Below, piece after piece: positions 1-64,000 of a stretch of 64,000 nt of DNA. Every line of letters begins with the position of its first letter. Positions within the stretch are counted from its first letter, which is position 1. Position numbers and translations under genes: made by a program. This DNA comes from Porphyridium purpureum (lineage: Eukaryota > Rhodophyta > Bangiophyceae > Porphyridiales > Porphyridiaceae), in NCBI GenBank assembly GCA_008690995.1, contig VRMN01000004.1, positions 1,240,001 through 1,304,000 of the forward strand, read 5' to 3'. The notes beneath the pieces are model-generated. The model was given only the letters and a program-made list of their open reading frames with translations. It had not been told where the DNA came from and did not search any database.

Positions 1-234
1 AAGATGGACGATCTGAGCCGGCGCCTGGGCAAGCTGCTGCAAATGTTGAATCGCGGCGAGCTGAGTGAGTCGATTATCGGCAAGCTGAGCGAGCTGTGCA
101 CGGCGCTGGGCGGCGGCGACCTGGTGCGCGTGGGCGACGTGATCAAGCGCCTGACGGCGGAGAACTGGGAGAACAACGCGGCGTGGATCATGGCGCTGAA
201 GCGGCTGGTCGAGATGCTCAAGACGGGCCGGTAG
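1..234 (+). CDS. Sec31/SRA1-type C-terminal domain protein, 3' end only
   Basis: The frame is open from the first base of the window (AAG ATG) and stops at TAG 232-234, so only the last 77 codons are visible and the true start lies upstream. The helical segment with GKLSELCTALGGGDL and ENNAAWIMALKRLVEM matches the SRA1-type helical bundle that closes Sec31, the outer-cage subunit of the COPII coat at ER exit sites, and that also forms the free-standing SRA1 protein. In Sec31 it follows the WD40 propeller and proline-rich linker, neither of which can be checked here. Sec31 is preferred because SRA1 itself is not widespread in algae, but the tail alone cannot decide. Confidence 0.6.
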   Translation, partial: KMDDLSRRLGKLLQMLNRGELSESIIGKLSELCTALGGGDLVRVGDVIKRLTAENWENNAAWIMALKRLVEMLKTGR

Positions 235-1196
235 GGCGTTCTGCTTGTGTCGGAGGCGCCGCCCGGTCTGTCGCCGTGCGCGAGGCTCGCGAGCCGATTT
301 CGTCATGCGTGCGACGCCAGCCGCGGTGTGGGCACACGGGTGATGTGGCGTGTTGGGTGGTGTACCGCCGTAGTACAGTTGATGTAATGTTTTGGTTCCA
401 CAGAAACGCGCGGCAGGGCTCCGCTTCAGCAGCTGCCAACAGAAAACACGCGCATAAATCGCATGACGTCCCATTCACCAACGCTCGCACGCGCACTCAC
501 GCAACGCGCCCCCCAAAATAGGCGCGCCTTGGTATGCCGCTGCGCCGTTTGCCGAATTTAGCCGCCAGGCGCCCGGGGCCCCCCTGCTGCTAGTGCTGCG
601 GCAGCCGGTGGCAGCACACGCGCGCAGTGCGGTTTTGAGGCGCGCGTAGTGGAACGCGCCCGTTTTGGTACGAACTGGTCCATCGGCCCCGCCCCCGCCC
701 TTGCGGCAACGAGCAGCCGCGCTGTGGAGCGTGTGCGTTCGTGAGCACGTGTTTGAGGCAGGCGCAGGCGTGCCGGGTGTCCAGCTGCCGTATAACAAAC
801 CAGTCGCGCTGCGGAGGCTGGCGCAGAGGTAAGGCGCGTGGGTGGTGGAGGTGGCTGCTGCACGCAGAGGAGGGTCGGCGGGGGGCGGCGTGGGCGTTGG
901 GGAGGGGACAGCACGCAACGCGCACGCCGTGGCTTGTCTCGGCTCGGTTCTGCTCGGCGCGTGTGTGGAAAGCATTGGAACTATCGCGCGCAGTGCGGGG
1001 GAGGGTCGACCGCGTGGAATAAATCGCGCGCTGCGTCTCGGCTTCGCAGCGGATCGCGGTGTGGGTCTGAGCGCGGGTTGTGGGCGGCCGGCGGGGTGGG
1101 CTGTGCGGGGTCTCGCAAAGGAACGCGGGACGCGCAGAAGAGGTTCGAAAGCTCGGGCACATGCGGTCGTCGAGGGCGAGTGCGCGTGCGGCCGCC
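235..1196. other. Intergenic region and 5' region of the secreted-protein gene
   Basis: This 0.96-kb GC-rich stretch has long overlapping frames on both strands, but they are Ala/Arg/Pro/Thr-rich with no domain and look like GC-driven shadows. An AGTACAGTTGATG element lies at 372-384, a member of the GTACAGT motif that recurs across the window. A weak AT island (GGAATAAATCG) lies near 1014-1024. No RNA gene was recognised. Confidence 0.5.
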
Positions 1197-3152
1197 ATGG
1201 CGGCGGCGGCTCTGCGCGCCGGTGTGCTCGCGGTCGTCGTGCTGGTGATGTGTTTATGCACCGTCGAGGCGCAGTCGCAAAGATACTGGGTGAACGAGTT
1301 GACAGATGGCGGCAACGAAAATACAGAGACTTCGGCGTGCTGTATTGCGCGCGATCAGGGCACAGGTGTGGTGATTCTCGGCACGACAAACGGTGACATT
1401 GGCGGGGTGAGTGTAGGTGGCACCTTTAACATGTTCACGGAGCGCTACTCGATCCAGACGGGTATCAGCCAAGGCTCTTTGCTGATCCCGGACCAAGGCT
1501 TTGGTGATGAGACCGCGCAGTTCCTGATCATCGACATCGCGGTGGAGGGCGGCCAGATCGCGTGCTTTGGTACTACGGACGGAAACTTTTTCAGAAGTCC
1601 AATCAACTCCTTTCTCAACTTCATTGTGGTCACTATCTCGAATGACAACGCGGTCGAGTTTGCACGAAACCAGCTGAATCGCAACGTAGTGGGTGATGAT
1701 ATTCTTGGCGGTGTCGAACTAACCAACAACGGTTACCTTGTTATTGGTTCCGGCAAAAGCAACCCGTCGGCTTCGACGAACAATGCGCTCATTTTGTGGC
1801 GGCTGAATTTTGCGCTCGTGGAGCAGTCGTTGAACGTCGTAACCAAGACAACGAACTCGGCCGCTACGGTTTTTGTCCGGACGACGTCGCGCTCGGTACC
1901 CAATCAAAACGTAGCGATTGCATACGGTGTCGAGCTTGCGTCCACCTCGGTTCAGTACTTCGTGGACGTCTATTCATTCACCGTCGCTTTTCAGTACACT
2001 GTGGAGGCACAATACAGGTACGCGGCAGCGTTCCCGAATGCGCCGATTGACATCAGCTCGGTGTTCTACGACTCTGTCTTTGACGCGTACTACATCGCCG
2101 GCCAGTTCCCACCCACAAACGGTGATCAGCTGTCTGCCTACTCTGGTATCTGCACATCCGAAGATCCGTTTCAGCTTGGAAATACGGCAGCCATTTTCGG
2201 CGCTGTGTCTGCAGCTACCGGCTCATCTTTGGAACCGTTTTCCTCATACCGGTCGCAGCGCATCGAGGGCTCTTCATGCGGTACTTACAATGCACAGGTT
2301 CGTGTTGGCGTGGATACGAACGGCGTGAACCGTGTGCTGATTGGGATGGACTTCTTTTTCCGCGACGCCATCCCGACAGGTTTCCGCTTTCTGTACCAGA
2401 CTTCGTTATCGCCCACGGCTGACGATGGCCAGACCGCTTCGCGCTTGAACGGTCTGCCTTCCCAGCAAAACTTTGAGGGCATTTCGACACCGGTAGTCGG
2501 TGCCGAAGGCGCTGTGCTGTTTGGGAGCAACAATGTGCGCTCCCCGAATGGTGATCTTTGCTTCCCTGAGGGCCCGGCATTCCGCAACCACACGATTGCA
2601 GGGTTTAGTGCGAGCCAGTCTGGTGCACTCTGGGTTGCGACCCCTGGAACGCTGTGCGACGACTACTTGACGGATTTACTCGCGATTAACACAACTTATG
2701 GTGTTGCGCTAGGCGTGACCAAGGGTAGCTTTGTAGGCGGTACGAACCCGCTGCAGCGCGAGCGCGTGGTCGTGTACTCTCTGAACTTCGCCAATGGCGA
2801 CCTTCCTAACTTTGACTTTCGGTGTAACACGGGTTGCAGCAGTGGCAGCGCGACGCCTACACCAAGCCCAACCTTGGACCCGAACTGCGTGTTTAACTCG
2901 ACACACTGCACGTGTCGGCGCACCAATTTCAGAGATTGTGTGGTACCTAGTATCTCGACAGCCAACACGTGCCTTGTTAATCGATGTCTGGGTATTGAGT
3001 GCAATTGTTTTGGTGACTCGGTCTGCAAATTAGAGCGCAGGCTCGAATGGACTGCAGACGAACCTATTGATGACCAGGAGACAGTTGCGTGCTCGTTGTT
3101 TAGCACCACCTTTCCAACGGCCCTCTGGGTTCCTGAACCCTTAGGGATCTAA
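1197..3152 (+). CDS. Secreted beta-rich protein with cysteine-rich C-terminal tail
   Basis: The predicted protein has 651 residues. The ATG at 1197 lies in GCCGCCATGG, the best initiation context here, and is followed by a classical signal peptide (MAAAALRAGVLAVVVLVMCL, cut near VEAQ-SQ). An in-frame ATG at 1161 would only add a basic extension. The body (about residues 30-560) is Gly/Thr/Asn/Val-rich with alternating short hydrophobic strands such as GVVILGTTNGD, suggesting a propeller-like beta fold, though no family is certain. A Thr/Pro linker (TPTPSPTLDP) leads to a tail of about 90 residues with many cysteines (CTCRR, CLVNRC, CNCFG). It is probably extracellular, perhaps a matrix or cell-surface protein. 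The tail resembles the end of the secreted protein at 43263-45089. Confidence 0.8.
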   Translation: MAAAALRAGVLAVVVLVMCLCTVEAQSQRYWVNELTDGGNENTETSACCIARDQGTGVVILGTTNGDIGGVSVGGTFNMFTERYSIQTGISQGSLLIPDQGFGDETAQFLIIDIAVEGGQIACFGTTDGNFFRSPINSFLNFIVVTISNDNAVEFARNQLNRNVVGDDILGGVELTNNGYLVIGSGKSNPSASTNNALILWRLNFALVEQSLNVVTKTTNSAATVFVRTTSRSVPNQNVAIAYGVELASTSVQYFVDVYSFTVAFQYTVEAQYRYAAAFPNAPIDISSVFYDSVFDAYYIAGQFPPTNGDQLSAYSGICTSEDPFQLGNTAAIFGAVSAATGSSLEPFSSYRSQRIEGSSCGTYNAQVRVGVDTNGVNRVLIGMDFFFRDAIPTGFRFLYQTSLSPTADDGQTASRLNGLPSQQNFEGISTPVVGAEGAVLFGSNNVRSPNGDLCFPEGPAFRNHTIAGFSASQSGALWVATPGTLCDDYLTDLLAINTTYGVALGVTKGSFVGGTNPLQRERVVVYSLNFANGDLPNFDFRCNTGCSSGSATPTPSPTLDPNCVFNSTHCTCRRTNFRDCVVPSISTANTCLVNRCLGIECNCFGDSVCKLERRLEWTADEPIDDQETVACSLFSTTFPTALWVPEPLGI

Positions 3153-3641
3153 GTACAAGTCGGCGCTGCTGTTGTGGTTTTTATCTCACGGCGCGTGAAC
3201 AGAAGGGTCCCTTCTTTGCGCCGTCGAGCAGGCAGGCATTTAGTGAAATCTCTGCACTTCGCTCTTTTACTGTCTATTGAATTTCTGAAGAAAACGAATG
3301 TCTGGCTTCCCTTGCGGATTCACACCTTACGCACTTCGCGCAAGCACAGCGCGCTTCCAGTAACCTTGGCAAGTGACCTCGCACTGCTCAAGCTGTCACA
3401 TGCCCATTTTCATCACTTTGTGTTTGCACGGGTAAATGTCTGAAGCTGATTGACATGCGACGGAAGCATGGCCTTCTCTCCACGGACGTGTTTCGGAACA
3501 TGTAATCAATTGCTCGCCTCACCTTCTGCGAGTCTCGGTGATTGGAATGAGCAAATCGGCGCTGGAGTTGGGTGAAAGATGAACGAATTGGCGTGGAGAG
3601 TTCCAACGGTGTGAATGAAAATGTTCGCATGCGTCGCCTCA
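3153..3641. other. Convergent intergenic region
   Basis: This 489-bp spacer lies between two convergent stops and should hold the 3' ends of both transcripts. Only short frames without recognisable content are present, and I see no RNA gene or repeat. Confidence 0.5.
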
Positions 3642-4721
3642 TCACCCTTTCGCCAGTGAGCTGTTCTTGGAACCGCGCTTGGGCTGCTGTGCGCGCTGCG
3701 GCTGACCCCCGCCACGTCCTGTGCCAGATCCACCTCCTCGCGTATGCGAGGCATCTCGCGCCCCGCGAGACGCAGAAGATGGCGTACCGCCGCGACCAAA
3801 ACCACGACCGCGACCACGACCGCGACCTAGACCCCTGCTATTCTTTTCCGTGCCTTGTCGTAGGGGAGAAGTCTCAGGCGGAGAGATCCGGCTCCCATAT
3901 TGCTGGTTGTCTTGGAATCGTGTTGCCTCTGTTTCCGACGATGCACTTTTGTCACTCCCCGAGTCTGAATTACGCCCCTCTGACTTTCGCAGCTTGGACG
4001 GAAGTCTTCGGTTGAAATTCCCGCCCAGGCTGGGCTCGACGACGTCGATTTCGTCGTCTTCGTCGTCCTGGTCGTCATACAGGTATCCGAATTCGTCCAC
4101 GACGCGCCCGCGATACCAGTTCACTTGCGCTGGTTTGAACGTCTGCCGCTCTATGACTTGAGTCCGGACAATGGTGTCTCGCCTTGTTCGCTCCTCAACT
4201 TCTGCGGCATTCACACCCATGGTCAAATGGCTCAGAAAGGAAACGAAGCGTGCTTGCATGACACGCACGCAGGGGTCGATTTCAGCAAAGCAGGTGCAAA
4301 CTTCATGCACGAACGCGGTCCAATCTTCCTTGCGTGTGGCCCAACTTCTCGTCGCGTCAAAGTCCAACGGCTTCAGTTGAAAAGATTCTGAAACAGATCC
4401 TAGCGCGTCTACCAGCATTCGCGCAACCCAATCGTAGGTCACACCTTTCTGTTCAGCGTTTTGAGCCAATTCTAGCGCACGCCGCGACGCGTCAAGCAAA
4501 ATCGACGCCGCATCTTGTCCAAGAATCTCCAGCACGAATGGCGCGACCTCGGCCGGAAGTCTTGCGCAAGTCATCAGCGCCACTTCGCCGCTCAGGTGCG
4601 TCGCTAGTTTTGTGCGCGGGTCTGCCACGCACTCCTTCAAACACGCTACCGCATGCACGTCCTCAGCACATATGGCCGCATCTCTGCCACACCGTTCCAC
4701 CAGATCGCGCTGCCAATCCAT
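3642..4721 (-). CDS. RGG-box protein with helical N-terminal half, function unknown
   Basis: The protein has 359 residues. Residues 1-190 are predicted mainly helical with Leu/Ala-rich repeats, possibly HEAT- or MIF4G-like, but no diagnostic motif was found. A conserved-looking NWYRGRVVDEFGYLYDD segment near 205-220 leads into an acidic stretch (DDQDDEDDEIDVVE), and then a Ser-rich linker. The C-terminus is a typical RGG/RG box (GLGRGRGRGRGFGRGG and GGGSGTGRGGGQPQR) ending with basic residues. RGG boxes usually bind RNA and are arginine-methylated, so a role in mRNA translation or RNP assembly is inferred. The gene is divergent from the nuclease gene that starts at 4777 or 4897. Confidence 0.75.
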   Translation of the reverse strand: MDWQRDLVERCGRDAAICAEDVHAVACLKECVADPRTKLATHLSGEVALMTCARLPAEVAPFVLEILGQDAASILLDASRRALELAQNAEQKGVTYDWVARMLVDALGSVSESFQLKPLDFDATRSWATRKEDWTAFVHEVCTCFAEIDPCVRVMQARFVSFLSHLTMGVNAAEVEERTRRDTIVRTQVIERQTFKPAQVNWYRGRVVDEFGYLYDDQDDEDDEIDVVEPSLGGNFNRRLPSKLRKSEGRNSDSGSDKSASSETEATRFQDNQQYGSRISPPETSPLRQGTEKNSRGLGRGRGRGRGFGRGGTPSSASRGARDASHTRGGGSGTGRGGGQPQRAQQPKRGSKNSSLAKG

Positions 4722-4870
4722 CGCGTCTTCGTGCGCGTCTTCTTTTGAGTCATCAAGCTGCGAATGGTCTTGAACTATGTTTGTGCCGTCCTCGTTGACG
4801 CGTGGGCGAGTTACGAAAGTGGCGTACCGTCAGTGCTGCCGCACACTGACTGTCACCGGCCAGCTCAGGC

Positions 4871-4883
4871 CACGTGTCACGTG
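4871..4883. promoter_or_regulatory. Overlapping CACGTG pair (G-box-like)
   Basis: CACGTGTCACGTG contains two palindromic CACGTG hexamers, the core bound by bZIP and bHLH factors. It lies between the candidate ATGs at 4777 and 4897 of the plus-strand gene and 150 bp upstream of the minus-strand RGG gene. Its position favours 4897 as the start, leaving this stretch as a shared promoter. Confidence 0.35.
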
Positions 4884-4896
4884 CACGCTGCCTGAC

Positions 4897-6846
4897 ATGT
4901 CGCTTCAAAGATCGTCGCCAACGTCGTCGTCTTGTGAGCCGGTGGCAGCGCACAAGGCATTGGACGCGGCGTTGCGCGCAAATCATTGTGTGGATTGGCT
5001 GGTACTGTATGGAGAGTACCTGTTCGGTGCCAAAGGCAAGAAATCGCTAGAGTTGGACGCTTCGCAGCATGCGCGCAGAGTCCGGGCGCGCACAGATGAC
5101 TTCGTGGAGAGTGTGATTACAAGAATACAGACAAACAGCGTCGGTTTGATCGTGGAAGACATTGCACATTCGGAACATTCTGCTTCTAACAATGATCAAG
5201 AACTTACCGCACTTGCACGCTTGGGGCGCACTGAACGGCAGGTGGCGGGGAAGAAGGCTCACATCCTGCAAGGACCAGTGTTTCTGTACCAAAATCTGCT
5301 CCTCGAACCAGCGCTGATGGTTCGATCAGATGCGCTCATTCATCTTGAACAGCTGATTGTCCAGTCAGGGAGCTCAACAATGCCGGTGTCGGAGGAGCAT
5401 CGCGGCCTCAGCAAAGAAAATGAAGAACTCCAGTATCATCCCGTCTTCGTCACGCGTTCGAAATTGCGGCGGAAAGGGGACCTTCTGGATCGAACGAATC
5501 CGATCAATATGAATGCTGCTCTTGGTATTTTGGTTGGAAGAGCTCAAGGGGCCGGTGCAGATTCACGCATGCCACGCGCATTCGTGATTGCCCGCGATAA
5601 AGATCGTCAGGAACGGCTGGTGTGGATCGCGTTGGACTACAAGAGGTGGCCAGCGAAAACTCAGCGCCTCACGGCTGCGCTCGATGATGCATTGGACTGG
5701 AACGAGCGCCTTCTGGAGGATGGTCTCAAGTGGGCGCACGCGCTCAAGCGCGAGCTCTTGCAGGTTGAGAAGCACCCTGGCTGTTTGTCGCGGAAGGAGT
5801 TCGACGTACCTTCATCACCTTGCTCGGTACTTTTCATGGAGCCTCGTTTACGTCCAAACATGCGGATTGAAAGCTTCTACAGCAAAGGCTCTCATGCATG
5901 GAAAAAGCAACTGGCTAATGCGACTGGTGAGCTGACGCAACTTCCCGGCATTTCGGTGTCTCTTCGGGACCAGCTCATCAGTGAGGGCTTTTCGGATCTG
6001 TATAGCACCGGGTTGGTCGAGCGTCTTTCTGCCATAGATCCTCCTGTCCTTTCAGAGCTCATCACAATGACTGGTTTCTTGCACGCGTCACCGGGAGCGT
6101 GCTTCCGCGTGACTCCCGACGTCGTGTCGCAAGTGCTGCACAAGTACGCGGAATGTGACCAGCATCGTGTGCTCTTTGTCGACGTTGAATTAGCCAACCC
6201 GCAAGATCTGATACTACCGGACGATCTTCAAGACCCTGCGCCAGCTTCTGGCCTACTTTTTCTCATTGGTTGCGGCTTTTGTGGCAAAGATGGAGCTTGG
6301 CATTTTACGTCTTTCCCTGCGAAAACACTGTCGAATCAGGGCGAGGCTGACATAACGCGCGACTTTCTGGATTTCGTTTCAGCCCAAAAGCCCCAGGCAA
6401 TCGTTGCGTATGGTGATGAACTTCGAATTTTTCGATCGCTCTTCGCACGCCATCCCGGACTACACGTTTCAGAGGCTGCCGCGTTTCTGCTCAGGACGTC
6501 TATACTTGATTTGTTCAGGAAAGTCGTGAAACCTGCAAATCTACTGGTGCGAGGCGCCTTCAACATGCGCCTCAGCTCTCTATTCCACGCACTGTCCGAA
6601 AACGGACTGCTGGACGACTGCGGCGTTGCCAAGGCGTTTCCAGAGCATCTCGAAGATGCCGATGCAGACTGCACAGTGCAAATGATGGAGCTTGCGCTGA
6701 GTGAGTATGAGGAGCGTGCACTGCAGTCATCACCAAGCAGCGATATTCAGGGTCCAAAAGGGATGGAACGCGTCATACAGTACAATGAGCTGGACTGTTT
6801 TATGACCATGGCGTTGTACAAGTTCCTCTTGCGTTGTGTGACCTGA
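4897..6846 (+). CDS. TM0106-type RecB-like nuclease with RNase H-like 3'-5' exonuclease domain
   Basis: From ATG 4897 the protein has 649 residues; an in-frame ATG at 4777 would add 40 residues that could be a leader. The N-terminal half (HCVDWLVLYGEYLFG, ILQGPVFLYQNLLLEPALMVRSD, then LVWIALDYKRW) follows the order of the predicted RecB-family nucleases of the TM0106 type, in which a PD-(D/E)XK fold precedes a helix-hairpin-helix region (here ELTQLPGISVSLRDQLISEG). The C-terminal part has acidic motifs of the DnaQ/RNase H-like exonuclease fold: VLFVDVELANP, QAIVAYGDELRIF and the terminal YNELDCFMTMALYKFL, which corresponds to the usual YNxxDC motif. These proteins are known mainly from bacteria, archaea and large DNA viruses. 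A DNA-processing role is inferred, and the location is unknown. Confidence 0.7.
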   Translation: MSLQRSSPTSSSCEPVAAHKALDAALRANHCVDWLVLYGEYLFGAKGKKSLELDASQHARRVRARTDDFVESVITRIQTNSVGLIVEDIAHSEHSASNNDQELTALARLGRTERQVAGKKAHILQGPVFLYQNLLLEPALMVRSDALIHLEQLIVQSGSSTMPVSEEHRGLSKENEELQYHPVFVTRSKLRRKGDLLDRTNPINMNAALGILVGRAQGAGADSRMPRAFVIARDKDRQERLVWIALDYKRWPAKTQRLTAALDDALDWNERLLEDGLKWAHALKRELLQVEKHPGCLSRKEFDVPSSPCSVLFMEPRLRPNMRIESFYSKGSHAWKKQLANATGELTQLPGISVSLRDQLISEGFSDLYSTGLVERLSAIDPPVLSELITMTGFLHASPGACFRVTPDVVSQVLHKYAECDQHRVLFVDVELANPQDLILPDDLQDPAPASGLLFLIGCGFCGKDGAWHFTSFPAKTLSNQGEADITRDFLDFVSAQKPQAIVAYGDELRIFRSLFARHPGLHVSEAAAFLLRTSILDLFRKVVKPANLLVRGAFNMRLSSLFHALSENGLLDDCGVAKAFPEHLEDADADCTVQMMELALSEYEERALQSSPSSDIQGPKGMERVIQYNELDCFMTMALYKFLLRCVT

Positions 6847-6936
6847 TTACCCAGGCAGTCATGTGGGATTCCGTTTTCAGGAGAACGTCGGTGAGGTATT
6901 CAGCCTGTATGTATGGTTTAAATTTTTGTTCTATAT

Positions 6937-9306
6937 TTATTCCGTGTCAGTCGCGCAGGCTGAGGCAACAATCTGCTCGCTCTTTTCATAGTCAGCGTAT
7001 GCCTTTTCCAGCTTTTTCTCCAGCGCTCTGCGCTCTGCCGTGAGCTCATTTAGCTTGCCAGCGTCTGTGGCAACAGAGATCATCTTCGCATCCACGTCCG
7101 CAAGAGCTGCCTCCAATTTTTCAATGCTTTCCTCGAGCTTCGGTATCGCCTTCTTTGCCCTGTCCATTTCTTTCCGCAAGCGTCGCCGCTCTGCCTGCTC
7201 ATGGGCCTTTTTTTCCTTGGTCAGACTTTCGGCGCCGTTGTGAAAAGCCGCAGTCGCAGCTTCCGTTTCCACAAGAACTGATGCATGTGCCCCCTTCTCT
7301 AGACGAACTCCCCGGTTCGGGCTCGAGGACGCCATTTGACCAGGTTGGTTGCCGTACTCCTCTGCCAGAACGACGCTCTTCACATGCTCGGGCACACCGT
7401 AAAAGATGTCCGATACTTTCCCATCCTTCACAACCATGCTATGCGTCGCAATCGCCTCAATCAAGCGAATATCGTGCGTTACAAGAATAATGGTGCCATC
7501 GCTCCACTTTTGCAATCCAGCGCAAAGGGCTTCAACGCTTTCGATGCTCAGGTGATTCGATACTTCGTCCAAAAAGAGTAAGTTATGCGCTGGCTTGGAC
7601 ACTGTGAACGCTGCGAGGGCAACGCGTGCCTTCTCTCCGCCACTCAGCATTTCGATCGCGCGAACTGCAGCGTCGCCCGAAAGCCCCACATTCCCCAGCG
7701 CTGAGCGCAGTTCCAACTTTGTGGCATCCTCATTGATCTCAGAGCTCAAGTAATCAAGTGGGGTTTTGTGTACGGGCAAGTCTGCCGCTAAATCTTGGGT
7801 AAAGACACCAACAGAAACCCGGTCATCGCCGTGCGCAACCTTCCCACTCACCGGGGCAAGGAGGCCGGCCAGCGTGCGCAGCAGCGTCGACTTGCCTTGT
7901 CCGTTTGGTCCCACAATCGCTAGTCGCTGCCCGCGCTCTACTTCAAAGTTGACGTTGCGAAGAAGCGGTGCCGGATTGCCCGGCCAGCCCACCGACAAGT
8001 TCGCCACGCTCAGCACAACGTGATGACAAGGTGGCGCCTTTGGCAGAGTAAACACGAGTCGTCGTGAGTTTTCCAGGCTGTCCGTCGGAACTTCAACCAG
8101 CTGCTTCTCCATTCGCGCAATTGCCTTTTCCTTACTCTTTGCAGCCGTAGCCTTGGTTGCCTTCGCGCCAAAACGGTCCACAAAGCCTTGCAATCGGTCA
8201 ATCTCGGACTGCTGACGAGCGCGCTGCGCCTCGAGTGCTTGCTGACGAAGCTCCCGTTCTGTCAAGTAAAATGAGTAATTGCCCGGGAATGTGTAGTGCT
8301 TGCCACCGCGAAACTCGACAATGGCGGTGCAGCGATCCAGCAGTGAGCGTTCGTGCGACACAAGAATAATCGCGTACGGGTATGACGCCAAGAAATTTTC
8401 GACGTAAGCCTTGGCAGCGCGGTCCAGATGATTCGAGGGCTCGTCAAGTAGCAGAACATTCGGCTGCGACAGCAATAGACGGGCGAGCGCTACGCGCATT
8501 TGCCAACCGCCGCTGAGTTCGCTGCAAGGTCTGTCCCAGTCTTCTGGAGCAAAGCCCAGACCACTGAGCATATCGGCGATAATTTTATCCTTATCATACC
8601 CACCTGCGCTCGAATATTCGTCCATGACTTCGGCAAGCTCCTGTGCCATGCGCATAGCTTCGTTATTGTTTCGCCCTTCCTGCTGCATCATGGCGCGTTC
8701 CAGCTCCTCCATGCGCCTCTCCAGACGTAGGAGTCGCTCCATTTGCGAAGATGCTTCCTCCCACACCGAGCGAGACGAGCCGGAAACTGCTTGCTGCGGC
8801 AAGTAGCCCAAAAAGGCGTTGCGAGCGAGCCGAATCTGGCCCAGTTTCAGCTCGTGCTCGCCGGTCACCGAGCGCAAAAAGGTAGTCTTGCCTGCTCCAT
8901 TTGCGCCGACAATACCGACAAACTCTTTCGGAAACACCTTCAGGTCGTCCACAAACAGCAAGTCTCGTGCACCCGCTTGAACGGTGAGTTCCTCGATTTC
9001 CAAAACTGCCCCCGAAGTCGCCACAGCTGCGTTCGTCGCCGTCTTGCCATTCTTTCCCCCCGGTGATGCAGAGGTAGCGGATGCGGCAGAAACATCGGAC
9101 GGCGCGGCGCCGCGCCGCGCGACAGTCGGCGTCCATTTGCGCGAGCTCGACCCAATCAGCCTCTGGTGCTGCTCACATGAACGAGCGGCCAGTGACCGTG
9201 GCAAAGCGTGCTTCCTGTTCTCATGTGTCACTACACCGCCGTTTGCACATACAGACACCGGCACCAAGCCGCAGAATGCAAGAGTCATGGTCACTCCACC
9301 TGTCAT
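6937..9306 (-). CDS. ABC-F family ATPase, probably plastid-targeted
   Basis: The 789-residue protein has two ABC cassettes in tandem and no membrane segments. Cassette 1 has Walker A GANGAGKTT, signature LSGGWQMR and Walker B VLLLDEPSNHLD. Cassette 2 has GPNGQGKST, LSGGEKAR and NLLFLDEVSNHL. A basic linker (about QQALEAQRARQQSEIDRLQ onward) joins them, and the C-terminus is a coiled coil (EESIEKLEAALADVDAK), as in the Uup/ABCF5 type. ABC-F proteins act on ribosomes rather than in transport. About 110 residues precede the first cassette. The second methionine (ATG 9288) would give MTLAFCGLVPVSVC, with the early phenylalanine typical of red algal transit peptides. The stop is 90 bp from the convergent nuclease gene. 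Confidence 0.93.
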   Translation of the reverse strand: MTGGVTMTLAFCGLVPVSVCANGGVVTHENRKHALPRSLAARSCEQHQRLIGSSSRKWTPTVARRGAAPSDVSAASATSASPGGKNGKTATNAAVATSGAVLEIEELTVQAGARDLLFVDDLKVFPKEFVGIVGANGAGKTTFLRSVTGEHELKLGQIRLARNAFLGYLPQQAVSGSSRSVWEEASSQMERLLRLERRMEELERAMMQQEGRNNNEAMRMAQELAEVMDEYSSAGGYDKDKIIADMLSGLGFAPEDWDRPCSELSGGWQMRVALARLLLSQPNVLLLDEPSNHLDRAAKAYVENFLASYPYAIILVSHERSLLDRCTAIVEFRGGKHYTFPGNYSFYLTERELRQQALEAQRARQQSEIDRLQGFVDRFGAKATKATAAKSKEKAIARMEKQLVEVPTDSLENSRRLVFTLPKAPPCHHVVLSVANLSVGWPGNPAPLLRNVNFEVERGQRLAIVGPNGQGKSTLLRTLAGLLAPVSGKVAHGDDRVSVGVFTQDLAADLPVHKTPLDYLSSEINEDATKLELRSALGNVGLSGDAAVRAIEMLSGGEKARVALAAFTVSKPAHNLLFLDEVSNHLSIESVEALCAGLQKWSDGTIILVTHDIRLIEAIATHSMVVKDGKVSDIFYGVPEHVKSVVLAEEYGNQPGQMASSSPNRGVRLEKGAHASVLVETEAATAAFHNGAESLTKEKKAHEQAERRRLRKEMDRAKKAIPKLEESIEKLEAALADVDAKMISVATDAGKLNELTAERRALEKKLEKAYADYEKSEQIVASACATDTE

Positions 9307-9448
9307 CGCCCGTCTCTTTCTCTCGCTCTCTTTGCAGGTCGGCCGCGCTCATTCCAGTGGGAGATTGGAAAGCCACTTGGCGGCCGCCACTTGAGCTAGT
9401 CGCCGTTTCCGGTTCATTCGAATGAACCGTTAAGGAATTCAAGCGGGC

Positions 9449-10834
9449 TCAGGACATTCGTACCAGCAGCATGGTGGTGCAGTACGGACATTCGCCGATG
9501 AGGCTGCCGAGGGTGGATCGCGTATTCGGCAGGCTCCTGAACCACTCAATCAGGCACGCGCGATGGTACATGCGCGCGCAGTTGTGTGCCTCGCACGCGG
9601 TGTCTGGCACGGAGCGACCGTCGCTCGTCTGCCGCTGAGCTCTAGCTGAACCGGCACGGGCGTCTGGTGCTGCTGCTTCTGCGCCAGGGTCCTCGATATG
9701 GTACGCGTAGCAAATGCTGCAGTCTGTGCTGAAGTTGTCGTCTGCTTCACTGAATGCGTCTGGTCGCTCGAATGTGATGCCGAGTATGCGTTCGAGCCGC
9801 GCGCGCGGCAGCTCCGAGTCGGGTGCCATCTCACACCAGGACGCTGCGCCGTGGCTCCACTTTCGCTGCAGTGGTGTGATGAATGTGCCTGCACCAAGGA
9901 AGCGGCAGATGGGTGCACCATTAAGCGCGTTCAGGGGATCAAATTCAACCATCAAGCTCGAGTGATTGCCGAGGGCGACGCGTCGGAAGGCCGCGTCATA
10001 GGCCCCTGTGCGCGGCTCCAGCACTGCACAGTGGGCGTCAATGTCATCCAGTACGTCCAGCAACTCACGCGCAGAGTCGACGACTTGAACGTAGTGCGCA
10101 TGTAATTCCTTGAAAGACAAAGATGTTGTGCTGTGAATTGCACTCACGTTGAGCAGAGTAGGGGGAAGCGCAATAGTACAGACGCGGCGCCCGTGCGGAT
10201 ATTCATGGTCAAACGCAATATCGAGCACAAGTTCGCGCCCTGATCGTGCGCTGTTCGAGCTTTTGCTTTCGCGCACGATCAGACTTACGCTCTGGAAGCT
10301 AGCGTGCACGTGCTTAACGTGCTGCCAGCCGAGTGCATGCAGGTCGTGCAGTACGCGCTCATAAAAGTCAGCACGCACAATGCCCTCTCGACCACCGCCA
10401 TGCAAAGTAGGACGAAGCAACAGAGCAGATTTTTGGTCGCCTGCTGCTCCGTGTGCATCTGCCATGACGCCTTGAGTCTCCGCGGCGTCTACAAGCTTCA
10501 CCAACTCGTGCATGAACTCGTCTACGCTATTCACTGAACGAATCAGCCTTGTTACAGGTCGTGCCCATTCGTGCAGCAAACATGCCAAGGCCGGCTCCAT
10601 CCTGACTCCAGCAATGCCTCCAAACTGTCCTGCCTTCCGTTTGGCTGGCTCGTGCACATCCAGCCACACGCGAGACTCTTGCCCGCTGATGTGATACAGA
10701 CAGACGGCTACTCCACTTTCCAGGCCACTGCCGCCCAGTGGTAGCACACAGAAACGGCGTCTGTGGTGCTTCGCTACAGCGGCCGTTCCCACGCTCGCCA
10801 TCGCTAAGCAAGCGTGGCGGCTGTCCCATCGCAT
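9449..10834 (-). CDS. FANCL: FANCL, Fanconi anaemia E3 ubiquitin ligase
   Basis: The 461-residue protein ends in a FANCL-type RING: CSICYAY at about 372-378, then HNCARMYHRACLIEWFRSLP and GECPYC, finishing LLVRMS, close to the animal and plant FANCL terminus. The middle (about 150-330) corresponds to the double-RWD/URD region that binds FANCD2 (LDIAFDHEYPHGRR, LPPTLLNVSA), and the N-terminus resembles the ELF fold. FANCL monoubiquitinates FANCD2-FANCI in interstrand crosslink repair in the nucleus. An insert of roughly 25 residues, Ala/Arg/Ser-rich, separates the first CxxC from the rest of the RING. An alternative ATG at 10801 (MASVGTAAV) would drop 11 residues. It is divergent from the METTL26-type gene. 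Confidence 0.93.
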   Translation of the reverse strand: MRWDSRHACLAMASVGTAAVAKHHRRRFCVLPLGGSGLESGVAVCLYHISGQESRVWLDVHEPAKRKAGQFGGIAGVRMEPALACLLHEWARPVTRLIRSVNSVDEFMHELVKLVDAAETQGVMADAHGAAGDQKSALLLRPTLHGGGREGIVRADFYERVLHDLHALGWQHVKHVHASFQSVSLIVRESKSSNSARSGRELVLDIAFDHEYPHGRRVCTIALPPTLLNVSAIHSTTSLSFKELHAHYVQVVDSARELLDVLDDIDAHCAVLEPRTGAYDAAFRRVALGNHSSLMVEFDPLNALNGAPICRFLGAGTFITPLQRKWSHGAASWCEMAPDSELPRARLERILGITFERPDAFSEADDNFSTDCSICYAYHIEDPGAEAAAPDARAGSARAQRQTSDGRSVPDTACEAHNCARMYHRACLIEWFRSLPNTRSTLGSLIGECPYCTTMLLVRMS

Positions 10835-11044
10835 GGGACCTGGAACAGCTTGACGCCTACCTCAGCGACGACTCCAGAAGGCTTGAATGCGTGAAGTAGC
10901 TTGCGGAGGCCGGCGTGCTTTGAAGGGGGACGGCATCAAAAGATGCTGGGCTTTGCCTTTGGAGGCAGTGCGTCATTGATTTTTGCCGTGCGTTCTTCAC
11001 GAGCGCGACTTCCGCTGCGGAATCTTGCTCGCGACTGTGTGAGC

Positions 11045-11695
11045 ATGGCGGCGGATCGTGCGCAACACAGTCCGGCAGCAGAACGGAACGCTTTGCCGAT
11101 TCGGAATGAGCTGCGACGGATACTCAAGCCTGCCTCGGGTTCTCGACCGGCAATCATGCTCGAGATAGCTGCTGGGACCGGACAACATGCCGTACTTTGT
11201 TCTGCCGAGCTGCCAGGCTGGGTGTGGGTTCCGACTGATCCTGACGAGACCGCAGTTGAGTCGATTGCTGCGTGGCGCGAGCTGGAAGCAGCACAGGACC
11301 GCGTGCAAATGCCTATTCAGCTGGATGTGCGACAGGATCCAGAGACGTGGCTGGCAGTAGGTGTGCCGAGCCCCGTCGATGCCTTTTTCTGCGCGAACAT
11401 GATCCATATTGCACCATGGGAGTGCTGCGTCGCTTTGTTCAAGGCTGCGAGTCATCACCTGCGAGAGCATGGGTGCCTTGTCACGTACGGTCCGTACTTG
11501 GAGGATGTATTGCACGGCATTCCAACAGCGCCAAGCAATCTTGCGTTTGACCAAAGTCTCAAGTCCAGAAATCCCGAGTGGGGCATCAGGAAACGTGAGG
11601 ATGTTGAGATGGTCGCACAGCGAGCCGGGTTGGTATTGAGCGAGCGCGTACAGATGCCGGCAAATAACTTGCTCTTGGTCTGGCGACGAGCATAG
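11045..11695 (+). CDS. METTL26/DUF938-type methyltransferase
   Basis: From ATG 11045 (GAGCATGG) the protein has 216 residues, about the normal length of the METTL26/DUF938 family. It opens with SPAAERNALPIRNELRRIL, the family's characteristic N-terminus, and has the SAM-binding motif LEIAAGTGQHA followed by WVPTDPDE at strand 2 and FFCANMIHIAPWE at strand 4. The end VQMPANNLLLVWRR matches the family closing motif. In-frame ATGs at 10943 and 10901-10903 would add a hydrophobic and basic leader (FGGSASLIFAVRSSRARLPL), so an alternative organelle-targeted product is possible. The substrate is unknown in most organisms. Its promoter is shared with FANCL. Confidence 0.9.
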   Translation: MAADRAQHSPAAERNALPIRNELRRILKPASGSRPAIMLEIAAGTGQHAVLCSAELPGWVWVPTDPDETAVESIAAWRELEAAQDRVQMPIQLDVRQDPETWLAVGVPSPVDAFFCANMIHIAPWECCVALFKAASHHLREHGCLVTYGPYLEDVLHGIPTAPSNLAFDQSLKSRNPEWGIRKREDVEMVAQRAGLVLSERVQMPANNLLLVWRRA

Positions 11696-13151
11696 TGGAA
11701 CCAGGGGCTGATCCTTAATAGAGGCATGCTTGTCTTTAGCGTATTCATAACAGCTGGAATGAACGAAAATGGTAGAGTTGTAGCACCGTGATCCAATGTA
11801 CTTTCAAAATTGATCTTCAGAGTCGAACTTGCAGGTGACAGATGATGATATAAGGCAGGCCCACTGATATCTCTGGCGCTCTTCATTGCCTGTATATCCA
11901 TCTTCTCGTCGCACACTATCACGACTTTCGTCGCACCTGACATGAGACACTCGCGCGAGCAGGCGTGGCTATGCTGTGCAGCAGGCCGAGAAGGTTACGC
12001 ATCAGAAAAGCTCCACGAAGGGATGAGATGATGGTCTGAGGAAAACCACCCAGAATTCGGCGACCGGCTCATTCGCGGGTGGTCCCGAAGCTTTTGCTTC
12101 TGAGGTGCGCAGACGAGGGAATGCTTACCGGCTCTTCTGTACGTCGTCGTGGCTTCGTTTAAGCAAATCATGAGCCGAAGCCGTTCACATGTGGCCACAG
12201 TTGTTCATGTTTGGGAAACCCCGTCAAACAAGCTTGTGTTTTGGGTCAACCAGATTTCACAAGAAAGCTTTGACAAGATTGCTTCCGTTGTGTGCGGAAA
12301 AGAAAGCAGGATTTCGTTGCGTGCGATGCAAGACGCTGAGGAATCCGAAAAAATAATTTCAGAACCTGAAACTAGGAAGAGAAGAGTTCGACGTCATGAA
12401 GACATTAGTTCTTTGTAAGAACCACGATGACAAAACTCGACACCTCCACGTATGGCACCAAAGGATGAACCATGAAGTCTTATTGTGTGCGCAGCGCATG
12501 TAGAATGTGAGAACAAGAGAGCAGCTTCTGGTTGTGCGTGACCTGCAGTATTTTGATCTGTTCAGGTGAGGTTTTAGGAACTGAATGCATGTCTGAATCG
12601 TGCCTGCCATTCGACAAGTTTGCCTGATTCGCGCACGACACGTGAAGACAGCAAGCCGGCAGAGTCGCTGCTTCACAGTAAATCTATTTGCTTTTGAGCG
12701 CGATCCCAGTTCCAATTCCCTCTCATCATGCATCGGCTACTCCAAAAGGAGCATCACATGAAAAGTAGCCTCCTCGTCACCCCATATCTCACAAGACATT
12801 TGAAAATGGCAGAAACATGTTCGTTTTTTCGAGACGCACGCAAGGCCGTGATGGGAGCGCTGCACTCTATCAACCCCGCTGCTATAGATGCGCGCCGCCC
12901 AACTTTGACAATCAAGCCGTATCTTGTTCACCGAGGAGCAGTCGACTCAGGGCCATCTGAACATGGCTGAATTGTCCAGGAGCTTCAGCCGCAGACGCAG
13001 ACACTTAGGGGACCAGAGTGTCACATCAAGCAATCCTCGGACAAGGAAACAGTCACGATGCAAGCCCTGAAAGCGTACAATTTTGTGTCCGGACCCTTGA
13101 GCACTCGAAGCAGAAATTCACAGCTTGAAAGCCGCGGGCGAGTGTCCAGGA
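11696..13151. other. 1.45-kb gap without a convincing gene
   Basis: Codon choice here is less GC-rich than in flanking genes. The most protein-like frame starts at ATG 12170 and ends at 12418 on plus (82 codons, ending in a mixed-charge tail RKRRVRRHEDISSL), but nothing identifies it. A second short plus frame (12728-12970) and minus frames around 12359-12733 are equally uninformative. No tRNA or snRNA signature was recognised. A structured non-coding RNA or an intron-bearing gene cannot be excluded. Confidence 0.4.
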
Positions 13152-13529
13152 CTATTGAGTTTTTAAACATTTCACACGCTTCACGAGGATTTCAGCAGCC
13201 TGCTCTGAGAATAGAAGATTAGGATCGCGCTGTAAAACTCTCTGCTTGACGACTGCATGTCGACGCGCCCGTTCCACTGGCCGAATCTTTGCTATGGCGC
13301 TGAGCAAACTGCGCCGCGGGTTAAACTCGTGCCCCTCAGCTTCCCCGCCATCGCCCAGCCCACTGCCATCGGCGTCTTTCCGCGGCTGCTGCTCGCGTGC
13401 TTCGGAACCGGTGCCACCGTCGCCATGCAAACTGGCAAGTCCTGGCAGAACCACCACTTCGACCTGTTTCACGGCGTCAGTTATCGCCGCTCCCAAAAAC
13501 TCGGCTCGCGCCTGACCATACAATGCCAT
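13152..13529 (-). CDS. Small unknown protein, possible WH2-like segment
   Basis: The frame from ATG 13529 encodes 125 residues (MALYGQARAEF to KCLKTQ). It has no family I can name. A Gly/Asp/Glu-rich middle (GDGGTGSEAREQQ, then GSGLGDGGEAEG) separates an N-terminal hydrophobic segment from a basic helical C-terminus. The segment RRSLLSAIAKIRPVERARR is weakly like a WH2 actin-binding motif, where LL-x-x-I is followed by basic residues. The codon usage resembles a real gene more than the competing plus-strand frames do. It would be divergent from the protochlorophyllide reductase gene, with about 510 bp between starts. Confidence 0.45.
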   Translation of the reverse strand: MALYGQARAEFLGAAITDAVKQVEVVVLPGLASLHGDGGTGSEAREQQPRKDADGSGLGDGGEAEGHEFNPRRSLLSAIAKIRPVERARRHAVVKQRVLQRDPNLLFSEQAAEILVKRVKCLKTQ

Positions 13530-14041
13530 GTTCCAAGTCGAACGGGTCAAAAAAAAGCTAGCCGCGCCTGGCTAGAAATCTTCGCGCCAGCGTGGGCCGC
13601 CACCAGGGGCCGTTCGTCGTGTACCGTCTGCCTCACCCGCGGCTCTTCCTGTCGCCCTCCCTGCTCCCGTGCAATAAACCGCCTTCTCATTCGGTTTATC
13701 AGTCTGCGGTTCACTTCCTATCGGTTTAGCAGCGGTACAGCGGAATGCCGGCAACGGCTTTGAGATATTCGGCGCGGTGTTGTATGAAAACAGGGTGAAT
13801 TTTGTGATAATCTCGAAACCCCGCCTGGCGCGGAGCTCTGAGCTCGCCTCATTTTCCGAGCGTGTTTTGATATACAAGTTGAGTGAGGTACAGTGGGCAA
13901 GCGGCACGGCTCGCGGCGACGGGTCGGTGGGACCGCCAGACAAGGAGGGAGCTCGGACCGGCGTGGATAGGAGAAGGGGCATCGACGCGTGGGCGCTTTG
14001 TCGGACAAAGGGAGGCAGGGAGAAAGGCGGGGAGAGCGAGG
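13530..14041. other. Upstream region of protochlorophyllide reductase
   Basis: The stretch holds GATATACAAG (13869-13878), a TATA-like site 165-175 bp before the chosen ATG, and GGTACAGT at 13887-13894 about 15 bp further on. No other gene was seen. Confidence 0.45.
13887..13894 (+). promoter_or_regulatory. GGTACAGT element upstream of protochlorophyllide reductase
   Basis: This is one of the recurring GGTACAGT sites. It lies about 150 bp before the ATG at 14042 and just downstream of a TATA-like GATATACA, a position consistent with the transcription start region. Its function is inferred from recurrence only. Confidence 0.4.
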
Positions 14042-15295
14042 ATGGAGGCGTTTGTAGGAAGTGCGGTGCCGGTGCGGCGCGCGGAGGGATATGGCGTGGC
14101 GACGCGCGCCGCGGTGTGCGGAAGCAGGGCGACGGGCTGGGCGCGATCGACGGTTGAGCGTTCGCGCCTCGCAGGGAGCAAGGCGATGGTGAGTGTGAGG
14201 AACGCAGTGCGAATGAACGTGACGTTCAGCCCGAATCAGAAGGACGTGGTGGTTATCACTGGCGCGTCGTCTGGGCTGGGCATGGCGGCGGCCAAGGAGC
14301 TGGCTTCAACAGGCGACTGGTTGGTTGTGCTTGCTGTGCGCTCCTTTAGCAAGGCCGAGAAGGCATTGCGCGAGGCTAATTTGAACCCGAAAAACTACCG
14401 CATCTTGCCCCTGGACCTGGCGTCACTCACATCCGTGCGCCAGTTCAGCGAGTCTCTCAAGACAATGCTCGCGAAGGAAAAGCTTGACTTGAACGCGATT
14501 GTTTGCAATGCCGCCACGTGGCATCCCAAGGACAAGAAGCCGCGCTACACGGCCGATGGATTTGAAGAGCACGTGGGCACCAACCATTTGGGCCACTTTT
14601 TGCTGGCCCACTTGCTCGCAGACGATCTGCGCAAGAGTGCGCGCACGGGGCTCGCCCCGCGCCTGGTGTTTTTGGGCACGGAGACGCATAACCCGGACTC
14701 GATTGCCGGAAAGGTGCCACCGCAAGCTGATCTGGGCCGTCTGGCCGGCTTGGAGAAGGGGCTCTGCGGTGAGAACGCCATGATCGATGGCAAGAAGTTT
14801 GAGCCGACCAAAGCGTACAAGGACAGCAAGGTGTGCAACGCAATCACGATGAAGCAGATGTCTGACCGATACGGCCCGCGCGGCGTGGTGGTGTCGGCCA
14901 TGTTCCCAGGCTGTGTGGCTTCGAGCGGCCTGTTCCGCGAGAAGCGCGGCTGGTTCAACTCATTTTTCCCCTGGTTCCAGAAGAACATCACCAAGCAGTA
15001 CGTGTCCGTGGAAGAGGCTGGGCATCGGCTGGCGGCAGTGGTCGCGAACCCGCTTTACAGCACGACCGGCGCGTACTGGAAGTGGAACAGCCTCAAGCTG
15101 GGAGACGGCACCATGGACCCTGTCGGCACGAACATTGCAATTTCGCAGCAGGCGCGTGACGAAGAGCTCGCGAACCGCCTTTATGAACTGAGCTGCGAAA
15201 TGGTGGGAATATCGCCGATTTCCAAGAGCCGGGCATATCCGGAGCCCAAGTCTGACATTGAGCGCTTGGTGTCGTCCGCGAACCAGTCGCGTTAG
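14042..15295 (+). CDS. POR: Light-dependent NADPH:protochlorophyllide oxidoreductase
   Basis: This short-chain dehydrogenase reduces ring D of protochlorophyllide to chlorophyllide in the plastid, using NADPH and light. From ATG 14042 it has 417 residues. The first 60 or so (MEAFVGSAVPVRRAEG onward) are basic and hydroxylated with Phe at position 4, a red algal plastid transit peptide. The Rossmann motif TGASSGLG lies near 73-80, VCNAATWHP near 155-163, NHLGHFLL near 180-187 and the catalytic Tyr259/Lys263 in AYKDSKVCN, followed by MFPGCVASSGLF, all in the POR order. The C-terminal half has the POR-specific WNSLKLGDGT region. The frame is open back to 13883, but that extension contains the promoter-like elements. 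Confidence 0.96.
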   Translation: MEAFVGSAVPVRRAEGYGVATRAAVCGSRATGWARSTVERSRLAGSKAMVSVRNAVRMNVTFSPNQKDVVVITGASSGLGMAAAKELASTGDWLVVLAVRSFSKAEKALREANLNPKNYRILPLDLASLTSVRQFSESLKTMLAKEKLDLNAIVCNAATWHPKDKKPRYTADGFEEHVGTNHLGHFLLAHLLADDLRKSARTGLAPRLVFLGTETHNPDSIAGKVPPQADLGRLAGLEKGLCGENAMIDGKKFEPTKAYKDSKVCNAITMKQMSDRYGPRGVVVSAMFPGCVASSGLFREKRGWFNSFFPWFQKNITKQYVSVEEAGHRLAAVVANPLYSTTGAYWKWNSLKLGDGTMDPVGTNIAISQQARDEELANRLYELSCEMVGISPISKSRAYPEPKSDIERLVSSANQSR

Positions 15296-15793
15296 TGACG
15301 TTCTGGAGTGAGCATTTCATGGTAGGCGGTACGGCCGTAGGGCGGTGTGTTAAGCAAGTGGATAGGGAACAAGGCAATCGCGAAAGTCGGTCGTGATGGG
15401 TGCAAAGGATATGTTGGTTCGTATGAATGTAAATGTTGATGTTGTCGTCATTGTGCGGGTCGCCGCCCGTGCGTTGGTCTGTGCGTTGGTCTGTGCGTCG
15501 CGGCCGGTACAGCCCAGTGCTGAAGTGTCGTTGCGTTGCCGCAGTACGCACGACCAACGAGCTCCGGGCGGCTTGGTGTTTTGGGCCTGTTTTACGAGAA
15601 CGTGAGCGAGCACGGTGGCGCGAGCGCACGCACGCACCGCGCTGGGCGGGCCGCTCGCACGTGGAATCGAATAAGAAAATCCGCGCGCCAGCGGGGAAGA
15701 TCGGCGCAGGGCAAGAGGCGCGGCAGTGGTCTTCGTGGGCGTGTCGCCAGGAGTCACGAGGCGGGGCAGGCGCGACGCACTGGGAACAGAGCC
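15296..15793. other. Spacer between POR and the elongase gene
   Basis: This 498-bp tandem spacer carries GGTACAGC at 15508-15515. The elongase frame is open back to 15536, but the added 86 residues are Arg/Ala/Gly-rich without homology, so they are treated as untranslated. A short direct repeat of GCGTTGGTCTGT lies at about 15470-15492. Confidence 0.45.
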
Positions 15794-16609
15794 ATGGGAT
15801 GGGCAGGTGCGCTGAGTGCGCTGCGTGAGCCAATCACGCGCACGTTTGGCGAGCTGCGGTGGGAGTCAGCGCCGCTGGCCAGTCCGCATACGCCAGTGCT
15901 GGGCGTCGTGCTCTACTTGGGCGTTATTTTCGGGCTGCAGCGTATCATGCGCGACCGCGCGCCGTTCAAGTTACGCTACGCCACCGTTGTCCATAACGCG
16001 TTCCTGTGTGCGCTCTCTGCGGCCATGTGCATTGGCACGCTGCTCGCGCTGGCCTTCCGTGTCGCTAGCCTGGACGATGGGTTCATGTGCATTGTGTGTG
16101 ATAGGCAGGAGCACGCGATGACAGGTGACTTGCTGTGGTGGATGTACATATTTTACGCGAGCAAGTATTACGAGGTGCTCGACACGGTCATCATGGTCCT
16201 GAAGAAGAAACCGCTCAACTTTCTGCACGTGTATCATCATGCCGTTGTCATGTGCCTGTTCTGGGCGTACATGCAGTCAAACATGGTGATCCATTGGATT
16301 CTGATTGTGGCAAATTCCTTTGTCCATGTCCTCATGTACTATTACTATGGCATGAGCGCCATGTACCCGGGCATCAAGATTTGGTGGAAAAAGTATATCA
16401 CCATGATCCAAATCGTGCAATTCGTCGTCGACTTGACCTCGACATGGCCATTTCCGTTTCTGTACTTTTCCTCGCTCGGCTGCAGGGGCAGCATGCGCGG
16501 GTGGGTGTTTGGACAGCTTGTCGGCATGTCGTTTTTCAAACTGTTTTCAGACCTGTATCGCAAGAATTACAAGGGTGATTCCGCCAGCAAGCAAAAGCAA
16601 CTATCGTAA
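15794..16609 (+). CDS. ELO-family very-long-chain fatty acid elongase
   Basis: The 271-residue protein catalyses, by family, the condensing step of fatty acid elongation in the ER (acyl-CoA plus malonyl-CoA to 3-ketoacyl-CoA). The start at 15794 has a good context (GAGCCATGG) and gives the usual ELO length. Diagnostic motifs are YEVLDTVIMVLKKK, the histidine box FLHVYHH at about 157-163, NSFVHVLMYYYYG and a basic ER-retrieval-like end (SASKQKQLS). Six to seven membrane segments are visible. Red algae such as Porphyridium make arachidonic and eicosapentaenoic acids, so a polyunsaturated C18 substrate is plausible, but motifs alone do not settle substrate class. Confidence 0.94.
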   Translation: MGWAGALSALREPITRTFGELRWESAPLASPHTPVLGVVLYLGVIFGLQRIMRDRAPFKLRYATVVHNAFLCALSAAMCIGTLLALAFRVASLDDGFMCIVCDRQEHAMTGDLLWWMYIFYASKYYEVLDTVIMVLKKKPLNFLHVYHHAVVMCLFWAYMQSNMVIHWILIVANSFVHVLMYYYYGMSAMYPGIKIWWKKYITMIQIVQFVVDLTSTWPFPFLYFSSLGCRGSMRGWVFGQLVGMSFFKLFSDLYRKNYKGDSASKQKQLS

Positions 16610-16730
16610 GCAGACCTGGCGGGCTCTCTCTGCCTTCGCGCTCGCGTACTGATAAGGATACCGTAGAAATGATGGGTTAGCTACGTTAAGTTCATCACTA
16701 CATGCCAATTTCCCTTCGTCACTTGCGTTT

Positions 16731-18689
16731 CTAGCCCCAATGCCACACATCCTTTCTGTAGCGGCCGGCCTTTTCCCATTCCTTTAGCAAGACACGTGCG
16801 CTCGCAAGATCATTCTGCGTGTGCGGAGCCAAAATCTCACAAAGAGCATCTTCAACACCGCGAACCATTGCTCCACCGTCTCCGCACAAATACAAACGAC
16901 ATTCGCCTGGTGCAAGCAGCCGCGCTAGAACCTGCTCCCGCTCTTCCAAAAGTCGGTGCTGCACGTACGTTTTCACACCATCCGCAGAATCCCGCGAAAA
17001 GGCTACGGTGAGGCGAGTCAGTACTCCGCTGTCCACAAATTCTGCCAGTTCGGTGTCGTACAGAAAATCCTTGTCCTTATGGCGGCACCCGAAAAATAGC
17101 CATGCGTCGCCGCGCACACCCGCAGACTGCCCGTTTTTCAATGCAAGCGCGTCAATCTGGGCCTGTCTCTCGCGCAAGAAGCCCCGGAAAGGAGCAATGC
17201 CAGTTCCTGGTCCAATCATGATCATAGGTGTCGCCAGATCCGCCGGCGGACGAAAGTGATCCTTCTGCCCCAACACGATGCGAAGTGGTCCAAGTTCAGC
17301 CCCGGCCCCGGCCTCCACACTGCTGCACATATCTTCCAGCATTCCAGTCACAAGACCACGTTGTCCATCCGGAAAAAGCACAGTTGAAAATGCAAAATGA
17401 AATCGTGTGGGGTCCGCTTTGGGTGATGACGCGGCCGAATAGTATCGCGGCGCGAGCGCTGGAAGTTGATCCAGGAGCAATTCTGCCGAGGGGAGGCACG
17501 AGGGGAATGAGTCAAGGACGCTCAATATACCCCACCCGCCGGGCGCCATAATTCGTTTGCGGTAATCCTCGCGGCCCTCCTTACTGGCTAGCCATTGCAT
17601 TGCGCGCTTGTCGGCCACATCCGAGCAAAACTGCGCCAAGGCAACCAGAAGAGTCTTTTTCGGGGCGTCGGCCAAGCTCACAAGGTCCCGAAAGCACGTG
17701 CGAAGCGAAACATTGCGTACAATGTCTTGGCGGCCCCCATCACGGGCAACAAGCTTCACTGCGGTCGTATCGACCTCCTCGAGGCTGAGGCCGACCGGAA
17801 GCGCAACACGCTTAAGCAACTGGTCCACATGCTCGTCACGATTTTGCGGCACCACTCCCACCGTATCACCCGGGCGATACGAAAACTGAATCTCCGAGCA
17901 GTCGAGTTCGGCGTGCCACACGCGACGGTCCACCAGATCCACCGCTGTGAGTCGTCGAGCTGCGCTTATCGAAACGTTGAACACCGTCATGTCACGCACA
18001 GCTGCGGACGCGCACCATGTCTTGTGATGTCCCGTGCCTTCCTGAGCTGGGTCACCAGAATCGACGCTAAGCTGCACTCGCAGCTCCAGGGGATGTGGCA
18101 GCTCCAGTGTGTCTCCGTTCTCATGAGCACCAGTTTCTTTCGGAATTATCTTTTCGGAGCCGTTTTCTTTGGCAGGTGCAGGGACGCCCTTGCTGTTGGA
18201 GCAGGCTTGGAGCAACTTGTCCCAGAGGCCATCGATCCATGGCTCGACCACCTCCTCAAGTCCGGTTCCATCGTCAGCCTCCCCGCGCAAATAGACATTT
18301 TCGGCGCCGGCTTGCAGCAATGCCTTATCAATTCTACGCGCCGAGTTGCAGAAGTTCTCAAAATTGGTGTCGCCCAGGCCCAGAATGCAGTACCGCAGTC
18401 CCTGCATGAACTTCTTTGGCTTGGCCTTATCCCTCAAGTACCTCAGCACCTTTGTGCCATTTGCCGGCACATCACCATCCCCGGTAGTCGACGCCACCAG
18501 CACGCACACCTTGCCCGCAAACTCTGTTCCGCTCGCCGTCGGCGACAGCGGCCAGCCAGCGTCAACAAACTGATTCAACTCGACCAGCAGCCCGGCTTCC
18601 AGTCCATGGTCGCTCAGCTCTGCATGAATGCGCCGCGCGATTTCCTCTGCATTCCCAGTCGCAGACGCGTACAGCACGTCCACTCCCAT
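16731..18689 (-). CDS. MTRR: Methionine synthase reductase (diflavin reductase)
   Basis: The 652-residue protein has an N-terminal flavodoxin domain (YASATGNAEEIARRI, then STTGDGDVP and LGLGDTNFENFCN), a linker, an FAD-binding connecting domain (FSYRPGDTVGVVPQN, PRYYSAASSP) and a C-terminal NADPH domain (IGPGTGIAPFRGFL, LFFGCRHKDKDFLYD, LYLCGDGGAMVRGVE) ending in DVWHWG. FCNSARRIDKALLQAGAE followed by EVVEPWIDGLW is especially close to MTRR rather than to P450 reductase or NDOR1. MTRR reactivates oxidised cobalamin on methionine synthase, so the cell uses vitamin B12. No leader is seen, so it is probably cytosolic. The promoter region is shared with the G-patch gene. Confidence 0.9.
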   Translation of the reverse strand: MGVDVLYASATGNAEEIARRIHAELSDHGLEAGLLVELNQFVDAGWPLSPTASGTEFAGKVCVLVASTTGDGDVPANGTKVLRYLRDKAKPKKFMQGLRYCILGLGDTNFENFCNSARRIDKALLQAGAENVYLRGEADDGTGLEEVVEPWIDGLWDKLLQACSNSKGVPAPAKENGSEKIIPKETGAHENGDTLELPHPLELRVQLSVDSGDPAQEGTGHHKTWCASAAVRDMTVFNVSISAARRLTAVDLVDRRVWHAELDCSEIQFSYRPGDTVGVVPQNRDEHVDQLLKRVALPVGLSLEEVDTTAVKLVARDGGRQDIVRNVSLRTCFRDLVSLADAPKKTLLVALAQFCSDVADKRAMQWLASKEGREDYRKRIMAPGGWGILSVLDSFPSCLPSAELLLDQLPALAPRYYSAASSPKADPTRFHFAFSTVLFPDGQRGLVTGMLEDMCSSVEAGAGAELGPLRIVLGQKDHFRPPADLATPMIMIGPGTGIAPFRGFLRERQAQIDALALKNGQSAGVRGDAWLFFGCRHKDKDFLYDTELAEFVDSGVLTRLTVAFSRDSADGVKTYVQHRLLEEREQVLARLLAPGECRLYLCGDGGAMVRGVEDALCEILAPHTQNDLASARVLLKEWEKAGRYRKDVWHWG

Positions 18690-19055
18690 CGTCCTCCGTT
18701 GCCACCACTGCCGCGTCTCGCTGTGTGTTTCTCACTCTGTCCCTTTCCCTCCCTCTCTCGCCCGTACACTGTCCTTAGCACATGCGAGTTTTCTCTCTCT
18801 TTTCTCTCCACGCGAGTCGCCGCTGGACACGCCGGGACACACGACAGCTGTACACCCACCTTTTCTCGCACTGTACTTTCCTTGATAGAGGTACACTTTC
18901 GTTTGGACTAGGTGTACCCACCGCTTCGAACCGAAACGGTGGCGCGCCGCACAGTTATAGACGCAGAGCGGGGACGAGCTTGGCCTGTGGGAGAGGGATG
19001 CGATGGCTGGGGTGTGTGTAAGTTTATTGGAGTGACGAGTGGACTGACGGGCAGC
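18690..19055. promoter_or_regulatory. Bidirectional promoter with several GTAC elements
   Basis: This 366-bp region between two divergent starts is pyrimidine-rich on plus near MTRR. It carries GTACACTGT (18764-18772), AGCTGTACACC (18846-18856), CTGTACTTTCC (18871-18881) and GGTACACTTTC (18890-18900), plus GTGTACCC near 18912-18919. Four or five copies in 160 bp make it one of the densest clusters here. Confidence 0.45.
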
Positions 19056-20354
19056 ATGGAGTACGGGCGTGGACATGTGGAGCGCCACAGAAGCGCGGTA
19101 GACTCGGGTGCGTCGCCGAGTGGTGCGTCTGGTGTGCGTCTGGCATCGTGTTCACAAGGTGGTGGCGTTTTCGCAGCGCAGCGAGGCGAGCAGCATGTGT
19201 CAAATGCGGGGTTTCCAGCGGTCTTGGAACGCGAAGAAGAGTGTCATAGGACGCTGGTATCTCACACGGACGCGGATGACGTGCCGCATTGGCAACGCAC
19301 GGTCGCGCAACGGAATCCGTTTTCTGATCGACTAGAACGATGGGAGTCGCATGCGAGAAGACTGCGCCACGCTGCAGACCCCTCAGCGCTCGAGCAGCAG
19401 CAAGCATACAAAAAGAGGCGTAAAGTTGACTTTGAATGTGCTTCTTCGTGTGACGACTTTCTTATTTATGAATGGGAGCAGGATTGGTCTCCGAAGCCGT
19501 GCCTGGACGGAGAAGACGACGACACAGAGGCACCGCTGCCGCGCCATGTAGACAAGGGAAAGTGTGCTGCTGCCACTTTCAATCCCTTGAACACAGCACC
19601 GAGTGATGGAAGGGGTGCGCAGGTCCTTTGCCCGAGGGCTTCGCTTTCGGGGAAGGATCCTGAGCTTATGACGCCTGTTTCGCAAGATGAGCTTCCTCCA
19701 GAGTTTCCGTCTGACTTGCTCGTGGTTCTCGAAAAGCTCGTGGACTTTGCGAGGGATAAGCACGCCCGTAGCTATCGGCCTGAGATGATGGGGTTTCTTG
19801 CACAAAGAGCGTTGATGTATGCGTCGTTACTGCTGAGACTGAGATCGAGCACAAGCTTGGAACCAATGGACTCGACCACTGATGAGCTATCAGAGGTCCA
19901 GACGTTGAAAAAATACAAGCATTATTCAAAAAGAATTAAGCATGGGCACATCGTCCTGCCCGACCGGACAACGCTTGAATGTATTATTCTACGAGTCTAC
20001 GAAGAATCAGGGAAAGTACCTTACGCGAACTGTGCATGGGCAGTCGGAACATCATGCCCTAGCTCATGGACGCGCACGCGCGTCAAGGATGCTCGAAGGG
20101 CAGCGGCCGAAGACAGAGCACGCCGAACTATTCAAGATTCCGAAAGCACGTCTGCGTCTGAAGCAGACACAGCACCCGTGCTCGATACCAACGCCTTCGC
20201 TCTGCCAAACAAGCCGATCGATGAGTCGAATGCTGGTCATGCGCTCTTAGTGGCAATGGGATGGACTGCCGGTACGGGTCTAGGCAAAACCGGTGAGGGC
20301 ATTGTGGACCCCGTGCTCATCAAATACCGCCCGAGTCGGAAGGGGCTCGGCTAG
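19056..20354 (+). CDS. G-patch domain protein, probably a splicing or RNP cofactor
   Basis: From ATG 19056 (GCAGCATGG) the protein has 432 residues. Only the C-terminus is identifiable: NAGHALLVAMGWTAGTGLGK and GIVDPVLIKYRPSRKGLG form a G-patch at about 388-432, which typically recruits and activates DEAH-box RNA helicases. Upstream, DELPPEFPSDLLVVLEKLVDFARDKHA (split across about 240-266) is a helical segment, and KKRRKVDFE near 128-136 could be a nuclear localisation signal. The overall order recalls SUGP1-like spliceosomal proteins, but the SURP modules are not clear. The frame opens at 18912, in the promoter cluster. Confidence 0.75.
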   Translation: MEYGRGHVERHRSAVDSGASPSGASGVRLASCSQGGGVFAAQRGEQHVSNAGFPAVLEREEECHRTLVSHTDADDVPHWQRTVAQRNPFSDRLERWESHARRLRHAADPSALEQQQAYKKRRKVDFECASSCDDFLIYEWEQDWSPKPCLDGEDDDTEAPLPRHVDKGKCAAATFNPLNTAPSDGRGAQVLCPRASLSGKDPELMTPVSQDELPPEFPSDLLVVLEKLVDFARDKHARSYRPEMMGFLAQRALMYASLLLRLRSSTSLEPMDSTTDELSEVQTLKKYKHYSKRIKHGHIVLPDRTTLECIILRVYEESGKVPYANCAWAVGTSCPSSWTRTRVKDARRAAAEDRARRTIQDSESTSASEADTAPVLDTNAFALPNKPIDESNAGHALLVAMGWTAGTGLGKTGEGIVDPVLIKYRPSRKGLG

Positions 20355-20596
20355 ATTCGGCTTTGGCTTGTAGCCTGTTCTTCAAGGGATGTTCTGAATT
20401 TCTGATGGAGCGCGAGCTGTGGTGCGGACTCAGCCCCATTTTGTTCCTGTGACGTATATTTCTCAAGATGTTCTGGTCCGTACGGCTGCAAGATTTTTGC
20501 GTATCCCAAGCTAGTCCCGAGTAAATCGTTCCCTGTTTTCTGCGCCAGTGCGTCAGGAACAGGATGTCCTCCAAGACATAAAATAAACATTGAATT

Positions 20597-21934
20597 CTAG
20601 CGAGGCTGGTAACCATATTGTGGAGGCGGCGCTCCGTACTGCGGCGGATATCCTCCCGGCGGCGGTGCACCATACTGACCAGGTGCTGCAGGATTACTAC
20701 TCGCAGGAGGCTGACCGGGGAACGGGGCACCATAAGGCGGAGCGGCGCCGTACGACGCCGGCGGAGGAGCATATCCTGGCGGAGGAGCATATCCTGCTGG
20801 AGGAGCTCCATACGCTGGTGCATAGGCAGAGTAAGCCTGCGGATGTGGCTGGCCTGCTACCGGAGCACCATACTGCGGGCCGGACCTGGTGACGGAAATA
20901 TCCATGAGCAATTCACCGCCATACGCACCATTCGCAGATGTCAAATGATGCGACTGCTGCATCATCGGCATGCCGGCCATGACCTGATCCAAGCGCACTT
21001 CACAGCGCCCTACCAAATCATCCCTGCTCCCGCCAGATCCATCCTGATCATAGATATCCACATACAACACCGGCGACGACCCAACTGAAGGCGGCAACGG
21101 AAACATCACGTTCTGGTTCCAGCGCGGATTCTTCCCGCCATTCTGAATAACGGATGTCCGCTTCACCTCCGGGACTCCACCCACCCGCACCACGCAGTAC
21201 GGGTCCTGCTTGCCAAATCTGTCTTTATCGGGCAAGTTTCGCCCTTCGACGACCAGCACATTCAACGTCGACGACGCACCGTGCGGCGCTGCCGGAGCTG
21301 GAGCAGCCATGTAGGCCCCCGAGACGGGAGCGCCGGCATATGTAGCCTGGGGTGGGAAGCTCGTCTGGTAGGATCCCGGAGGAGGGCCGTAAGAGGTCTG
21401 AGGCTGCATTGGCTGCATAGCATATGTTGGAGGCGGGGCGTACACCGGAGGAGGTGCCCCGTACGACGGCGGCGGTGCGTACGACGGAGGTGGTGCAGCG
21501 TATGCGCCAGGAACAGATGCCACTTGATACGGAGCCCCTGCTCTGGTGACGGAAATATCCATGAGCAATTCACCGCCATACGCACCATTCGCAGATGTCA
21601 AATGATGCGACTGCTGCATCATCGGCATGCCGGCCATGACCTGATCCAAGCGCACTTCACAGCGCCCTACCAAATCATCCCTGCTCCCGCCAGATCCATC
21701 CTGATCATAGATATCCACGTACAAGACCGGCGACGGCCCAACTGAAGGCGGCAACGGAAACATCACGTTCTGGTTCCAGCGCGGATTCTTCCCGCCATTG
21801 TGAATCACGGATGTCCGCTTCACCTCCGGGACTCCACCTACCCGCACCACGCAGTACGGGTCCTGCTTGCCAAACTTGTCCTTGTCGGGCAGATTCCGCC
21901 CTTCCACAACCAGCACATTCAATGTCGACGTCAT
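20597..21934 (-). CDS. Tandem double-C2 domain protein with Pro/Gly/Tyr/Ala-rich linkers
   Basis: From ATG 21934 the protein has 445 residues. C2 domain A covers about 2-130, a Pro/Tyr/Ala-rich linker (YAPPPSYGAPPP) follows to about 220, C2 domain B covers about 222-350, and a Pro/Gly/Tyr tail (YGAPPPGGYPPQYGAPPPQ) closes it. Both C2 domains keep calcium-type aspartates (GKQDPYCVV, YVDIYDQDGSGG), so Ca2+-dependent membrane binding is likely; the arrangement resembles plant and protist SRC2-like proteins. The coding DNA of the two domains (20885-21275 and 21542-21932, offset 657 bp) is about 96% identical, and the first 175 or so bases on plus are identical. A frame extending to 22351 crosses the promoter and is not used. 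Confidence 0.88.
   Translation of the reverse strand: MTSTLNVLVVEGRNLPDKDKFGKQDPYCVVRVGGVPEVKRTSVIHNGGKNPRWNQNVMFPLPPSVGPSPVLYVDIYDQDGSGGSRDDLVGRCEVRLDQVMAGMPMMQQSHHLTSANGAYGGELLMDISVTRAGAPYQVASVPGAYAAPPPSYAPPPSYGAPPPVYAPPPTYAMQPMQPQTSYGPPPGSYQTSFPPQATYAGAPVSGAYMAAPAPAAPHGASSTLNVLVVEGRNLPDKDRFGKQDPYCVVRVGGVPEVKRTSVIQNGGKNPRWNQNVMFPLPPSVGSSPVLYVDIYDQDGSGGSRDDLVGRCEVRLDQVMAGMPMMQQSHHLTSANGAYGGELLMDISVTRSGPQYGAPVAGQPHPQAYSAYAPAYGAPPAGYAPPPGYAPPPASYGAAPPYGAPFPGQPPASSNPAAPGQYGAPPPGGYPPQYGAPPPQYGYQPR
20885..21275. repeat. C2 repeat unit, copy B of a near-identical pair
   Basis: This unit matches 21542-21932 at an offset of 657 bp. I count about 16 mismatches in 391 positions, and none between roughly 20885 and 21060. 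Confidence 0.85.
21542..21932. repeat. C2 repeat unit, copy A of a near-identical pair
   Basis: This is the partner of 20885-21275. Mismatches are concentrated at the end that encodes the N-terminal part of the C2 domain, and most are synonymous or conservative. Confidence 0.85.
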
Positions 21935-22206
21935 GGTTCCTCCCGACTGCGCCTTGTGTCTGGCCCGCGCTCCGTCTCCTCGCCAGGTCCCAAAAACCCC
22001 AGTACACTGTACCCACAGAACACAAGAAACAGAACCTCGGGAGGTACAGTTTCCAAATGCGGTAACTGAACACCCACCGACGAGGTACACTTTGTACAGT
22101 TTGATCGTGCGCGCGGAAGCTGAGCAGTGCGCGCGTGTGTGTGTTGGTGCGGGAGCGCGAGTGTGCCAGGAGGTGAAGAAGAGGGGGAAGAAACCGTGGC
22201 ATTCAC
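21935..22206. promoter_or_regulatory. Shared divergent promoter with five GTAC elements
   Basis: Between the C2 gene and the membrane-protein gene lie AGTACACT (22001-22008), ACTGTACCC (22006-22014, overlapping), GGTACAGTTT (22043-22052), GGTACACTTT (22084-22093) and GTACAGTTT (22094-22102). The last two abut. Elements point in both directions, as expected if each serves one gene of the pair. Confidence 0.5.
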
Positions 22207-23601
22207 ATGGGAAAGAAGGAAAGATCCGGCGCGCCAGGTGCGGCCGGGTCGACGAGACTGCCGGACGATGTGGACTATGATTTGGTGGAGACCGGAACGC
22301 CTTCCAAAGGGCTGCGGTCGTCATCGGCGTCCGGGACAGTGCGGCGAGCATGGTTGTGGGTAAGGAAGCAGTCCAGGCTGACGCTCATATTTGGGGTTGC
22401 GTGCACAGCCCTGTTCGCTTTGTTTCTTGTGGTGTGGTTTGGTCATGAGCGTCAACGCTCGTCGCAGTATAGACGGCTGGGAGAAGTGATGAGTTCTTGG
22501 ACTGTCGGTCTGGATGATGCGCTGGCACGCCGCCTGAGGTTCGGGGGAAGTGCAAGCTCGGCCATCCACAACGACGCGCTTCGGAGCCACGAATTTGACG
22601 AATTGAGGCTTTCGGAGCAGCATCATGAAGAAAAGAGCCTCAAAACCACGTTTGTCGGAAGTGGTGCGTCGGAGCCCGGCGCTGACAAACGCCAGGTGCC
22701 GCTGTCGATTGAGGAGATGCTAGATTCCAGAGAACACGATTATCAAGAAGAAATCAAACGCGAGCGCGCTGAGCTACAATTGCAGTCCGAAAAGCTCCAG
22801 AGGGAGCAAGAGCAGCTGCAGGAGAAACGCGAGAGTCTTGGATCAGAGGCACAAAGCATCCGCGCCGAACAAGCGGCCCGCGAGCGACAGTTACGAGAAC
22901 TCAAGGTGCGTGCGCGCACAGAAATGCTGGCAGGTCTGACGGACGAGGTGTTCCGTGGATTGGATATGGAACCCGTCGACGACTATTCCGTTGCGCGACT
23001 CAGTTTCCTGTTGCATAAGGTTGTTCGCGAGTTCAGCGTGAGAACAATAACCGCGCTGACGTGCGACACGGTGGACGCATGGATGGAGCCGCTGATGCAT
23101 CGTCTCGTTTTTGACTTTCCCTACATTGAATTGCGGTGTCTGGTGAAAAACGAGTCCAAACTCGGTGAAATGCAAGCGAGGTACCCTGTGGAGACCAGCT
23201 TTTCAATGTATCCAGGCAACTCGTCGGTGGCATATGATGGCACTGATTTGGTGATTGCATGGTACTGGATTCAGACGGAAAACATGGACAACGGCTTCAA
23301 CGAACTGAAGAAAATATCAGAGATTGCTCCCGAGGCGATCATTGTGCTGAACCACAACCGAGGCCTGCGACGGCAGTCGTTTACGAGGAATCTGGTCAAT
23401 CTGCGCGGTCCACCGCTGCGCTTCAATACACCCATGAAAATGTACAAGGATCTAGGAATCAGTGACGAAACCCTCCAAATGTATTTGTACCGGATGAAGG
23501 ACATGCGGCACGATTTCGGGCAAAAAAGCGTGAATGCTACTCTGGCTGAAGCGAGGGCAAGGTCTGAAGAAATGGAGGAAGATGACATCCCCAAAGATTA
23601 A
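22207..23601 (+). CDS. Type II membrane protein with coiled coil and Rossmann-like lumenal domain
   Basis: The 464-residue protein has a cytosolic tail with basic residues, one membrane anchor at about 58-79 (LTLIFGVACTALFALFLVVW), a stem, a strong coiled coil at about 175-240 (KRERAELQLQSEKLQREQEQ) and a globular domain from about 245. In that domain ITALTCDTVDAWMEPL, FPYIELRCLV and YDGTDLVIAWYWIQTEN recall the strand order of a SAM-dependent methyltransferase fold, but a glycine-rich loop is not obvious. The topology is that of a Golgi-resident modifying enzyme. A role in sugar methylation of cell-wall or exported polysaccharide is only a guess. Its stop lies 18 bp from that of the convergent GT77-like gene. 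Confidence 0.7.
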   Translation: MGKKERSGAPGAAGSTRLPDDVDYDLVETGTPSKGLRSSSASGTVRRAWLWVRKQSRLTLIFGVACTALFALFLVVWFGHERQRSSQYRRLGEVMSSWTVGLDDALARRLRFGGSASSAIHNDALRSHEFDELRLSEQHHEEKSLKTTFVGSGASEPGADKRQVPLSIEEMLDSREHDYQEEIKRERAELQLQSEKLQREQEQLQEKRESLGSEAQSIRAEQAARERQLRELKVRARTEMLAGLTDEVFRGLDMEPVDDYSVARLSFLLHKVVREFSVRTITALTCDTVDAWMEPLMHRLVFDFPYIELRCLVKNESKLGEMQARYPVETSFSMYPGNSSVAYDGTDLVIAWYWIQTENMDNGFNELKKISEIAPEAIIVLNHNRGLRRQSFTRNLVNLRGPPLRFNTPMKMYKDLGISDETLQMYLYRMKDMRHDFGQKSVNATLAEARARSEEMEEDDIPKD

Positions 23602-23619
23602 GCAATGCTTGGAAGAGTT

Positions 23620-24831
23620 TCAAGATATACATTTATCGGCCACGGGATCGTGCAGAGCGACCCGGCGGCTCTGCAATTCACTTCGCACCGCGTCTTCGCG
23701 ATCACGATCATTGCACTCAATACGCAGCACGCGAGGTTGTAATCGCGCGAGGTCTTCCGGGACCGCACACATCCCGTACGCAAAGTGCGAGGTGTCCCAG
23801 CTCGTCAGACTTTCTGGTGGCACGTCCAACAAGCCCTTTGCCAAGTGCATGCTAGGCGAATCATTCGAGGAGTCTCGCCGTAAGCACTCCTCGATCCACC
23901 CTTCCAAGGCGGTCAGCGAGTGCATATCAAATTCAAAGTAAATCATGCCTGTATCAGGAAGCAGGCCATTGTCCTGCAAGATTTGATCCTTCGCGCCCTG
24001 CTGATCGAATTGGAGCACAATGGAATGGTGTAGCTGGTGCAGAGGAAACGGGTTCTGCAGAAAGTACACATCGTGATCCACGCTCAGCACGTTGTATCCA
24101 AGCGAGAGAAAAGTTCGCGTCATGAGCGGTACCAACGCGTGGTCCAACTCCTCCAGTTCCATTTGCATGTCCGACGCCACTTGCATCAGCACCGACGAGG
24201 CACGCAGGACGGGCATCGCCCGGCTTCTGAAATTGGCAAGGACGAGCGCACCTTTCGAGACTAGATCATTTACAACCACAACCACTTTTGGCTTTGGCGA
24301 GCTCATCGCGCTCGAAGTCAGCTCGCATTCTAGCTCGGAGATTCGGTTCTCCACCCACTCCACAGACTGTGCTGTGTTGGGCGCAGCCTGATCTCCGGCG
24401 TAGGCGTTCGCATTCAAGTTTTTCAGGAACGATGTCGGGTTGACAAAAAACAGGACGAGATCGTCTGGACCTGCGCCGTCGGAACCATCCGTCCCAGAAC
24501 TACCTTCGGCGTTCGCGCCGCCGTCGAGATCAGGCACTGCCAGCACGTCATCCCATTCCTGTGCATCCATGTACGAAATAAGACGCTCCGCCCTGTAGCT
24601 CGCGTCATCGCGTGGGGTGGATGACCGCCCATTCCGCTCTGCTTGTCTCCCTGCCGCTGGCTCTCTCCCGACGAAGGCATCTGCGCGGCGCGCCGAGGCC
24701 GAGGCGCCGCGCGCGTCTGACGCCTCGTGAGGCAGCTTCACGTACTGCATCATCAAAGTCTCGACAGCCAAGAGCAGCGCGGTCAGAATTCCCAGCAGCG
24801 AACATAGCCGCAGCACACGCGACGCATTCAT
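23620..24831 (-). CDS. Type II membrane nucleotide-diphospho-sugar transferase (GT77-like)
   Basis: The 403-residue protein has an N-terminal anchor (VLRLCSLLGILTALLLAVE, about 6-24), a low-complexity stem to about 125, then a GT-A type domain. It contains KPKVVVVVNDLVSKGAL, SLGYNVLSVDHDVYFLQNPF, with the DxD metal-binding motif near residue 252, and LPDTGMIYFEFDM, where family members often have a Gly-Phe-x-Tyr/Phe segment. This order matches the nucleotide-diphospho-sugar transferase family that includes plant xylosyl- and arabinosyltransferases. It probably acts in the Golgi lumen on glycoprotein or wall polysaccharide; donor sugar unknown. It ends tail to tail with the other type II protein. 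Confidence 0.82.
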   Translation of the reverse strand: MNASRVLRLCSLLGILTALLLAVETLMMQYVKLPHEASDARGASASARRADAFVGREPAAGRQAERNGRSSTPRDDASYRAERLISYMDAQEWDDVLAVPDLDGGANAEGSSGTDGSDGAGPDDLVLFFVNPTSFLKNLNANAYAGDQAAPNTAQSVEWVENRISELECELTSSAMSSPKPKVVVVVNDLVSKGALVLANFRSRAMPVLRASSVLMQVASDMQMELEELDHALVPLMTRTFLSLGYNVLSVDHDVYFLQNPFPLHQLHHSIVLQFDQQGAKDQILQDNGLLPDTGMIYFEFDMHSLTALEGWIEECLRRDSSNDSPSMHLAKGLLDVPPESLTSWDTSHFAYGMCAVPEDLARLQPRVLRIECNDRDREDAVRSELQSRRVALHDPVADKCIS

Positions 24832-24984
24832 TGCGCTTCTCGCCCTTTCACCAACTCATCCACACCAAGGCTTTCCCCCTTCGCGCATGCACACACACAT
24901 TCACAATCATCCTCGGAATTCCTCCACCCATAAATATTGTGTATATCTATTTTAGAAATTCCGCTCGTGCCTTACTTTTACTGA

Positions 24985-25067
24985 GGCCCGCTGGCGAAAC
25001 GGATATCGCGCCTGACTTCGGATCAGGAGGCTGTGGGTTCGAGAGTACGAAGGTCCCACGTGGGTCG
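24985..25067 (+). tRNA. tRNA-Arg (anticodon UCG) with a T-loop intron-like insert
   Basis: The cloverleaf folds completely. Acceptor GGCCCGC (24985-24991) pairs with GTGGGTC (25060-25066) with two G-U pairs; the discriminator is G25067. D-stem GCGA (24994-24997) pairs with TCGC (25006-25009) around a loop with GG. Anticodon stem CCTGA/TCAGG holds loop CTTCGGA with anticodon TCG at 25018-25020. Variable loop is AGGCT. T-stem GTGGG (25033-25037) pairs with CCCAC (25055-25059). The T-loop is 17 nt rather than 7; removing 10 nt (25044-25053) leaves TTCGAGT and a normal 73-nt tRNA. The A box TGGCGAAACGG (24992-25002) is perfect, but the insert interrupts the B box after GGTTCGAG. Ectopic tRNA introns are known in red algae. 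Confidence 0.92.
25044..25053 (+). other. Predicted ectopic tRNA intron in the T-loop
   Basis: Within the 17-nt loop, TTCG (25038-25041) can pair with CGAA (25048-25051). This gives a 4-bp helix flanked by AGA (25042-25044) and GGT (25052-25054), each 3 nt, a bulge-helix-bulge as cut by the tRNA splicing endonuclease. Cutting after the second base of each bulge removes exactly 10 nt and restores TTCGAGT. Confidence 0.75.
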
Positions 25068-25085
25068 TTGTGAAAACATCGTAGA

Positions 25086-25091
25086 TTTTTT
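25086..25091 (+). terminator. Pol III T-run terminator of the tRNA gene
   Basis: A run of six T residues lies 19 bases after the discriminator base, a standard RNA polymerase III termination signal. The short AT-rich stretch at 24931-24956, with ATAAATATT and TATATCTATTTT, could serve as the upstream TATA-like element for the tRNA and for the minus-strand gene at 24831. Confidence 0.6.
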
Positions 25092-25312
25092 GCACTTCCG
25101 CATGGAAGCTGCTCAAGGGAGTAAGGCCACGCTCCTGGGCGTATGCAGCCACATATTGCGGGAGAATTCCTTTTTTCATGTGTGCATGACAGGGCCAGTG
25201 CACAAACGTGCCGCACCTGCTCTCTGCTGTTGCCATTCAAGAAGAAGGACAGAGGAATAGACAGCAACGCGCTAGCTGCAAATCCACCTTGTTCGAATTC
25301 GGGCTACGGGTG

Positions 25313-26407
25313 TCATATTGCGTCGTCCTCGGTCCTGCATCGCTCCAAGGCGGCTTCAATTTTCTGCAGGAACCAATTGTGGTCGAGTATGGGTCGAACG
25401 GTCGGACAGCGCCACATGCACTTGCCATGTAGCTGCTTTTCAAGGACCAGCGCGCCGGGTAAAGCACAGAACGGGTTTTCAGGTGATGTTCTGAGCCGCA
25501 CGGCAACAATTGAGTTACGTGCCTTGTTGTGAATATTGTCATCGAAAAAGATGTGGACTGCGTGCCCCCTCGTCAATGTGAGCCAAAGCGGCTTCCCGCA
25601 TTCAGGCGCAAACCCGTTCCCTCGCCACCACTCATAGTCATCTGAGATCGCCATGATGCTCATGCCCTCCGCGTGCGGGACATGTCGTCCTTCAATGACG
25701 GCTACGGCTTCCTCCTCTGACTTGCATGCTCGTCCTGTCGACGGCTGCGAAAGCACAAACTGCCCGGACTGGCGGTCGTACCTGCCGTCCCACATGTGAG
25801 ATTCATCGCACTTCATTTCATGCCATCCAGACGCGGAAGCTGGTGCGCCAGCTGGTGAGGGTTCCGTTTCCGCAAATGCATTGATGGCGGCACACACGTC
25901 GCTCAAGTCATGACCGAACGTACGCAGCACAATCCGGGTGTGACCGCTTCGCTTTCGCAGCTCACGGAGGGTGTGGAAAAAGGCGGGGAGCACAAAGTAG
26001 TGCTTGCCATCCTGGGATAAACGCGGGTCAATCGTCTCTCCCTCGGGTATGCGAAGAGCGTCGAGCATCTCGAGGTAGAGGCCGCGCAGCGAAGCTCCAT
26101 AATTACCGGGCTCGGTAAAAGTTTTGGCGTGTGCTCGATACACGTCGTAAAAGAGCACGCAACCATCTGGCCACACCCACGACGTGTTGATCTCGGGTCC
26201 GCTTTCAGGATTCTCCCAAATGGGCGGGCCACTTGGATCGCTCTCGCGCCGCACGAAGACCTGCTTTGCGAGCGCCTTGTTCAAACAGTCCTCGAGCCCG
26301 TCGCCTCCCGCCGGATCTGTCACCAGAATAGTTTCATTGAGGTCGAAATGCAGCACTAGGCGTGGGCAGTCTGCTTCAACCGCAGGCATGGTCATGGTCT
26401 CATTCAT
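25313..26407 (-). CDS. HAD-like hydrolase-fold protein
   Basis: The 364-residue protein has HAD motif I in HFDLNETILVTDPAGGD (about 20-36), where the second catalytic Asp is replaced by Asn-Glu, a motif II/III-like RIVLRTFGHDLSDV (about 158-171) and a late HIFFDDNIHNKARNS (about 304-318) resembling motif IV DD. Such proteins are common and uncharacterised in protists and algae. Because the usual DxD of motif I reads DLNET, phosphatase activity is uncertain, although DxN variants exist in the family. No leader is visible. Its start is 85 bp from the OTU protease gene on the other strand, and the tRNA lies downstream of its stop. Confidence 0.75.
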   Translation of the reverse strand: MNETMTMPAVEADCPRLVLHFDLNETILVTDPAGGDGLEDCLNKALAKQVFVRRESDPSGPPIWENPESGPEINTSWVWPDGCVLFYDVYRAHAKTFTEPGNYGASLRGLYLEMLDALRIPEGETIDPRLSQDGKHYFVLPAFFHTLRELRKRSGHTRIVLRTFGHDLSDVCAAINAFAETEPSPAGAPASASGWHEMKCDESHMWDGRYDRQSGQFVLSQPSTGRACKSEEEAVAVIEGRHVPHAEGMSIMAISDDYEWWRGNGFAPECGKPLWLTLTRGHAVHIFFDDNIHNKARNSIVAVRLRTSPENPFCALPGALVLEKQLHGKCMWRCPTVRPILDHNWFLQKIEAALERCRTEDDAI

Positions 26408-26492
26408 CGACGGACCCGTACTGCCAAGTAACCGATTGAATTGAGCGACGGAGGCGCGTTCTGGCTGTCCAACTGAGCACCGGAATTTTTCG

Positions 26493-28226
26493 ATGGTGGA
26501 CCAGGATTCTGGAACATACTGGGCAAGAATGCCTGCGTTTTGCTGCGGGACACGTGAGCAGGGCCGTGCGCCGCCGGCAGGCTCCGTAGGCTCGGCGGGT
26601 CCGCCGGGACTGGGTCAAAGGCCCCCGCAGCAGCAGACGGGGTCGCGGCATCCGAATGCAACCCGCGTGTCATCGAGAAGTCGGTTCGGTGCCGGCGCAC
26701 CGGCGCCCGCGGTACGCAAGCTTGTTGATACAGACGCTCGCCTGCAGGCGCTCTGGACCAAGTACGATGCGGATGTCGGTCGGAAGCGCGGAACGGATAT
26801 GAAGAACGCGCCCGTGACTGGGTCCGGGGATGAGCAAGAAGGAAACGATTATTACGTGATTTTTGATATTCTCGCTCTGGATGGCGAGCTTCGGACGCAG
26901 CTCGATGCGCCAGAACTGCAACCGCATGTTTTGGATCCGCAGGTCATGCGCGTAGCGCAGCATGCCGACGTATGGAGGCAGCGCTTGGCAAACGTGCACG
27001 AAATGCTCATCGCCGAGACCACAAGACTGGAGCTGGAGACGACCGAGTTTGAGCACTTGTTTGAGATCGTGCTATCTACGAATGACGCGCACAATATGAT
27101 TACGTTTGTGGCAGACCTCGCAAGCTTCAAGATTGGGGTGCTCTTGTACGTCGAAAAGTGGATCAAGTACGCCCGTCCCGAATTGGTGCAACGATTTGAT
27201 GCGCTCCGTGCACGTGTCGAATACCTTGATGCTCGCGCTCGCAGGGACTTTCCAGGGCGTGCGGATCAGCTAAATTTGGGGCAGTACGATTTTGCCGTGA
27301 GCTCGCGGACCACAGTCCGCTTCGCCGGGCCTGTACTAGACCGCACAAAGTCACACTTTTCTGGGCGGGCAAGCAAGCGCGCAGAACGCGAACCAGAGAC
27401 TTTTGAAGAGTTCCAGAAGTCGCTTGAGTTCGAAAAGACACGCGCGCGGTCTTTTCGTCCCGGCAGTTCAAAGTCCTTCGGGCCTGGTGGCGAAAAAGAG
27501 CGGACCCGGGGTAGTCGACATCCGCCTGATGCGATGCGACGTACAGGCACGCTCCGCATGATGGCTGCTCTGATCACGTCGAGCACAGATGCCGGTGGGG
27601 CTTCTCTTGGGGCGCCTCCCGTCGGAGGGCCGCCCAAAGCAAGTCCGCCGCTGGCGAGCAATGCCCGCGCAACTCCAAATCAAACGCAGGCGCCGAACGG
27701 CACCGACGCCGGTCACTTGCAGCAGCATTTTTCCTTTTCATCGGCACTCTATGCCACCAAGAACAAGCGTCAGGAGTCGGTCAAGGACATGGGCGCGTCG
27801 CTGGTCCCTTCGCCAGTGCGTGGCGACGGGCGGTGCTTGTTTCGGTCGGTGGCCAAGGGCCGAGCTCTTTTGACCAATCGCATCGCCCAGTGGTGCGAAG
27901 AGATGGAGCGTCGCGACGCTGACCAACTCCGCGCGCTTGCCGTAAAGGAGATCCGGGCTCACAAAGAGCTGCTGTCGACCTTTTGCGTGATTGAAGGCGA
28001 CATCGATCGTTATTGCCGCAAAATGAGCAGTGTGCGCACGTTTGGAGGCGAGCCCGAGCTGCTCATGCTGGCACTGATTATACACAGCCCCATAGCTGTT
28101 TATCTGAGGCAAGGCGCGGGCTTCCGACAGATCCAAGTTTACGGGCGCCAGTTCGACGGGCGGCCAGTCAATATCCTGTACGTTGACTCGATTCACTACG
28201 ACTGCCTTGTTCCGCGTTTCATGTGA
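26493..28226 (+). CDS. OTU-domain cysteine protease (deubiquitinase-like)
   Basis: The 577-residue protein (565 if ATG 26529, MPAFCCG, is used) has a disordered Pro/Gly/Ser N-terminus, a helical middle region (about 120-250; IFDILALDGELRTQL, FEIVLSTNDAHNMITF) of unknown type, a second disordered linker, and an OTU domain from about 430. Catalytic Asp-Gly-x-Cys is in GDGRCLFRSVAKG, with Cys near 447, and the catalytic His is in SIHYDCLVP near the end. The OTU core also shows LRALAVKEIRAHKELL, GGEPELLMLALIIHSPIAVY, the family's usual order. It probably removes ubiquitin from proteins. It shares a very short divergent promoter with the HAD-like gene. Confidence 0.88.
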   Translation: MVDQDSGTYWARMPAFCCGTREQGRAPPAGSVGSAGPPGLGQRPPQQQTGSRHPNATRVSSRSRFGAGAPAPAVRKLVDTDARLQALWTKYDADVGRKRGTDMKNAPVTGSGDEQEGNDYYVIFDILALDGELRTQLDAPELQPHVLDPQVMRVAQHADVWRQRLANVHEMLIAETTRLELETTEFEHLFEIVLSTNDAHNMITFVADLASFKIGVLLYVEKWIKYARPELVQRFDALRARVEYLDARARRDFPGRADQLNLGQYDFAVSSRTTVRFAGPVLDRTKSHFSGRASKRAEREPETFEEFQKSLEFEKTRARSFRPGSSKSFGPGGEKERTRGSRHPPDAMRRTGTLRMMAALITSSTDAGGASLGAPPVGGPPKASPPLASNARATPNQTQAPNGTDAGHLQQHFSFSSALYATKNKRQESVKDMGASLVPSPVRGDGRCLFRSVAKGRALLTNRIAQWCEEMERRDADQLRALAVKEIRAHKELLSTFCVIEGDIDRYCRKMSSVRTFGGEPELLMLALIIHSPIAVYLRQGAGFRQIQVYGRQFDGRPVNILYVDSIHYDCLVPRFM

Positions 28227-28275
28227 ATTTGTTTTATTGAACATAGTGCCGTCTGTACATACACAAAGAAAACAG

Positions 28276-28962
28276 TTAGATTCCGTTCGTTGCCTGGCTC
28301 ATGCTCGCTGAACGCCCGCCGGCAAGGCTTTTCTGCGCCGCTGGCGTGCGTTCCGGTGCGAAAACAACGTTCCAGAGCGCGTCACAGCTTTCTAAGCTGG
28401 CTGTGCTTGACTCGAGAAGCATAGTTGCATCGGGGAGTTCTGAACCCGCTGTGACAGGCGAGGCTATAGTCAGCCCTGCACCGGACCGCTTGGCTCGTTT
28501 CCGTGATGTTTCGAGGCTTTTCACTCTGCGCCGCAGTACAGTTGGGCAGCTCTCTTCAGTCTCGGATATGTGACCACTTGTTTCCTCGCCGACCCATCGC
28601 AAATCAGACGCAGCTTCCAGCGTGCGCTTTGGCTGTCCCGACCGAACTAGCATGGCGTTCTGACTGCACTCGCTCGGGGCTGCGGACATGCCGAACATGG
28701 CGTGCCGCCTGGTCCACTCGCTCTGCTGGTCCTCGGATGATGTGGCGCACGGCGACTGGAAGAGTTCGGCGAGCCGGTCGCCAAACACTTCGTCGCCACT
28801 GCGCACAGAGACCAGGGCTTTCTGTAGCGCGCGAGCCTCTGGCTGCGACTCGGCGCGCACATGTGCGTGCGGCCCGGTCTCCGCGTCGAAAATGCGACTG
28901 AATACTTCATGCAGCGGCGGCAGGTCGCTCATCATGCTCGCTTTTTGACTGCTTCCCTCCAT
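28276..28962 (-). CDS. Unknown protein, Ser/Ala-rich, possibly nuclear
   Basis: The frame encodes 228 residues with no recognisable family. The N-terminus (MMSDLPPLHEVFSRIFD, about 10-26) is the most structured part, then the chain is Ser/Glu/Ala-rich and probably disordered. RRRVKSLETSRKRAKR at about 144-159 is a plausible bipartite nuclear localisation signal. The gene is supported by consistent codon use, a TATA-like element 100 bp upstream and a stop only 49 bp from the convergent OTU gene, not by homology. Confidence 0.6.
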   Translation of the reverse strand: MEGSSQKASMMSDLPPLHEVFSRIFDAETGPHAHVRAESQPEARALQKALVSVRSGDEVFGDRLAELFQSPCATSSEDQQSEWTRRHAMFGMSAAPSECSQNAMLVRSGQPKRTLEAASDLRWVGEETSGHISETEESCPTVLRRRVKSLETSRKRAKRSGAGLTIASPVTAGSELPDATMLLESSTASLESCDALWNVVFAPERTPAAQKSLAGGRSASMSQATNGI

Positions 28963-29062
28963 GCTCCTGCTTCTTCACGCTCTCCTCCCCGCACATGACA
29001 CGACCCTTATGTCTCTCGCGGTCTGCACGCCCTCCTCCGCATGGCACATTGCGACACGCGGC

Positions 29063-29070
29063 TATATATA
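29063..29070 (-). promoter_or_regulatory. TATA-like element of the minus-strand gene at 28962
   Basis: TATATATA in a GC-rich setting lies about 100 bp upstream of the ATG at 28962, on the expected side for that gene. Confidence 0.4.
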
Positions 29071-29177
29071 TGGCCGCTGGGCCGGGGAATTCCACGCTCC
29101 GCTGGCCTGGTGACGTGAGCACACAGCCTCGGCTGCTGGCAGATCTGCAACACCAACAGAACGGACAGACAGACACT

Positions 29178-29199
29178 CACACACACACACACACACACA
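29178..29199. repeat. (CA)11 microsatellite
   Basis: An uninterrupted CA dinucleotide tract lies in the intergenic region. Similar CA/GT-rich tracts occur at 50163-50174 and 58141-58199. Confidence 0.9.
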
Positions 29200-29413
29200 G
29201 CTTGGAGAAAGAAAGCACGCGCGAGTCGAGTAGGTGCACATGTGCGCGAGCGAGCGAAAGTGCCTACGTGCGGGGTGGGTGCGCACGGCGAGTGAATGGA
29301 GAGGTCCGTATCGAATGATTGATTTTCTTCCGTTGCTCGTGGTGTGAGGGCAAAAGCGCACCAAAGACAGGGAGGCAAAAAGCGAGACGTACCCAAGACG
29401 GAATGGGATTCTT

Positions 29414-29441
29414 GATGTGGTGATGTGGTGATGTGGTGATG
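29414..29441. repeat. Short tandem array of GATGTGGT
   Basis: Three perfect copies of the 8-bp unit are followed by a partial GATG. It lies between promoters and has no coding role that I can see. Confidence 0.85.
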
Positions 29442-30349
29442 CGTGCATCTGCGTATGGAATGTGCGTTTTTGATTACTCGGCGGGCAGGGGGAGGGGGCG
29501 CCTCTCCTCCAACGTTCCCTACCCTCCTCCTCCGCTTCCTCGTCGCCCGCACGGAGCTTATTCCAAAGAGCCGCGTTCGTCCTCGGTTGGCGTTTTGCGC
29601 GGTGTCATTTTCGGTGTTGTCACTGGAAGAAGGCCACGCAGATACATCATCCCAACCACAAACGCCATAAAGATTCGCCTGTCCGAGGGCGAGTGCGTGA
29701 CGCAAGCACCGAAAAATAACTCTAAAAATTCGATTCTCCAATCCGTTTGCATAACTCCGCCGCGTGGGTTGTTCTCGGCCGCCCCCCTCGCTCTTTCTTC
29801 TTCCTTTTTTCCCCTTTTTTTTTTCCCTTGGCACTATGTGTTACGGTGGAGGACATTATTTTTTGGTGGAAAAAGACAAGCATAAGCGGGAGGCTGAAAA
29901 TGATGTGCAGAAGGGAAAAAAAATTTAAAAAAAATAAAGGAGGGAATATGGCGCCGTCCAGATTGGCCACGCAGACGCAAGCGCACTCACGTTCCAGTCT
30001 CAGCTGTTCGGCACTCAGCATGGCCGTAACGCTTTGCTGCCCACAGGGCGCCAACGATACGCACCTCCAGCGCACCTGCTAAAAACAGAATAAAAATGAA
30101 GGTACAAAAAACCGACAAGAAAACCACAGCCACACACGTGTAAGCTGGCAACCCTGCGAAAAATTCGAAAAAAGAAAAAAAGATTGATAACGAGATGTGT
30201 TGGTCGCGTGAAAAGACGCGAAATATGTGTGGTTGCGAAATGGGTCGTTCTGTGCGCACACACCCCAGGCAAAATTGGAAAGGCAGCGAGGTACAGCTCC
30301 TTTGCATATTGGGTGCGTGGGTGCGTGTGATTTTGTGCTGAAGGCAGGG

Positions 30350-30355
30350 TATAAA
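30350..30355 (+). promoter_or_regulatory. TATA box of the gene at 30510
   Basis: GGGTATAAAGACT is the clearest TATA box in the window. It lies about 155-160 bp upstream of the ATG at 30510, similar to the spacing seen at 31991, 43117 and 46574. Confidence 0.5.
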
Positions 30356-30509
30356 GACTCAGGAAGCGCGTGGTTCCAACGTGGCCACGGCAGAATGATT
30401 CGGCCACGCGAGGAAAGGAGAAAGTGCGGGAAAGAGGCAAGTGCGCGGAGGCGATGAGCGATTGCAGCAGTCAAGCTTTCAAGTGGCAAGATTCGAGGGG
30501 GTACAGTTG

Positions 30510-31028
30510 ATGAGTGAAATCATGTTGCGCGCGGTTAGGGAACCTGCGGGACCGTTTGCGGAACCGCAGCCGCTTGCAAGCGGTTGCATGCAGGAGGAAA
30601 AGTCGTTTGCGGTGCGAGCATGCTCCGCGGTGACGGACGAGGCGAGCGACGCCTTGGAGAAGACGGCATGGGCGTCGCGGCCCGCGACGTCGCAGCCGCC
30701 GCCAGAGCAGCGGATGCTCCTGGACGACGCGGCGCTCGCGCAGCTGCTGGAGGAAGAATTTGAGCTGAACCAGGCGGAGATGATGCAAGACGAGGGCGAC
30801 GAGTCGGAGGCGCAGGCGCGCGAGGTGACAGACGCGGGGTGGATGACTTGGGATGCTTTCGAAGAAATGATGATGAAGCGCGAGGTTTGTGGCAGCGCCT
30901 GCAGCTCCGCGCGCCCAGTGGACGCAGATGCTGGCGTGTGGGAGAAGCAAAGTGCGGGGGCACTCTCTGCGTCGTTCAAGTCGCGGCGCATTTCCATGGG
31001 CGCCGTGTGCCCGAAGAGGAGGCGCTAG
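30510..31028 (+). CDS. Small acidic unknown protein
   Basis: From ATG 30510, immediately after GGTACAGTTG, the protein has 172 residues. The middle is acidic and helical (AALAQLLEEEFELNQAEMMQ, then DEGDESEAQ), followed by WMTWDAFEEMMMKRE, and the C-terminus is basic (FKSRRISMGAVCPKRRR), possibly a nuclear localisation signal. I recognise no family. The short helical TWDAFEEMM-like segment could bind a partner protein. The frame runs back to 30441, but that extension overlaps the upstream element. The upstream TATA box and codon use support expression. Confidence 0.6.
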   Translation: MSEIMLRAVREPAGPFAEPQPLASGCMQEEKSFAVRACSAVTDEASDALEKTAWASRPATSQPPPEQRMLLDDAALAQLLEEEFELNQAEMMQDEGDESEAQAREVTDAGWMTWDAFEEMMMKREVCGSACSSARPVDADAGVWEKQSAGALSASFKSRRISMGAVCPKRRR

Positions 31029-31436
31029 GAGCCGTGTTTTGCATGCATGGCGGAAGCTTGCACACACCGACTAACTTGCATATAGTAAACACGTCGTGCC
31101 TATGCACAGTAGCCCATCTTTGGCCACTCGGCCGTGCCAAGGCGTGAAGCTGCGGTGCAACTCTGAGACCGGACGCTCGCTTAGCGAAAGCGCTTCCGTG
31201 CGAGAAGGCACATGCATGCTTGCGTGACTTTGCGGCGGCGCTCGCGGAGGTCGCCGCGAGCGCTCCGCCAAACGGACTTTTTGCACCCGCGCCACACTGG
31301 AAGGGAAAGCGGACGCGCGGCGCGCGCCGCAGCCGGACCGCTCGCCGCGCGCGCGGCTGCGCGATTGCATTGCGATGCGGCATTGCATGATGGCCAAACG
31401 CTGCGTCATTCCGTCGCGGTCATCGACGGCTACCGA

Positions 31437-31452
31437 GCGCGCGCGCGCGCGC
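31437..31452. repeat. (GC)8 dinucleotide run
   Basis: An alternating GC tract lies in the intergenic region. Such tracts are prone to slippage, and a shorter one coincides with a frame break in the cyclin gene at 46200. Confidence 0.85.
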
Positions 31453-31990
31453 ACAATCGCCGCGCGGCACAGCGATGCCGCACACCAAAGCTCGATCACG
31501 CCGTGCCTGCTCGCTCCTCTTTCAATGTGGTCCAACCGAGCGCCATGCGTTGGCGGATGGATGGCGAGCGACGCGACGCCGCACAATGAGGAGAATCGTC
31601 ATCGCCACGACCACGTTTTGGAATGAACTCGCCGGAGTGCAGGCGTTTGGGCCTCTGGCGGCTTGCGCTCCGGCTGCACATGCGACACGAGAAAATCACA
31701 AATGAAACGAGAACGCAAAACACCTCACACAGAGCCAAGGCCGCCCAAAAGGCCACAGGCGCTCACTGCTCCGATTCCATTCGCGCCTGGGTGTGTGCTT
31801 GAGTGAATGCGTTAGTGGATGCTGAATGACCGTTCGTCATACCAGGCACGCACGCGCGCACGGCTGGTTGCGTTCGCTCCCCGCCGTCACTAATGACGGC
31901 CTTGTAGCTTTTGGCGTTCCACTCAGTTACTTCGTTGCCAGGTGAGCCTTGTTGTCCCGCGCGCGCCCTTGTGTTCGACGCCAGGTCGAC

Positions 31991-31996
31991 ATATAT
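31991..31996 (+). promoter_or_regulatory. TATA-like element of the ABCB gene
   Basis: ATATAT in GTCGACATATATTCGCGG lies 137-142 bp upstream of the ATG at 32133, matching the spacing of other TATA-like sites in the window. Confidence 0.4.
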
Positions 31997-32132
31997 TCGC
32001 GGTCGAGGACGGCAGACTTCGGTGAGTAGTTTGCGGTAACAGCTCGCCCAGGCGCAACATAGACGTTGGTGTCGCGGTTGGCGGCGTGGAGGAGTGGCGG
32101 TGAGGGCCGAAGCGCGTGCGGAGCTCGGGAGC

Positions 32133-35100
32133 ATGAGCGACATCGACCCCGCGGAAGCGCCGGCGGCGGAGTCCTCGCGCGGCCTGGCGCCCGCCGGCGA
32201 GCCACAGCCGGTGGGCGTGGACGAGCGCGCGGCGACGCACGATGACGACACGTTCAAGATGGACATGAACGACGAAGGCGGGGAGCTTGCTCCGCAGGAA
32301 ACACTGGCGGTGGACGACCTGCTTGCTGAAGAGGCGGAGACGGGCACATTCATGCAAAAGTTGACCAAACGAATGACCAAGCGCAAGGCGGACCGCGACA
32401 GCAAGGCGGCGAGCGGGAAGGACGACGCGCCTGACGCCAAACCTATCAAGTATCGCGAGCTATTTCGCTACGCGGACAGGTACGACAAGATCTGCATCTT
32501 TTTCGGATTTTGGGCGGCGGCGTGTCACGGCGCGTGCATGCCATTGTTCACTATTATCTTTGGCGATGTGATTGATCAGCTTGGGGAGACAGAAGACCCC
32601 ACGGCGTACGACCCAGCAGTGTTCCTCAACCAAATGCGCGAGTCGGCCATCTGGTTTGTGGTCATCGGAAGCGTCGCGTTTGTGTTTGCGACGTTTCAAG
32701 TGGGGCTGTTCATGTTTTCATCTGCCCGCCAGGGCAATCGGATAAGGAAGAAGTATGTGCACGGCGTTTTTGCGCAGGAGATGTCCTACTTTGACGCGCA
32801 CGAGTCTGGCGAGCTTACGAGCCGTGTAGCGGGTGACGTTGGTATCATTTCGAGCGGGTTTGGCGACAAGCTCGGGAGCTTCATTCAGTTTTACTCAACG
32901 TTTTTTGTTGGCATAATCATTGGGTTTGTGTATGGCTGGAAACTGACGCTGGTGATTCTGTCAACAACACCATTGCTCGCGCTCTCCGGTGCGCTTTTCG
33001 CGAAATTCTCAGCGGACGCCACAGTGCAGGGACAGCAAGCGTACGCGAGTGCCGGGGCGATCGCCGAAGAAGTGTTTTCACTGATTCGCACGGTGGTCGC
33101 GTTTGGAGGCGAGGAGCGCGAAATGGGGCGTTACAACGCCGAGCTCAGCGCTGCGTACAAGACGGGCGTCAAGCGGGCCGCGCTATCGGGCGCTGCCATC
33201 GGTCTGACCATGTTCATCATCTTTGCATCGTATGGCTTGGGCTTCTGGTACGGTAATGAACTCGTGCAGCGCGGCGAAATGACAGCCGGGCGTGTTCTTA
33301 CGGTCTTCTTCTCCGTCGTGATTGGCTCCATGGGTTTGGGACAGGGCGCTCCAGCACTGACAGCGTTTGCCGCTGCACGTGGGGCGGCACCGCGCGTTTT
33401 CGAAATGATTGAGCGTCAGCCGCAAATCGACAATTTCAGCACGGAGGGAGAGATCTTGGACAGCTCAAGCTTCCAAGGTGACGTGGAGTTCCGCGACGTT
33501 AAGTTCACCTACGTATCCCGCCCGGACGAGCTCATCTTGAAGGGCATGTCATTCAAGGTGAATCCAGGTCAGACCCTTGCATTTGTAGGCCAGAGTGGGT
33601 GCGGGAAATCCACGAGCATCGGACTCATTGAACGTTTTTATGACGTGCTAGACGGCCAGGTACTGATGGGCGGTAAGGACGTTCGTAGCATCAACGTGCA
33701 GTCGTTGCGCAGCCAGATTGGCCTGGTGAGTCAGATGCCAACCCTTTTTGCCGCGTCGATTCGCGAGAACATTGCTCTCGGTGCAGGTTTCGAGATGGTG
33801 GAGGAGAAAGACGAAACGGGTTCGCATGGCACGCGCTACTTCCGCCGTAGAGAGGTGAGCTTTGAACAGGTACAGGAAGCAGCAAAGAAGGCTAATGCGC
33901 ACGAATTCATTATGCGCATGCCGGAGCAGTACGACACTGTTCTCGGTCAGCGCGGTGCGCTGCTTTCCGGTGGTCAGAAGCAGCGCGTCGCTATTGCTCG
34001 CGCGCTTGTGCGCGACCCAAAGATTCTTCTACTCGATGAAGCCACCAGTGCGTTGGACACCAAGTCGGAAAAGACCGTACAAGCTGCGATCGAGACGGCG
34101 GCAAAGGGTCGAACGACGGTGGTGATTGCCCATCGTCTGTCCACCGTGAGGCATGCAGACATTATTGCCGTGGTTGACGCCGGCCAGATTGTAGAGTCTG
34201 GTTCTCACGACGAACTGATGAAGCTTCCGGAAGGCCGCTACCGTGCGATGGTTCAAGCGCAGCAAATTCAGAGCGAAGAGGACGCGAAGAAAATGAAAGG
34301 CCGAGAGAACGCGGATGAAGACTTCATTGACCGTTCTGCCACCACAGCGACGGATGAAGATGAGCATCATCACGAAGCCTTGGCCGCAGCCTACATGGAA
34401 GATGGTGCCGGAGGAGCTACAAAGACCAGCACGCATGCATCCGACAAGGAGTCGCTCATGCGAGCAATTGAGGAAGGCGCGGATCAGGATTCTTCCGCAG
34501 AGGCCGGGAAGCCTGCCGTGGACAAAAACGTGGGTACGCGCGCGCTCAAGCTGAACACTGAGGAGTGGTACATCATCGCGGCCGGCATTTTGGGTGCGAT
34601 ATTGAATGGGTCTTCATTTCCGGTCTTCGCGCTCATTTTCACCGAGCTGGTTGTCGTGCTCACACAATCGGACAATAGCTCAGACGTGGCCTTCTGGTCG
34701 TGTATGTTTGTGGTGATCGGTGCGGGGACGTGGATCGCTTTGTTTCTGCAAGTGTCAATGTTTGGATGGTCTGGCGAATTGCTGACCCGCCGAGTGCGTA
34801 GCTTGAGCTTTGCTGCGATTGTGCGACAGGACATGGCATTTTTCGATCACCGTGACCATACAGTTGGCGCTCTGTCAACCATGCTTGCAAGCGACGCCAA
34901 CTCAGTTCGTAATCTTGCCGGTGAGTCGCTGGGTGCCGCCGCCGCGTCGGTCACAACCATTGCCGTAGGTGTTGCGTTGGCCTTCACCGGCTGCTGGAAA
35001 TTGGCCTTTGTGGTGCTGGCGTTTGTTCCGGCAATGGCCGTGGCGCAGGTGTTGCAGATTAAGCTCATGACCGGCTTTTCAGAGAAGTCTGATAAGCAGT

Positions 35101-36275
35101 TCGCCCATGCAGGCCGGATTGCGTCCGAAGCTGTGGACAACATTCGCACCATCACCTCGCTCGGGGTGGGCGAGCATTTTTATGAGCTTTATCGCGAGGA
35201 ACTGAAGGGGCCTTCGCGTGACGCGCGCAAGTCTGCCATGGTAACAGGCATTGCCTTTGGGTTCAGCGTGTTCATCCAATTCGCGATTTGGAGCGTGTCT
35301 TTCTACTATGGCAGTTTGCTGATCGATCGCATGGAATGCTCATTCACTGGCGTGATGCGGGCAATTACAGCTTTGCTGTTCGCAGCCATGCAGTTAGGCC
35401 AGGTTTCGGCAACCATGCCGGATATGGCGTCCGCAAAGGTAGCCGCGACTCGCGTTTTTCAGCTGGTGGACCGGAAACCAGAGATCGACGCATTCAGCGA
35501 TGAAGGCAGAAAGCTTGACTCGGTTTCCGGAGATGTCGAGTTTGATGAAGTCAAATTTGAATACCCGACGCGGAAGGAGGTGCCTGTGTTGCGCGGTCTG
35601 TCTGTATCGATCGATCACGGGCAAACGCTCGCTTTCGTCGGAGAAAGTGGCTGCGGAAAATCGACCACGATTGGCCTGGTGGAGCGCTTCTACGACTACC
35701 GTTCTGGAACGATCAAACTTGATGGCGTTCCGCTCACGGACTTGAATGTGCGCTGGCTCCGCTCCCAAATTGGTATCGTGAGTCAGGAACCGGACCTTTT
35801 CAACACTACCATCCGGGAGAATATTCTGTACGGCTTTTCCAAGGAAGATATGACCATTGTGACGGACGACCAGGTCGAAAAGGCTGCGGAACTCGCGAAC
35901 GCGGTAGATTTCATTAGGCGCCTTCCCCATGGCTTTGATGAACCGGTTGGTGAGCGCGGCAGTAAACTGTCCGGTGGACAGAGGCAGCGTATTGCAATCG
36001 CGCGCGCGCTCGTGCGCAACCCGAAGATTCTCTTGCTCGATGAAGCCACGAGCGCCCTGGACTCGCGCAGCGAGCGTGTCGTGCAGGACGCGCTCAATCG
36101 CGCGTCGAAGGGCAGGACTACGCTGGTAATTGCTCACCGCTTGTCGACCATTGCCGATTCCGAGAAGATTGCTGTGGTCCGAAGCGGCCGCGTTGTCGAA
36201 CAAGGCAGCCATGCCGAACTCATGGCTAAACCAGGAAGCCAGTACGCCGTATTAGTCAAGACTCAGCAGAGCTAA
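32133..36275 (+). CDS. Full-size ABCB/P-glycoprotein-type exporter
   Basis: From ATG 32133 the protein has 1380 residues in the order TMD1-NBD1-TMD2-NBD2. NBD1 has Walker A GQSGCGKST (about 487-495), signature LLSGGQKQR (about 610) and Walker B ILLLDEATSALD (about 630). NBD2 has GESGCGKST (about 1170), KLSGGQRQR (about 1279) and ILLLDEATSALD (about 1296). Both sites have the catalytic Glu and downstream His (VIAHRLST), so both are likely active. An acidic linker of about 120 residues (GRENADEDFIDRSATTATDE) lies between the halves. The N-terminal 110 residues are charged and cytosolic. The product is a plasma-membrane or vacuolar exporter of lipophilic compounds; substrate unknown. Confidence 0.96.
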   Translation: MSDIDPAEAPAAESSRGLAPAGEPQPVGVDERAATHDDDTFKMDMNDEGGELAPQETLAVDDLLAEEAETGTFMQKLTKRMTKRKADRDSKAASGKDDAPDAKPIKYRELFRYADRYDKICIFFGFWAAACHGACMPLFTIIFGDVIDQLGETEDPTAYDPAVFLNQMRESAIWFVVIGSVAFVFATFQVGLFMFSSARQGNRIRKKYVHGVFAQEMSYFDAHESGELTSRVAGDVGIISSGFGDKLGSFIQFYSTFFVGIIIGFVYGWKLTLVILSTTPLLALSGALFAKFSADATVQGQQAYASAGAIAEEVFSLIRTVVAFGGEEREMGRYNAELSAAYKTGVKRAALSGAAIGLTMFIIFASYGLGFWYGNELVQRGEMTAGRVLTVFFSVVIGSMGLGQGAPALTAFAAARGAAPRVFEMIERQPQIDNFSTEGEILDSSSFQGDVEFRDVKFTYVSRPDELILKGMSFKVNPGQTLAFVGQSGCGKSTSIGLIERFYDVLDGQVLMGGKDVRSINVQSLRSQIGLVSQMPTLFAASIRENIALGAGFEMVEEKDETGSHGTRYFRRREVSFEQVQEAAKKANAHEFIMRMPEQYDTVLGQRGALLSGGQKQRVAIARALVRDPKILLLDEATSALDTKSEKTVQAAIETAAKGRTTVVIAHRLSTVRHADIIAVVDAGQIVESGSHDELMKLPEGRYRAMVQAQQIQSEEDAKKMKGRENADEDFIDRSATTATDEDEHHHEALAAAYMEDGAGGATKTSTHASDKESLMRAIEEGADQDSSAEAGKPAVDKNVGTRALKLNTEEWYIIAAGILGAILNGSSFPVFALIFTELVVVLTQSDNSSDVAFWSCMFVVIGAGTWIALFLQVSMFGWSGELLTRRVRSLSFAAIVRQDMAFFDHRDHTVGALSTMLASDANSVRNLAGESLGAAAASVTTIAVGVALAFTGCWKLAFVVLAFVPAMAVAQVLQIKLMTGFSEKSDKQFAHAGRIASEAVDNIRTITSLGVGEHFYELYREELKGPSRDARKSAMVTGIAFGFSVFIQFAIWSVSFYYGSLLIDRMECSFTGVMRAITALLFAAMQLGQVSATMPDMASAKVAATRVFQLVDRKPEIDAFSDEGRKLDSVSGDVEFDEVKFEYPTRKEVPVLRGLSVSIDHGQTLAFVGESGCGKSTTIGLVERFYDYRSGTIKLDGVPLTDLNVRWLRSQIGIVSQEPDLFNTTIRENILYGFSKEDMTIVTDDQVEKAAELANAVDFIRRLPHGFDEPVGERGSKLSGGQRQRIAIARALVRNPKILLLDEATSALDSRSERVVQDALNRASKGRTTLVIAHRLSTIADSEKIAVVRSGRVVEQGSHAELMAKPGSQYAVLVKTQQS

Positions 36276-36885
36276 ATCAGTCCAAGTATATTGTTCTTTT
36301 ATTTTGACCCGCCTCTCGCGTTTTGTCGTCCGTGAAGGCTTCCTGTCTATACACTGTTCGCTGGCTCAAACGCAAGCTGGGCCGCTTTGGAGAGCACGAC
36401 ATTGCGTACTGCGTCAGGTTCATAGCGTCCCAGACACTGAACTGCACTTTTCTTCTACGCAAACTGTTACAGCTTTCCACTATCGCGCGTCGTACGCTTC
36501 ATTCATCCCCGCAACGATAGCCGACAGAAACGGTGTCTCTAGCATTTGCTCCCTTCTTCGCCCATGCACACCGCGCTTACGTCTGTTCTGAGCGTCTTGC
36601 CGTCCGGCGACGACACTTGCACGTCAGCGATTGTCTATCAGACCCGAACAAGGGGAGAGCTGCGCAACCAAACGCAGTGCAAGTCGTGCACTTTCACGAT
36701 TTGGGCTCTTGCAAAAAAGTGTTTGAAATAGATTTGTGTGCAAACACCAACATTTCCGTACCGAACGACCTCGCGTTCGCCGCGATCAAGTACACCAAGC
36801 GGTGGCGGGCATGTCCGTGTTCGTCCGCTGTATGGCTGCGGTTGTCTTAACTTGCTTGCGTGGAGAAATAGAAAGAAGAACTTGT
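36276..36885. other. Convergent intergenic region
   Basis: This 610-bp spacer lies between the ABCB stop and the ankyrin gene stop. It holds only short frames. A T-rich segment (TATATTGTTCTTTTATTTTG, 36285-36304) probably belongs to the 3' end of the transporter transcript. Confidence 0.5.
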
Positions 36886-37860
36886 CTAGCTTTCAAGAAT
36901 GCGTTCGATATGCAATCTGCAAAGGCGCCTCGTGTTCAATACCAAAAAGTCTTCCGCCCCGACCAAAGGAGCGTCGATCTCGCTCGCCGCCATGCGGAGC
37001 AGAATCATAAGTGCTGAAGTAGTCTCAGCATTTCGGTTGATATTCGCGCCATTCTGCACCAGAAGCTGGAACATAAGCACCGCATGACTTGTGTGAGTCA
37101 CGCCAGCCGCGTAGTCCAGCGCGCAACGTCCGTCGAGGTCCAGGCTATCCACGGCCCCGTCGCCACCCTGCAAGAGTAGCTGCATGATATCGAGCTGCCT
37201 CCGAGCGATCACACCACCTCGTGTTTGCCAATGGTGACCGAGCCGTACTAACCGATGAAGAGCAGTTGATCCATCGTGCGCTCGCTTCTTGACATCTGCC
37301 CCGCGGAGGAGCAGGATGCGCACACTCCCTGTATTCAAAGCAGACGCGGCCCTGCTCAAAACGGTCACCCCTTTCAAGTCTGCTTCATTTTCGTCGGCAC
37401 CGTGCGCGAGCAGTTCATCGGCACACTTCTCGTTGCCGAGTAGCACAGCGTACACTAATGAGCTGCGACCAGGATTAGTTTGCGCCCTTGCGTTCGCACC
37501 GTACTCCAGGAGTGCACACACACACCGCGTGTGTCCCTTACTTGCTGCCACAATCAACGCTGTCTCCCCGCACGCGTTTCTCTTCTCCGTATCTGCGCCC
37601 AGCTCCAGGAGACCGTGCAGGAATTCTACGTGCCCGTTGTCAGCGGCAGTGAGAAGCGCCGTGTCGCCGGTGCTGCTACTTGCACACTCAACATCTGCGC
37701 CAAGCTCGATCAATTGTCGCAGCTCGCGCACATTTCCATTCTGCGCCGCTAGATGTAGCGAAGCAGGAAGACAATGGCTTCCCCTGAGTGGCTGTGGGCA
37801 TGCAAGCTGTGACGCCAACGGCGCCCCCAAGTCCTCCATGCTGGCAAAGTCCCAGTGCAT
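36886..37860 (-). CDS. Ankyrin-repeat protein
   Basis: The 324-residue protein is built of about eight ankyrin repeats. Typical segments are SLHLAAQNGNVRELRQLIEL, GDTALLTAADNGHVEFLHGL, GETALIVAASKGHTRCVCAL, SSLVYAVLLGNEKCADELL, DGSTALHRLVRLGHH and CALDYAAGVTHTSHAVLM. Cys residues (CVCALL, CADELL) are scattered in the repeats. It probably mediates protein binding, and the partner is not indicated by sequence. The alternative start at 37839 would drop seven residues. Its start is 111 bp from the divergent mitochondrial gene. Confidence 0.9.
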   Translation of the reverse strand: MHWDFASMEDLGAPLASQLACPQPLRGSHCLPASLHLAAQNGNVRELRQLIELGADVECASSSTGDTALLTAADNGHVEFLHGLLELGADTEKRNACGETALIVAASKGHTRCVCALLEYGANARAQTNPGRSSLVYAVLLGNEKCADELLAHGADENEADLKGVTVLSRAASALNTGSVRILLLRGADVKKRAHDGSTALHRLVRLGHHWQTRGGVIARRQLDIMQLLLQGGDGAVDSLDLDGRCALDYAAGVTHTSHAVLMFQLLVQNGANINRNAETTSALMILLRMAASEIDAPLVGAEDFLVLNTRRLCRLHIERILES

Positions 37861-37971
37861 TCATACTCACAAGGTGGACCGCTACGCGCATGTCGTTATC
37901 ATTCGGCGGCGGCCACTCGGATGTGCGTGCAAGAGCTGTGGCATGGTCGCAGACAGGCGGGGTGCGAGAAG

Positions 37972-39561
37972 ATGCTGAGAAGGTTGCTGCTTCTAGGATC
38001 AAGTCTGGCGCGTAAAGCGAGTGGGGTAGGATGCAAGAATCATGTTCAAGAAGAGCACTTAGCAAGAGCTGTCGGCGTCGGCCACAGCTTTGTCCGCGCG
38101 GCGGCGTCTGCTGCCAGGTTTGGAAAGGACAAGAGGTTTGAGTTGGAAGATGATGATGACATAGTGGTTGAACACGGTGTTTATGAGCCAGATGAGCTTG
38201 ACGATCAGCTGTACAATCGCGAGGATCCTCCGCCGCTTGACATAGATCCGCAAGAGGAGGGCGATGCACAATGGTTTGGTCGGCAGGGCTCACAAAGCAC
38301 AAATTTCGGACCGTTTTCTCAGCCTCGGCGTCGGAGGCTCGACACGCTTTTCGACGAAGAGGAGCTTAACTCGGCCCCAGATTTGGACAAGGGAGAAGAA
38401 GAGAAAAGAAAAGAGATTCAGACTCAAATCCAACGGATGGAGGAACACAAGGCGCTCAAGGAACGCCGAGAACTGCGCGAAGCTAAAGAACGTTTCGCAG
38501 AGGCACAGGGTCTTCAGCCCACACCGGGTCCACGGGATGCAATGCGTAGAAAGGTTTTGACCGAAGAGCTTGAGCCGACGGAAGCCAGCAGCTCACTCAA
38601 ACCGGATGGAATTGGAGAATCCCAGAAGAAACGCCAGTCGAAACAGAGGGCGAGATCTGGACCTGACATGAGCGCAAAGGTAGATAATCCGGAAAACGGC
38701 ATTGTTCTGGATTTTCAAAGACTAACTGAAAGCCGCGATGCGCTAGAAAGCGGCATGGTATCCTTAAAGGATGTACTGAGAATGACGGGATTATTTACCG
38801 CCAAAGAAATCATGGCCTTGTCGCGCAAACCACACGATACGATCCAGATCAATGGTACGTCACTTCCGGAGGGATTGTTGGGTGCGAACCGGTTGCGCTT
38901 CAAAGTAAATATTTGGCAAGACTCGGTGCAGATTGGGGGCGTCCAGTTGAAAGTGCAGCCTAATCCGAAATGGATTGTGACATGGAAGCCCGCAGACATC
39001 GAAATTAAGCAGGGTGACCCGCCAGCGTTCCATGAGGAACTTTCTAGCTACCCTTTCCATGTAGAACTTCGATCTATCGACAATTTACCGGCAGGTATCA
39101 GTGGCATTGTCCTTTTTACGACGGATGATTGGTGGACCGAGTCTTCTTTGTCCGTGCTTTCCGAAAAAGCGCCGACTCTGACGGATGCGCTTGAAGTTAG
39201 ATTGGAGAAAGCTATCTGTCAGCTAGGCCAGCCCCTTGCTGAGGCACAACTCATTCAGATTCAGGACGAGTGGAAAAATATGACCGGGTCAGGCCAGGTG
39301 CATGTGACTGGTGGGTTGCACGGCGGTGCGGATCCGTCGATGTCCAAGATACTGGAAATCACCGGTCTGCACATTGACTACCTTGCTCTACGCCATCTTC
39401 TGGCGCGAGAAACTGGCGTACCGCCCATGGTGATGACGCGGGAGGCAATCGCAGGTTTGGACAGAAAGGCCTTGCTAGGCAACTTGAATTCGTGGCGCGC
39501 TTTACGGGCTAGCGAATTTGGGCTAGCGAAATCTATTCTCCAAAATCGTTATCCGGAATAA
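37972..39561 (+). CDS. Probable mitochondrial protein of unknown function
   Basis: From ATG 37972 the 529-residue protein starts with MLRRLLLLGSSLARKASG, an amphipathic basic leader typical of mitochondrial import. Residues 60-230 are strongly charged with a coiled coil (EEEKRKEIQTQIQRMEEH, LKERRELREAKERF). From about 260 a globular domain (MVSLKDVLRMTGLFTAKEIM, VNIWQDSVQIGGVQLKVQPN) contains beta strands, and the C-terminus has helical segments (ALRHLLARETGVPPMVMTRE). I recognise no family. Repeated helix-turn segments such as VSLKDVLRMTGLFTAKEIMAL suggest nucleic-acid binding at most as a guess. The stop lies 41 bp from the convergent DUF177 gene. Confidence 0.72.
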   Translation: MLRRLLLLGSSLARKASGVGCKNHVQEEHLARAVGVGHSFVRAAASAARFGKDKRFELEDDDDIVVEHGVYEPDELDDQLYNREDPPPLDIDPQEEGDAQWFGRQGSQSTNFGPFSQPRRRRLDTLFDEEELNSAPDLDKGEEEKRKEIQTQIQRMEEHKALKERRELREAKERFAEAQGLQPTPGPRDAMRRKVLTEELEPTEASSSLKPDGIGESQKKRQSKQRARSGPDMSAKVDNPENGIVLDFQRLTESRDALESGMVSLKDVLRMTGLFTAKEIMALSRKPHDTIQINGTSLPEGLLGANRLRFKVNIWQDSVQIGGVQLKVQPNPKWIVTWKPADIEIKQGDPPAFHEELSSYPFHVELRSIDNLPAGISGIVLFTTDDWWTESSLSVLSEKAPTLTDALEVRLEKAICQLGQPLAEAQLIQIQDEWKNMTGSGQVHVTGGLHGGADPSMSKILEITGLHIDYLALRHLLARETGVPPMVMTREAIAGLDRKALLGNLNSWRALRASEFGLAKSILQNRYPE

Positions 39562-39602
39562 AGATTTTCATGGCGAGCGGGAAAGCGCTCCAGGCAGCTC
39601 AT

Positions 39603-40376
39603 TCAAAACCGACCCTTTTTCTTCTTCCCCCTCTCCAGTGCCTCTTTCAGTTTTCTAAGCTGCTCTTGCGGCGAGTCCGTGCTTTCAATAGGGACCGGGA
39701 CTTCAAATTCTGGCTCCGGATCCACGCGATCCCACAGTCCGGGGCAATCTTCTCTGCACAATTTCTTGATGGGGACCGAAAGCATGATTGCGTCGTACAC
39801 GTGAGGCGTCAGATCGACCGCAAGGATATCATCCGTGACCTTTTCAACTGCCTCATCCGCACGAGTGTCGTCCGGCCCATCGATCATGGGCACGAGATCT
39901 TCGCGCGTCGCAAGCCATATTTCAAATTCGCCCCGGGACTGGAACGGAAACTCGTCCAAACATCGGTCACATGCACAGTTCAATACCGTACTCACTCGGC
40001 CTCGCAGATGGAAATCGTCCCGCACGTTTTGAACCACAGTGGAGACTCGCACTACTTCTTCCGAGTTTTGCGCACCAAAGTCCTCTGGGACCCCAACGTG
40101 GCCCAAAGAACTCGTAAAGTCCACCTTGATGAACGCTTCCTCTGACTTGAACTGACTCCTCTTCAGCATGAGAGAGCCGTCTTGGTCCTGACTTTTGCCC
40201 TTCCTCTCAACACCTCTCTTGGACGTCGCACGCACTTCAGTCAACGCAACCCTCTCGTGCAAAGAAGCATGGTCGGGACGCGTGCGTCCGACCCAACTGC
40301 GACGAGTGCAGACAGCGCGCTCCTTGGCTGCGCGCGACGCGTGCCCGCGTGCGGTGGAAACAGGTACGAATGCCAT
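39603..40376 (-). CDS. Plastid YceD/DUF177-family protein
   Basis: The 257-residue protein belongs to the YceD/DUF177 family, known to be required for 23S rRNA accumulation in bacteria and plastids. Family marks are RVSTVLNCACDRCLDEFPF (about 118-136), EIWLATREDLVP, DILAVDLTPHVYDAIMLSVP and LCREDCPGLW, which supplies the paired cysteines with the CDRC motif. The start at ATG 40376 gives MAFVPVSTARGHASRAAKER, a basic leader with Phe at position 3 like red algal plastid transit peptides. The next in-frame codon upstream, at 40391, is GTG. The C-terminus is highly basic (LERGKKKKGRF). A role in plastid ribosome assembly is inferred from the family. Confidence 0.88.
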   Translation of the reverse strand: MAFVPVSTARGHASRAAKERAVCTRRSWVGRTRPDHASLHERVALTEVRATSKRGVERKGKSQDQDGSLMLKRSQFKSEEAFIKVDFTSSLGHVGVPEDFGAQNSEEVVRVSTVVQNVRDDFHLRGRVSTVLNCACDRCLDEFPFQSRGEFEIWLATREDLVPMIDGPDDTRADEAVEKVTDDILAVDLTPHVYDAIMLSVPIKKLCREDCPGLWDRVDPEPEFEVPVPIESTDSPQEQLRKLKEALERGKKKKGRF

Positions 40377-40811
40377 GAGGTCAGAGAACACTTCCTAGAA
40401 CTGGCCCGTTGAGAGTACTGCAGCCCGGTTACGAGCCTTGTGCTGCCGCGCGCGTGCGTTCGTCCACTCGCTAGTGCCGCTTCCTCGTCTTACAGCGTGA
40501 CGCGCGTCGCAGCCAACTCGCCGTCGGGAGCTCGTCCACAGTACTCGGTGAACTGATAAACCGTTAGACGACCACAAGACCTTCTTTTTATGCACACATC
40601 GTTCACACCCTAAACACACCATGGACACATCCTTCTCACATCCTGCGCAAAGCTGCACACACATGCACACATACATGGACTCTACAAGACTATCACACGA
40701 ACACGAAACCTCCCTCCAAAGCACCCAAGCCTTCTTTGCCTTACAGCGACGGCATGCATTGTCTGCGGCACGCCGCCCTGTCGCACCGAATTCGACAAGG
40801 CAACCGCGCGC
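40377..40811. other. Upstream region of the DUF177 gene
   Basis: This spacer contains CACAGTACTCGGTG (40537-40550), which is related to the GAGTACAGCT element, and a TATA-like run (TTTTTATGCA at 40584-40593) on the DUF177 side. The minus-strand amylase gene ends at its far end. No other gene is seen. Confidence 0.45.
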
Positions 40812-42755
40812 TCAAGCTGTCGAACCACTGAATACGCGAGCCGACACTGGTTCCAGTGCAACTTTCAGAACACCGCCATGGACTGACATAGACTCTAGCT
40901 CGCGGGACCTTGTCGACACAAGTTCCTCTAGAGAGCTGGGCGTTCGTCCCAGTGGCTTGAGATCAAGTTCTACACTCAACGCTTCGTTTGCGCATGACAT
41001 GAGGATCACGATAATCTCGGATTCAAAGACGCGACAAAAGGCTAGCATCGTATTCGTGTTGGACAGCATATGGATCCCGCCCTGGGTGAGCGGGCCAGCA
41101 TGCTCTTTTCGCACGCGAATCAAATCCTTCGTGAGAGAAAACAGGCGCTTCTCCTCTCCAGACCAGGCTGTCTCCCGGTTCGATACATCGAGCAGAGGGA
41201 GCCGCAACGCAGCATCACCATCCTTCTTGTGGCCCTTTGCCCCGTACTCATCTCCGTAGTAAATCGCGGGAATGCCACGCAATGTATGGAGAAGAACGTG
41301 AGCAAGCTGAAGTTCGTCAAAATTCGTGAGAATCGAAGCAATACGACTGATGTCGTGGTTGCTAAGAAAGTTTGTCAGCAGCAGACCCGGATACATGGAC
41401 AACTCGCGTTGCACGTTGTGGACTAATTCAAAGAAATTCTTCTCCTTGATACTCGACCACAGCGGCTTGTAGATCTGGTAGTTGGTACACGAATGGCACA
41501 GCCCCTCGGCTGGGTTGGCAAATTTCGAATAGTCTCCGTGAATGGTCTCTGCAAGGAGAATGTAGTCCTGCGCAACTTCCGAACATGCACTGCGGAAACC
41601 GAGCCAAAACTCAGTGGGCATCTCATGCGCACAGTCCAAGCGCCACCCATCCAGGCCCTGCTGAAGCCAATGCTGCCCAATGCCATAAAGGTAGTTGCGT
41701 ACTTCTGGATTCGACAGGTTGAACATGGGCAGCTCCTGACAATTTGCCCACGACTTGTACCCAAAGGGGTCGCCGAATGCTGATGAGCCCCCTTCCTTGA
41801 TATAGTACCAGTTCGCGTAAGGGCTAGATTTCCACCCATGGTGACCACGCTTCAGAAGATCTTGGAACGCAAAATGTTCTCTCCCCGAGTGATTGAAAAC
41901 ACCGTCCAGAATAACCTTGATCCCACGCTCGTGCAGTTCTGCCAAGACTGTTTTGAACGTCTCGTTTGTACCGAGCCGTCGGTCGACTTTCATGTAGTCA
42001 TACGTGTCATAGCCATGAGTGCCGCTCTCAAAGATGGGAGTGAACTGCACTGCAGTGATCCCCATCTCCTGCAAGTAATCGTAGTACTTGCGTATGTCCA
42101 GCAGGCGCTCCACCGGCTGCGCGTTTGGGTCCAAGCGCTCTGGCACGTGTCCAAAACTGCCCCCTTCGCCTGGCTTTTGGCCTGGAGAGCCCAGCGGGAA
42201 TAAATGGTAGATGGTGCCGTGACTGTACCATGCCGGCATGAGCTCGTGGGCATGCAGCGAAGAATCGCCCTGAGTCGCGACCGAGGACGCTACCAACTTG
42301 ACCTCTTGCTTCTGTCCAGGCAGCGTCGCCTGTTCTGTGCGACCCACGTTTGGATGGTGCTGTTCCTTCTCGTGATCTTGCTGCCGCTGTGGCTGCTGCT
42401 CGGCCAACGCCGTGCGCGCTGCGGCAAACCAGGTGTCCAGATCGAGCGCGCTGTCCTTCTGCTCAATACGGGTAGGCACGGCAATGCGCTTGTTTGCGCC
42501 AGGCATCCAGACCGGGTCGCCGCCTCCCTTGCGCATCCACACGTACTTATACTCCAGGCCGCCTGCGTGCTCACCGGGCTGCAAGCGCACCTCTGCGCGC
42601 CACAGATTCGCGCCAGCCAAGCTCATGGCGGGCGCGCGGTGCGGCCGCCACCAGCCCAAGCTGCGGCACGCCCCAACCACCCTCAACTCTCCATCGTGCG
42701 GCTCATCCTCAATGTTCCATCCCGCCTCCACCTCAAACACCACCAGCGTCGACAT
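40812..42755 (-). CDS. GH13 alpha-glucan hydrolase with N-terminal starch-binding-like domain
   Basis: From ATG 42755 the 647-residue protein begins with a CBM20-like module (MSTLVVFEVEAGWN, GWWRPHRAPAMSL, LEYKYVWMRKGGGDPVWMPG, about 1-105), then a Gln/His-rich linker and a GH13 barrel from about 165. Barrel motifs are VILDGVFNHSG (region I), GWRLDCAHE with the nucleophile Asp (II), ILLAETIHGD with the acid Glu (III) and FLSNHDISR with the third Asp (IV). The barrel resembles neopullulanase/cyclomaltodextrinase-type enzymes. There is no signal or transit peptide, which fits cytosolic floridean starch. A frame extending to 42962 passes through the GTAC cluster and is not used. Confidence 0.9.
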   Translation of the reverse strand: MSTLVVFEVEAGWNIEDEPHDGELRVVGACRSLGWWRPHRAPAMSLAGANLWRAEVRLQPGEHAGGLEYKYVWMRKGGGDPVWMPGANKRIAVPTRIEQKDSALDLDTWFAAARTALAEQQPQRQQDHEKEQHHPNVGRTEQATLPGQKQEVKLVASSVATQGDSSLHAHELMPAWYSHGTIYHLFPLGSPGQKPGEGGSFGHVPERLDPNAQPVERLLDIRKYYDYLQEMGITAVQFTPIFESGTHGYDTYDYMKVDRRLGTNETFKTVLAELHERGIKVILDGVFNHSGREHFAFQDLLKRGHHGWKSSPYANWYYIKEGGSSAFGDPFGYKSWANCQELPMFNLSNPEVRNYLYGIGQHWLQQGLDGWRLDCAHEMPTEFWLGFRSACSEVAQDYILLAETIHGDYSKFANPAEGLCHSCTNYQIYKPLWSSIKEKNFFELVHNVQRELSMYPGLLLTNFLSNHDISRIASILTNFDELQLAHVLLHTLRGIPAIYYGDEYGAKGHKKDGDAALRLPLLDVSNRETAWSGEEKRLFSLTKDLIRVRKEHAGPLTQGGIHMLSNTNTMLAFCRVFESEIIVILMSCANEALSVELDLKPLGRTPSSLEELVSTRSRELESMSVHGGVLKVALEPVSARVFSGSTA

Positions 42756-43262
42756 CCCTCCCTCCCGACCTTCCGTTTCCCTTCCCCTCCGTCCCTCCCT
42801 CTGCCTCTCCCTCACTCCTCCGCGCGATCCGCCTCCGTCAAATCTCTCCGCACGCCGCACGGGCATTGACGTGTAGCGGTACACTCCCCGAGTACAGCTC
42901 ATCAATACGGTACAGTGATCGGGTGTCCAGTACCTCCCGGCGCATCCGAGATGCCATTGCAATGCAGCATGACTCGATCTCCGTCAACGGACGATTGGCG
43001 GCGCCCCCAATGGGACATTGCGGCACCTGCAGCGCCGCGCACGTCCCGCTCATGTTGTGGATGAGATGGCATGCCAGCCGGCGCTGCGGCCACTTTGCGC
43101 TCGCGGTCGGAGCGAGTATAAGTACGGCGGCAGACCGCTAATCGTGCCGCACGCGTGTCACCTCATGGTACGCAGCAAATCTCGCCGGGCGCTGCGCACG
43201 TGTGGATGTGCCTGCGTGTGCCTCGGTTTGGGGGAACACAGAGTTGAGCGCGGGCAGAGGCG
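42756..43262. promoter_or_regulatory. Divergent promoter with a triple GTAC cluster
   Basis: Between the GH13 gene and the secreted-protein gene lie GGTACACT (42878-42885), GAGTACAGCT (42890-42899) and GGTACAGT (42909-42916), all within 39 bp, and GAGTATAAGTACGG (43114-43127) about 145 bp before the plus-strand start. The first 80 bp before the minus start are pyrimidine-rich on plus. Confidence 0.5.
43117..43122 (+). promoter_or_regulatory. TATA-like element of the secreted-protein gene
   Basis: TATAAG lies about 146 bp before ATG 43263 (170 bp before ATG 43287), the same spacing as other TATA-like sites here. Confidence 0.4.
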
Positions 43263-45089
43263 ATGCGAGCTGGACATTCGCCAAAGATGTGGGCCCGTGT
43301 GATGTTGCTAGGGTGCGTAGTCGCACTCGCGCTTCGTGGGGCGGCGTGCGCCGATGCTATTCCGGCTTTGGACCTCGACGTGGCCAGCCAGCTCAACGTC
43401 GTGCCAGGGGGGCCCGTGACGCTGTCGAATACGGCCCTTCGATTGACGCCCTATGCCCAGATTCAGAATATAGGCATTTGCGCAGTTGCTCCAAACTCGT
43501 ACAATCTGAATGATTATGAGACGCAGCTCGCTGTCCAGGACACTTCTCTTTCAAAGTGCTTGCCGTTCCCAAGCTCGCTTGCGTCCTTTCCGGGCGCGTA
43601 CGCTTGCGATGATGAACTCGTCATGCTCGTCAGTTTCGATCGTACCCCAAGCACAACTCCCGATCCGGTCTCTGCCACGCAGACTGCTGCGAACGTCGAG
43701 TTCACTGTAGAGCTGGACGTGACGGACAATGCGCCCGGAGGGTTCATAGGCTTTGACGGTATCATGAGCGCGCGACTGAACACGGGCGACCCGGCATTCA
43801 CTGCGTCTACAAGTTTGGGCCTGTTTGTCGACGATTCGGAGCCGGCGTTCACAACTCCATCGGGTGAATACAAGAAACGCTACTCTTTCCTGTTGATGGA
43901 TGTGCCAGAGGCCGTCTCAGTGGTGGTTCGTTTGTCTTTGAGAATGGTTTGCCCCGCAGGATCGCCGGTGCCCACTGGTGATGATGTCGTGACAATTTCA
44001 AATTTTATCGTCAGCTACGCCGACGGCACATCTGATGTTCCGACTGTTGCGAGGCCGTATGCCATGTACAGAATGGAAGACCTGCTCGGTGCTGGCGTTG
44101 CATTTCCTGTTGTTCAGCACCTCGGTGTTGCCGCGGGTGGCAACTGTTTGGACGGGGCGGCGACAGTGAGTGTGGAAGCCGGTAGCGTAGTGAGGCACTG
44201 TGCCTATGTGACTAATATTGGCACGCGGGACCTGACGTCCATGGTGGTTGAAGACTTTGGCTTTGGCGAAGGCGCTCCAGGCACACTGATTCCAGGCTTT
44301 TCCTCTGTCCTGCCGGCAGGTGCAAAGGAAAGCGCGTCCTATGAGTCGCAATTCGACACCGCAGGCCTCTTTGACGTGCCTATTCAAGTACGGGGCATGG
44401 ACGGCACCCGCCCTGTTTCAGATTCAGACTCCCTGACGGTCGTGGTGGGTCCTACGAGAACAGCCGCGCCGCAGAGCACGCCGGGCCCGAATTCGCTCAT
44501 ACTGGAGATGAATCTTACGTCTGGCGAGTGTTCTGATGTGCTTCTGGACCCGAAGGTCCTGATCACCTTTCCAGGCGACGCACACACGAGGTGCTACCGC
44601 ATCAGAAATGTCGGTTCAGTCCCCGTGACGCTTCAAGTGGTTGACGGTGGTCCCGCTTTTTTCGTTGGACAGACAATACAGCCCAATGCGGTACTGGAGG
44701 GTTCAACCACACATACTCTTGGCGGAGGGGCTTCCAGCGGAATGGAAGTCATTGATTTCACTGTGACAGAAACACATGGAAAATCCTTCACGGATTCGGC
44801 GGCGCTCCTTATTAATCCTGCATCTGGAGAAGAACCCGTCTATTGCTATGGGTATCGGCCAGCGGGCGAGCCGACTGGCACGTGCTACTACCTGCGCTAC
44901 ATTAATGATAGCGGCAATCTGTACGAACTGTGCGACAGTCGCGGCTGCAATCCCGCGCTGCAATGTTTCGGCTATGAAAAGCTGGAATCGTACTATTCGC
45001 TGCTGGAAATGCGCAGCTCATCGAGAATGGATGAGAATTGTGATCGAGTCACCGGCTCGGGCCTGTTTTCCATGTCCGTGAATCTCTGA
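43263..45089 (+). CDS. Secreted beta-rich protein with CARDB-like repeats and cysteine tail
   Basis: The 608-residue protein (600 if ATG 43287 is used) has a signal peptide ending in the hydrophobic run VMLLGCVVALALRGAACA, cut near ADA. The body consists of beta-sandwich-like segments: IGFDGIMSARLNTGDPAFT, HCAYVTNIGTRDLTSMVVED, CYRIRNVGSVPVTLQVVDGG. The pattern of a Cys-Tyr/Ala strand followed by a conserved NxG turn resembles CARDB/DUF11-type extracellular Ig-like domains. The C-terminus is cysteine-rich (VYCYGYRPAGE, CYYLRYIND, LCDSRGCNP, QCFGYEKLE). It is probably an extracellular or cell-surface protein; no enzyme motif is seen. The tail resembles that of the protein at 1197-3152. Confidence 0.8.
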   Translation: MRAGHSPKMWARVMLLGCVVALALRGAACADAIPALDLDVASQLNVVPGGPVTLSNTALRLTPYAQIQNIGICAVAPNSYNLNDYETQLAVQDTSLSKCLPFPSSLASFPGAYACDDELVMLVSFDRTPSTTPDPVSATQTAANVEFTVELDVTDNAPGGFIGFDGIMSARLNTGDPAFTASTSLGLFVDDSEPAFTTPSGEYKKRYSFLLMDVPEAVSVVVRLSLRMVCPAGSPVPTGDDVVTISNFIVSYADGTSDVPTVARPYAMYRMEDLLGAGVAFPVVQHLGVAAGGNCLDGAATVSVEAGSVVRHCAYVTNIGTRDLTSMVVEDFGFGEGAPGTLIPGFSSVLPAGAKESASYESQFDTAGLFDVPIQVRGMDGTRPVSDSDSLTVVVGPTRTAAPQSTPGPNSLILEMNLTSGECSDVLLDPKVLITFPGDAHTRCYRIRNVGSVPVTLQVVDGGPAFFVGQTIQPNAVLEGSTTHTLGGGASSGMEVIDFTVTETHGKSFTDSAALLINPASGEEPVYCYGYRPAGEPTGTCYYLRYINDSGNLYELCDSRGCNPALQCFGYEKLESYYSLLEMRSSSRMDENCDRVTGSGLFSMSVNL

Positions 45090-45585
45090 CCAGTGGAACA
45101 CGAGCAAAATGTGCTTAATCACAAATTTCATATTCATATATTGTATTTTCTGACACTCTATCGGTAACAAACAAGACCGGCATTGATCCTGCGACAGTCA
45201 CCGTTTCTTCGTTCTAGCCTTAAAAGGTGCCTTTGGTGGACACGCGGCTTGAACAGATGCGAAAGAACAGAATCAGTCGCCTCAACTCCAGATACATAAA
45301 ATCCTACTCACTTTCGGCGTCCTTGTTGCCGCTGAGAATAATGCGTCGTGCCGGTGAGACGGTGCACCTATTCGCTCTCGGCTCGAGAGCGACCACATTC
45401 GTACCTACACACACAGAGAGGAGCGGCAAATCCGCATGAACTGCGTGGCACCACTATGCCCAGCGACGGGATGGTCGGAACCTGTGCATGCGCGTACGCT
45501 GCACTCTGAGCCCTACAAGGACGGACATGTACATGTGCACATGCACACATACGCATACTTAGGACAGGTCATCGTCCGCGCTCGT
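45090..45585. other. Intergenic region between convergent genes
   Basis: An AT-rich segment at 45116-45150 probably ends the secreted-protein transcript. On minus, CTCTCTGTGTGTGTAG (45405-45420) resembles a 3' splice site, and the frame after it could encode a short tail ending near 45304, so an extra cyclin exon is conceivable but unsupported. Confidence 0.35.
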
Positions 45586-46418
45586 TCAGCTGATCCGGGC
45601 AACGAGGCGCGCGTCGGCGCCGCAAGCCAGCACCTTCTGGTCGCCTCCGGCTGCATGGGAAGCCATTTTGCCCACTGTAAAATATCCGAAATGCAAAAGC
45701 AAGTTTTGGAGCTCGAGGATGGGACCCATGGTCGGGGCATCCGCAATGCCTGCCAAAAGAGAAGCCTCAAATGCTTCGTATTCATCTAAATCAACGTACA
45801 AGCGAAAGTTTAGCAGCGACAGCATTTCTCGCTCCAAAGCGTTGAGCTCGCCAACGCTGATGCCACCGACCTTCGCGTAGAATGAGTTCTGGTAGTAGAT
45901 ATCGTCAGAAAATTTAGCGGCGATGACGATAGCAGTGATAAGAAGGCGATGCACGTTGCGGTCGTTCAAAAGCTCGGTGCCGGTGATGCCGCATCGCTCA
46001 GCGTCCGGGCCAAAGACGCGCAACTGTATTCTGTTGAGGTAGATCAGCGACAAGACAAAGCACGATGGCGAGCAGCTCATGAACTGGACCACGCGGCTGA
46101 CGTAGTCCAGAATCGAAATCTGCGGCGCCTCGACGGCGGCAAAGGGCAGCAAGCGCCGGTGCAGCGGGTCGCAATTCCACGCGGCGTCATGGGACGGGCC
46201 CGCGCGCGCGCCAGCACGCTCGCGACGACGCGCTGCAGCAGCGCCAGGTCATCGTGCAGGTGGCGCTGCCGCTCGCGCCCCAGCGGCACCACTTGCAGCG
46301 CGCTTCCACTCCACGTGGACGCCGCTGCTGCCAGGCCACTGCCGCTGGCACTGCCTCCCAATGCCGATGCGCCTCGTCGCGCCGGCTTCTTCACATTGCT
46401 CTTCATACACTCCCCCAT
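45586..46418 (-). CDS. P/U-type (PHO80-like) cyclin with an apparent frameshift
   Basis: The box ILDYVSRVVQFMSCSPSCFVLSLIYLNR, then LNDRNVHRLLITAIVIAAKF and LLNFRLYVDLDEYEAFE, defines a single-box P/U-type cyclin that activates a PHO85/CDKA-type kinase. The first part (MGECMKSNVKKPARR at ATG 46418 or MKSNVKK at 46406, with the typical N-terminal helix LALLQRVVASVLARARARP) is in a different frame from the box. The switch falls in the CGCGCGCGCG run at 46201-46210. One CG unit fewer would put both parts in one frame. No GT-AG intron fits the switch. The frame shift may be an assembly error or a real indel; until checked, the gene should be treated as uncertain in its first third. Confidence 0.7.
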
Positions 46419-46566
46419 TCCGCTTCTCCTCCACGCTGCCGTCCCTCCAGCCGTCTTCCCCTCTGCACTGGCCCCCCACCCCACCCCCAACTCGCACTCC
46501 AAATCTCCGCACTCCACCCTGCAACCCCAGGCCGACTCTCTCGCGCTATATCTCTCACTCTCTCTC

Positions 46567-46574
46567 TTTTTATA
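46567..46574 (-). promoter_or_regulatory. TATA box of the cyclin gene
   Basis: On minus, TATAAAAA in GCGTATAAAAAGAGAG lies about 150-165 bp upstream of the ATGs at 46418 and 46406. Confidence 0.45.
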
Positions 46575-47184
46575 CGCGCAAGCGCCTGAGCTTATCCGCC
46601 AGACGTCCGCGTCACGTTCCCGCACCTGAGAAGTGCTAAAGCTTACTGGCCCACCTTGCCGCGTCCAAAACGGTCGCACAACTCCGTCTTGTTAGGAAAA
46701 GGAGGGCGTGCGTGTACGAACATGCGCACTTGTCAGGTACGGACGACTCGTCCATCCAGGCCCCAAGCCCCCGCCCTCAAACACACCTTGCGTATGCTGC
46801 TGGTGCGACTGCGCCGTTTTCGTGACGCCTTCGTTGTTTTGGGGCGGTTTGAAGGTGGGGTGAGAGGGATCGCGCGATCTTTTTACCCGGTGGGTAAGGT
46901 GCTGCGTGCGGATGAGCGTGCAAAGTACACTTCATCGGTCACAACGGCGTCGTCGACGCGCGGGACTGTACTTTCGCCGCTGAAATGAGGACGGAGGGGA
47001 GGTACAGCGGGTGCGGCATCAACCGGTCTAAACGGTTCGGCGGCAACGCGCGCGCGCGGTGAACCGGCGAACCGGAACGCGCGGGTGGGGCGTGGCGGGG
47101 GTGGGGGGCGGGGTGCGGGCGGATGGAGCGGTGGTGGCAACGGCGGGATGGACGCGCGCGAGAGGCGGCGTAGATGAGGAGGGT
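46575..47184. promoter_or_regulatory. Divergent intergenic region with GTAC elements
   Basis: The region between the cyclin TATA box and the Tim17-like start holds AGTACACTT (46924-46932), ACTGTACTTT (46965-46974) and GGTACAGC (47001-47008). The Tim17-like frame is open back to 47059, but that part is Gly/Arg-rich and probably untranslated. No other gene is apparent. Confidence 0.45.
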
Positions 47185-48111
47185 ATGGGGTCAAGCTTCT
47201 CGAGCCAGAGGACTGATGGACTCGCGAGACACGGTGGCCGGGAAGATGCTGCCGCGCGGCAGGAAGGAATGGGATCGGCGCCGCGGAGTCGGCGCCGCGC
47301 GACCGTACACGCGGACGCGCGCAGCAGCCAGCACAGCGCGGCGCCCACCGCGAGTCGAGATGCCCGCGAGGCGCATGTGGACTCGTGGCACTTGCGCGCC
47401 AGAGAGACGTCGGGGTTCTTGATCGAGCTGGCCGAGGGCGGCGCAGACGCGGCGGGTTCGAGTGATGCCGCGGCACACGCGCCCCTTCCTTCAGACGCGG
47501 CGGCGCCCGCACCCGGGCCGACGTCTTGGCAGATTAGTGTCGTGCACAACTTTTTGTACGGAACAGCGACCGGAATTCTCATCGGTGGCTACCGCGGCCT
47601 CCGCATGGCTCGTAATCGCGACATTAAGGCACCGTCCGACATCAGAAACTTCTACACGAGGCAGAAATACTTTTTCACGATTGAGGCCTCGAGATACGGT
47701 CTTTTGATGGGATTGTTTACGGCGTGGCTGGCTGGCGCTCATGCCTACGTGCAGGAATACAGGGGCGGCGCGGAGGACGCGTGGAACATGGGGATTGCTG
47801 CTGCGTCCGGCGGCGCCTTGTTTGGCGCCAGGCTTGGTCGCGGCATTCCTGGGACGCTGGCGTCCTCCGCTGCCGCAGGTATCCTGGGTTGTTCTGTGGG
47901 AATGATGCAGGTGGAAGTACGCAAGGTCATGCAGACCGAAGAATTCCAGGAGATTGAACGACAGAGACTGGAAGCTCGCCGCAAGCCGACCGATGAGGAG
48001 TTGCATGCGTCGCTGATGGACACTGTGAATGTTGTGCGTTTCGCTGCTAATAACGCAGCTCGAGCCACCGGACTCTTGAGAAGCCCATCCTCTTCAGCGC
48101 CGGACGAATGA
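47185..48111 (+). CDS. Tim17/22/23-family membrane protein
   Basis: The 308-residue protein starts MGSSFSSQRTDG, a good N-myristoylation consensus (Gly2, Ser6), then has an Ala/Arg/Ser-rich region to about 115. The conserved part (about 120-270) has four membrane-like helices with the small-residue and charge pattern of the Tim17 family: NFLYGTATGILIGGYRGLRM, IEASRYGLLMGLFTAWLAGA, MGIAAASGGALFGARLGR and LASSAAAGILGCSVGMM. The C-terminal 40 residues are soluble and charged. Family members include the mitochondrial TIM subunits, outer-envelope OEP16-type proteins and small chloroplast import components. The myristoylation-like start argues against a classical TIM, so the location is open. Confidence 0.78.
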   Translation: MGSSFSSQRTDGLARHGGREDAAARQEGMGSAPRSRRRATVHADARSSQHSAAPTASRDAREAHVDSWHLRARETSGFLIELAEGGADAAGSSDAAAHAPLPSDAAAPAPGPTSWQISVVHNFLYGTATGILIGGYRGLRMARNRDIKAPSDIRNFYTRQKYFFTIEASRYGLLMGLFTAWLAGAHAYVQEYRGGAEDAWNMGIAAASGGALFGARLGRGIPGTLASSAAAGILGCSVGMMQVEVRKVMQTEEFQEIERQRLEARRKPTDEELHASLMDTVNVVRFAANNAARATGLLRSPSSSAPDE

Positions 48112-48266
48112 CGTGTTGGACTTGCGGGCCTTGGTGGCCGGCTCGCCACATCCTGACAGATTTTGCTAGCTACGTAGAGCAAGGTCGAGCGCAAGGTACA
48201 CGCGACCCTGAGATCGACTCTTTATACAATACCGTGCTGTTCGTGGCTGTGCCTTCATGTACATAT

Positions 48267-49655
48267 CTACGGCGCGTGTCCATCATCTGTTCTACTGACG
48301 TCCTCGCGGACGCGTTTTGGCACAGATACCTCTTTTTGTTCCGGATCACATTCTGCGTGCAAGCCATCACTGTCATGCTGGACGCTTGAAGACCGACGCT
48401 TCTCTGACAGTGGGAGAGCGAAAGGAGGCATCGCGCTCCTTGCAGATTGATCATGATCATCCGAGGCGCCTTGCGCGTGACTGGCCGCGAGCGAGTACTG
48501 AAGGAGCTCCGACACGCCGGCATGCGCGTGCACTTGCGGAAAGTCTTGTCGCTGCCGCCAGAGCGCGCGACTTCCGAATGGTCGCTCACTCTGAGAGTTC
48601 GGCCTTGGCTCCATGAGCTGCGCGCTTGGCGCATCGCCACGCTCTGATGGATCCGAAGGATAAATCACATTTGTATTCAAGATCACAGGAGCGATTCTGC
48701 TCAAAGTGATAAGCTCTGCATATCGCGGCGACGCACCGGACGGTATTTCTGGCTCCGGTGCTGCTGGCGTGCTGGGACTGACTGTGCTCTTGTCATCTGG
48801 CGCCCGGCTTGGCGAAAACTCCGGCGAAATCGAGCTCAAACTACCAGTATTTCCGTGTCTCGGTTGCTCGTTTGCCCCCAACGGAGCCGCTGCGGGGGGC
48901 GTGTCGTCTCTCCCTGTAGGATTTGCCATCACCAAGGTCCGAGCCGTGACGGATGTGGATCCGCTCTGCCCGAAAGCAGCGACATGGGGAAGCTGAGCGG
49001 CTGCATTTACAGCTATACCCGCACCAGAAGATGATGCTAGCGCTCCGTCGCTTGTTTTCGGAGACCCTACCACCCCGGTTTGTTTCTCGTGTGCGAGGAT
49101 GTGTGATGCCAGACAAGAGCGCCACTTGTACTGCTTACTGCAGCCAGGGTAGGTGCAAATGTACGGTTCTTCCTCAGTGTGCATGCGTTTGTGAACTTTC
49201 AGATTTGACCTTCTGGTGAAAAGTCGACCGCATTCTGGTTCCAAACACTTGTACCGCACGTTGCCTTCGCTGTCGTACACGACCTCGAGCGCGCGCATAG
49301 AGTCATCGTCCGCGCCCCCAGCCGGCGTTCCAACTGTTTGCTCGTCCGCATTCGAAACCCGCTGTGAGTTTCTCAAAGGCGTAGACCGCGTGTTTCCGCG
49401 TGGGACCCTTGCTGTGACCTTGCCTCTTCTCGCCTGCGCCCAGTTGGACGTCTGGTGAGACGTTGACTCTTGTCTGTTACGGTGTACAGGCTCTGCCTCA
49501 TCGACCGGAGTCCGTGTTGCGACGCCGGTCTTCAACGGAGCCTGGGAATTTTCTTCCTGAGTAGTTTCGGTCGACGTATCTTGCGCCTCAGCTTTGCGCC
49601 GGCTTTCGGTACCTGGCATATCTCCGGCTCTCGAAGACTTCGTGGCCGGGCGCAT
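48267..49655 (-). CDS. C2H2 zinc-finger transcription factor
   Basis: The frame starts at ATG 49655 (462 residues); an upstream GTG at 49664 is not used. Two adjacent C2H2 fingers lie at about 137-187: CLEPECGRLFTRRSNLKVH with KRMH, then CTYPGCSKQYKWRSCLASH with ILAH. They are joined by the TEEEPYI linker, and both have the C-x4-C-x12-H-x3-H spacing. The rest is low-complexity and disordered, rich in Ser/Pro/Ala. There is no obvious additional domain. The long disordered C-terminus may carry an activation function, by analogy with fungal C2H2 regulators. The stop is 155 bp from the convergent Tim17-like gene. Confidence 0.85.
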   Translation of the reverse strand: MRPATKSSRAGDMPGTESRRKAEAQDTSTETTQEENSQAPLKTGVATRTPVDEAEPVHRNRQESTSHQTSNWAQARRGKVTARVPRGNTRSTPLRNSQRVSNADEQTVGTPAGGADDDSMRALEVVYDSEGNVRYKCLEPECGRLFTRRSNLKVHKRMHTEEEPYICTYPGCSKQYKWRSCLASHILAHEKQTGVVGSPKTSDGALASSSGAGIAVNAAAQLPHVAAFGQSGSTSVTARTLVMANPTGRDDTPPAAAPLGANEQPRHGNTGSLSSISPEFSPSRAPDDKSTVSPSTPAAPEPEIPSGASPRYAELITLSRIAPVILNTNVIYPSDPSERGDAPSAQLMEPRPNSQSERPFGSRALWRQRQDFPQVHAHAGVSELLQYSLAASHAQGASDDHDQSARSAMPPFALPLSEKRRSSSVQHDSDGLHAECDPEQKEVSVPKRVREDVSRTDDGHAP

Positions 49656-50593
49656 GTCTCGCACGAAGAGGCAGGTGGTGTCCCGATACCGTCGCAGTCC
49701 ACAGACAGCTGCACGTTCGGGGACAAAAATTTCGCACGAGCGCTAGCGTCTGCTAGTTCATACCCATCACACCGCTCTCAGACTATTACAAAACTACTGC
49801 ACAGCTCATTTGTTGTCTTTACCGATGGGCGAAGTGCGACGATGCGATGGGCCAAGCCGAGCTCCTTCGGTCCTTTGCCCCGGCCCTTCATTCACGGACT
49901 GACTCTTGGACAGCGCGATGCTTTTTTGGGGGGTTGTTGTTTCTAGTCTCAGCCGGTTTTCTGCTGTCTGCCTGCCTTCTCGCGCTTCCCGTCAGTACCG
50001 TCAAACAGGAGAAGAGATCCGGAGTCTGTGCTTGAGCGGTACGCACGTCAAAGACAGCGGCTGTCCTCATCAACCACGCGCAGCAGTCGTCCATCATTTC
50101 ACGTCGTATCAGCACACTGCTAGGACTGTCTGCAGGGAAAGATGAATTTCCCCGGCTAATGCGTGTGTGTGTGTGCGTTTCTTTCCTCGGCACAGCCGCG
50201 CAAGCACACCATCGCTCGAGGGAGGTTCTGCTGGCGTTCTGAGCAGATTTTCGCCCGCACTTCAGAGCCGACAGCGCGCGCGTCCTTGCAGGACCACGGC
50301 CATGGGGATGGCTGCCCACTGTCAGCAGCCACACATGGCTGGTCCACCGCAGGGTACAGTGTACAGTGCCGTGGGTACGGTTCCGGGTGTACTCCGAGTA
50401 CAGCTGGGCGCGCACGCTGGCTTTGCCCACCCCCTCACGCCCCACCCGGCACGCACCGCCTTTCCGTGCGCTGGTGGTGGCAAGCAACTGCACACTGCAA
50501 AAAGAAATAAAGAGGTAGACCCCGCACTTCTGTACGTTTCATTCTCACTCCAACCACCCGTAGACCCGCATGGGTGCACGGCAACATCGTTCT
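49656..50593. promoter_or_regulatory. Upstream region of the C2H2 gene with a dense GTAC cluster
   Basis: This 0.94-kb spacer has a (GT)6 tract at 50163-50174 and a cluster at 50353-50405: GGTACAGT (50353-50360), GTACAGT (50361-50367), GGTACGG (50374-50380), GTGTACTCC (50387-50395) and GAGTACAGCT (50396-50405). The last part closely resembles the cluster at 42878-42916. No further gene is apparent; the frames on both strands are shadows. Confidence 0.5.
50163..50174. repeat. (GT)6 microsatellite
   Basis: A short perfect GT tract lies in the intergenic region upstream of the C2H2 gene. Confidence 0.8.
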
Positions 50594-53470
50594 TCAGAAT
50601 TCCGCCGCCTCACGAAGCAATTCATCCAGATCATTCTCGTCCAGGTCAGGAGAAGAGCCCCAGAAGCTCACTTCGTTGAAGTTGTGCAGCTTCTGGATTT
50701 CGCCTCGAGCTTCTGGAGACAATTCTACAGTCAAGTCGGGAAACACGTCGTGGAGAAACGATGTCAGGTCTGTGTAGGTTCGACTGATTTCAAAGCTCGA
50801 GCAAAGTACCTCGAGGTCACCTTTTGGATTCACTGTAAAGATGCGCTCTGGACGGATCGAAACACTGCGGTAGCTTTTCTCGTCGGTCATGCGGTTTCCA
50901 AAGCCAGCGAAGAACGGATTCGCGGTCGGGGGGAACAAAGTCCGCACTTGCCGAAGCGCTTCAATCTTGAACTCGTCCGGTCGACGATAAATAACCTCGC
51001 GGGTGAAGCTGGCGACGAGCCGGTCAGGACTCATAATGACTGGACCGTCTGGAATCCTGTATCCGCCTTCTTGAACAATACTGCTCAAATACAAGCGCGT
51101 GCTTCCGGCCTGCCCGATAGGACGGGACGTGAGATACATCATTCTGAAACCGCGCTCCGAAATGTAAGTGAAGAGACGTGCAACGCCGATGTGGCTCCAG
51201 TCTCGGCCGACTCGGGGTAAAAGATGTCCGAGCACGTCGGACCGCGTTATCGTGCCGTCCACGTCCGAGATGCAAATAATATCATGTTCCTCCCACAGAA
51301 AGATTCGACTAGACACCGTCTGACCGTTATACAAAACTGTGAAAGATATCACGTTAGCCCCCAACTTCAGGTTCAGTTGCGCAAGCTGCTCAGAAGTCGG
51401 CGTCAGCGATTTTTTCATGTACACGTTCGTGCTGCTTCTCGATGTCGGTTGTACCTCAAACGAAACTGCTGGCTTGACTTGCACAGAAGACACATCAATC
51501 GACATCGCTTTCAGTGGTAAGGAAGCCTCTTGCTCGCGCTCTTCTTTTCGGTCACGCAGATCGAGCTCGTCTCCATCTGCTGTAGCTGATTTGTATAATT
51601 TTGGTGCGGGGACCCGTGACGCCCTCGCCACACTCGAGTCGTGCGCCTTGACGAGTTCCTTGTCGCCCATGTCTCCAGAGGATTGGTCCTGTTTTCTGAC
51701 CAGGTTTTCTTCGCCCAGAAGTTTGCTCCCGTAAGCGGCTTGTGACACACGCAAGGTCTTGGATGATCCCCGCCCAGAAGATGGGCTTCGCAGCAGACTG
51801 GGAGAAGCGCTTGATGAAATCTTTGGCATTGCTTCGCCTGCCTCCTGTAGAAGTGGCTCAAGATATGTCGCGTCTCCCTCGCCGTCCTCGTGCTGCGCCA
51901 CCGAGCTTCCACGCAGTCCAAACCAGGAAAATGTGCTCTTTTTCTTTTCCTGTTTCTTCGCCTCGCGCATCTCAAGCTCACGTTTTTGGTGACTGCGAAC
52001 TGATAGTTCCAAGCGATCAATGTCAAGCGGTGCATTAAAGCACGCCATTGACACAATCATCGGGGCTGCCACTTTCCAGTCCAACAAACGATCTTGCACG
52101 CGAAAGAGTACGTTTGGGTTCCGAAACAACATATTATACGGATCCAGAGCAAACTGAGCATAACTCACTCGATTTTCTTCGAAGATTGTCCACACCATCT
52201 CTTCAGTCATATCCTCGCTCAAAAGGTGGCGGCATTCGGACATGGGCAGCAAGCCTGCCTCCTCATCGTCATCTCCACAGTTTCGGTCACTGGACAGCAA
52301 ATCCGCAACTGCTTCACCACTGTTTGCCTCCTTCGTGACCACACCCGAACGTGGGTCGCTTAATTCGCCTGTGCTCTGGAAGTCTGAAACCCCATCATTC
52401 TGGAAAGCCTCACTCAGTTCCAAAGCTACAGAGTATCTGCGTTGAAGCCGTCGCCGATGAGGAGGCGTGAGTGGAGGTGTCCGTGGTAAGTTTTTTTCTG
52501 ACTCAGCCGGAGATTCATACAGTCCCTTGGCAGAGTCATCGTTCCGGTCGGACCGGCCGTGTACGATTTGTCGCTGTTGACAAAGATCCTGAACAAATGA
52601 CGTACTAGTGGTTAAGGAGCGACCTTCTTTGTCTTGCCGTGACGCTGTCGACGCCGGAAGAGGCTCTCCCTGGATAGCATAGTAGAGAGCTGCGTGGATG
52701 TCGCTGTTACTGCCTGTACGTTGATGTTGCAATGCTTGAAGCGAAGGTTCAGGCCTCTCATATCCCGAGTGGAGGTCCAATGCATCCATGGCACGCTTCG
52801 AGTAAATCTGCTGTAGCTCTTGATCCTCATTTTCAAGCGCGCGTCCAATCTCTTCGCATTCTTCCGCACTTGTGACAGGATCGTGCTCAGACATTTTCTG
52901 TGGCTTCGAAGGCGCCAGGCTCAGAATAGGAGGTTCCCATGATCGACGGGAAGAGATAGGATCATTACCATGTCCTTCTGCAATCTCGTGTGCACTAAGA
53001 TCCAACGTGACCAGCTCCTTGCAATCGAAAGCTCCAGCTTCCTGTCCACTCAACGAATCATGAGCTATGTTTGATGTTTGTGCAGTACCAAGCGCCCCGA
53101 CAGCGTCTGCGGAGCCTGTATCCCGACCCATTCTGTCGCCAAACGAGTCCATCTTTGTCGGCGACATGACTGGCGATGGCATTTCGCTCTGTGATGGCGG
53201 TACATCAGTCTCCATGACAAAATACGCCTCGCCAGCCGATCCCAACGTGAGTTGCAGACTGGTCGGCTCCCCGTCTAGCTGCACGGACACCAGCTTCTCC
53301 CTGGAACGGAGTAGCCGCAGCTTGCCGAAACGAACATGGAATGGCGTCGAGTGGAGCGTTCCATCTGCCCGGCGCACCACGATGACATCCATTGCACCAG
53401 TCAGCGTTGCTGCGTTCAGGTCCAACGCTGACGACACCGCCGAGAAGAATTTGCCCACGTACGTCGTCAT
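50594..53470 (-). CDS. Lipin-type phosphatidate phosphatase (PAH)
   Basis: The 958-residue protein dephosphorylates phosphatidate to diacylglycerol for triacylglycerol and phospholipid synthesis. It has the NLIP domain at 1-95 (MTTYVGKFFSAVSSALDLNA, then DVIVVRRADGTLHSTPFHVRF), a long disordered acidic and serine-rich middle, a conserved KVAAPMIVSMACFN block (about 470), and the LNS2/HAD catalytic domain from about 720. The catalytic DxDGT motif is in ICISDVDGTITRSDVLGH near 736. Further HAD motifs are MMYLTSRPIGQAG and FFAGFGNRMTDEKSYRSV. The order is that of plant and yeast Pah1 proteins, which move between cytosol and ER membrane under phosphorylation control. Confidence 0.95.
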   Translation of the reverse strand: MTTYVGKFFSAVSSALDLNAATLTGAMDVIVVRRADGTLHSTPFHVRFGKLRLLRSREKLVSVQLDGEPTSLQLTLGSAGEAYFVMETDVPPSQSEMPSPVMSPTKMDSFGDRMGRDTGSADAVGALGTAQTSNIAHDSLSGQEAGAFDCKELVTLDLSAHEIAEGHGNDPISSRRSWEPPILSLAPSKPQKMSEHDPVTSAEECEEIGRALENEDQELQQIYSKRAMDALDLHSGYERPEPSLQALQHQRTGSNSDIHAALYYAIQGEPLPASTASRQDKEGRSLTTSTSFVQDLCQQRQIVHGRSDRNDDSAKGLYESPAESEKNLPRTPPLTPPHRRRLQRRYSVALELSEAFQNDGVSDFQSTGELSDPRSGVVTKEANSGEAVADLLSSDRNCGDDDEEAGLLPMSECRHLLSEDMTEEMVWTIFEENRVSYAQFALDPYNMLFRNPNVLFRVQDRLLDWKVAAPMIVSMACFNAPLDIDRLELSVRSHQKRELEMREAKKQEKKKSTFSWFGLRGSSVAQHEDGEGDATYLEPLLQEAGEAMPKISSSASPSLLRSPSSGRGSSKTLRVSQAAYGSKLLGEENLVRKQDQSSGDMGDKELVKAHDSSVARASRVPAPKLYKSATADGDELDLRDRKEEREQEASLPLKAMSIDVSSVQVKPAVSFEVQPTSRSSTNVYMKKSLTPTSEQLAQLNLKLGANVISFTVLYNGQTVSSRIFLWEEHDIICISDVDGTITRSDVLGHLLPRVGRDWSHIGVARLFTYISERGFRMMYLTSRPIGQAGSTRLYLSSIVQEGGYRIPDGPVIMSPDRLVASFTREVIYRRPDEFKIEALRQVRTLFPPTANPFFAGFGNRMTDEKSYRSVSIRPERIFTVNPKGDLEVLCSSFEISRTYTDLTSFLHDVFPDLTVELSPEARGEIQKLHNFNEVSFWGSSPDLDENDLDELLREAAEF

Positions 53471-53714
53471 CGTGAACTCCGTGGTCTACCCTTACACAGC
53501 GCACTTTCTGGCTCATCTAGTCCTCCCTCTCCGTGGTGCCGCGATGCTCAAGAGCTAGCTCCACAGAAACCGTTCTCGCTGTGTGGCTTGGCCACGAAAA
53601 AGTTCGGCCTTGCGCGCGAATGGGGCTTGTGAAAATTCTCGACAAGGGCTGGCCAGGGACTGTACGGCTGGTATCGGCAAAGCAGTCCGATCGGCGAGGC
53701 AGAAGAAGCCGTAG
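53471..53714. promoter_or_regulatory. Divergent promoter between lipin and the amylosucrase-like gene
   Basis: This 244-bp region carries one ACTGTAC (53659-53665) about 50 bp before the plus-strand start. No TATA box is evident. Confidence 0.35.
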
Positions 53715-55994
53715 ATGAAAGAGAACATGCGAAAGAGAAGCAAGTGCAAACAAACGCAGGAGATCCTGGATGATATAGCGCAGTATGTTCGGTCCCGCCC
53801 GCATTTGCATGATGTGCTCCCGCTCGAGGACCTGGAAATGCTTCAGACCGTATGGAACGAAGTAGAGGATGGTGTTGTGTCCGTTGCAGACGTGCTTACG
53901 TTCAAGCGGTACGCGCAGCTACTGAATACTGAGCAATATCGCCACATTGTGCATGCGTTGGTGTCCGAGCTTCGCGTTGCTCTGTGCGAGCGTCCACCGG
54001 GCCTGATCGCAAGGGACCAGATGTTGCCAGACGACTGGTACACGGAGCCGTGGTATACAGTCTTTGTGCAGTACTTTGGCACATCATCCGAATTAAGCTC
54101 ACCTGCATCTGCGATGCCGCAAAGCGAGTTCGTAAACCGAGAGACACCCAGCGCTTCGTCCAGAGCAACGTTTAGTGAGCTTGAAGGCATGCTTCCGTAT
54201 TTGAGCTGGCTGGGCTACAGAAATCTTCTTGTTCTTGCTCACTATGAGAGCCCCATGGGAGACGGCGGGTACGATCCTTCCAGCTACACTCCACGTGCAG
54301 ATCTTGGTGGTGACGCAGGGTGGAACAACTTTATGTCCGCTGCGAATGAGCAAGGATTCCGAATCGCCACGGACGCCATCTTTAATCACGTGTCGATCGA
54401 GCATGAATGGTTTCAGCGTGCTTGTGCCGGGTCCGATCACTATCGTGGCTACTTTTTAGAGCGCAATGACCGTGAGAAAATCGACGAGATCAACCAGGAC
54501 GGTGACATTATTTGTGTATACGAGTACACTAACAGCGGAATTTTGGAAAGACAGATATGCAACTTTCCCGAAGTTGACCGGACACATGGCCTTTGGACCG
54601 TCATCAAGGGCGAGACGTTTCAATTCTATCGTTCATTCTATCCTTTTCAAGTCGACCTGAATCTTCAAAGTCCAGAGGTGCTCCGGGAAGTATTTGCAGT
54701 AATTCGAAGGGAGCTCAATGATGGCACGCTTGCAAAACGTCTTGACGCCGTTCCTCACTGGATCAAGAAAATTGGATACGCAAGTGACGGCCTGCCGGAG
54801 ACGTTTGCGCTACTGGAAATGATTGGGCTTTTCATGACACGGATCTGTCCACATGCCATAGTACTACCAGAGGTGGTTCGGGGCATGAACCTTGCGCGCG
54901 CGTATGCCGGGAATGCTGCCGGTAGCACGGACAAAGAGGCACTTACGAGCAAGCGCCTGCTCTTCAATTTTGAGATGCAAGCTGCCATTCGTTATGGTTG
55001 CTATTTTGGAACAGCGCGGTCGCTCGTTGACTGCTTGAGGAAGGCGACTCGAGATGCGACCACCGCTCTGCCTGAGGGCGCCTACTGGGTAAATCTCATC
55101 GATCACCACGACGAAATTTTTGTCGGCTTTTTCAGACCAGAGGACAGGATGTCTGCGCAAAGATTTCTCAGGAGTCGGAACGCTGTTGTCTGCAAAAATG
55201 GGCTTGGAGCTGTCCAGCGGATTGCCGACTCGCTAAATTTTATATCCGAAAGAATCGCGCTTGGTCTCTTTTCCATGTATGTACTGCCAGGAGTTCCCAT
55301 GCTATACTATGGAACAGAACTTGCGGTTGGCGAGGACCCTGCACACGTCAAGTACATGCAAACGTCCAGAGCCCGAATCTTTGAGCGTTTGGGTGTCACG
55401 CGGCTGTCAGCTGAAATGGAGAATAGCCACACTAGCGCGATGCTGTTTTCTGATCCCCGCGAGAAGATGCGAGGTCCCATTCCCCGAAAGCGGTTCTCTG
55501 ACACCCTTGAGCGAGCGACTCATGGCAAAGACCTACTTTTGCTTCTACTTCGCAGGCTGAATCGGCTGCGAGATGTGCACTGTGCCTTCAAAGCTTCTGC
55601 TCGCGTCTGCGAAGTACGCGCGAACGCAGATTGTGTTCTCGCTGTCTATCGAGAACCCTCATCGGACGGTGAGTCGCTTCTGTGCGTTGCAAATTTTGCG
55701 GACTCGGGCGTCAGCACTAGATTGTCTGGCTTTCCGTGGGTTGAACGTGGCGGTCATGCTTCTTTGCACAACACCGTGCACTTTCGCGATCTCCTACAGT
55801 ACACGATGTTGAGAAGTCAAGTTCGTACGACAGATGGTGCGCATTCAGAGATGCTGCCGGATGCGAACGTCGATGGGCACATTGAATACATATGGCCCGA
55901 CAGCCCATGTACCCCGGCATCGCAGCTTCCTAGCGAGAGCTACATAGAGCTCGACCTGGACGCACACGCCGTGCATGTGCTTACTCGTATTTAA
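53715..55994 (+). CDS. GH13 enzyme of the amylosucrase/sucrose-phosphorylase/trehalose-synthase type
   Basis: The 759-residue protein has a helical N-terminal region (about 1-115), as in amylosucrases, then a GH13 barrel. Region I is ATDAIFNHVSIEHEWF, region II is AKRLDAVPHW with the nucleophile Asp344, region III IVLPEV with the acid Glu386 and region IV NLIDHHDE with Asp466. YRGYFLERND and FQVDLNLQSPEVLREV are typical of GH13 subfamilies that act on sucrose or trehalose (amylosucrase, sucrose phosphorylase, TreS). The C-terminal beta domain follows from about 610. No leader is visible, so it is probably cytosolic. Substrate cannot be fixed from motifs. The stop is 75 bp from the convergent plastid gene. 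Confidence 0.82.
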   Translation: MKENMRKRSKCKQTQEILDDIAQYVRSRPHLHDVLPLEDLEMLQTVWNEVEDGVVSVADVLTFKRYAQLLNTEQYRHIVHALVSELRVALCERPPGLIARDQMLPDDWYTEPWYTVFVQYFGTSSELSSPASAMPQSEFVNRETPSASSRATFSELEGMLPYLSWLGYRNLLVLAHYESPMGDGGYDPSSYTPRADLGGDAGWNNFMSAANEQGFRIATDAIFNHVSIEHEWFQRACAGSDHYRGYFLERNDREKIDEINQDGDIICVYEYTNSGILERQICNFPEVDRTHGLWTVIKGETFQFYRSFYPFQVDLNLQSPEVLREVFAVIRRELNDGTLAKRLDAVPHWIKKIGYASDGLPETFALLEMIGLFMTRICPHAIVLPEVVRGMNLARAYAGNAAGSTDKEALTSKRLLFNFEMQAAIRYGCYFGTARSLVDCLRKATRDATTALPEGAYWVNLIDHHDEIFVGFFRPEDRMSAQRFLRSRNAVVCKNGLGAVQRIADSLNFISERIALGLFSMYVLPGVPMLYYGTELAVGEDPAHVKYMQTSRARIFERLGVTRLSAEMENSHTSAMLFSDPREKMRGPIPRKRFSDTLERATHGKDLLLLLLRRLNRLRDVHCAFKASARVCEVRANADCVLAVYREPSSDGESLLCVANFADSGVSTRLSGFPWVERGGHASLHNTVHFRDLLQYTMLRSQVRTTDGAHSEMLPDANVDGHIEYIWPDSPCTPASQLPSESYIELDLDAHAVHVLTRI

Positions 55995-56069
55995 AATCTA
56001 CAAAATAGAACGGCAGATAACATGAAAGTCTTGGGTACGGGTTGCGGCTCTGAAGCCACGCGACAGGTA

Positions 56070-57872
56070 TCACTGTCCCTTGTAGTCCACCAAGCGATGA
56101 TTGCGACCTCGTCCGACACCGCCCATGTCCTCATCTTCTTGCCGTCGAGATCGAGCGGCCTGATAGCTCAAACTCAAGTCGAGTCGTCGACCGAGTTCAT
56201 GCAATCCGCCGTACGCCTTGATACCATTTAAAAGATCCGTGCGTCCCGCAGATTTGATTTGCGATATTGTGGGCAGAATTTCGATGCCCACTTCGCGCAT
56301 AAATGCCCGCAAATCACTTTCAAACACTTCAAAGTCTGCGTACCGCCGCATAGCGCCACGACGTTTCAGTCGAAGCCCCAACACTTTCGACGCTATGCGG
56401 TATCCGCCGAATAAGCGTACTGCGTAACAGAGATCACCGCGCCCTGCGGCTCGAAGTTCGTGCTCATTCGGCATGACATCCTTGTCCAGCCTTTGCTGCC
56501 GAGTGAATTCTCTCAATTCTTGCGCCAAGGTTTCCGCGTCCAATCCTTTGCTTTTCTCTGGCGGCGAAAGCGCAATCCCTCGGTTTGCGTCTGCGTTTTG
56601 GTCGGATTGAAGATCATGTTTCGCGCGTCCACTGTCGCCTATTTGCCCCTGATCAGCCGCCAAAGAGCGTTCATTTACAGTGACCAGACGTCCGCGTCTA
56701 GTCACAGTTCGCTTCAGCTTCAGAATCCGTCGCACACGTGCAACACCGCCGTGAGAGACTCGAATGGCCTGAATAATATCATCCCGCTTTTCGCGCTTGA
56801 GCAGCATCATTCCGGGAAAGTCTTCGGGAGACAGACCATACGCTTTGTTGAACCTTTCAATTGCGCTCTGGAGGACCCCCAAATCCAATAGCTCCTCCTG
56901 CGTGAAGAAATCACCACTCGCCTGCAAATGGCGATCCTCTTGTGCCACTTCCATGGCAATCAGGCTCTCAAGCCAAGCTTCACGAGAGACACCAGTATCA
57001 AGACCATGAACCCACGTATCAAATAGGTTGCAAAAGCTGCGCGCATCATCGTGCGTTTCGAGAGGAAGCAGAGACAGCAACATCGCCGAACTGGCGAACA
57101 TTGATGACGCGCCAAGGAGCATCTGCATTCTCTTGACCGCTCCTTCAGACTTCGAGAGGGCTGCAGTAGCATAGAATGAACCAAACTTGGAGAGTTTTAA
57201 AGCGAGAAGCGGCGGCTCGTCTTCCCTGCCTTTCGAAGCAGGTTCCGGACAGATCAATACTGCGTTCATTCGCTCAAGAATTGCGGGAATGTGCTGCTCC
57301 ATAGCCCCGAGCATGCGATAATAGCCTCTTGTCGCAGCACGCACAGGACGTCCGAGTAGAAGTATACTGCTGTACGACTCAAACGATTGCGGGAGCCGCT
57401 TGAGCTCCTCTAGGTTCCGCACCTCCATCCAGGTTTCTATTTCCACCGTGGACAGGCGATTCAAGCCGATGGACTCGACGTCAGCAGGCCATGCCAGAAC
57501 GCGCGCTCCGAGAAGCAGTTCTTCTTGCGCCGCAGTTTCCAGAACCAACAAAATCTTTCGCCGAGACTGAGGCGACTGCGTGTGCTTTTTTTGGCTTGCG
57601 CCACGCGCGTGTGCGTCACGTGCTGCGGCCCTAATCACAGCGCCTCCACGCTGAATCGCTGGACACTTCCTTCCGCAAGGCCTCCGTTGCCTGATGTGCG
57701 ACGCCGGCAAATGGTATCGCGGAATCGAGTGCCGGCATCGGTGCGACGCGGGCCTCGCGGCGTCACAGCTGTGAACCGCGCCTCCTTGCGCAACTTTCCA
57801 AATCCTGACGCTGCATCCCGCATCCACAAACTGTACGCAGGGATGCCGGTGCTGCGAGTCCGCGAGCGCCAT
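56070..57872 (-). CDS. Plastid-type protein with three GR-x-DL / GG helical repeats
   Basis: The 600-residue protein has an Arg/His/Ser/Ala-rich N-terminal 110 residues without clear structure, possibly a leader. From about 115 come folded segments (KILLVLETAAQEELLLGARV, LVLAWPADVESIGLN). Three repeats follow, each with a helix, a GR-x-DL or R-x-DI step and a GG turn: PGMMLLKREKRDDIIQAIRV with HGGVARVRRILKL, PNEHELRAAGRGDLCYAVRL with FGGYRIASKVLGL, and PTISQIKSAGRTDLLNGIKA with YGGLHELGRRLDL. Such modules occur in plant and algal plastid proteins and probably bind nucleic acid. The function is not known. Confidence 0.7.
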   Translation of the reverse strand: MALADSQHRHPCVQFVDAGCSVRIWKVAQGGAVHSCDAARPASHRCRHSIPRYHLPASHIRQRRPCGRKCPAIQRGGAVIRAAARDAHARGASQKKHTQSPQSRRKILLVLETAAQEELLLGARVLAWPADVESIGLNRLSTVEIETWMEVRNLEELKRLPQSFESYSSILLLGRPVRAATRGYYRMLGAMEQHIPAILERMNAVLICPEPASKGREDEPPLLALKLSKFGSFYATAALSKSEGAVKRMQMLLGASSMFASSAMLLSLLPLETHDDARSFCNLFDTWVHGLDTGVSREAWLESLIAMEVAQEDRHLQASGDFFTQEELLDLGVLQSAIERFNKAYGLSPEDFPGMMLLKREKRDDIIQAIRVSHGGVARVRRILKLKRTVTRRGRLVTVNERSLAADQGQIGDSGRAKHDLQSDQNADANRGIALSPPEKSKGLDAETLAQELREFTRQQRLDKDVMPNEHELRAAGRGDLCYAVRLFGGYRIASKVLGLRLKRRGAMRRYADFEVFESDLRAFMREVGIEILPTISQIKSAGRTDLLNGIKAYGGLHELGRRLDLSLSYQAARSRRQEDEDMGGVGRGRNHRLVDYKGQ

Positions 57873-58317
57873 CGCGCCTGCCGCCTCGTTCTGGCGGCAC
57901 GCACGACTCCACCAGCTCCCCTGTCGCGCGGCTGTCGCGCGCTACGCCACCAACCCACCCGAGCTGTACTCGCACTACTGTACCGATCACTACTGTACCC
58001 CTCCGAGATCTGCGCATTCGTTGCGCATCCCGGAGCAATCTCGCGTGCGCCCAAGTCGATCGATGTTGAGCGTGGAGGTGGAGCTGTGGATTGGGGGGTT
58101 CAAGGCAAGCGCGCGCACAGATACGTCCACGCAGATATATACACGCACGCACGCACGTACACACACCCACACACACACACCCACACACATACACACACTT
58201 GTGTCGTTCGTGCGCCACGCAGTCCGTGCGGGAATCCGGCAGTTGTGCGCGCGGGCTGGTGGGGCTGCGCCGACACATGGGTGGCTCTGCCGCAACATCA
58301 CTGCCGTGCGTTGAGTG
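57873..58317. promoter_or_regulatory. Divergent promoter with GTAC cluster and CA-rich tract
   Basis: On plus, AGCTGTACTCG (57963-57973), CTGTACC (57979-57985) and CTGTACCCC (57994-58002) lie within 40 bp. They are the reverse complement of the GAGTACAGCT and GGTACAGT forms and point toward the minus-strand gene at 57872. A CA/CGCA-rich tract follows at 58141-58199. A plus frame over this region (57525-58514) is not called. Confidence 0.5.
58141..58199. repeat. CA/CGCA-rich simple-sequence tract
   Basis: The tract is an imperfect run of CA with CGCA and CCCA interruptions in the divergent promoter region. Confidence 0.85.
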
Positions 58318-59724
58318 ATGAGAGCGCGCGTCATCTCCAGTGCGAGATGTTTGGCATGGCGTCTGGATCGCGCATGGGCTTGGAACCGCGTGCAGCAGAT
58401 CTCCAGCGCTCGCGCGCTTCGTGCTCCGGCGCCTGTGGGCGATGGCGCTGCGCGTTGGACATCACGCCACGTGACTTGGTACAGCGGCGTCGAGCTGCGT
58501 CGATCGGAAGGTAGAGACGGGTGCCGCACCCACGCAAGATGTACATTAGATGCGTGCAGAAGGTGCTCCCTTGGCGCACTATCTGAGCGCCAACCGTGCG
58601 CACATTCAGAGACGTGCACAACGAGTCCAGGAATTCAGGCGGTTGTGAGTTTGTCCGCGCCGTGGAATTCGAATGGCGTGGTCCGCGGCAAGCGGCCGTT
58701 TTCCAGCTCGGGAAAGCAAGACTTGAAGAGCGCATCGGAACCTTCGAAAGGATGCGGCTCGTCCGCGGCTTTGAACACAAACGAGGGACAGGAGGACGAG
58801 ACGTCAAGAAGCCGCTTGACTTCGACCGTTTCCTCAGGTAGAATGGAGGCCGACGGACATAAGGCCCGAATGGAAAATCACTCGATTCTCCGCACAGTAG
58901 CGCACAAGGTTGCGTACATCGGGGCCGGAATCACAGCTGGGTTTCTGGGATCGCTGGTTGGGCTGGGTGGGGGTATATGGTTGGTTCCGCTGTTGGTTTT
59001 CCTTGGTTTGCCGCAACAGCAAGCACATGGCACGTCCATGGTAGCTGTTTCTGGGACTTCCCTGATGGCCGCCTTTATTTACTCGATGGGAGGCATGGCT
59101 GACCCGTCCGCGGCCTTGGTTGTGGCCTCAGCCGCTTTGTTCACGGCATATCTAGGTGCAAAGACAACGGCAGGAATGGATCCGAACCATCTCCGTCGAA
59201 GATTTGGTTGGTATCTTGTATTTGCGTCCGCCCTAATGCCGCTGCGACCTTTTCTTTCGGCAAAAATCAACAATTACACGTCCGCAGGCAATGATGAAAA
59301 GGACTGGGACACGTCGTGGGAGGTATCTTCTATCGTGGAAAATCTTGAAAGCTGGACAATCGTGCAGTGGACTGGGATTCTGACCACAGGGGCTGTCGCC
59401 GGTTTCGTGTCGGGTTTGCTCGGTGTCGGAGGTGGGACCGTGGTGATCCCTGCTCTTGGTCTGATTGCAGGTATGCCTCAACAGCTGGCTCAAGGTACCG
59501 CGCTTCTCGGGCTCTGTATTCCCACATTGGTTGGGAGCGCGACACACTTCCGGAAGGGGAACGTGAAGAGCGACGTCTTCCCATTCCTCGTTGCCGGCTC
59601 TTTTGTCGGTGGGTACCTGGGCAGCCAGCTGGCGTTGGATATTCCAGAGGACTTGCTGCGATACTGCTTTTCAGCAGCTCTGATGGTCATGGGTCTCTAC
59701 CAAGCTCTTGGCCGAGCCCGGTAG
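58318..59724 (+). CDS. TauE/SafE (TSUP) family transporter
   Basis: From ATG 58318 the protein has 468 residues. About 185 residues precede the membrane part and include a basic, Arg/Ser/Ala-rich leader (MRARVISSARCLAWRLDRAW) that could target mitochondria or plastids. The transporter domain has the two TSUP repeats: GAGITAGFLGSLVGLGGGIW (about 203-222) and GAVAGFVSGLLGVGGGTVV (about 361-379), the glycine-rich motifs that define this family of sulfite/sulfonate/anion exporters. Seven or eight membrane helices are visible. The substrate could be sulfite, sulfonate or another organic anion. The C-terminus is short (YQALGRAR). Confidence 0.88.
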   Translation: MRARVISSARCLAWRLDRAWAWNRVQQISSARALRAPAPVGDGAARWTSRHVTWYSGVELRRSEGRDGCRTHARCTLDACRRCSLGALSERQPCAHSETCTTSPGIQAVVSLSAPWNSNGVVRGKRPFSSSGKQDLKSASEPSKGCGSSAALNTNEGQEDETSRSRLTSTVSSGRMEADGHKARMENHSILRTVAHKVAYIGAGITAGFLGSLVGLGGGIWLVPLLVFLGLPQQQAHGTSMVAVSGTSLMAAFIYSMGGMADPSAALVVASAALFTAYLGAKTTAGMDPNHLRRRFGWYLVFASALMPLRPFLSAKINNYTSAGNDEKDWDTSWEVSSIVENLESWTIVQWTGILTTGAVAGFVSGLLGVGGGTVVIPALGLIAGMPQQLAQGTALLGLCIPTLVGSATHFRKGNVKSDVFPFLVAGSFVGGYLGSQLALDIPEDLLRYCFSAALMVMGLYQALGRAR

Positions 59725-60020
59725 CGCAAATCGCAAAACAAAACAAAACAAAAAAACCAAAAAAAAAAAAAAAAACCGAACAAGGAAGAGAAAACCCAAA
59801 AACAAATATATTTATTCTTGATTCATTGCCTTCGCCCCAGGATTCACCGGCACTCGTTCCGCGTGTCGTATCGTGGCCCAGCCCACCACGAGCCACGACA
59901 CTCTGCAAGGCAGCGAATCTTGTATCCGCTTTGTCCTTTCACCCGAAATTGGGGTCACGGACCTCATGCGCATCGCGCGAAACCGGGGAACGCTTCTGGT
60001 CTGAGAGTGGCGTGGTGGCG
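59725..60020. other. Short spacer with adenine-rich tract
   Basis: An A-rich tract at 59736-59775, including a 17-base A run, follows the TSUP stop, then the AT-rich segment AAATATATTTATTC. It is probably the 3' untranslated region or polyadenylation zone of the TSUP gene. The next start is at 60021. Confidence 0.45.
59736..59775. repeat. A-rich simple tract
   Basis: AAAAC repeats run into A7 and A17. Polypurine runs of this kind are rare in this GC-rich window. Confidence 0.8.
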
Positions 60021-61493
60021 ATGGGTGGACGAGGGAGGAGTGATGCGACCCAGAGTTTCGCAGTAGGTTGGCTGACGCTTGCTGTGTTACTAGGATGCAT
60101 CACTGCAGTCGGAGAAAGCCTTCCTGTGGAACAAGCGGCAGCGCCGATGGTACGCGCAGAATGCTCGCACGGGCAATGCGCAAACGAATTCATTGTCCTG
60201 CTTGACATGTGGGAACGGCTCGTCAACTTTCGCTCCGGCCTGATCCATATGATGTATGCGAGCATGGACGCTGGCTTCGTGGTAGTCGCTCCGTTCGTTC
60301 ACCAGACAAAAGTGTCCAGGATGTTCAGCTTGCCGCACCACTTTCTGGAACGGCGCATGAAAGTAACGCCTCTCGATACGTACTTTGATGTTGACACGGT
60401 GCGACACATTGTACCAGTTGCTGACTTCGAGGACTGGGCTGGACGGACCAAGAAATTTCTCCGCGGAAACGAGTGGAGAGTCGTGTCCGTGGTTTCCGCT
60501 CTGGTCAAGTTTGGCTACTCCGGTATCACGATATCAAATGGGACCGAGCCGTACGCCTGGTGCGACGACGCGGATGTCGAAAACGATGTTGGAATTCGGA
60601 ATCGCCGCGGCCAAATCGAACATTTGGATGCGGGAAAATACCGCGCTCTGACTAAGCATGTGGTTTACGAGCGCATCGTCTGCGTAGATGGCAGAACCGT
60701 AAGCGGCGAGTCGATCACAAAAGAGCATTTTCGCAAGCTTTTCCAGTTCGTTCGAGATGGCGTCAGCGATCCCGATATGCCAATAACGCTGGCATTCGGA
60801 AATTATCGCAAAGAAGCATACGTGGAGTACGCCTACAGAACTGCCAAGACTCTTGCCCCAAAATTCAACTCGAAGAATATTCTAAGCGACAGCTTGGGCC
60901 TCTCAAAGCTTGCGTACACGCAGGCAGATCGGTTTATCGAAAGCAAGATGGGAGGCTCACCGGCTTACATCGCTGTGCATTTCCGCGCAGGCAAAACTAT
61001 GGATCGGGTTCAGACATCTGACTTTTCGGGAGAATACTTCAAACAATGGGGAGAGTGGTGCTTGCGGCAACTCCATGAGGAAGTCCAAAAAATCCAGCGC
61101 GAACATCCGGACACAAACTTCTCGTTCTACGTTGCGACGGACCTACTCAACGACGGCATGCGAGGAGGTGAAGCTCCGCGAGGGCTGGCGATTGCGGCCG
61201 TGCTTAAAGCTTTGCATGAAAATCTTTTCAGCTACTTCCCAGGGGCCGCAACACTGGATTCCAATACCGATCTTCACGACGTCGGCGCCGACACGATGGG
61301 AATGGCATCGTTGACGGATTTGTCGATGAGCGTCAAAGCAACGCACTTCGTTTCGCAATTGGACAGCTTCTCCAAAATGGTAGGGTGGGAACGCCAGCGG
61401 CTGAACCTATCGCCTTCGCATATTCGCGGCTGCGCTCACTCTATTCAAGATGCGCGCGAGCGCCGTTACGACTTTCCTCCCGCACGCGCATAG
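60021..61493 (+). CDS. GDP-fucose protein O-fucosyltransferase-like enzyme
   Basis: From ATG 60021 (GCGATGG) the protein has 490 residues. A hydrophobic N-terminal segment at about 12-31 (SFAVGWLTLAVLLGCITAVG) is a signal peptide or anchor. The C-terminal half has the POFUT/GT65-GT68-like motifs: AYIAVHFRAGKTMD (about 315-328), FYVATDLLNDGMRGG and the late DLSMSVKATHFVSQLDSFSK, corresponding to the family's motif III. The middle has fewer recognisable features. It is expected to act in the ER or Golgi lumen and to use a nucleotide sugar, not necessarily GDP-fucose. The frame runs back to 59367, but that part overlaps the TSUP coding region. Confidence 0.78.
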   Translation: MGGRGRSDATQSFAVGWLTLAVLLGCITAVGESLPVEQAAAPMVRAECSHGQCANEFIVLLDMWERLVNFRSGLIHMMYASMDAGFVVVAPFVHQTKVSRMFSLPHHFLERRMKVTPLDTYFDVDTVRHIVPVADFEDWAGRTKKFLRGNEWRVVSVVSALVKFGYSGITISNGTEPYAWCDDADVENDVGIRNRRGQIEHLDAGKYRALTKHVVYERIVCVDGRTVSGESITKEHFRKLFQFVRDGVSDPDMPITLAFGNYRKEAYVEYAYRTAKTLAPKFNSKNILSDSLGLSKLAYTQADRFIESKMGGSPAYIAVHFRAGKTMDRVQTSDFSGEYFKQWGEWCLRQLHEEVQKIQREHPDTNFSFYVATDLLNDGMRGGEAPRGLAIAAVLKALHENLFSYFPGAATLDSNTDLHDVGADTMGMASLTDLSMSVKATHFVSQLDSFSKMVGWERQRLNLSPSHIRGCAHSIQDARERRYDFPPARA

Positions 61494-61637
61494 AGGTAGC
61501 TTGGATAGCGGCAACGACGCTCTGTTACTCACACCTGATTTCTGGATCAATTAGCACCGGCTTCCTCGTCATGGTGATTCCACTTTTCGCTTCTTCTACT
61601 TAGCTATGCCTTGACCCACCCAAAACTCTCCCTTTTC

Positions 61638-62606
61638 CTACTTTTTTTGACCCCATTCACTGCCTGCCCACGTTGAAGGCCGTTTCAGACCCTCAGCTTC
61701 GCTTATGCCTGCATCTGTGAGCTTTTTGGAGAGCTTTTCGATCTTCATGTCCCGAATCACGAGCTGCTTCTTTAAGTTTTTGTTCTCTTCCAGAAGCTGG
61801 CGCTCATTGTTCAGCCTCTTCCGCAATGCATTTAATTGCTCCACCTGAAGCTGCGCGTTTTCTGCCGAAAGCATCGACACGCGACGTTCTAATTCAGTGA
61901 TGTGTTGCTTTTTGCGCTCCCGTGAAGCCGCCGCAGATTGCCGGTTCCTTTCGGCACGCCGCCCAGTATCCGCGCGAGGCCCCTTTTTCCCCACCCGCGC
62001 ATCGTCATCGTCTTCATCAGAGTCGCCTTCCCCGTCTTCCTGCCCAGACGGCGGAACATACGCTTGTGGCCCTTCCGCCGGCTCGTGTGAGGCGGTAAAT
62101 GCCTCTTGTTTCGGACCTCCTATCCGCCGCTGCGCCACCACTGGCGACCTTGCAGGGGCCTGTAGGGCGGTTTGCTTCGGACGTTTCTTACTGGCAGGTC
62201 CTGCATTTCCCGACCAAGTACTTTCTGGAATGGCAAATGTCGCAGTACCCGTCGGTGTCGGAGGTAGCATGGCCGACGGTTGTCCTTGCCTGGGCGTCGT
62301 TAAGATGCCAGGTAAGCGCCCCGCGGATGGCACGGTCTGAAACGCGGGGGCAGGAGAGCTGTTCAAATCACTTGTCCTGCTAGCGTCCCGCCCCAAAGAC
62401 GGCTCCCTAGTTGCCAACACACTGCCGGAACTATTGAAGTGAAAGTCCTGCTCTAACAGCGCTGAGAGTACCTGTGGTGTTTCAGAACGCATGTCATCCA
62501 TAAGAGCTGGGTTGATTTCGTTCAGCAATTCCGGAAGCCCCATAGTCTCGACGTCCATTTGGAAGTCGTCCATGATGTCGAACGCTTCCATCCCTCCGTC
62601 GTCCAT
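61638..62606 (-). CDS. bZIP transcription factor
   Basis: The 322-residue protein has an acidic N-terminus (MDDGGMEAFDIMDDFQMDVE, DDMRSE), a Ser/Pro/Thr-rich middle and the bZIP domain at about 215-280. The basic region RRAERNRQSAAASRERKK has the invariant N-x7-R pattern, followed by a zipper with Leu/Met heptads (ITELERRVSMLSAENAQLQ, VEQLNALRKRLNNERQLLEE, NKNLKKQLVIRDMKIEKLSK). A short acidic run (GEGDSDEDDDDAR) precedes the basic region. The acidic N-terminus is a plausible activation domain. No further domain hints at the target. It is probably nuclear. Its promoter is shared with the Nudix gene. Confidence 0.92.
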   Translation of the reverse strand: MDDGGMEAFDIMDDFQMDVETMGLPELLNEINPALMDDMRSETPQVLSALLEQDFHFNSSGSVLATREPSLGRDASRTSDLNSSPAPAFQTVPSAGRLPGILTTPRQGQPSAMLPPTPTGTATFAIPESTWSGNAGPASKKRPKQTALQAPARSPVVAQRRIGGPKQEAFTASHEPAEGPQAYVPPSGQEDGEGDSDEDDDDARVGKKGPRADTGRRAERNRQSAAASRERKKQHITELERRVSMLSAENAQLQVEQLNALRKRLNNERQLLEENKNLKKQLVIRDMKIEKLSKKLTDAGISEAEGLKRPSTWAGSEWGQKK

Positions 62607-63279
62607 GGCACAAAAACTTCCCCCCTCGTTTCCCCCCGCCGGTGCGCTGCTACTATGCGGTTACTTTGGAGCAGGTATGCACGTGCAAGGTCCCGCAAGG
62701 CCAGCGCTCGGATCAGACGACCGAATGTCGCAACTCGCGTGCCGCTCCTGTTGATGCCGCCGCGCACGGGGTTGCGGACGGGGCTTGCGGAGCTCGGCGC
62801 GCCACGCGTGCGAACACAATCGGAGCCGAGACACTCGCGCGCACTCGCTAAGGCAGCAGACCCCCCGCTTCCGCCTCCAAACCAATTGCGTGCGAAGCAA
62901 TGCACAGCGCGCCACCTCCCACCGGGCTCTTTCATAGCCGCCCGCAGCGCACGCGAACGCCTTTGACAGGCCGCGTTCCCGTTTAACGCGGTGCTGCGCC
63001 TAATCTCTTGGGCGCGTTTGGTGATTTTCCGCCCGGCGCGCCGCACGACACCGGCGGTACAGTGCGAGCAGGATAGGGTACAGTCGGGACAGAGCTCGTG
63101 CACCGCCATTGGCGCGCGCCACGTGCGCTGGTGCTGCGGGTAACGCGGTGCGACTGAGCGCTTCGTGCTGGTACATGGCGCCGCGGATCAAAGTGAGGGG
63201 GGCTGGGTCGGTTGGTTCGCTGCGGTGCTGACGCCGACACGCCGGCCACACGAGCGGTCAAAGAGGACGCGCTTTACCA
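62607..63279. promoter_or_regulatory. Divergent promoter with two GGTACAGT elements
   Basis: GGTACAGT occurs at 63056-63063 and again at 63077-63084, in the same orientation, about 200-220 bp before the Nudix start. The stretch nearer the bZIP gene has no clear element. Frames of 190-200 residues on minus here are shadows. Confidence 0.45.
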
Positions 63280-63933
63280 ATGAAGGAGCTGCCAAAGACA
63301 GCGGTGGGCGACCGCGGTAGCGTTGAGCTTGTTGAGGACTCGGTTCTCTTTTCGAGGTACGGCCGCGTCGTGTCACGCTGCGTCATCTATCCAGATGGAT
63401 CCCGGCACGAATTCGATGTCTGGAGTAAAAACTGGCGCAGCAACCAAGAATTTGCAATCGTCGTGCCGTACTATTCGGCGTCTCGCACATTTACATTACT
63501 TTACGAGTACTATCCAGCTGCTCACAGCTTTCACCTCGGCCTCCCCGGCGGAAATGTGGACTCGAACCGGCACACCTCCATTTTGCAGGCTGCCAAGGAG
63601 GAGCTGTATGAGGAAGCGCACCTGAAGAACGGCACGTGGTACCCACTTCTGCCACAAAGTTCGTCTGGAGGCTCCTCACAACCAGGTTTGCTAAATGACA
63701 AGTACCAGCAGGACTGGAGCTTTCCGTTCCTGTGTGTCGATCCAGAACAGCAAAACAGCTCAGAGTTCGGTACCGATCACGCAACCTTCGAAGCGGAGGA
63801 GTTAATTGAAGTGAGAATGCATGTGCCGTTCGAGAAAGTGCGCAGTGATTTGCTCGCCGGGCGGTTCCAGGCGAATCAAACTTCTACATTGTTCTTCGCC
63901 TTCGAAAAGTTGAAAGAGCTCGGCCTCGCTTGA
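63280..63933 (+). CDS. Nudix hydrolase with a divergent Nudix box
   Basis: The 217-residue protein has the NUDT5-like layout: an N-terminal strand pair (ELVEDSVLFSRYGRVVSRCV), a core AIVVPYYSASRTFTLLYEYY, and the Nudix box region GLPGGNVDSNRHTSILQAAK with EELYEEAHL (about 88-116). The box keeps EELYEE, including the metal-binding Glu residues, but the Arg of the usual REUXEE is Glu, the final Gly of the box is His, and two residues are inserted before the helix. ADP-sugar or nucleoside-diphosphate-linked substrates are likely by fold. Activity is uncertain. No leader is seen. Confidence 0.72.
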   Translation: MKELPKTAVGDRGSVELVEDSVLFSRYGRVVSRCVIYPDGSRHEFDVWSKNWRSNQEFAIVVPYYSASRTFTLLYEYYPAAHSFHLGLPGGNVDSNRHTSILQAAKEELYEEAHLKNGTWYPLLPQSSSGGSSQPGLLNDKYQQDWSFPFLCVDPEQQNSSEFGTDHATFEAEELIEVRMHVPFEKVRSDLLAGRFQANQTSTLFFAFEKLKELGLA

Positions 63934-64000
63934 ACTCAACGACAAACAGCTCGAAACCCGAAAGCCCAATGAATTTTTACCATTATCGCTCTCGTACTTG

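Follow-up and report, generated by a model that had tools for sequence, protein, structure and literature searches.

The window analysed here is a 64,000-nucleotide stretch of the genome of the red alga Porphyridium purpureum (G000:C11:1240001-1304000), and it contains a tRNA-Arg(UCG) gene whose T-loop carries a short insert. The gene lies at 24985–25067 on the forward strand, as do all parts of the locus given below unless stated otherwise, and direct reading together with folding agreed with an earlier note on its coordinates, strand, paired stems and anticodon. The stems are fully paired: 7 bp in the acceptor (two of them G-U), 4 in the D-stem, 5 in the anticodon stem and 5 in the T-stem. 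The anticodon TCG (25018–25020) sits in the loop CTTCGGA (25016–25022) and is also the one that ARAGORN reads from the spliced form. Direct reading and a bulge-helix-bulge (BHB) scan (k=6) place the 5' exon, tRNA positions 1–59, at 24985–25043. The predicted intron, AGTACGAAGG, follows at 25044–25053 between positions 59 and 60, and by direct reading the 3' exon (25054–25067) consists of position 60, the 3' strands of the T-stem and acceptor, and the discriminator G. Both the centroid and the minimum-energy fold are cloverleaves, with a folding energy that is unremarkable (z −1.08; 26 of 200 shuffles equally good).

As it stands, the T-loop is 17 nt long (TTCGAGAGTACGAAGGT). Leaving out 25044–25053 yields the 7-nt consensus loop TTCGAGT and a 73-nt tRNA, just as the earlier note had it, and this changes the ARAGORN result from no gene to one tRNA-Arg(tcg) of 73 nt. 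The insert thus lies away from the 37/38 position and its removal restores a canonical tRNA, as expected of an ectopic intron. In the window, neither ARAGORN nor Rfam at its gathering threshold called a tRNA; the Rfam tRNA model scores the locus at 26.3 bits against a cut-off of 29, with the T-arm wrongly drawn. An intron-tolerant covariance search of the kind that had been proposed does recover the gene, with 73.9 bits for our model R3, which allows a T-loop insert, although this score is not independent because the spliced Arg(UCG) is one of the 10 training rows of R3. The parts of the gene stand in normal order, and a permuted arrangement was rejected: model R1, whose training rows included a re-ordered Arg(UCG), gives 55.9 bits on the window with the acceptor mispaired, against 74.2 bits for the permuted Lys(UUU) gene described below.

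Long open reading frames on the opposite strand flank the gene (23620–24831 and 25313–26407), and a 153-aa mechanical open reading frame on the same strand (24612–25073) overlaps it. A TATA-like element, TATAT (24942–24946), starts 43 nt upstream, and a T6 run, a probable RNA polymerase III terminator, lies at 25086–25091. Both assignments draw on the enrichment of such signals near the 22 tRNA genes that we placed in the genome: a TATA-like 5-mer occurs within 60 nt upstream of 19 of them, as against 2.8% of sampled positions, and T5 or longer within 60 nt downstream of 21, as against 4.5%. The two signals occur together at 18 of the 22 genes, Arg(UCG) included, and at 0.28% of the background, for which 20,000 positions were drawn from the window and the examined loci. 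They are presumably used by RNA polymerase III. Elsewhere in the window, 29177–29249 and 58111–58221 are (GT)n-like simple repeats with weak chance matches to miRNA and scaRNA families, and the top-ranked organism-labelled relatives of a lipin-like protein are red algal (Rhodosorus, Cyanidiococcus, Pyropia). The sequence TGGTATAGTCGGTATTAT, probably a dispersed repeat, was seen at nine places on eight contigs (G000: C2, C9, C11, C14, C19, C39, C40 and C43), and on C11 it lies near both ends.

One DNA search for a second, uninterrupted Arg(UCG) gene scored a single candidate, the gene itself; a diverged or disrupted copy would escape such a search. CGA makes up 95 of the 633 arginine codons in 12 long open reading frames of the window. 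This codon can also be read by tRNA-Arg(ACG) through inosine. An uninterrupted tRNA-Arg(ACG) gene is present in the genome (L004) and may share the decoding of CGA, so the Arg(UCG) gene need not be essential.

In the predicted fold of the T-arm, GUGGG and UUCG lead into a 6-nt loop, AGAGUA, and return through CGAA, the 3-nt bulge GGU and CCCAC. The T-stem, whose 5' strand GTGGG (25033–25037) pairs with 25055–25059, serves as outer helix h and is directly prolonged by a 4-bp central helix H, in which TTCG at tRNA positions 54–57 (25038–25041) pairs at all four positions with CGAA inside the intron (25048–25051). Cutting at the 5' side is predicted within the loop AGAGTA (25042–25047), between 25043 and 25044, and at the 3' side within the bulge GGT (25052–25054), between 25053 and 25054. 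The earlier note had described a 4-bp helix with two 3-nt bulges; the TTCG/CGAA helix and the GGT bulge are indeed there, whereas AGA is part of the 6-nt hairpin loop. An inner helix h' is absent, so the description as a near-ideal BHB goes too far: in the class names used in PMC3978253, the motif is of the relaxed hBH form (T-stem as outer helix, H with 4/4 pairs, bulge GGT) and not the strict hBHBh'.

We scanned the eight frames that leave a 7-nt loop, and 59/60 was the only one to give a complete central helix (4/4 pairs) on top of an outer helix formed by the T-stem, compared with 1/4 central pairs at 58/59. Omitting 25043–25052 or 25044–25053 gives an identical mature sequence, and it is therefore solely the BHB cutting rule that speaks for 59/60. 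Since random 10-nt inserts produce the same helix in 3.6% of 200,000 trials, the Arg(UCG) gene by itself is weak, suggestive evidence.

The same position is used elsewhere in the genome. The earlier note had presented an isolated case and proposed looking for the insert in other tRNA genes; four of them carry one at 59/60, namely Met(CAU) (16 nt, L011), Tyr(GUA) (11 nt, L046), Gly(UCC) (12 nt, L034) and Asn(GUU) (16 nt, L056). In these four and in Arg(UCG), UUCG at positions 54–57 pairs 4/4 with a YGAA of the intron, two further nucleotides follow and then the predicted cut, and no other frame gives 4/4 pairing. Model R3 scores Met at 57.8, Tyr at 43.0, Gly(UCC) at 34.9 and Asn at 28.5 bits, none of which was among its training rows. 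The YGAA helix of Tyr, Gly(UCC) and Asn is not independent evidence because the search pattern itself required YGAA; Met(CAU) and the permuted Lys(UUU) were found without this requirement. In Lys(UUU) (L013), the halves are joined at 59/60 and the leader ends in CGAA-AT^C, again with 4/4 pairs. The T-loop insert of Val(CAC) (L026) departs from this motif, with 2/4 pairs and a C at position 54. This gene (L026 1494–1625, G000:C43) also has an anticodon-loop intron.

Some of these genes are interrupted more than once. By eye, tRNA-Tyr contains two more introns, one in the D-loop and one at 37/38, and tRNA-Asn(GUU) (L056 1377–1538, G000:C44) is interrupted in the D-arm and at 37/38 and carries some ten extra nucleotides in the variable region, so that, with the T-loop intron, it perhaps holds four. 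At five 37/38 cis introns, the central helix has 3/4 pairs in Arg(UCU), 2/4 in Tyr, 3/4 in Gly(UCC), 4/4 in Asn and 1/4 in Val, where the borders are doubtful. With 4/4 at one of five such introns, the clean helix is a trait of the 59/60 site and not of every disrupted gene.

Permuted genes form a second group. Lys(UUU) (L013 1506–1606, G000:C2, minus strand) is of type IV, with a 27-nt intervening sequence, and its score with R1 comes from a model that had the gene's own parts in training. The others are of type II. Thr(UGU) (L016 1443–1536) reaches 62 bits with model R2, also with its own parts in the training set, while Cys(GCA) (L023 1454–1529; 50.3 bits), Leu(CAG) (L098 91–214; 30.5 bits) and Leu(AAG) (L082 1425–1531; 27.3 bits) were outside it. 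With R2, loci of ordinary tRNAs score as high as 24.8 bits (L002), so the two leucine genes score barely above them, and the better evidence is that ARAGORN calls the joined halves tRNA-Leu (aag) and (cag). The junction helix has 4/4 pairs in Lys and Thr, 3/4 in Leu(CAG), 2/4 in Leu(AAG) and 1/4 in Cys, which is to say 4/4 at one of the four type II junctions. Leu(AAG) has, in addition, an 8-bp inner helix between leader and trailer.

The genome searched comprises 22,164,627 bases in 46 contigs. tRNA genes were placed through Rfam matches, A-box and T-loop patterns and three purpose-built covariance models (R1–R3); Met(CAU) was absent from model training, and the T-loop model was built without Gln, whose short variable loop misaligned. 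The Rfam tRNA model matched at least 17 places, 12 of them over the cut-off, with 63 of 475 candidates scored. These 17 were discarded as a count of the genome's tRNA genes, as an intact tRNA-Ile(AAU) and others lay outside the list. Altogether 22 genes were placed. Seven are uninterrupted (Lys(CUU), Phe, Arg(ACG), Gln(CUG), Ala(CGC), Leu(CAA) and Ile(AAU)), and ARAGORN calls all seven; 15 are disrupted, counting L012, in which the insert was not located. The 22 are not a random sample, as part of the searches targeted disrupted genes. In untargeted searches, disrupted genes made up six of the 12 Rfam matches over the cut-off and four of eight A-box matches.

For the disrupted genes as they stand, ARAGORN makes no call in 13 of 15 cases, Arg(UCG) included; it takes Gly(CCC) for tRNA-SeC and reports Ala(UGC) as tRNA-???. 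Once the introns delimited by eye were removed or the halves joined, the expected anticodon was returned for 13 of the 15 (Arg(UCG), Met, Tyr, Gly(UCC), Asn, Lys(UUU), Thr, Cys, Leu(CAG), Leu(AAG), Arg(UCU), Ala(UGC) and Gly(CCC)), Val(CAC) and L012 being outside this run. Two of these calls run one nucleotide past the given ends on either side, making 77 instead of 75 nt for Asn and 75 instead of 73 nt for Arg(UCU). A separate ARAGORN call, tRNA-Ala(tgc), lies at L018 1488–1579 (G000:C1), in addition to the Ala(UGC) gene of L010, which has its insert in the D-arm.

Matches to the T-loop patterns were rejected as a count of introns; reversed controls match more often. The pattern GGTTCGA...YGAANNNCC occurs at 31 places compared with 73 in the reversed control; 28 of 30 loci, that is, all except the window's own (L042) and a repeat copy (L050), were scanned with the T-loop-intron model and gave three full tRNAs (L034, L046 and L056). 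GGTTCAA...TGAANNNCC occurs at 16 places (control 23) and AGTTCGA...YGAANNNCT at 25 (control 92), the latter including the Met gene already described and one site within the L082 gene; none of the five flanks examined, two for the former pattern and three for the latter, matched R3. The TGGC-type A-box pattern has 81 places (control 73). Scanning 30 of these loci gave a tRNA at L082 only, the permuted gene, and of the places outside the 30, some are genes known otherwise, while L098 and L099 were added to the examined loci afterwards. The TGGT-type pattern has 46 places (control 61), and none of the seven examined was convincing (L094, 15.7 bits with R2).

The genome also encodes homologues of the eukaryotic tRNA splicing machinery. 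Two loci carry the Pfam domain tRNA_int_endo, and their open reading frames match solved human chains of Sen2 (L019, best E 1.2e-13) and Sen34 (L020, best E 4.5e-20); catalysis by this domain relies on the residues Y, H and K. A Sen54 N-domain was found on contig C8, and with it Sen2-like, Sen34-like and Sen54-like parts of a splicing endonuclease are all present. RtcB is encoded at two loci (G000:C3:263918-265243 and G000:C1:1357653-1358798).

Taken together, we consider it very likely that this nuclear tRNA-Arg(UCG) gene of P. purpureum is functional and carries an ectopic 10-nt BHB-type intron at 59/60. The earlier note's central proposal, an intron of this length that splits the B box and is cut at 59/60, is strengthened by the helix and bulge, the four sister genes, the permuted gene and the Sen2, Sen34 and Sen54 homologues, and the insert is very probably a real intron that is excised in the cell. 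We envisage that RNA polymerase III transcribes the gene by way of the TATA-like element, the A box and the first part of the B box and stops at the T6 run. In the pre-tRNA, the helix between U54-U55-C56-G57 and CGAA would prolong the T-stem, with the GGU bulge on one side and the 6-nt loop on the other. The Sen2/Sen34 endonuclease could then cut after 25043 and after 25053, and a ligase, for which the twice-encoded RtcB is a candidate, would join the ends to form the T-loop TTCGAGT. Because U54 and U55 would be paired until then, modification of the T-loop probably follows splicing. In Cyanidioschyzon merolae, the Psi55 enzyme cmPus4 is inactive on tRNA while the T-intron remains (PMC9602550). 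By analogy, a block of this kind in P. purpureum would be explained by the pairing of U55 in the central helix.

Could the locus instead be a decayed tRNA gene with a chance insertion in its T-loop, as found among spare eukaryotic copies? In eukaryotes, insertions in the D- and T-arms mostly affect one of many synonymous copies and are taken to mark pseudogenes, according to PMC4090602; neither ARAGORN nor Rfam at its gathering threshold calls an Arg(UCG) gene here, and chance would supply the helix in the 3.6% of random inserts noted above. However, such decay would be expected to leave broken stems, lost signals or a spare copy. The four stems of this gene are intact, the promoter-like element and terminator are kept, and the one DNA search, in which a diverged copy would be missed, gave no other copy. 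Omitting the insert gives back the 7-nt consensus T-loop, and four further tRNA genes share both its position and its helix, and we therefore regard a pseudogene as very improbable. An error of sequencing or assembly confined to one gene is scarcely credible: indels are the typical error of the kind of data used, and the errors to be expected are unlike an insertion of 10 nt that is able to pair with TTCG and lies at a site common to four other genes. The assembly, very probably that of strain CCMP1328, is a Nanopore-Illumina hybrid (PMC6811547).

An intron may also be real and yet be excised by an activity other than Sen2/Sen34, or have its borders at 58/59 with the same product. The mature sequence is indeed the same for both borders, and 3-nt T-arm introns in the nucleomorph of Guillardia theta are excised by unknown means (PMC4090602). 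Against this, the central helix keeps 1/4 pairs at 58/59 compared with 4/4 at 59/60, and homologues of Sen2, Sen34 and Sen54 are encoded, which leaves such a route a slim chance. We therefore retain the reading of a BHB-type intron at 59/60 in a working gene.

The Arg(UCG) intron is of a known kind, since T-loop introns, relaxed motifs and 3-nt T-arm introns have all been described before. Of wider reach is the finding that the tRNA genes of a mesophilic red alga are, as a set, heavily disrupted. In searches of openly available papers, no description of such a set for Porphyridium appeared among the matches listed, though one may exist elsewhere; in the main text of the P. purpureum genome paper (PMC6811547), so far as consulted, the term 'tRNA' is absent. 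We tentatively entertain, while thinking it somewhat less than probable, that disruption in P. purpureum is on the scale described for C. merolae (fixed-site T-loop introns, three introns in Tyr and perhaps four in Asn, and permutation of both type II and type IV) and is partly ancestral to hot-spring and mesophilic red algae. Were some disruptions ancestral, such as the type IV Lys(UUU) of both algae, then heat, acid or a 16-Mb genome would not be their cause.

With disrupted tRNA genes in a red alga that is mesophilic, can be cultured and has a long-read genome, their origin becomes testable: they may have been inherited from a red-algal ancestor, or they may have arisen anew once an endonuclease was no longer bound to measure out 37/38. 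The T-loop introns, natural substrates that share a single fixed motif, also offer a test of how a Sen2/Sen34 enzyme of a eukaryote cleaves at sites other than 37/38. In practical terms, ARAGORN as run would leave most of the placed disrupted genes out of an annotation, and the two that it does report have a wrong or open identity.

The closest known system is that of C. merolae, to which the earlier note had implied a link, although the alga studied here is a different and mesophilic one. In the tRNA-Ile(UAU) gene of C. merolae, the T-loop is interrupted by an intron that has a BHB motif, and the ectopic introns of C. merolae resemble that of Arg(UCG) in lying in red-algal nuclear genes, in the T-loop and within a BHB-class motif (PMC9602550). 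The motifs of C. merolae Ile are hBHBh' (PMC9602550), whereas Arg(UCG) has no inner helix. Homologues of Sen2, Sen34 and Sen54 occur in both algae, and both have a type IV permuted tRNA-Lys(UUU), split at 59/60, and a type II Leu(CAG) (PMC3978253 for C. merolae). The P. purpureum Lys(UUU) junction uses the same UUCG/CGAA helix as Arg(UCG), which is itself a plain cis intron in contrast to the type IV permuted genes of C. merolae. Resting on few genes, the coincidences in Lys(UUU) and Leu(CAG) are a hint, not proof, of common origin. The G. theta nucleomorph, of red-algal origin, has non-canonical tRNA introns of 3 to 24 nt, some of them in the T-arm, whose excision was demonstrated by RT-PCR (PMC4090602), and it shares with Arg(UCG) very short non-canonical introns, the T-arm position and red-algal descent. 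Many of the G. theta introns lack a defined BHB (PMC3978253), whereas Arg(UCG) has a 4-bp helix and a bulge. Finally, a T-arm position and the relaxed hBH class also occur among archaeal tRNA introns (PMC3978253); the endonuclease of P. purpureum, in contrast to the symmetric archaeal enzyme, is of the eukaryotic Sen2/Sen34 type.
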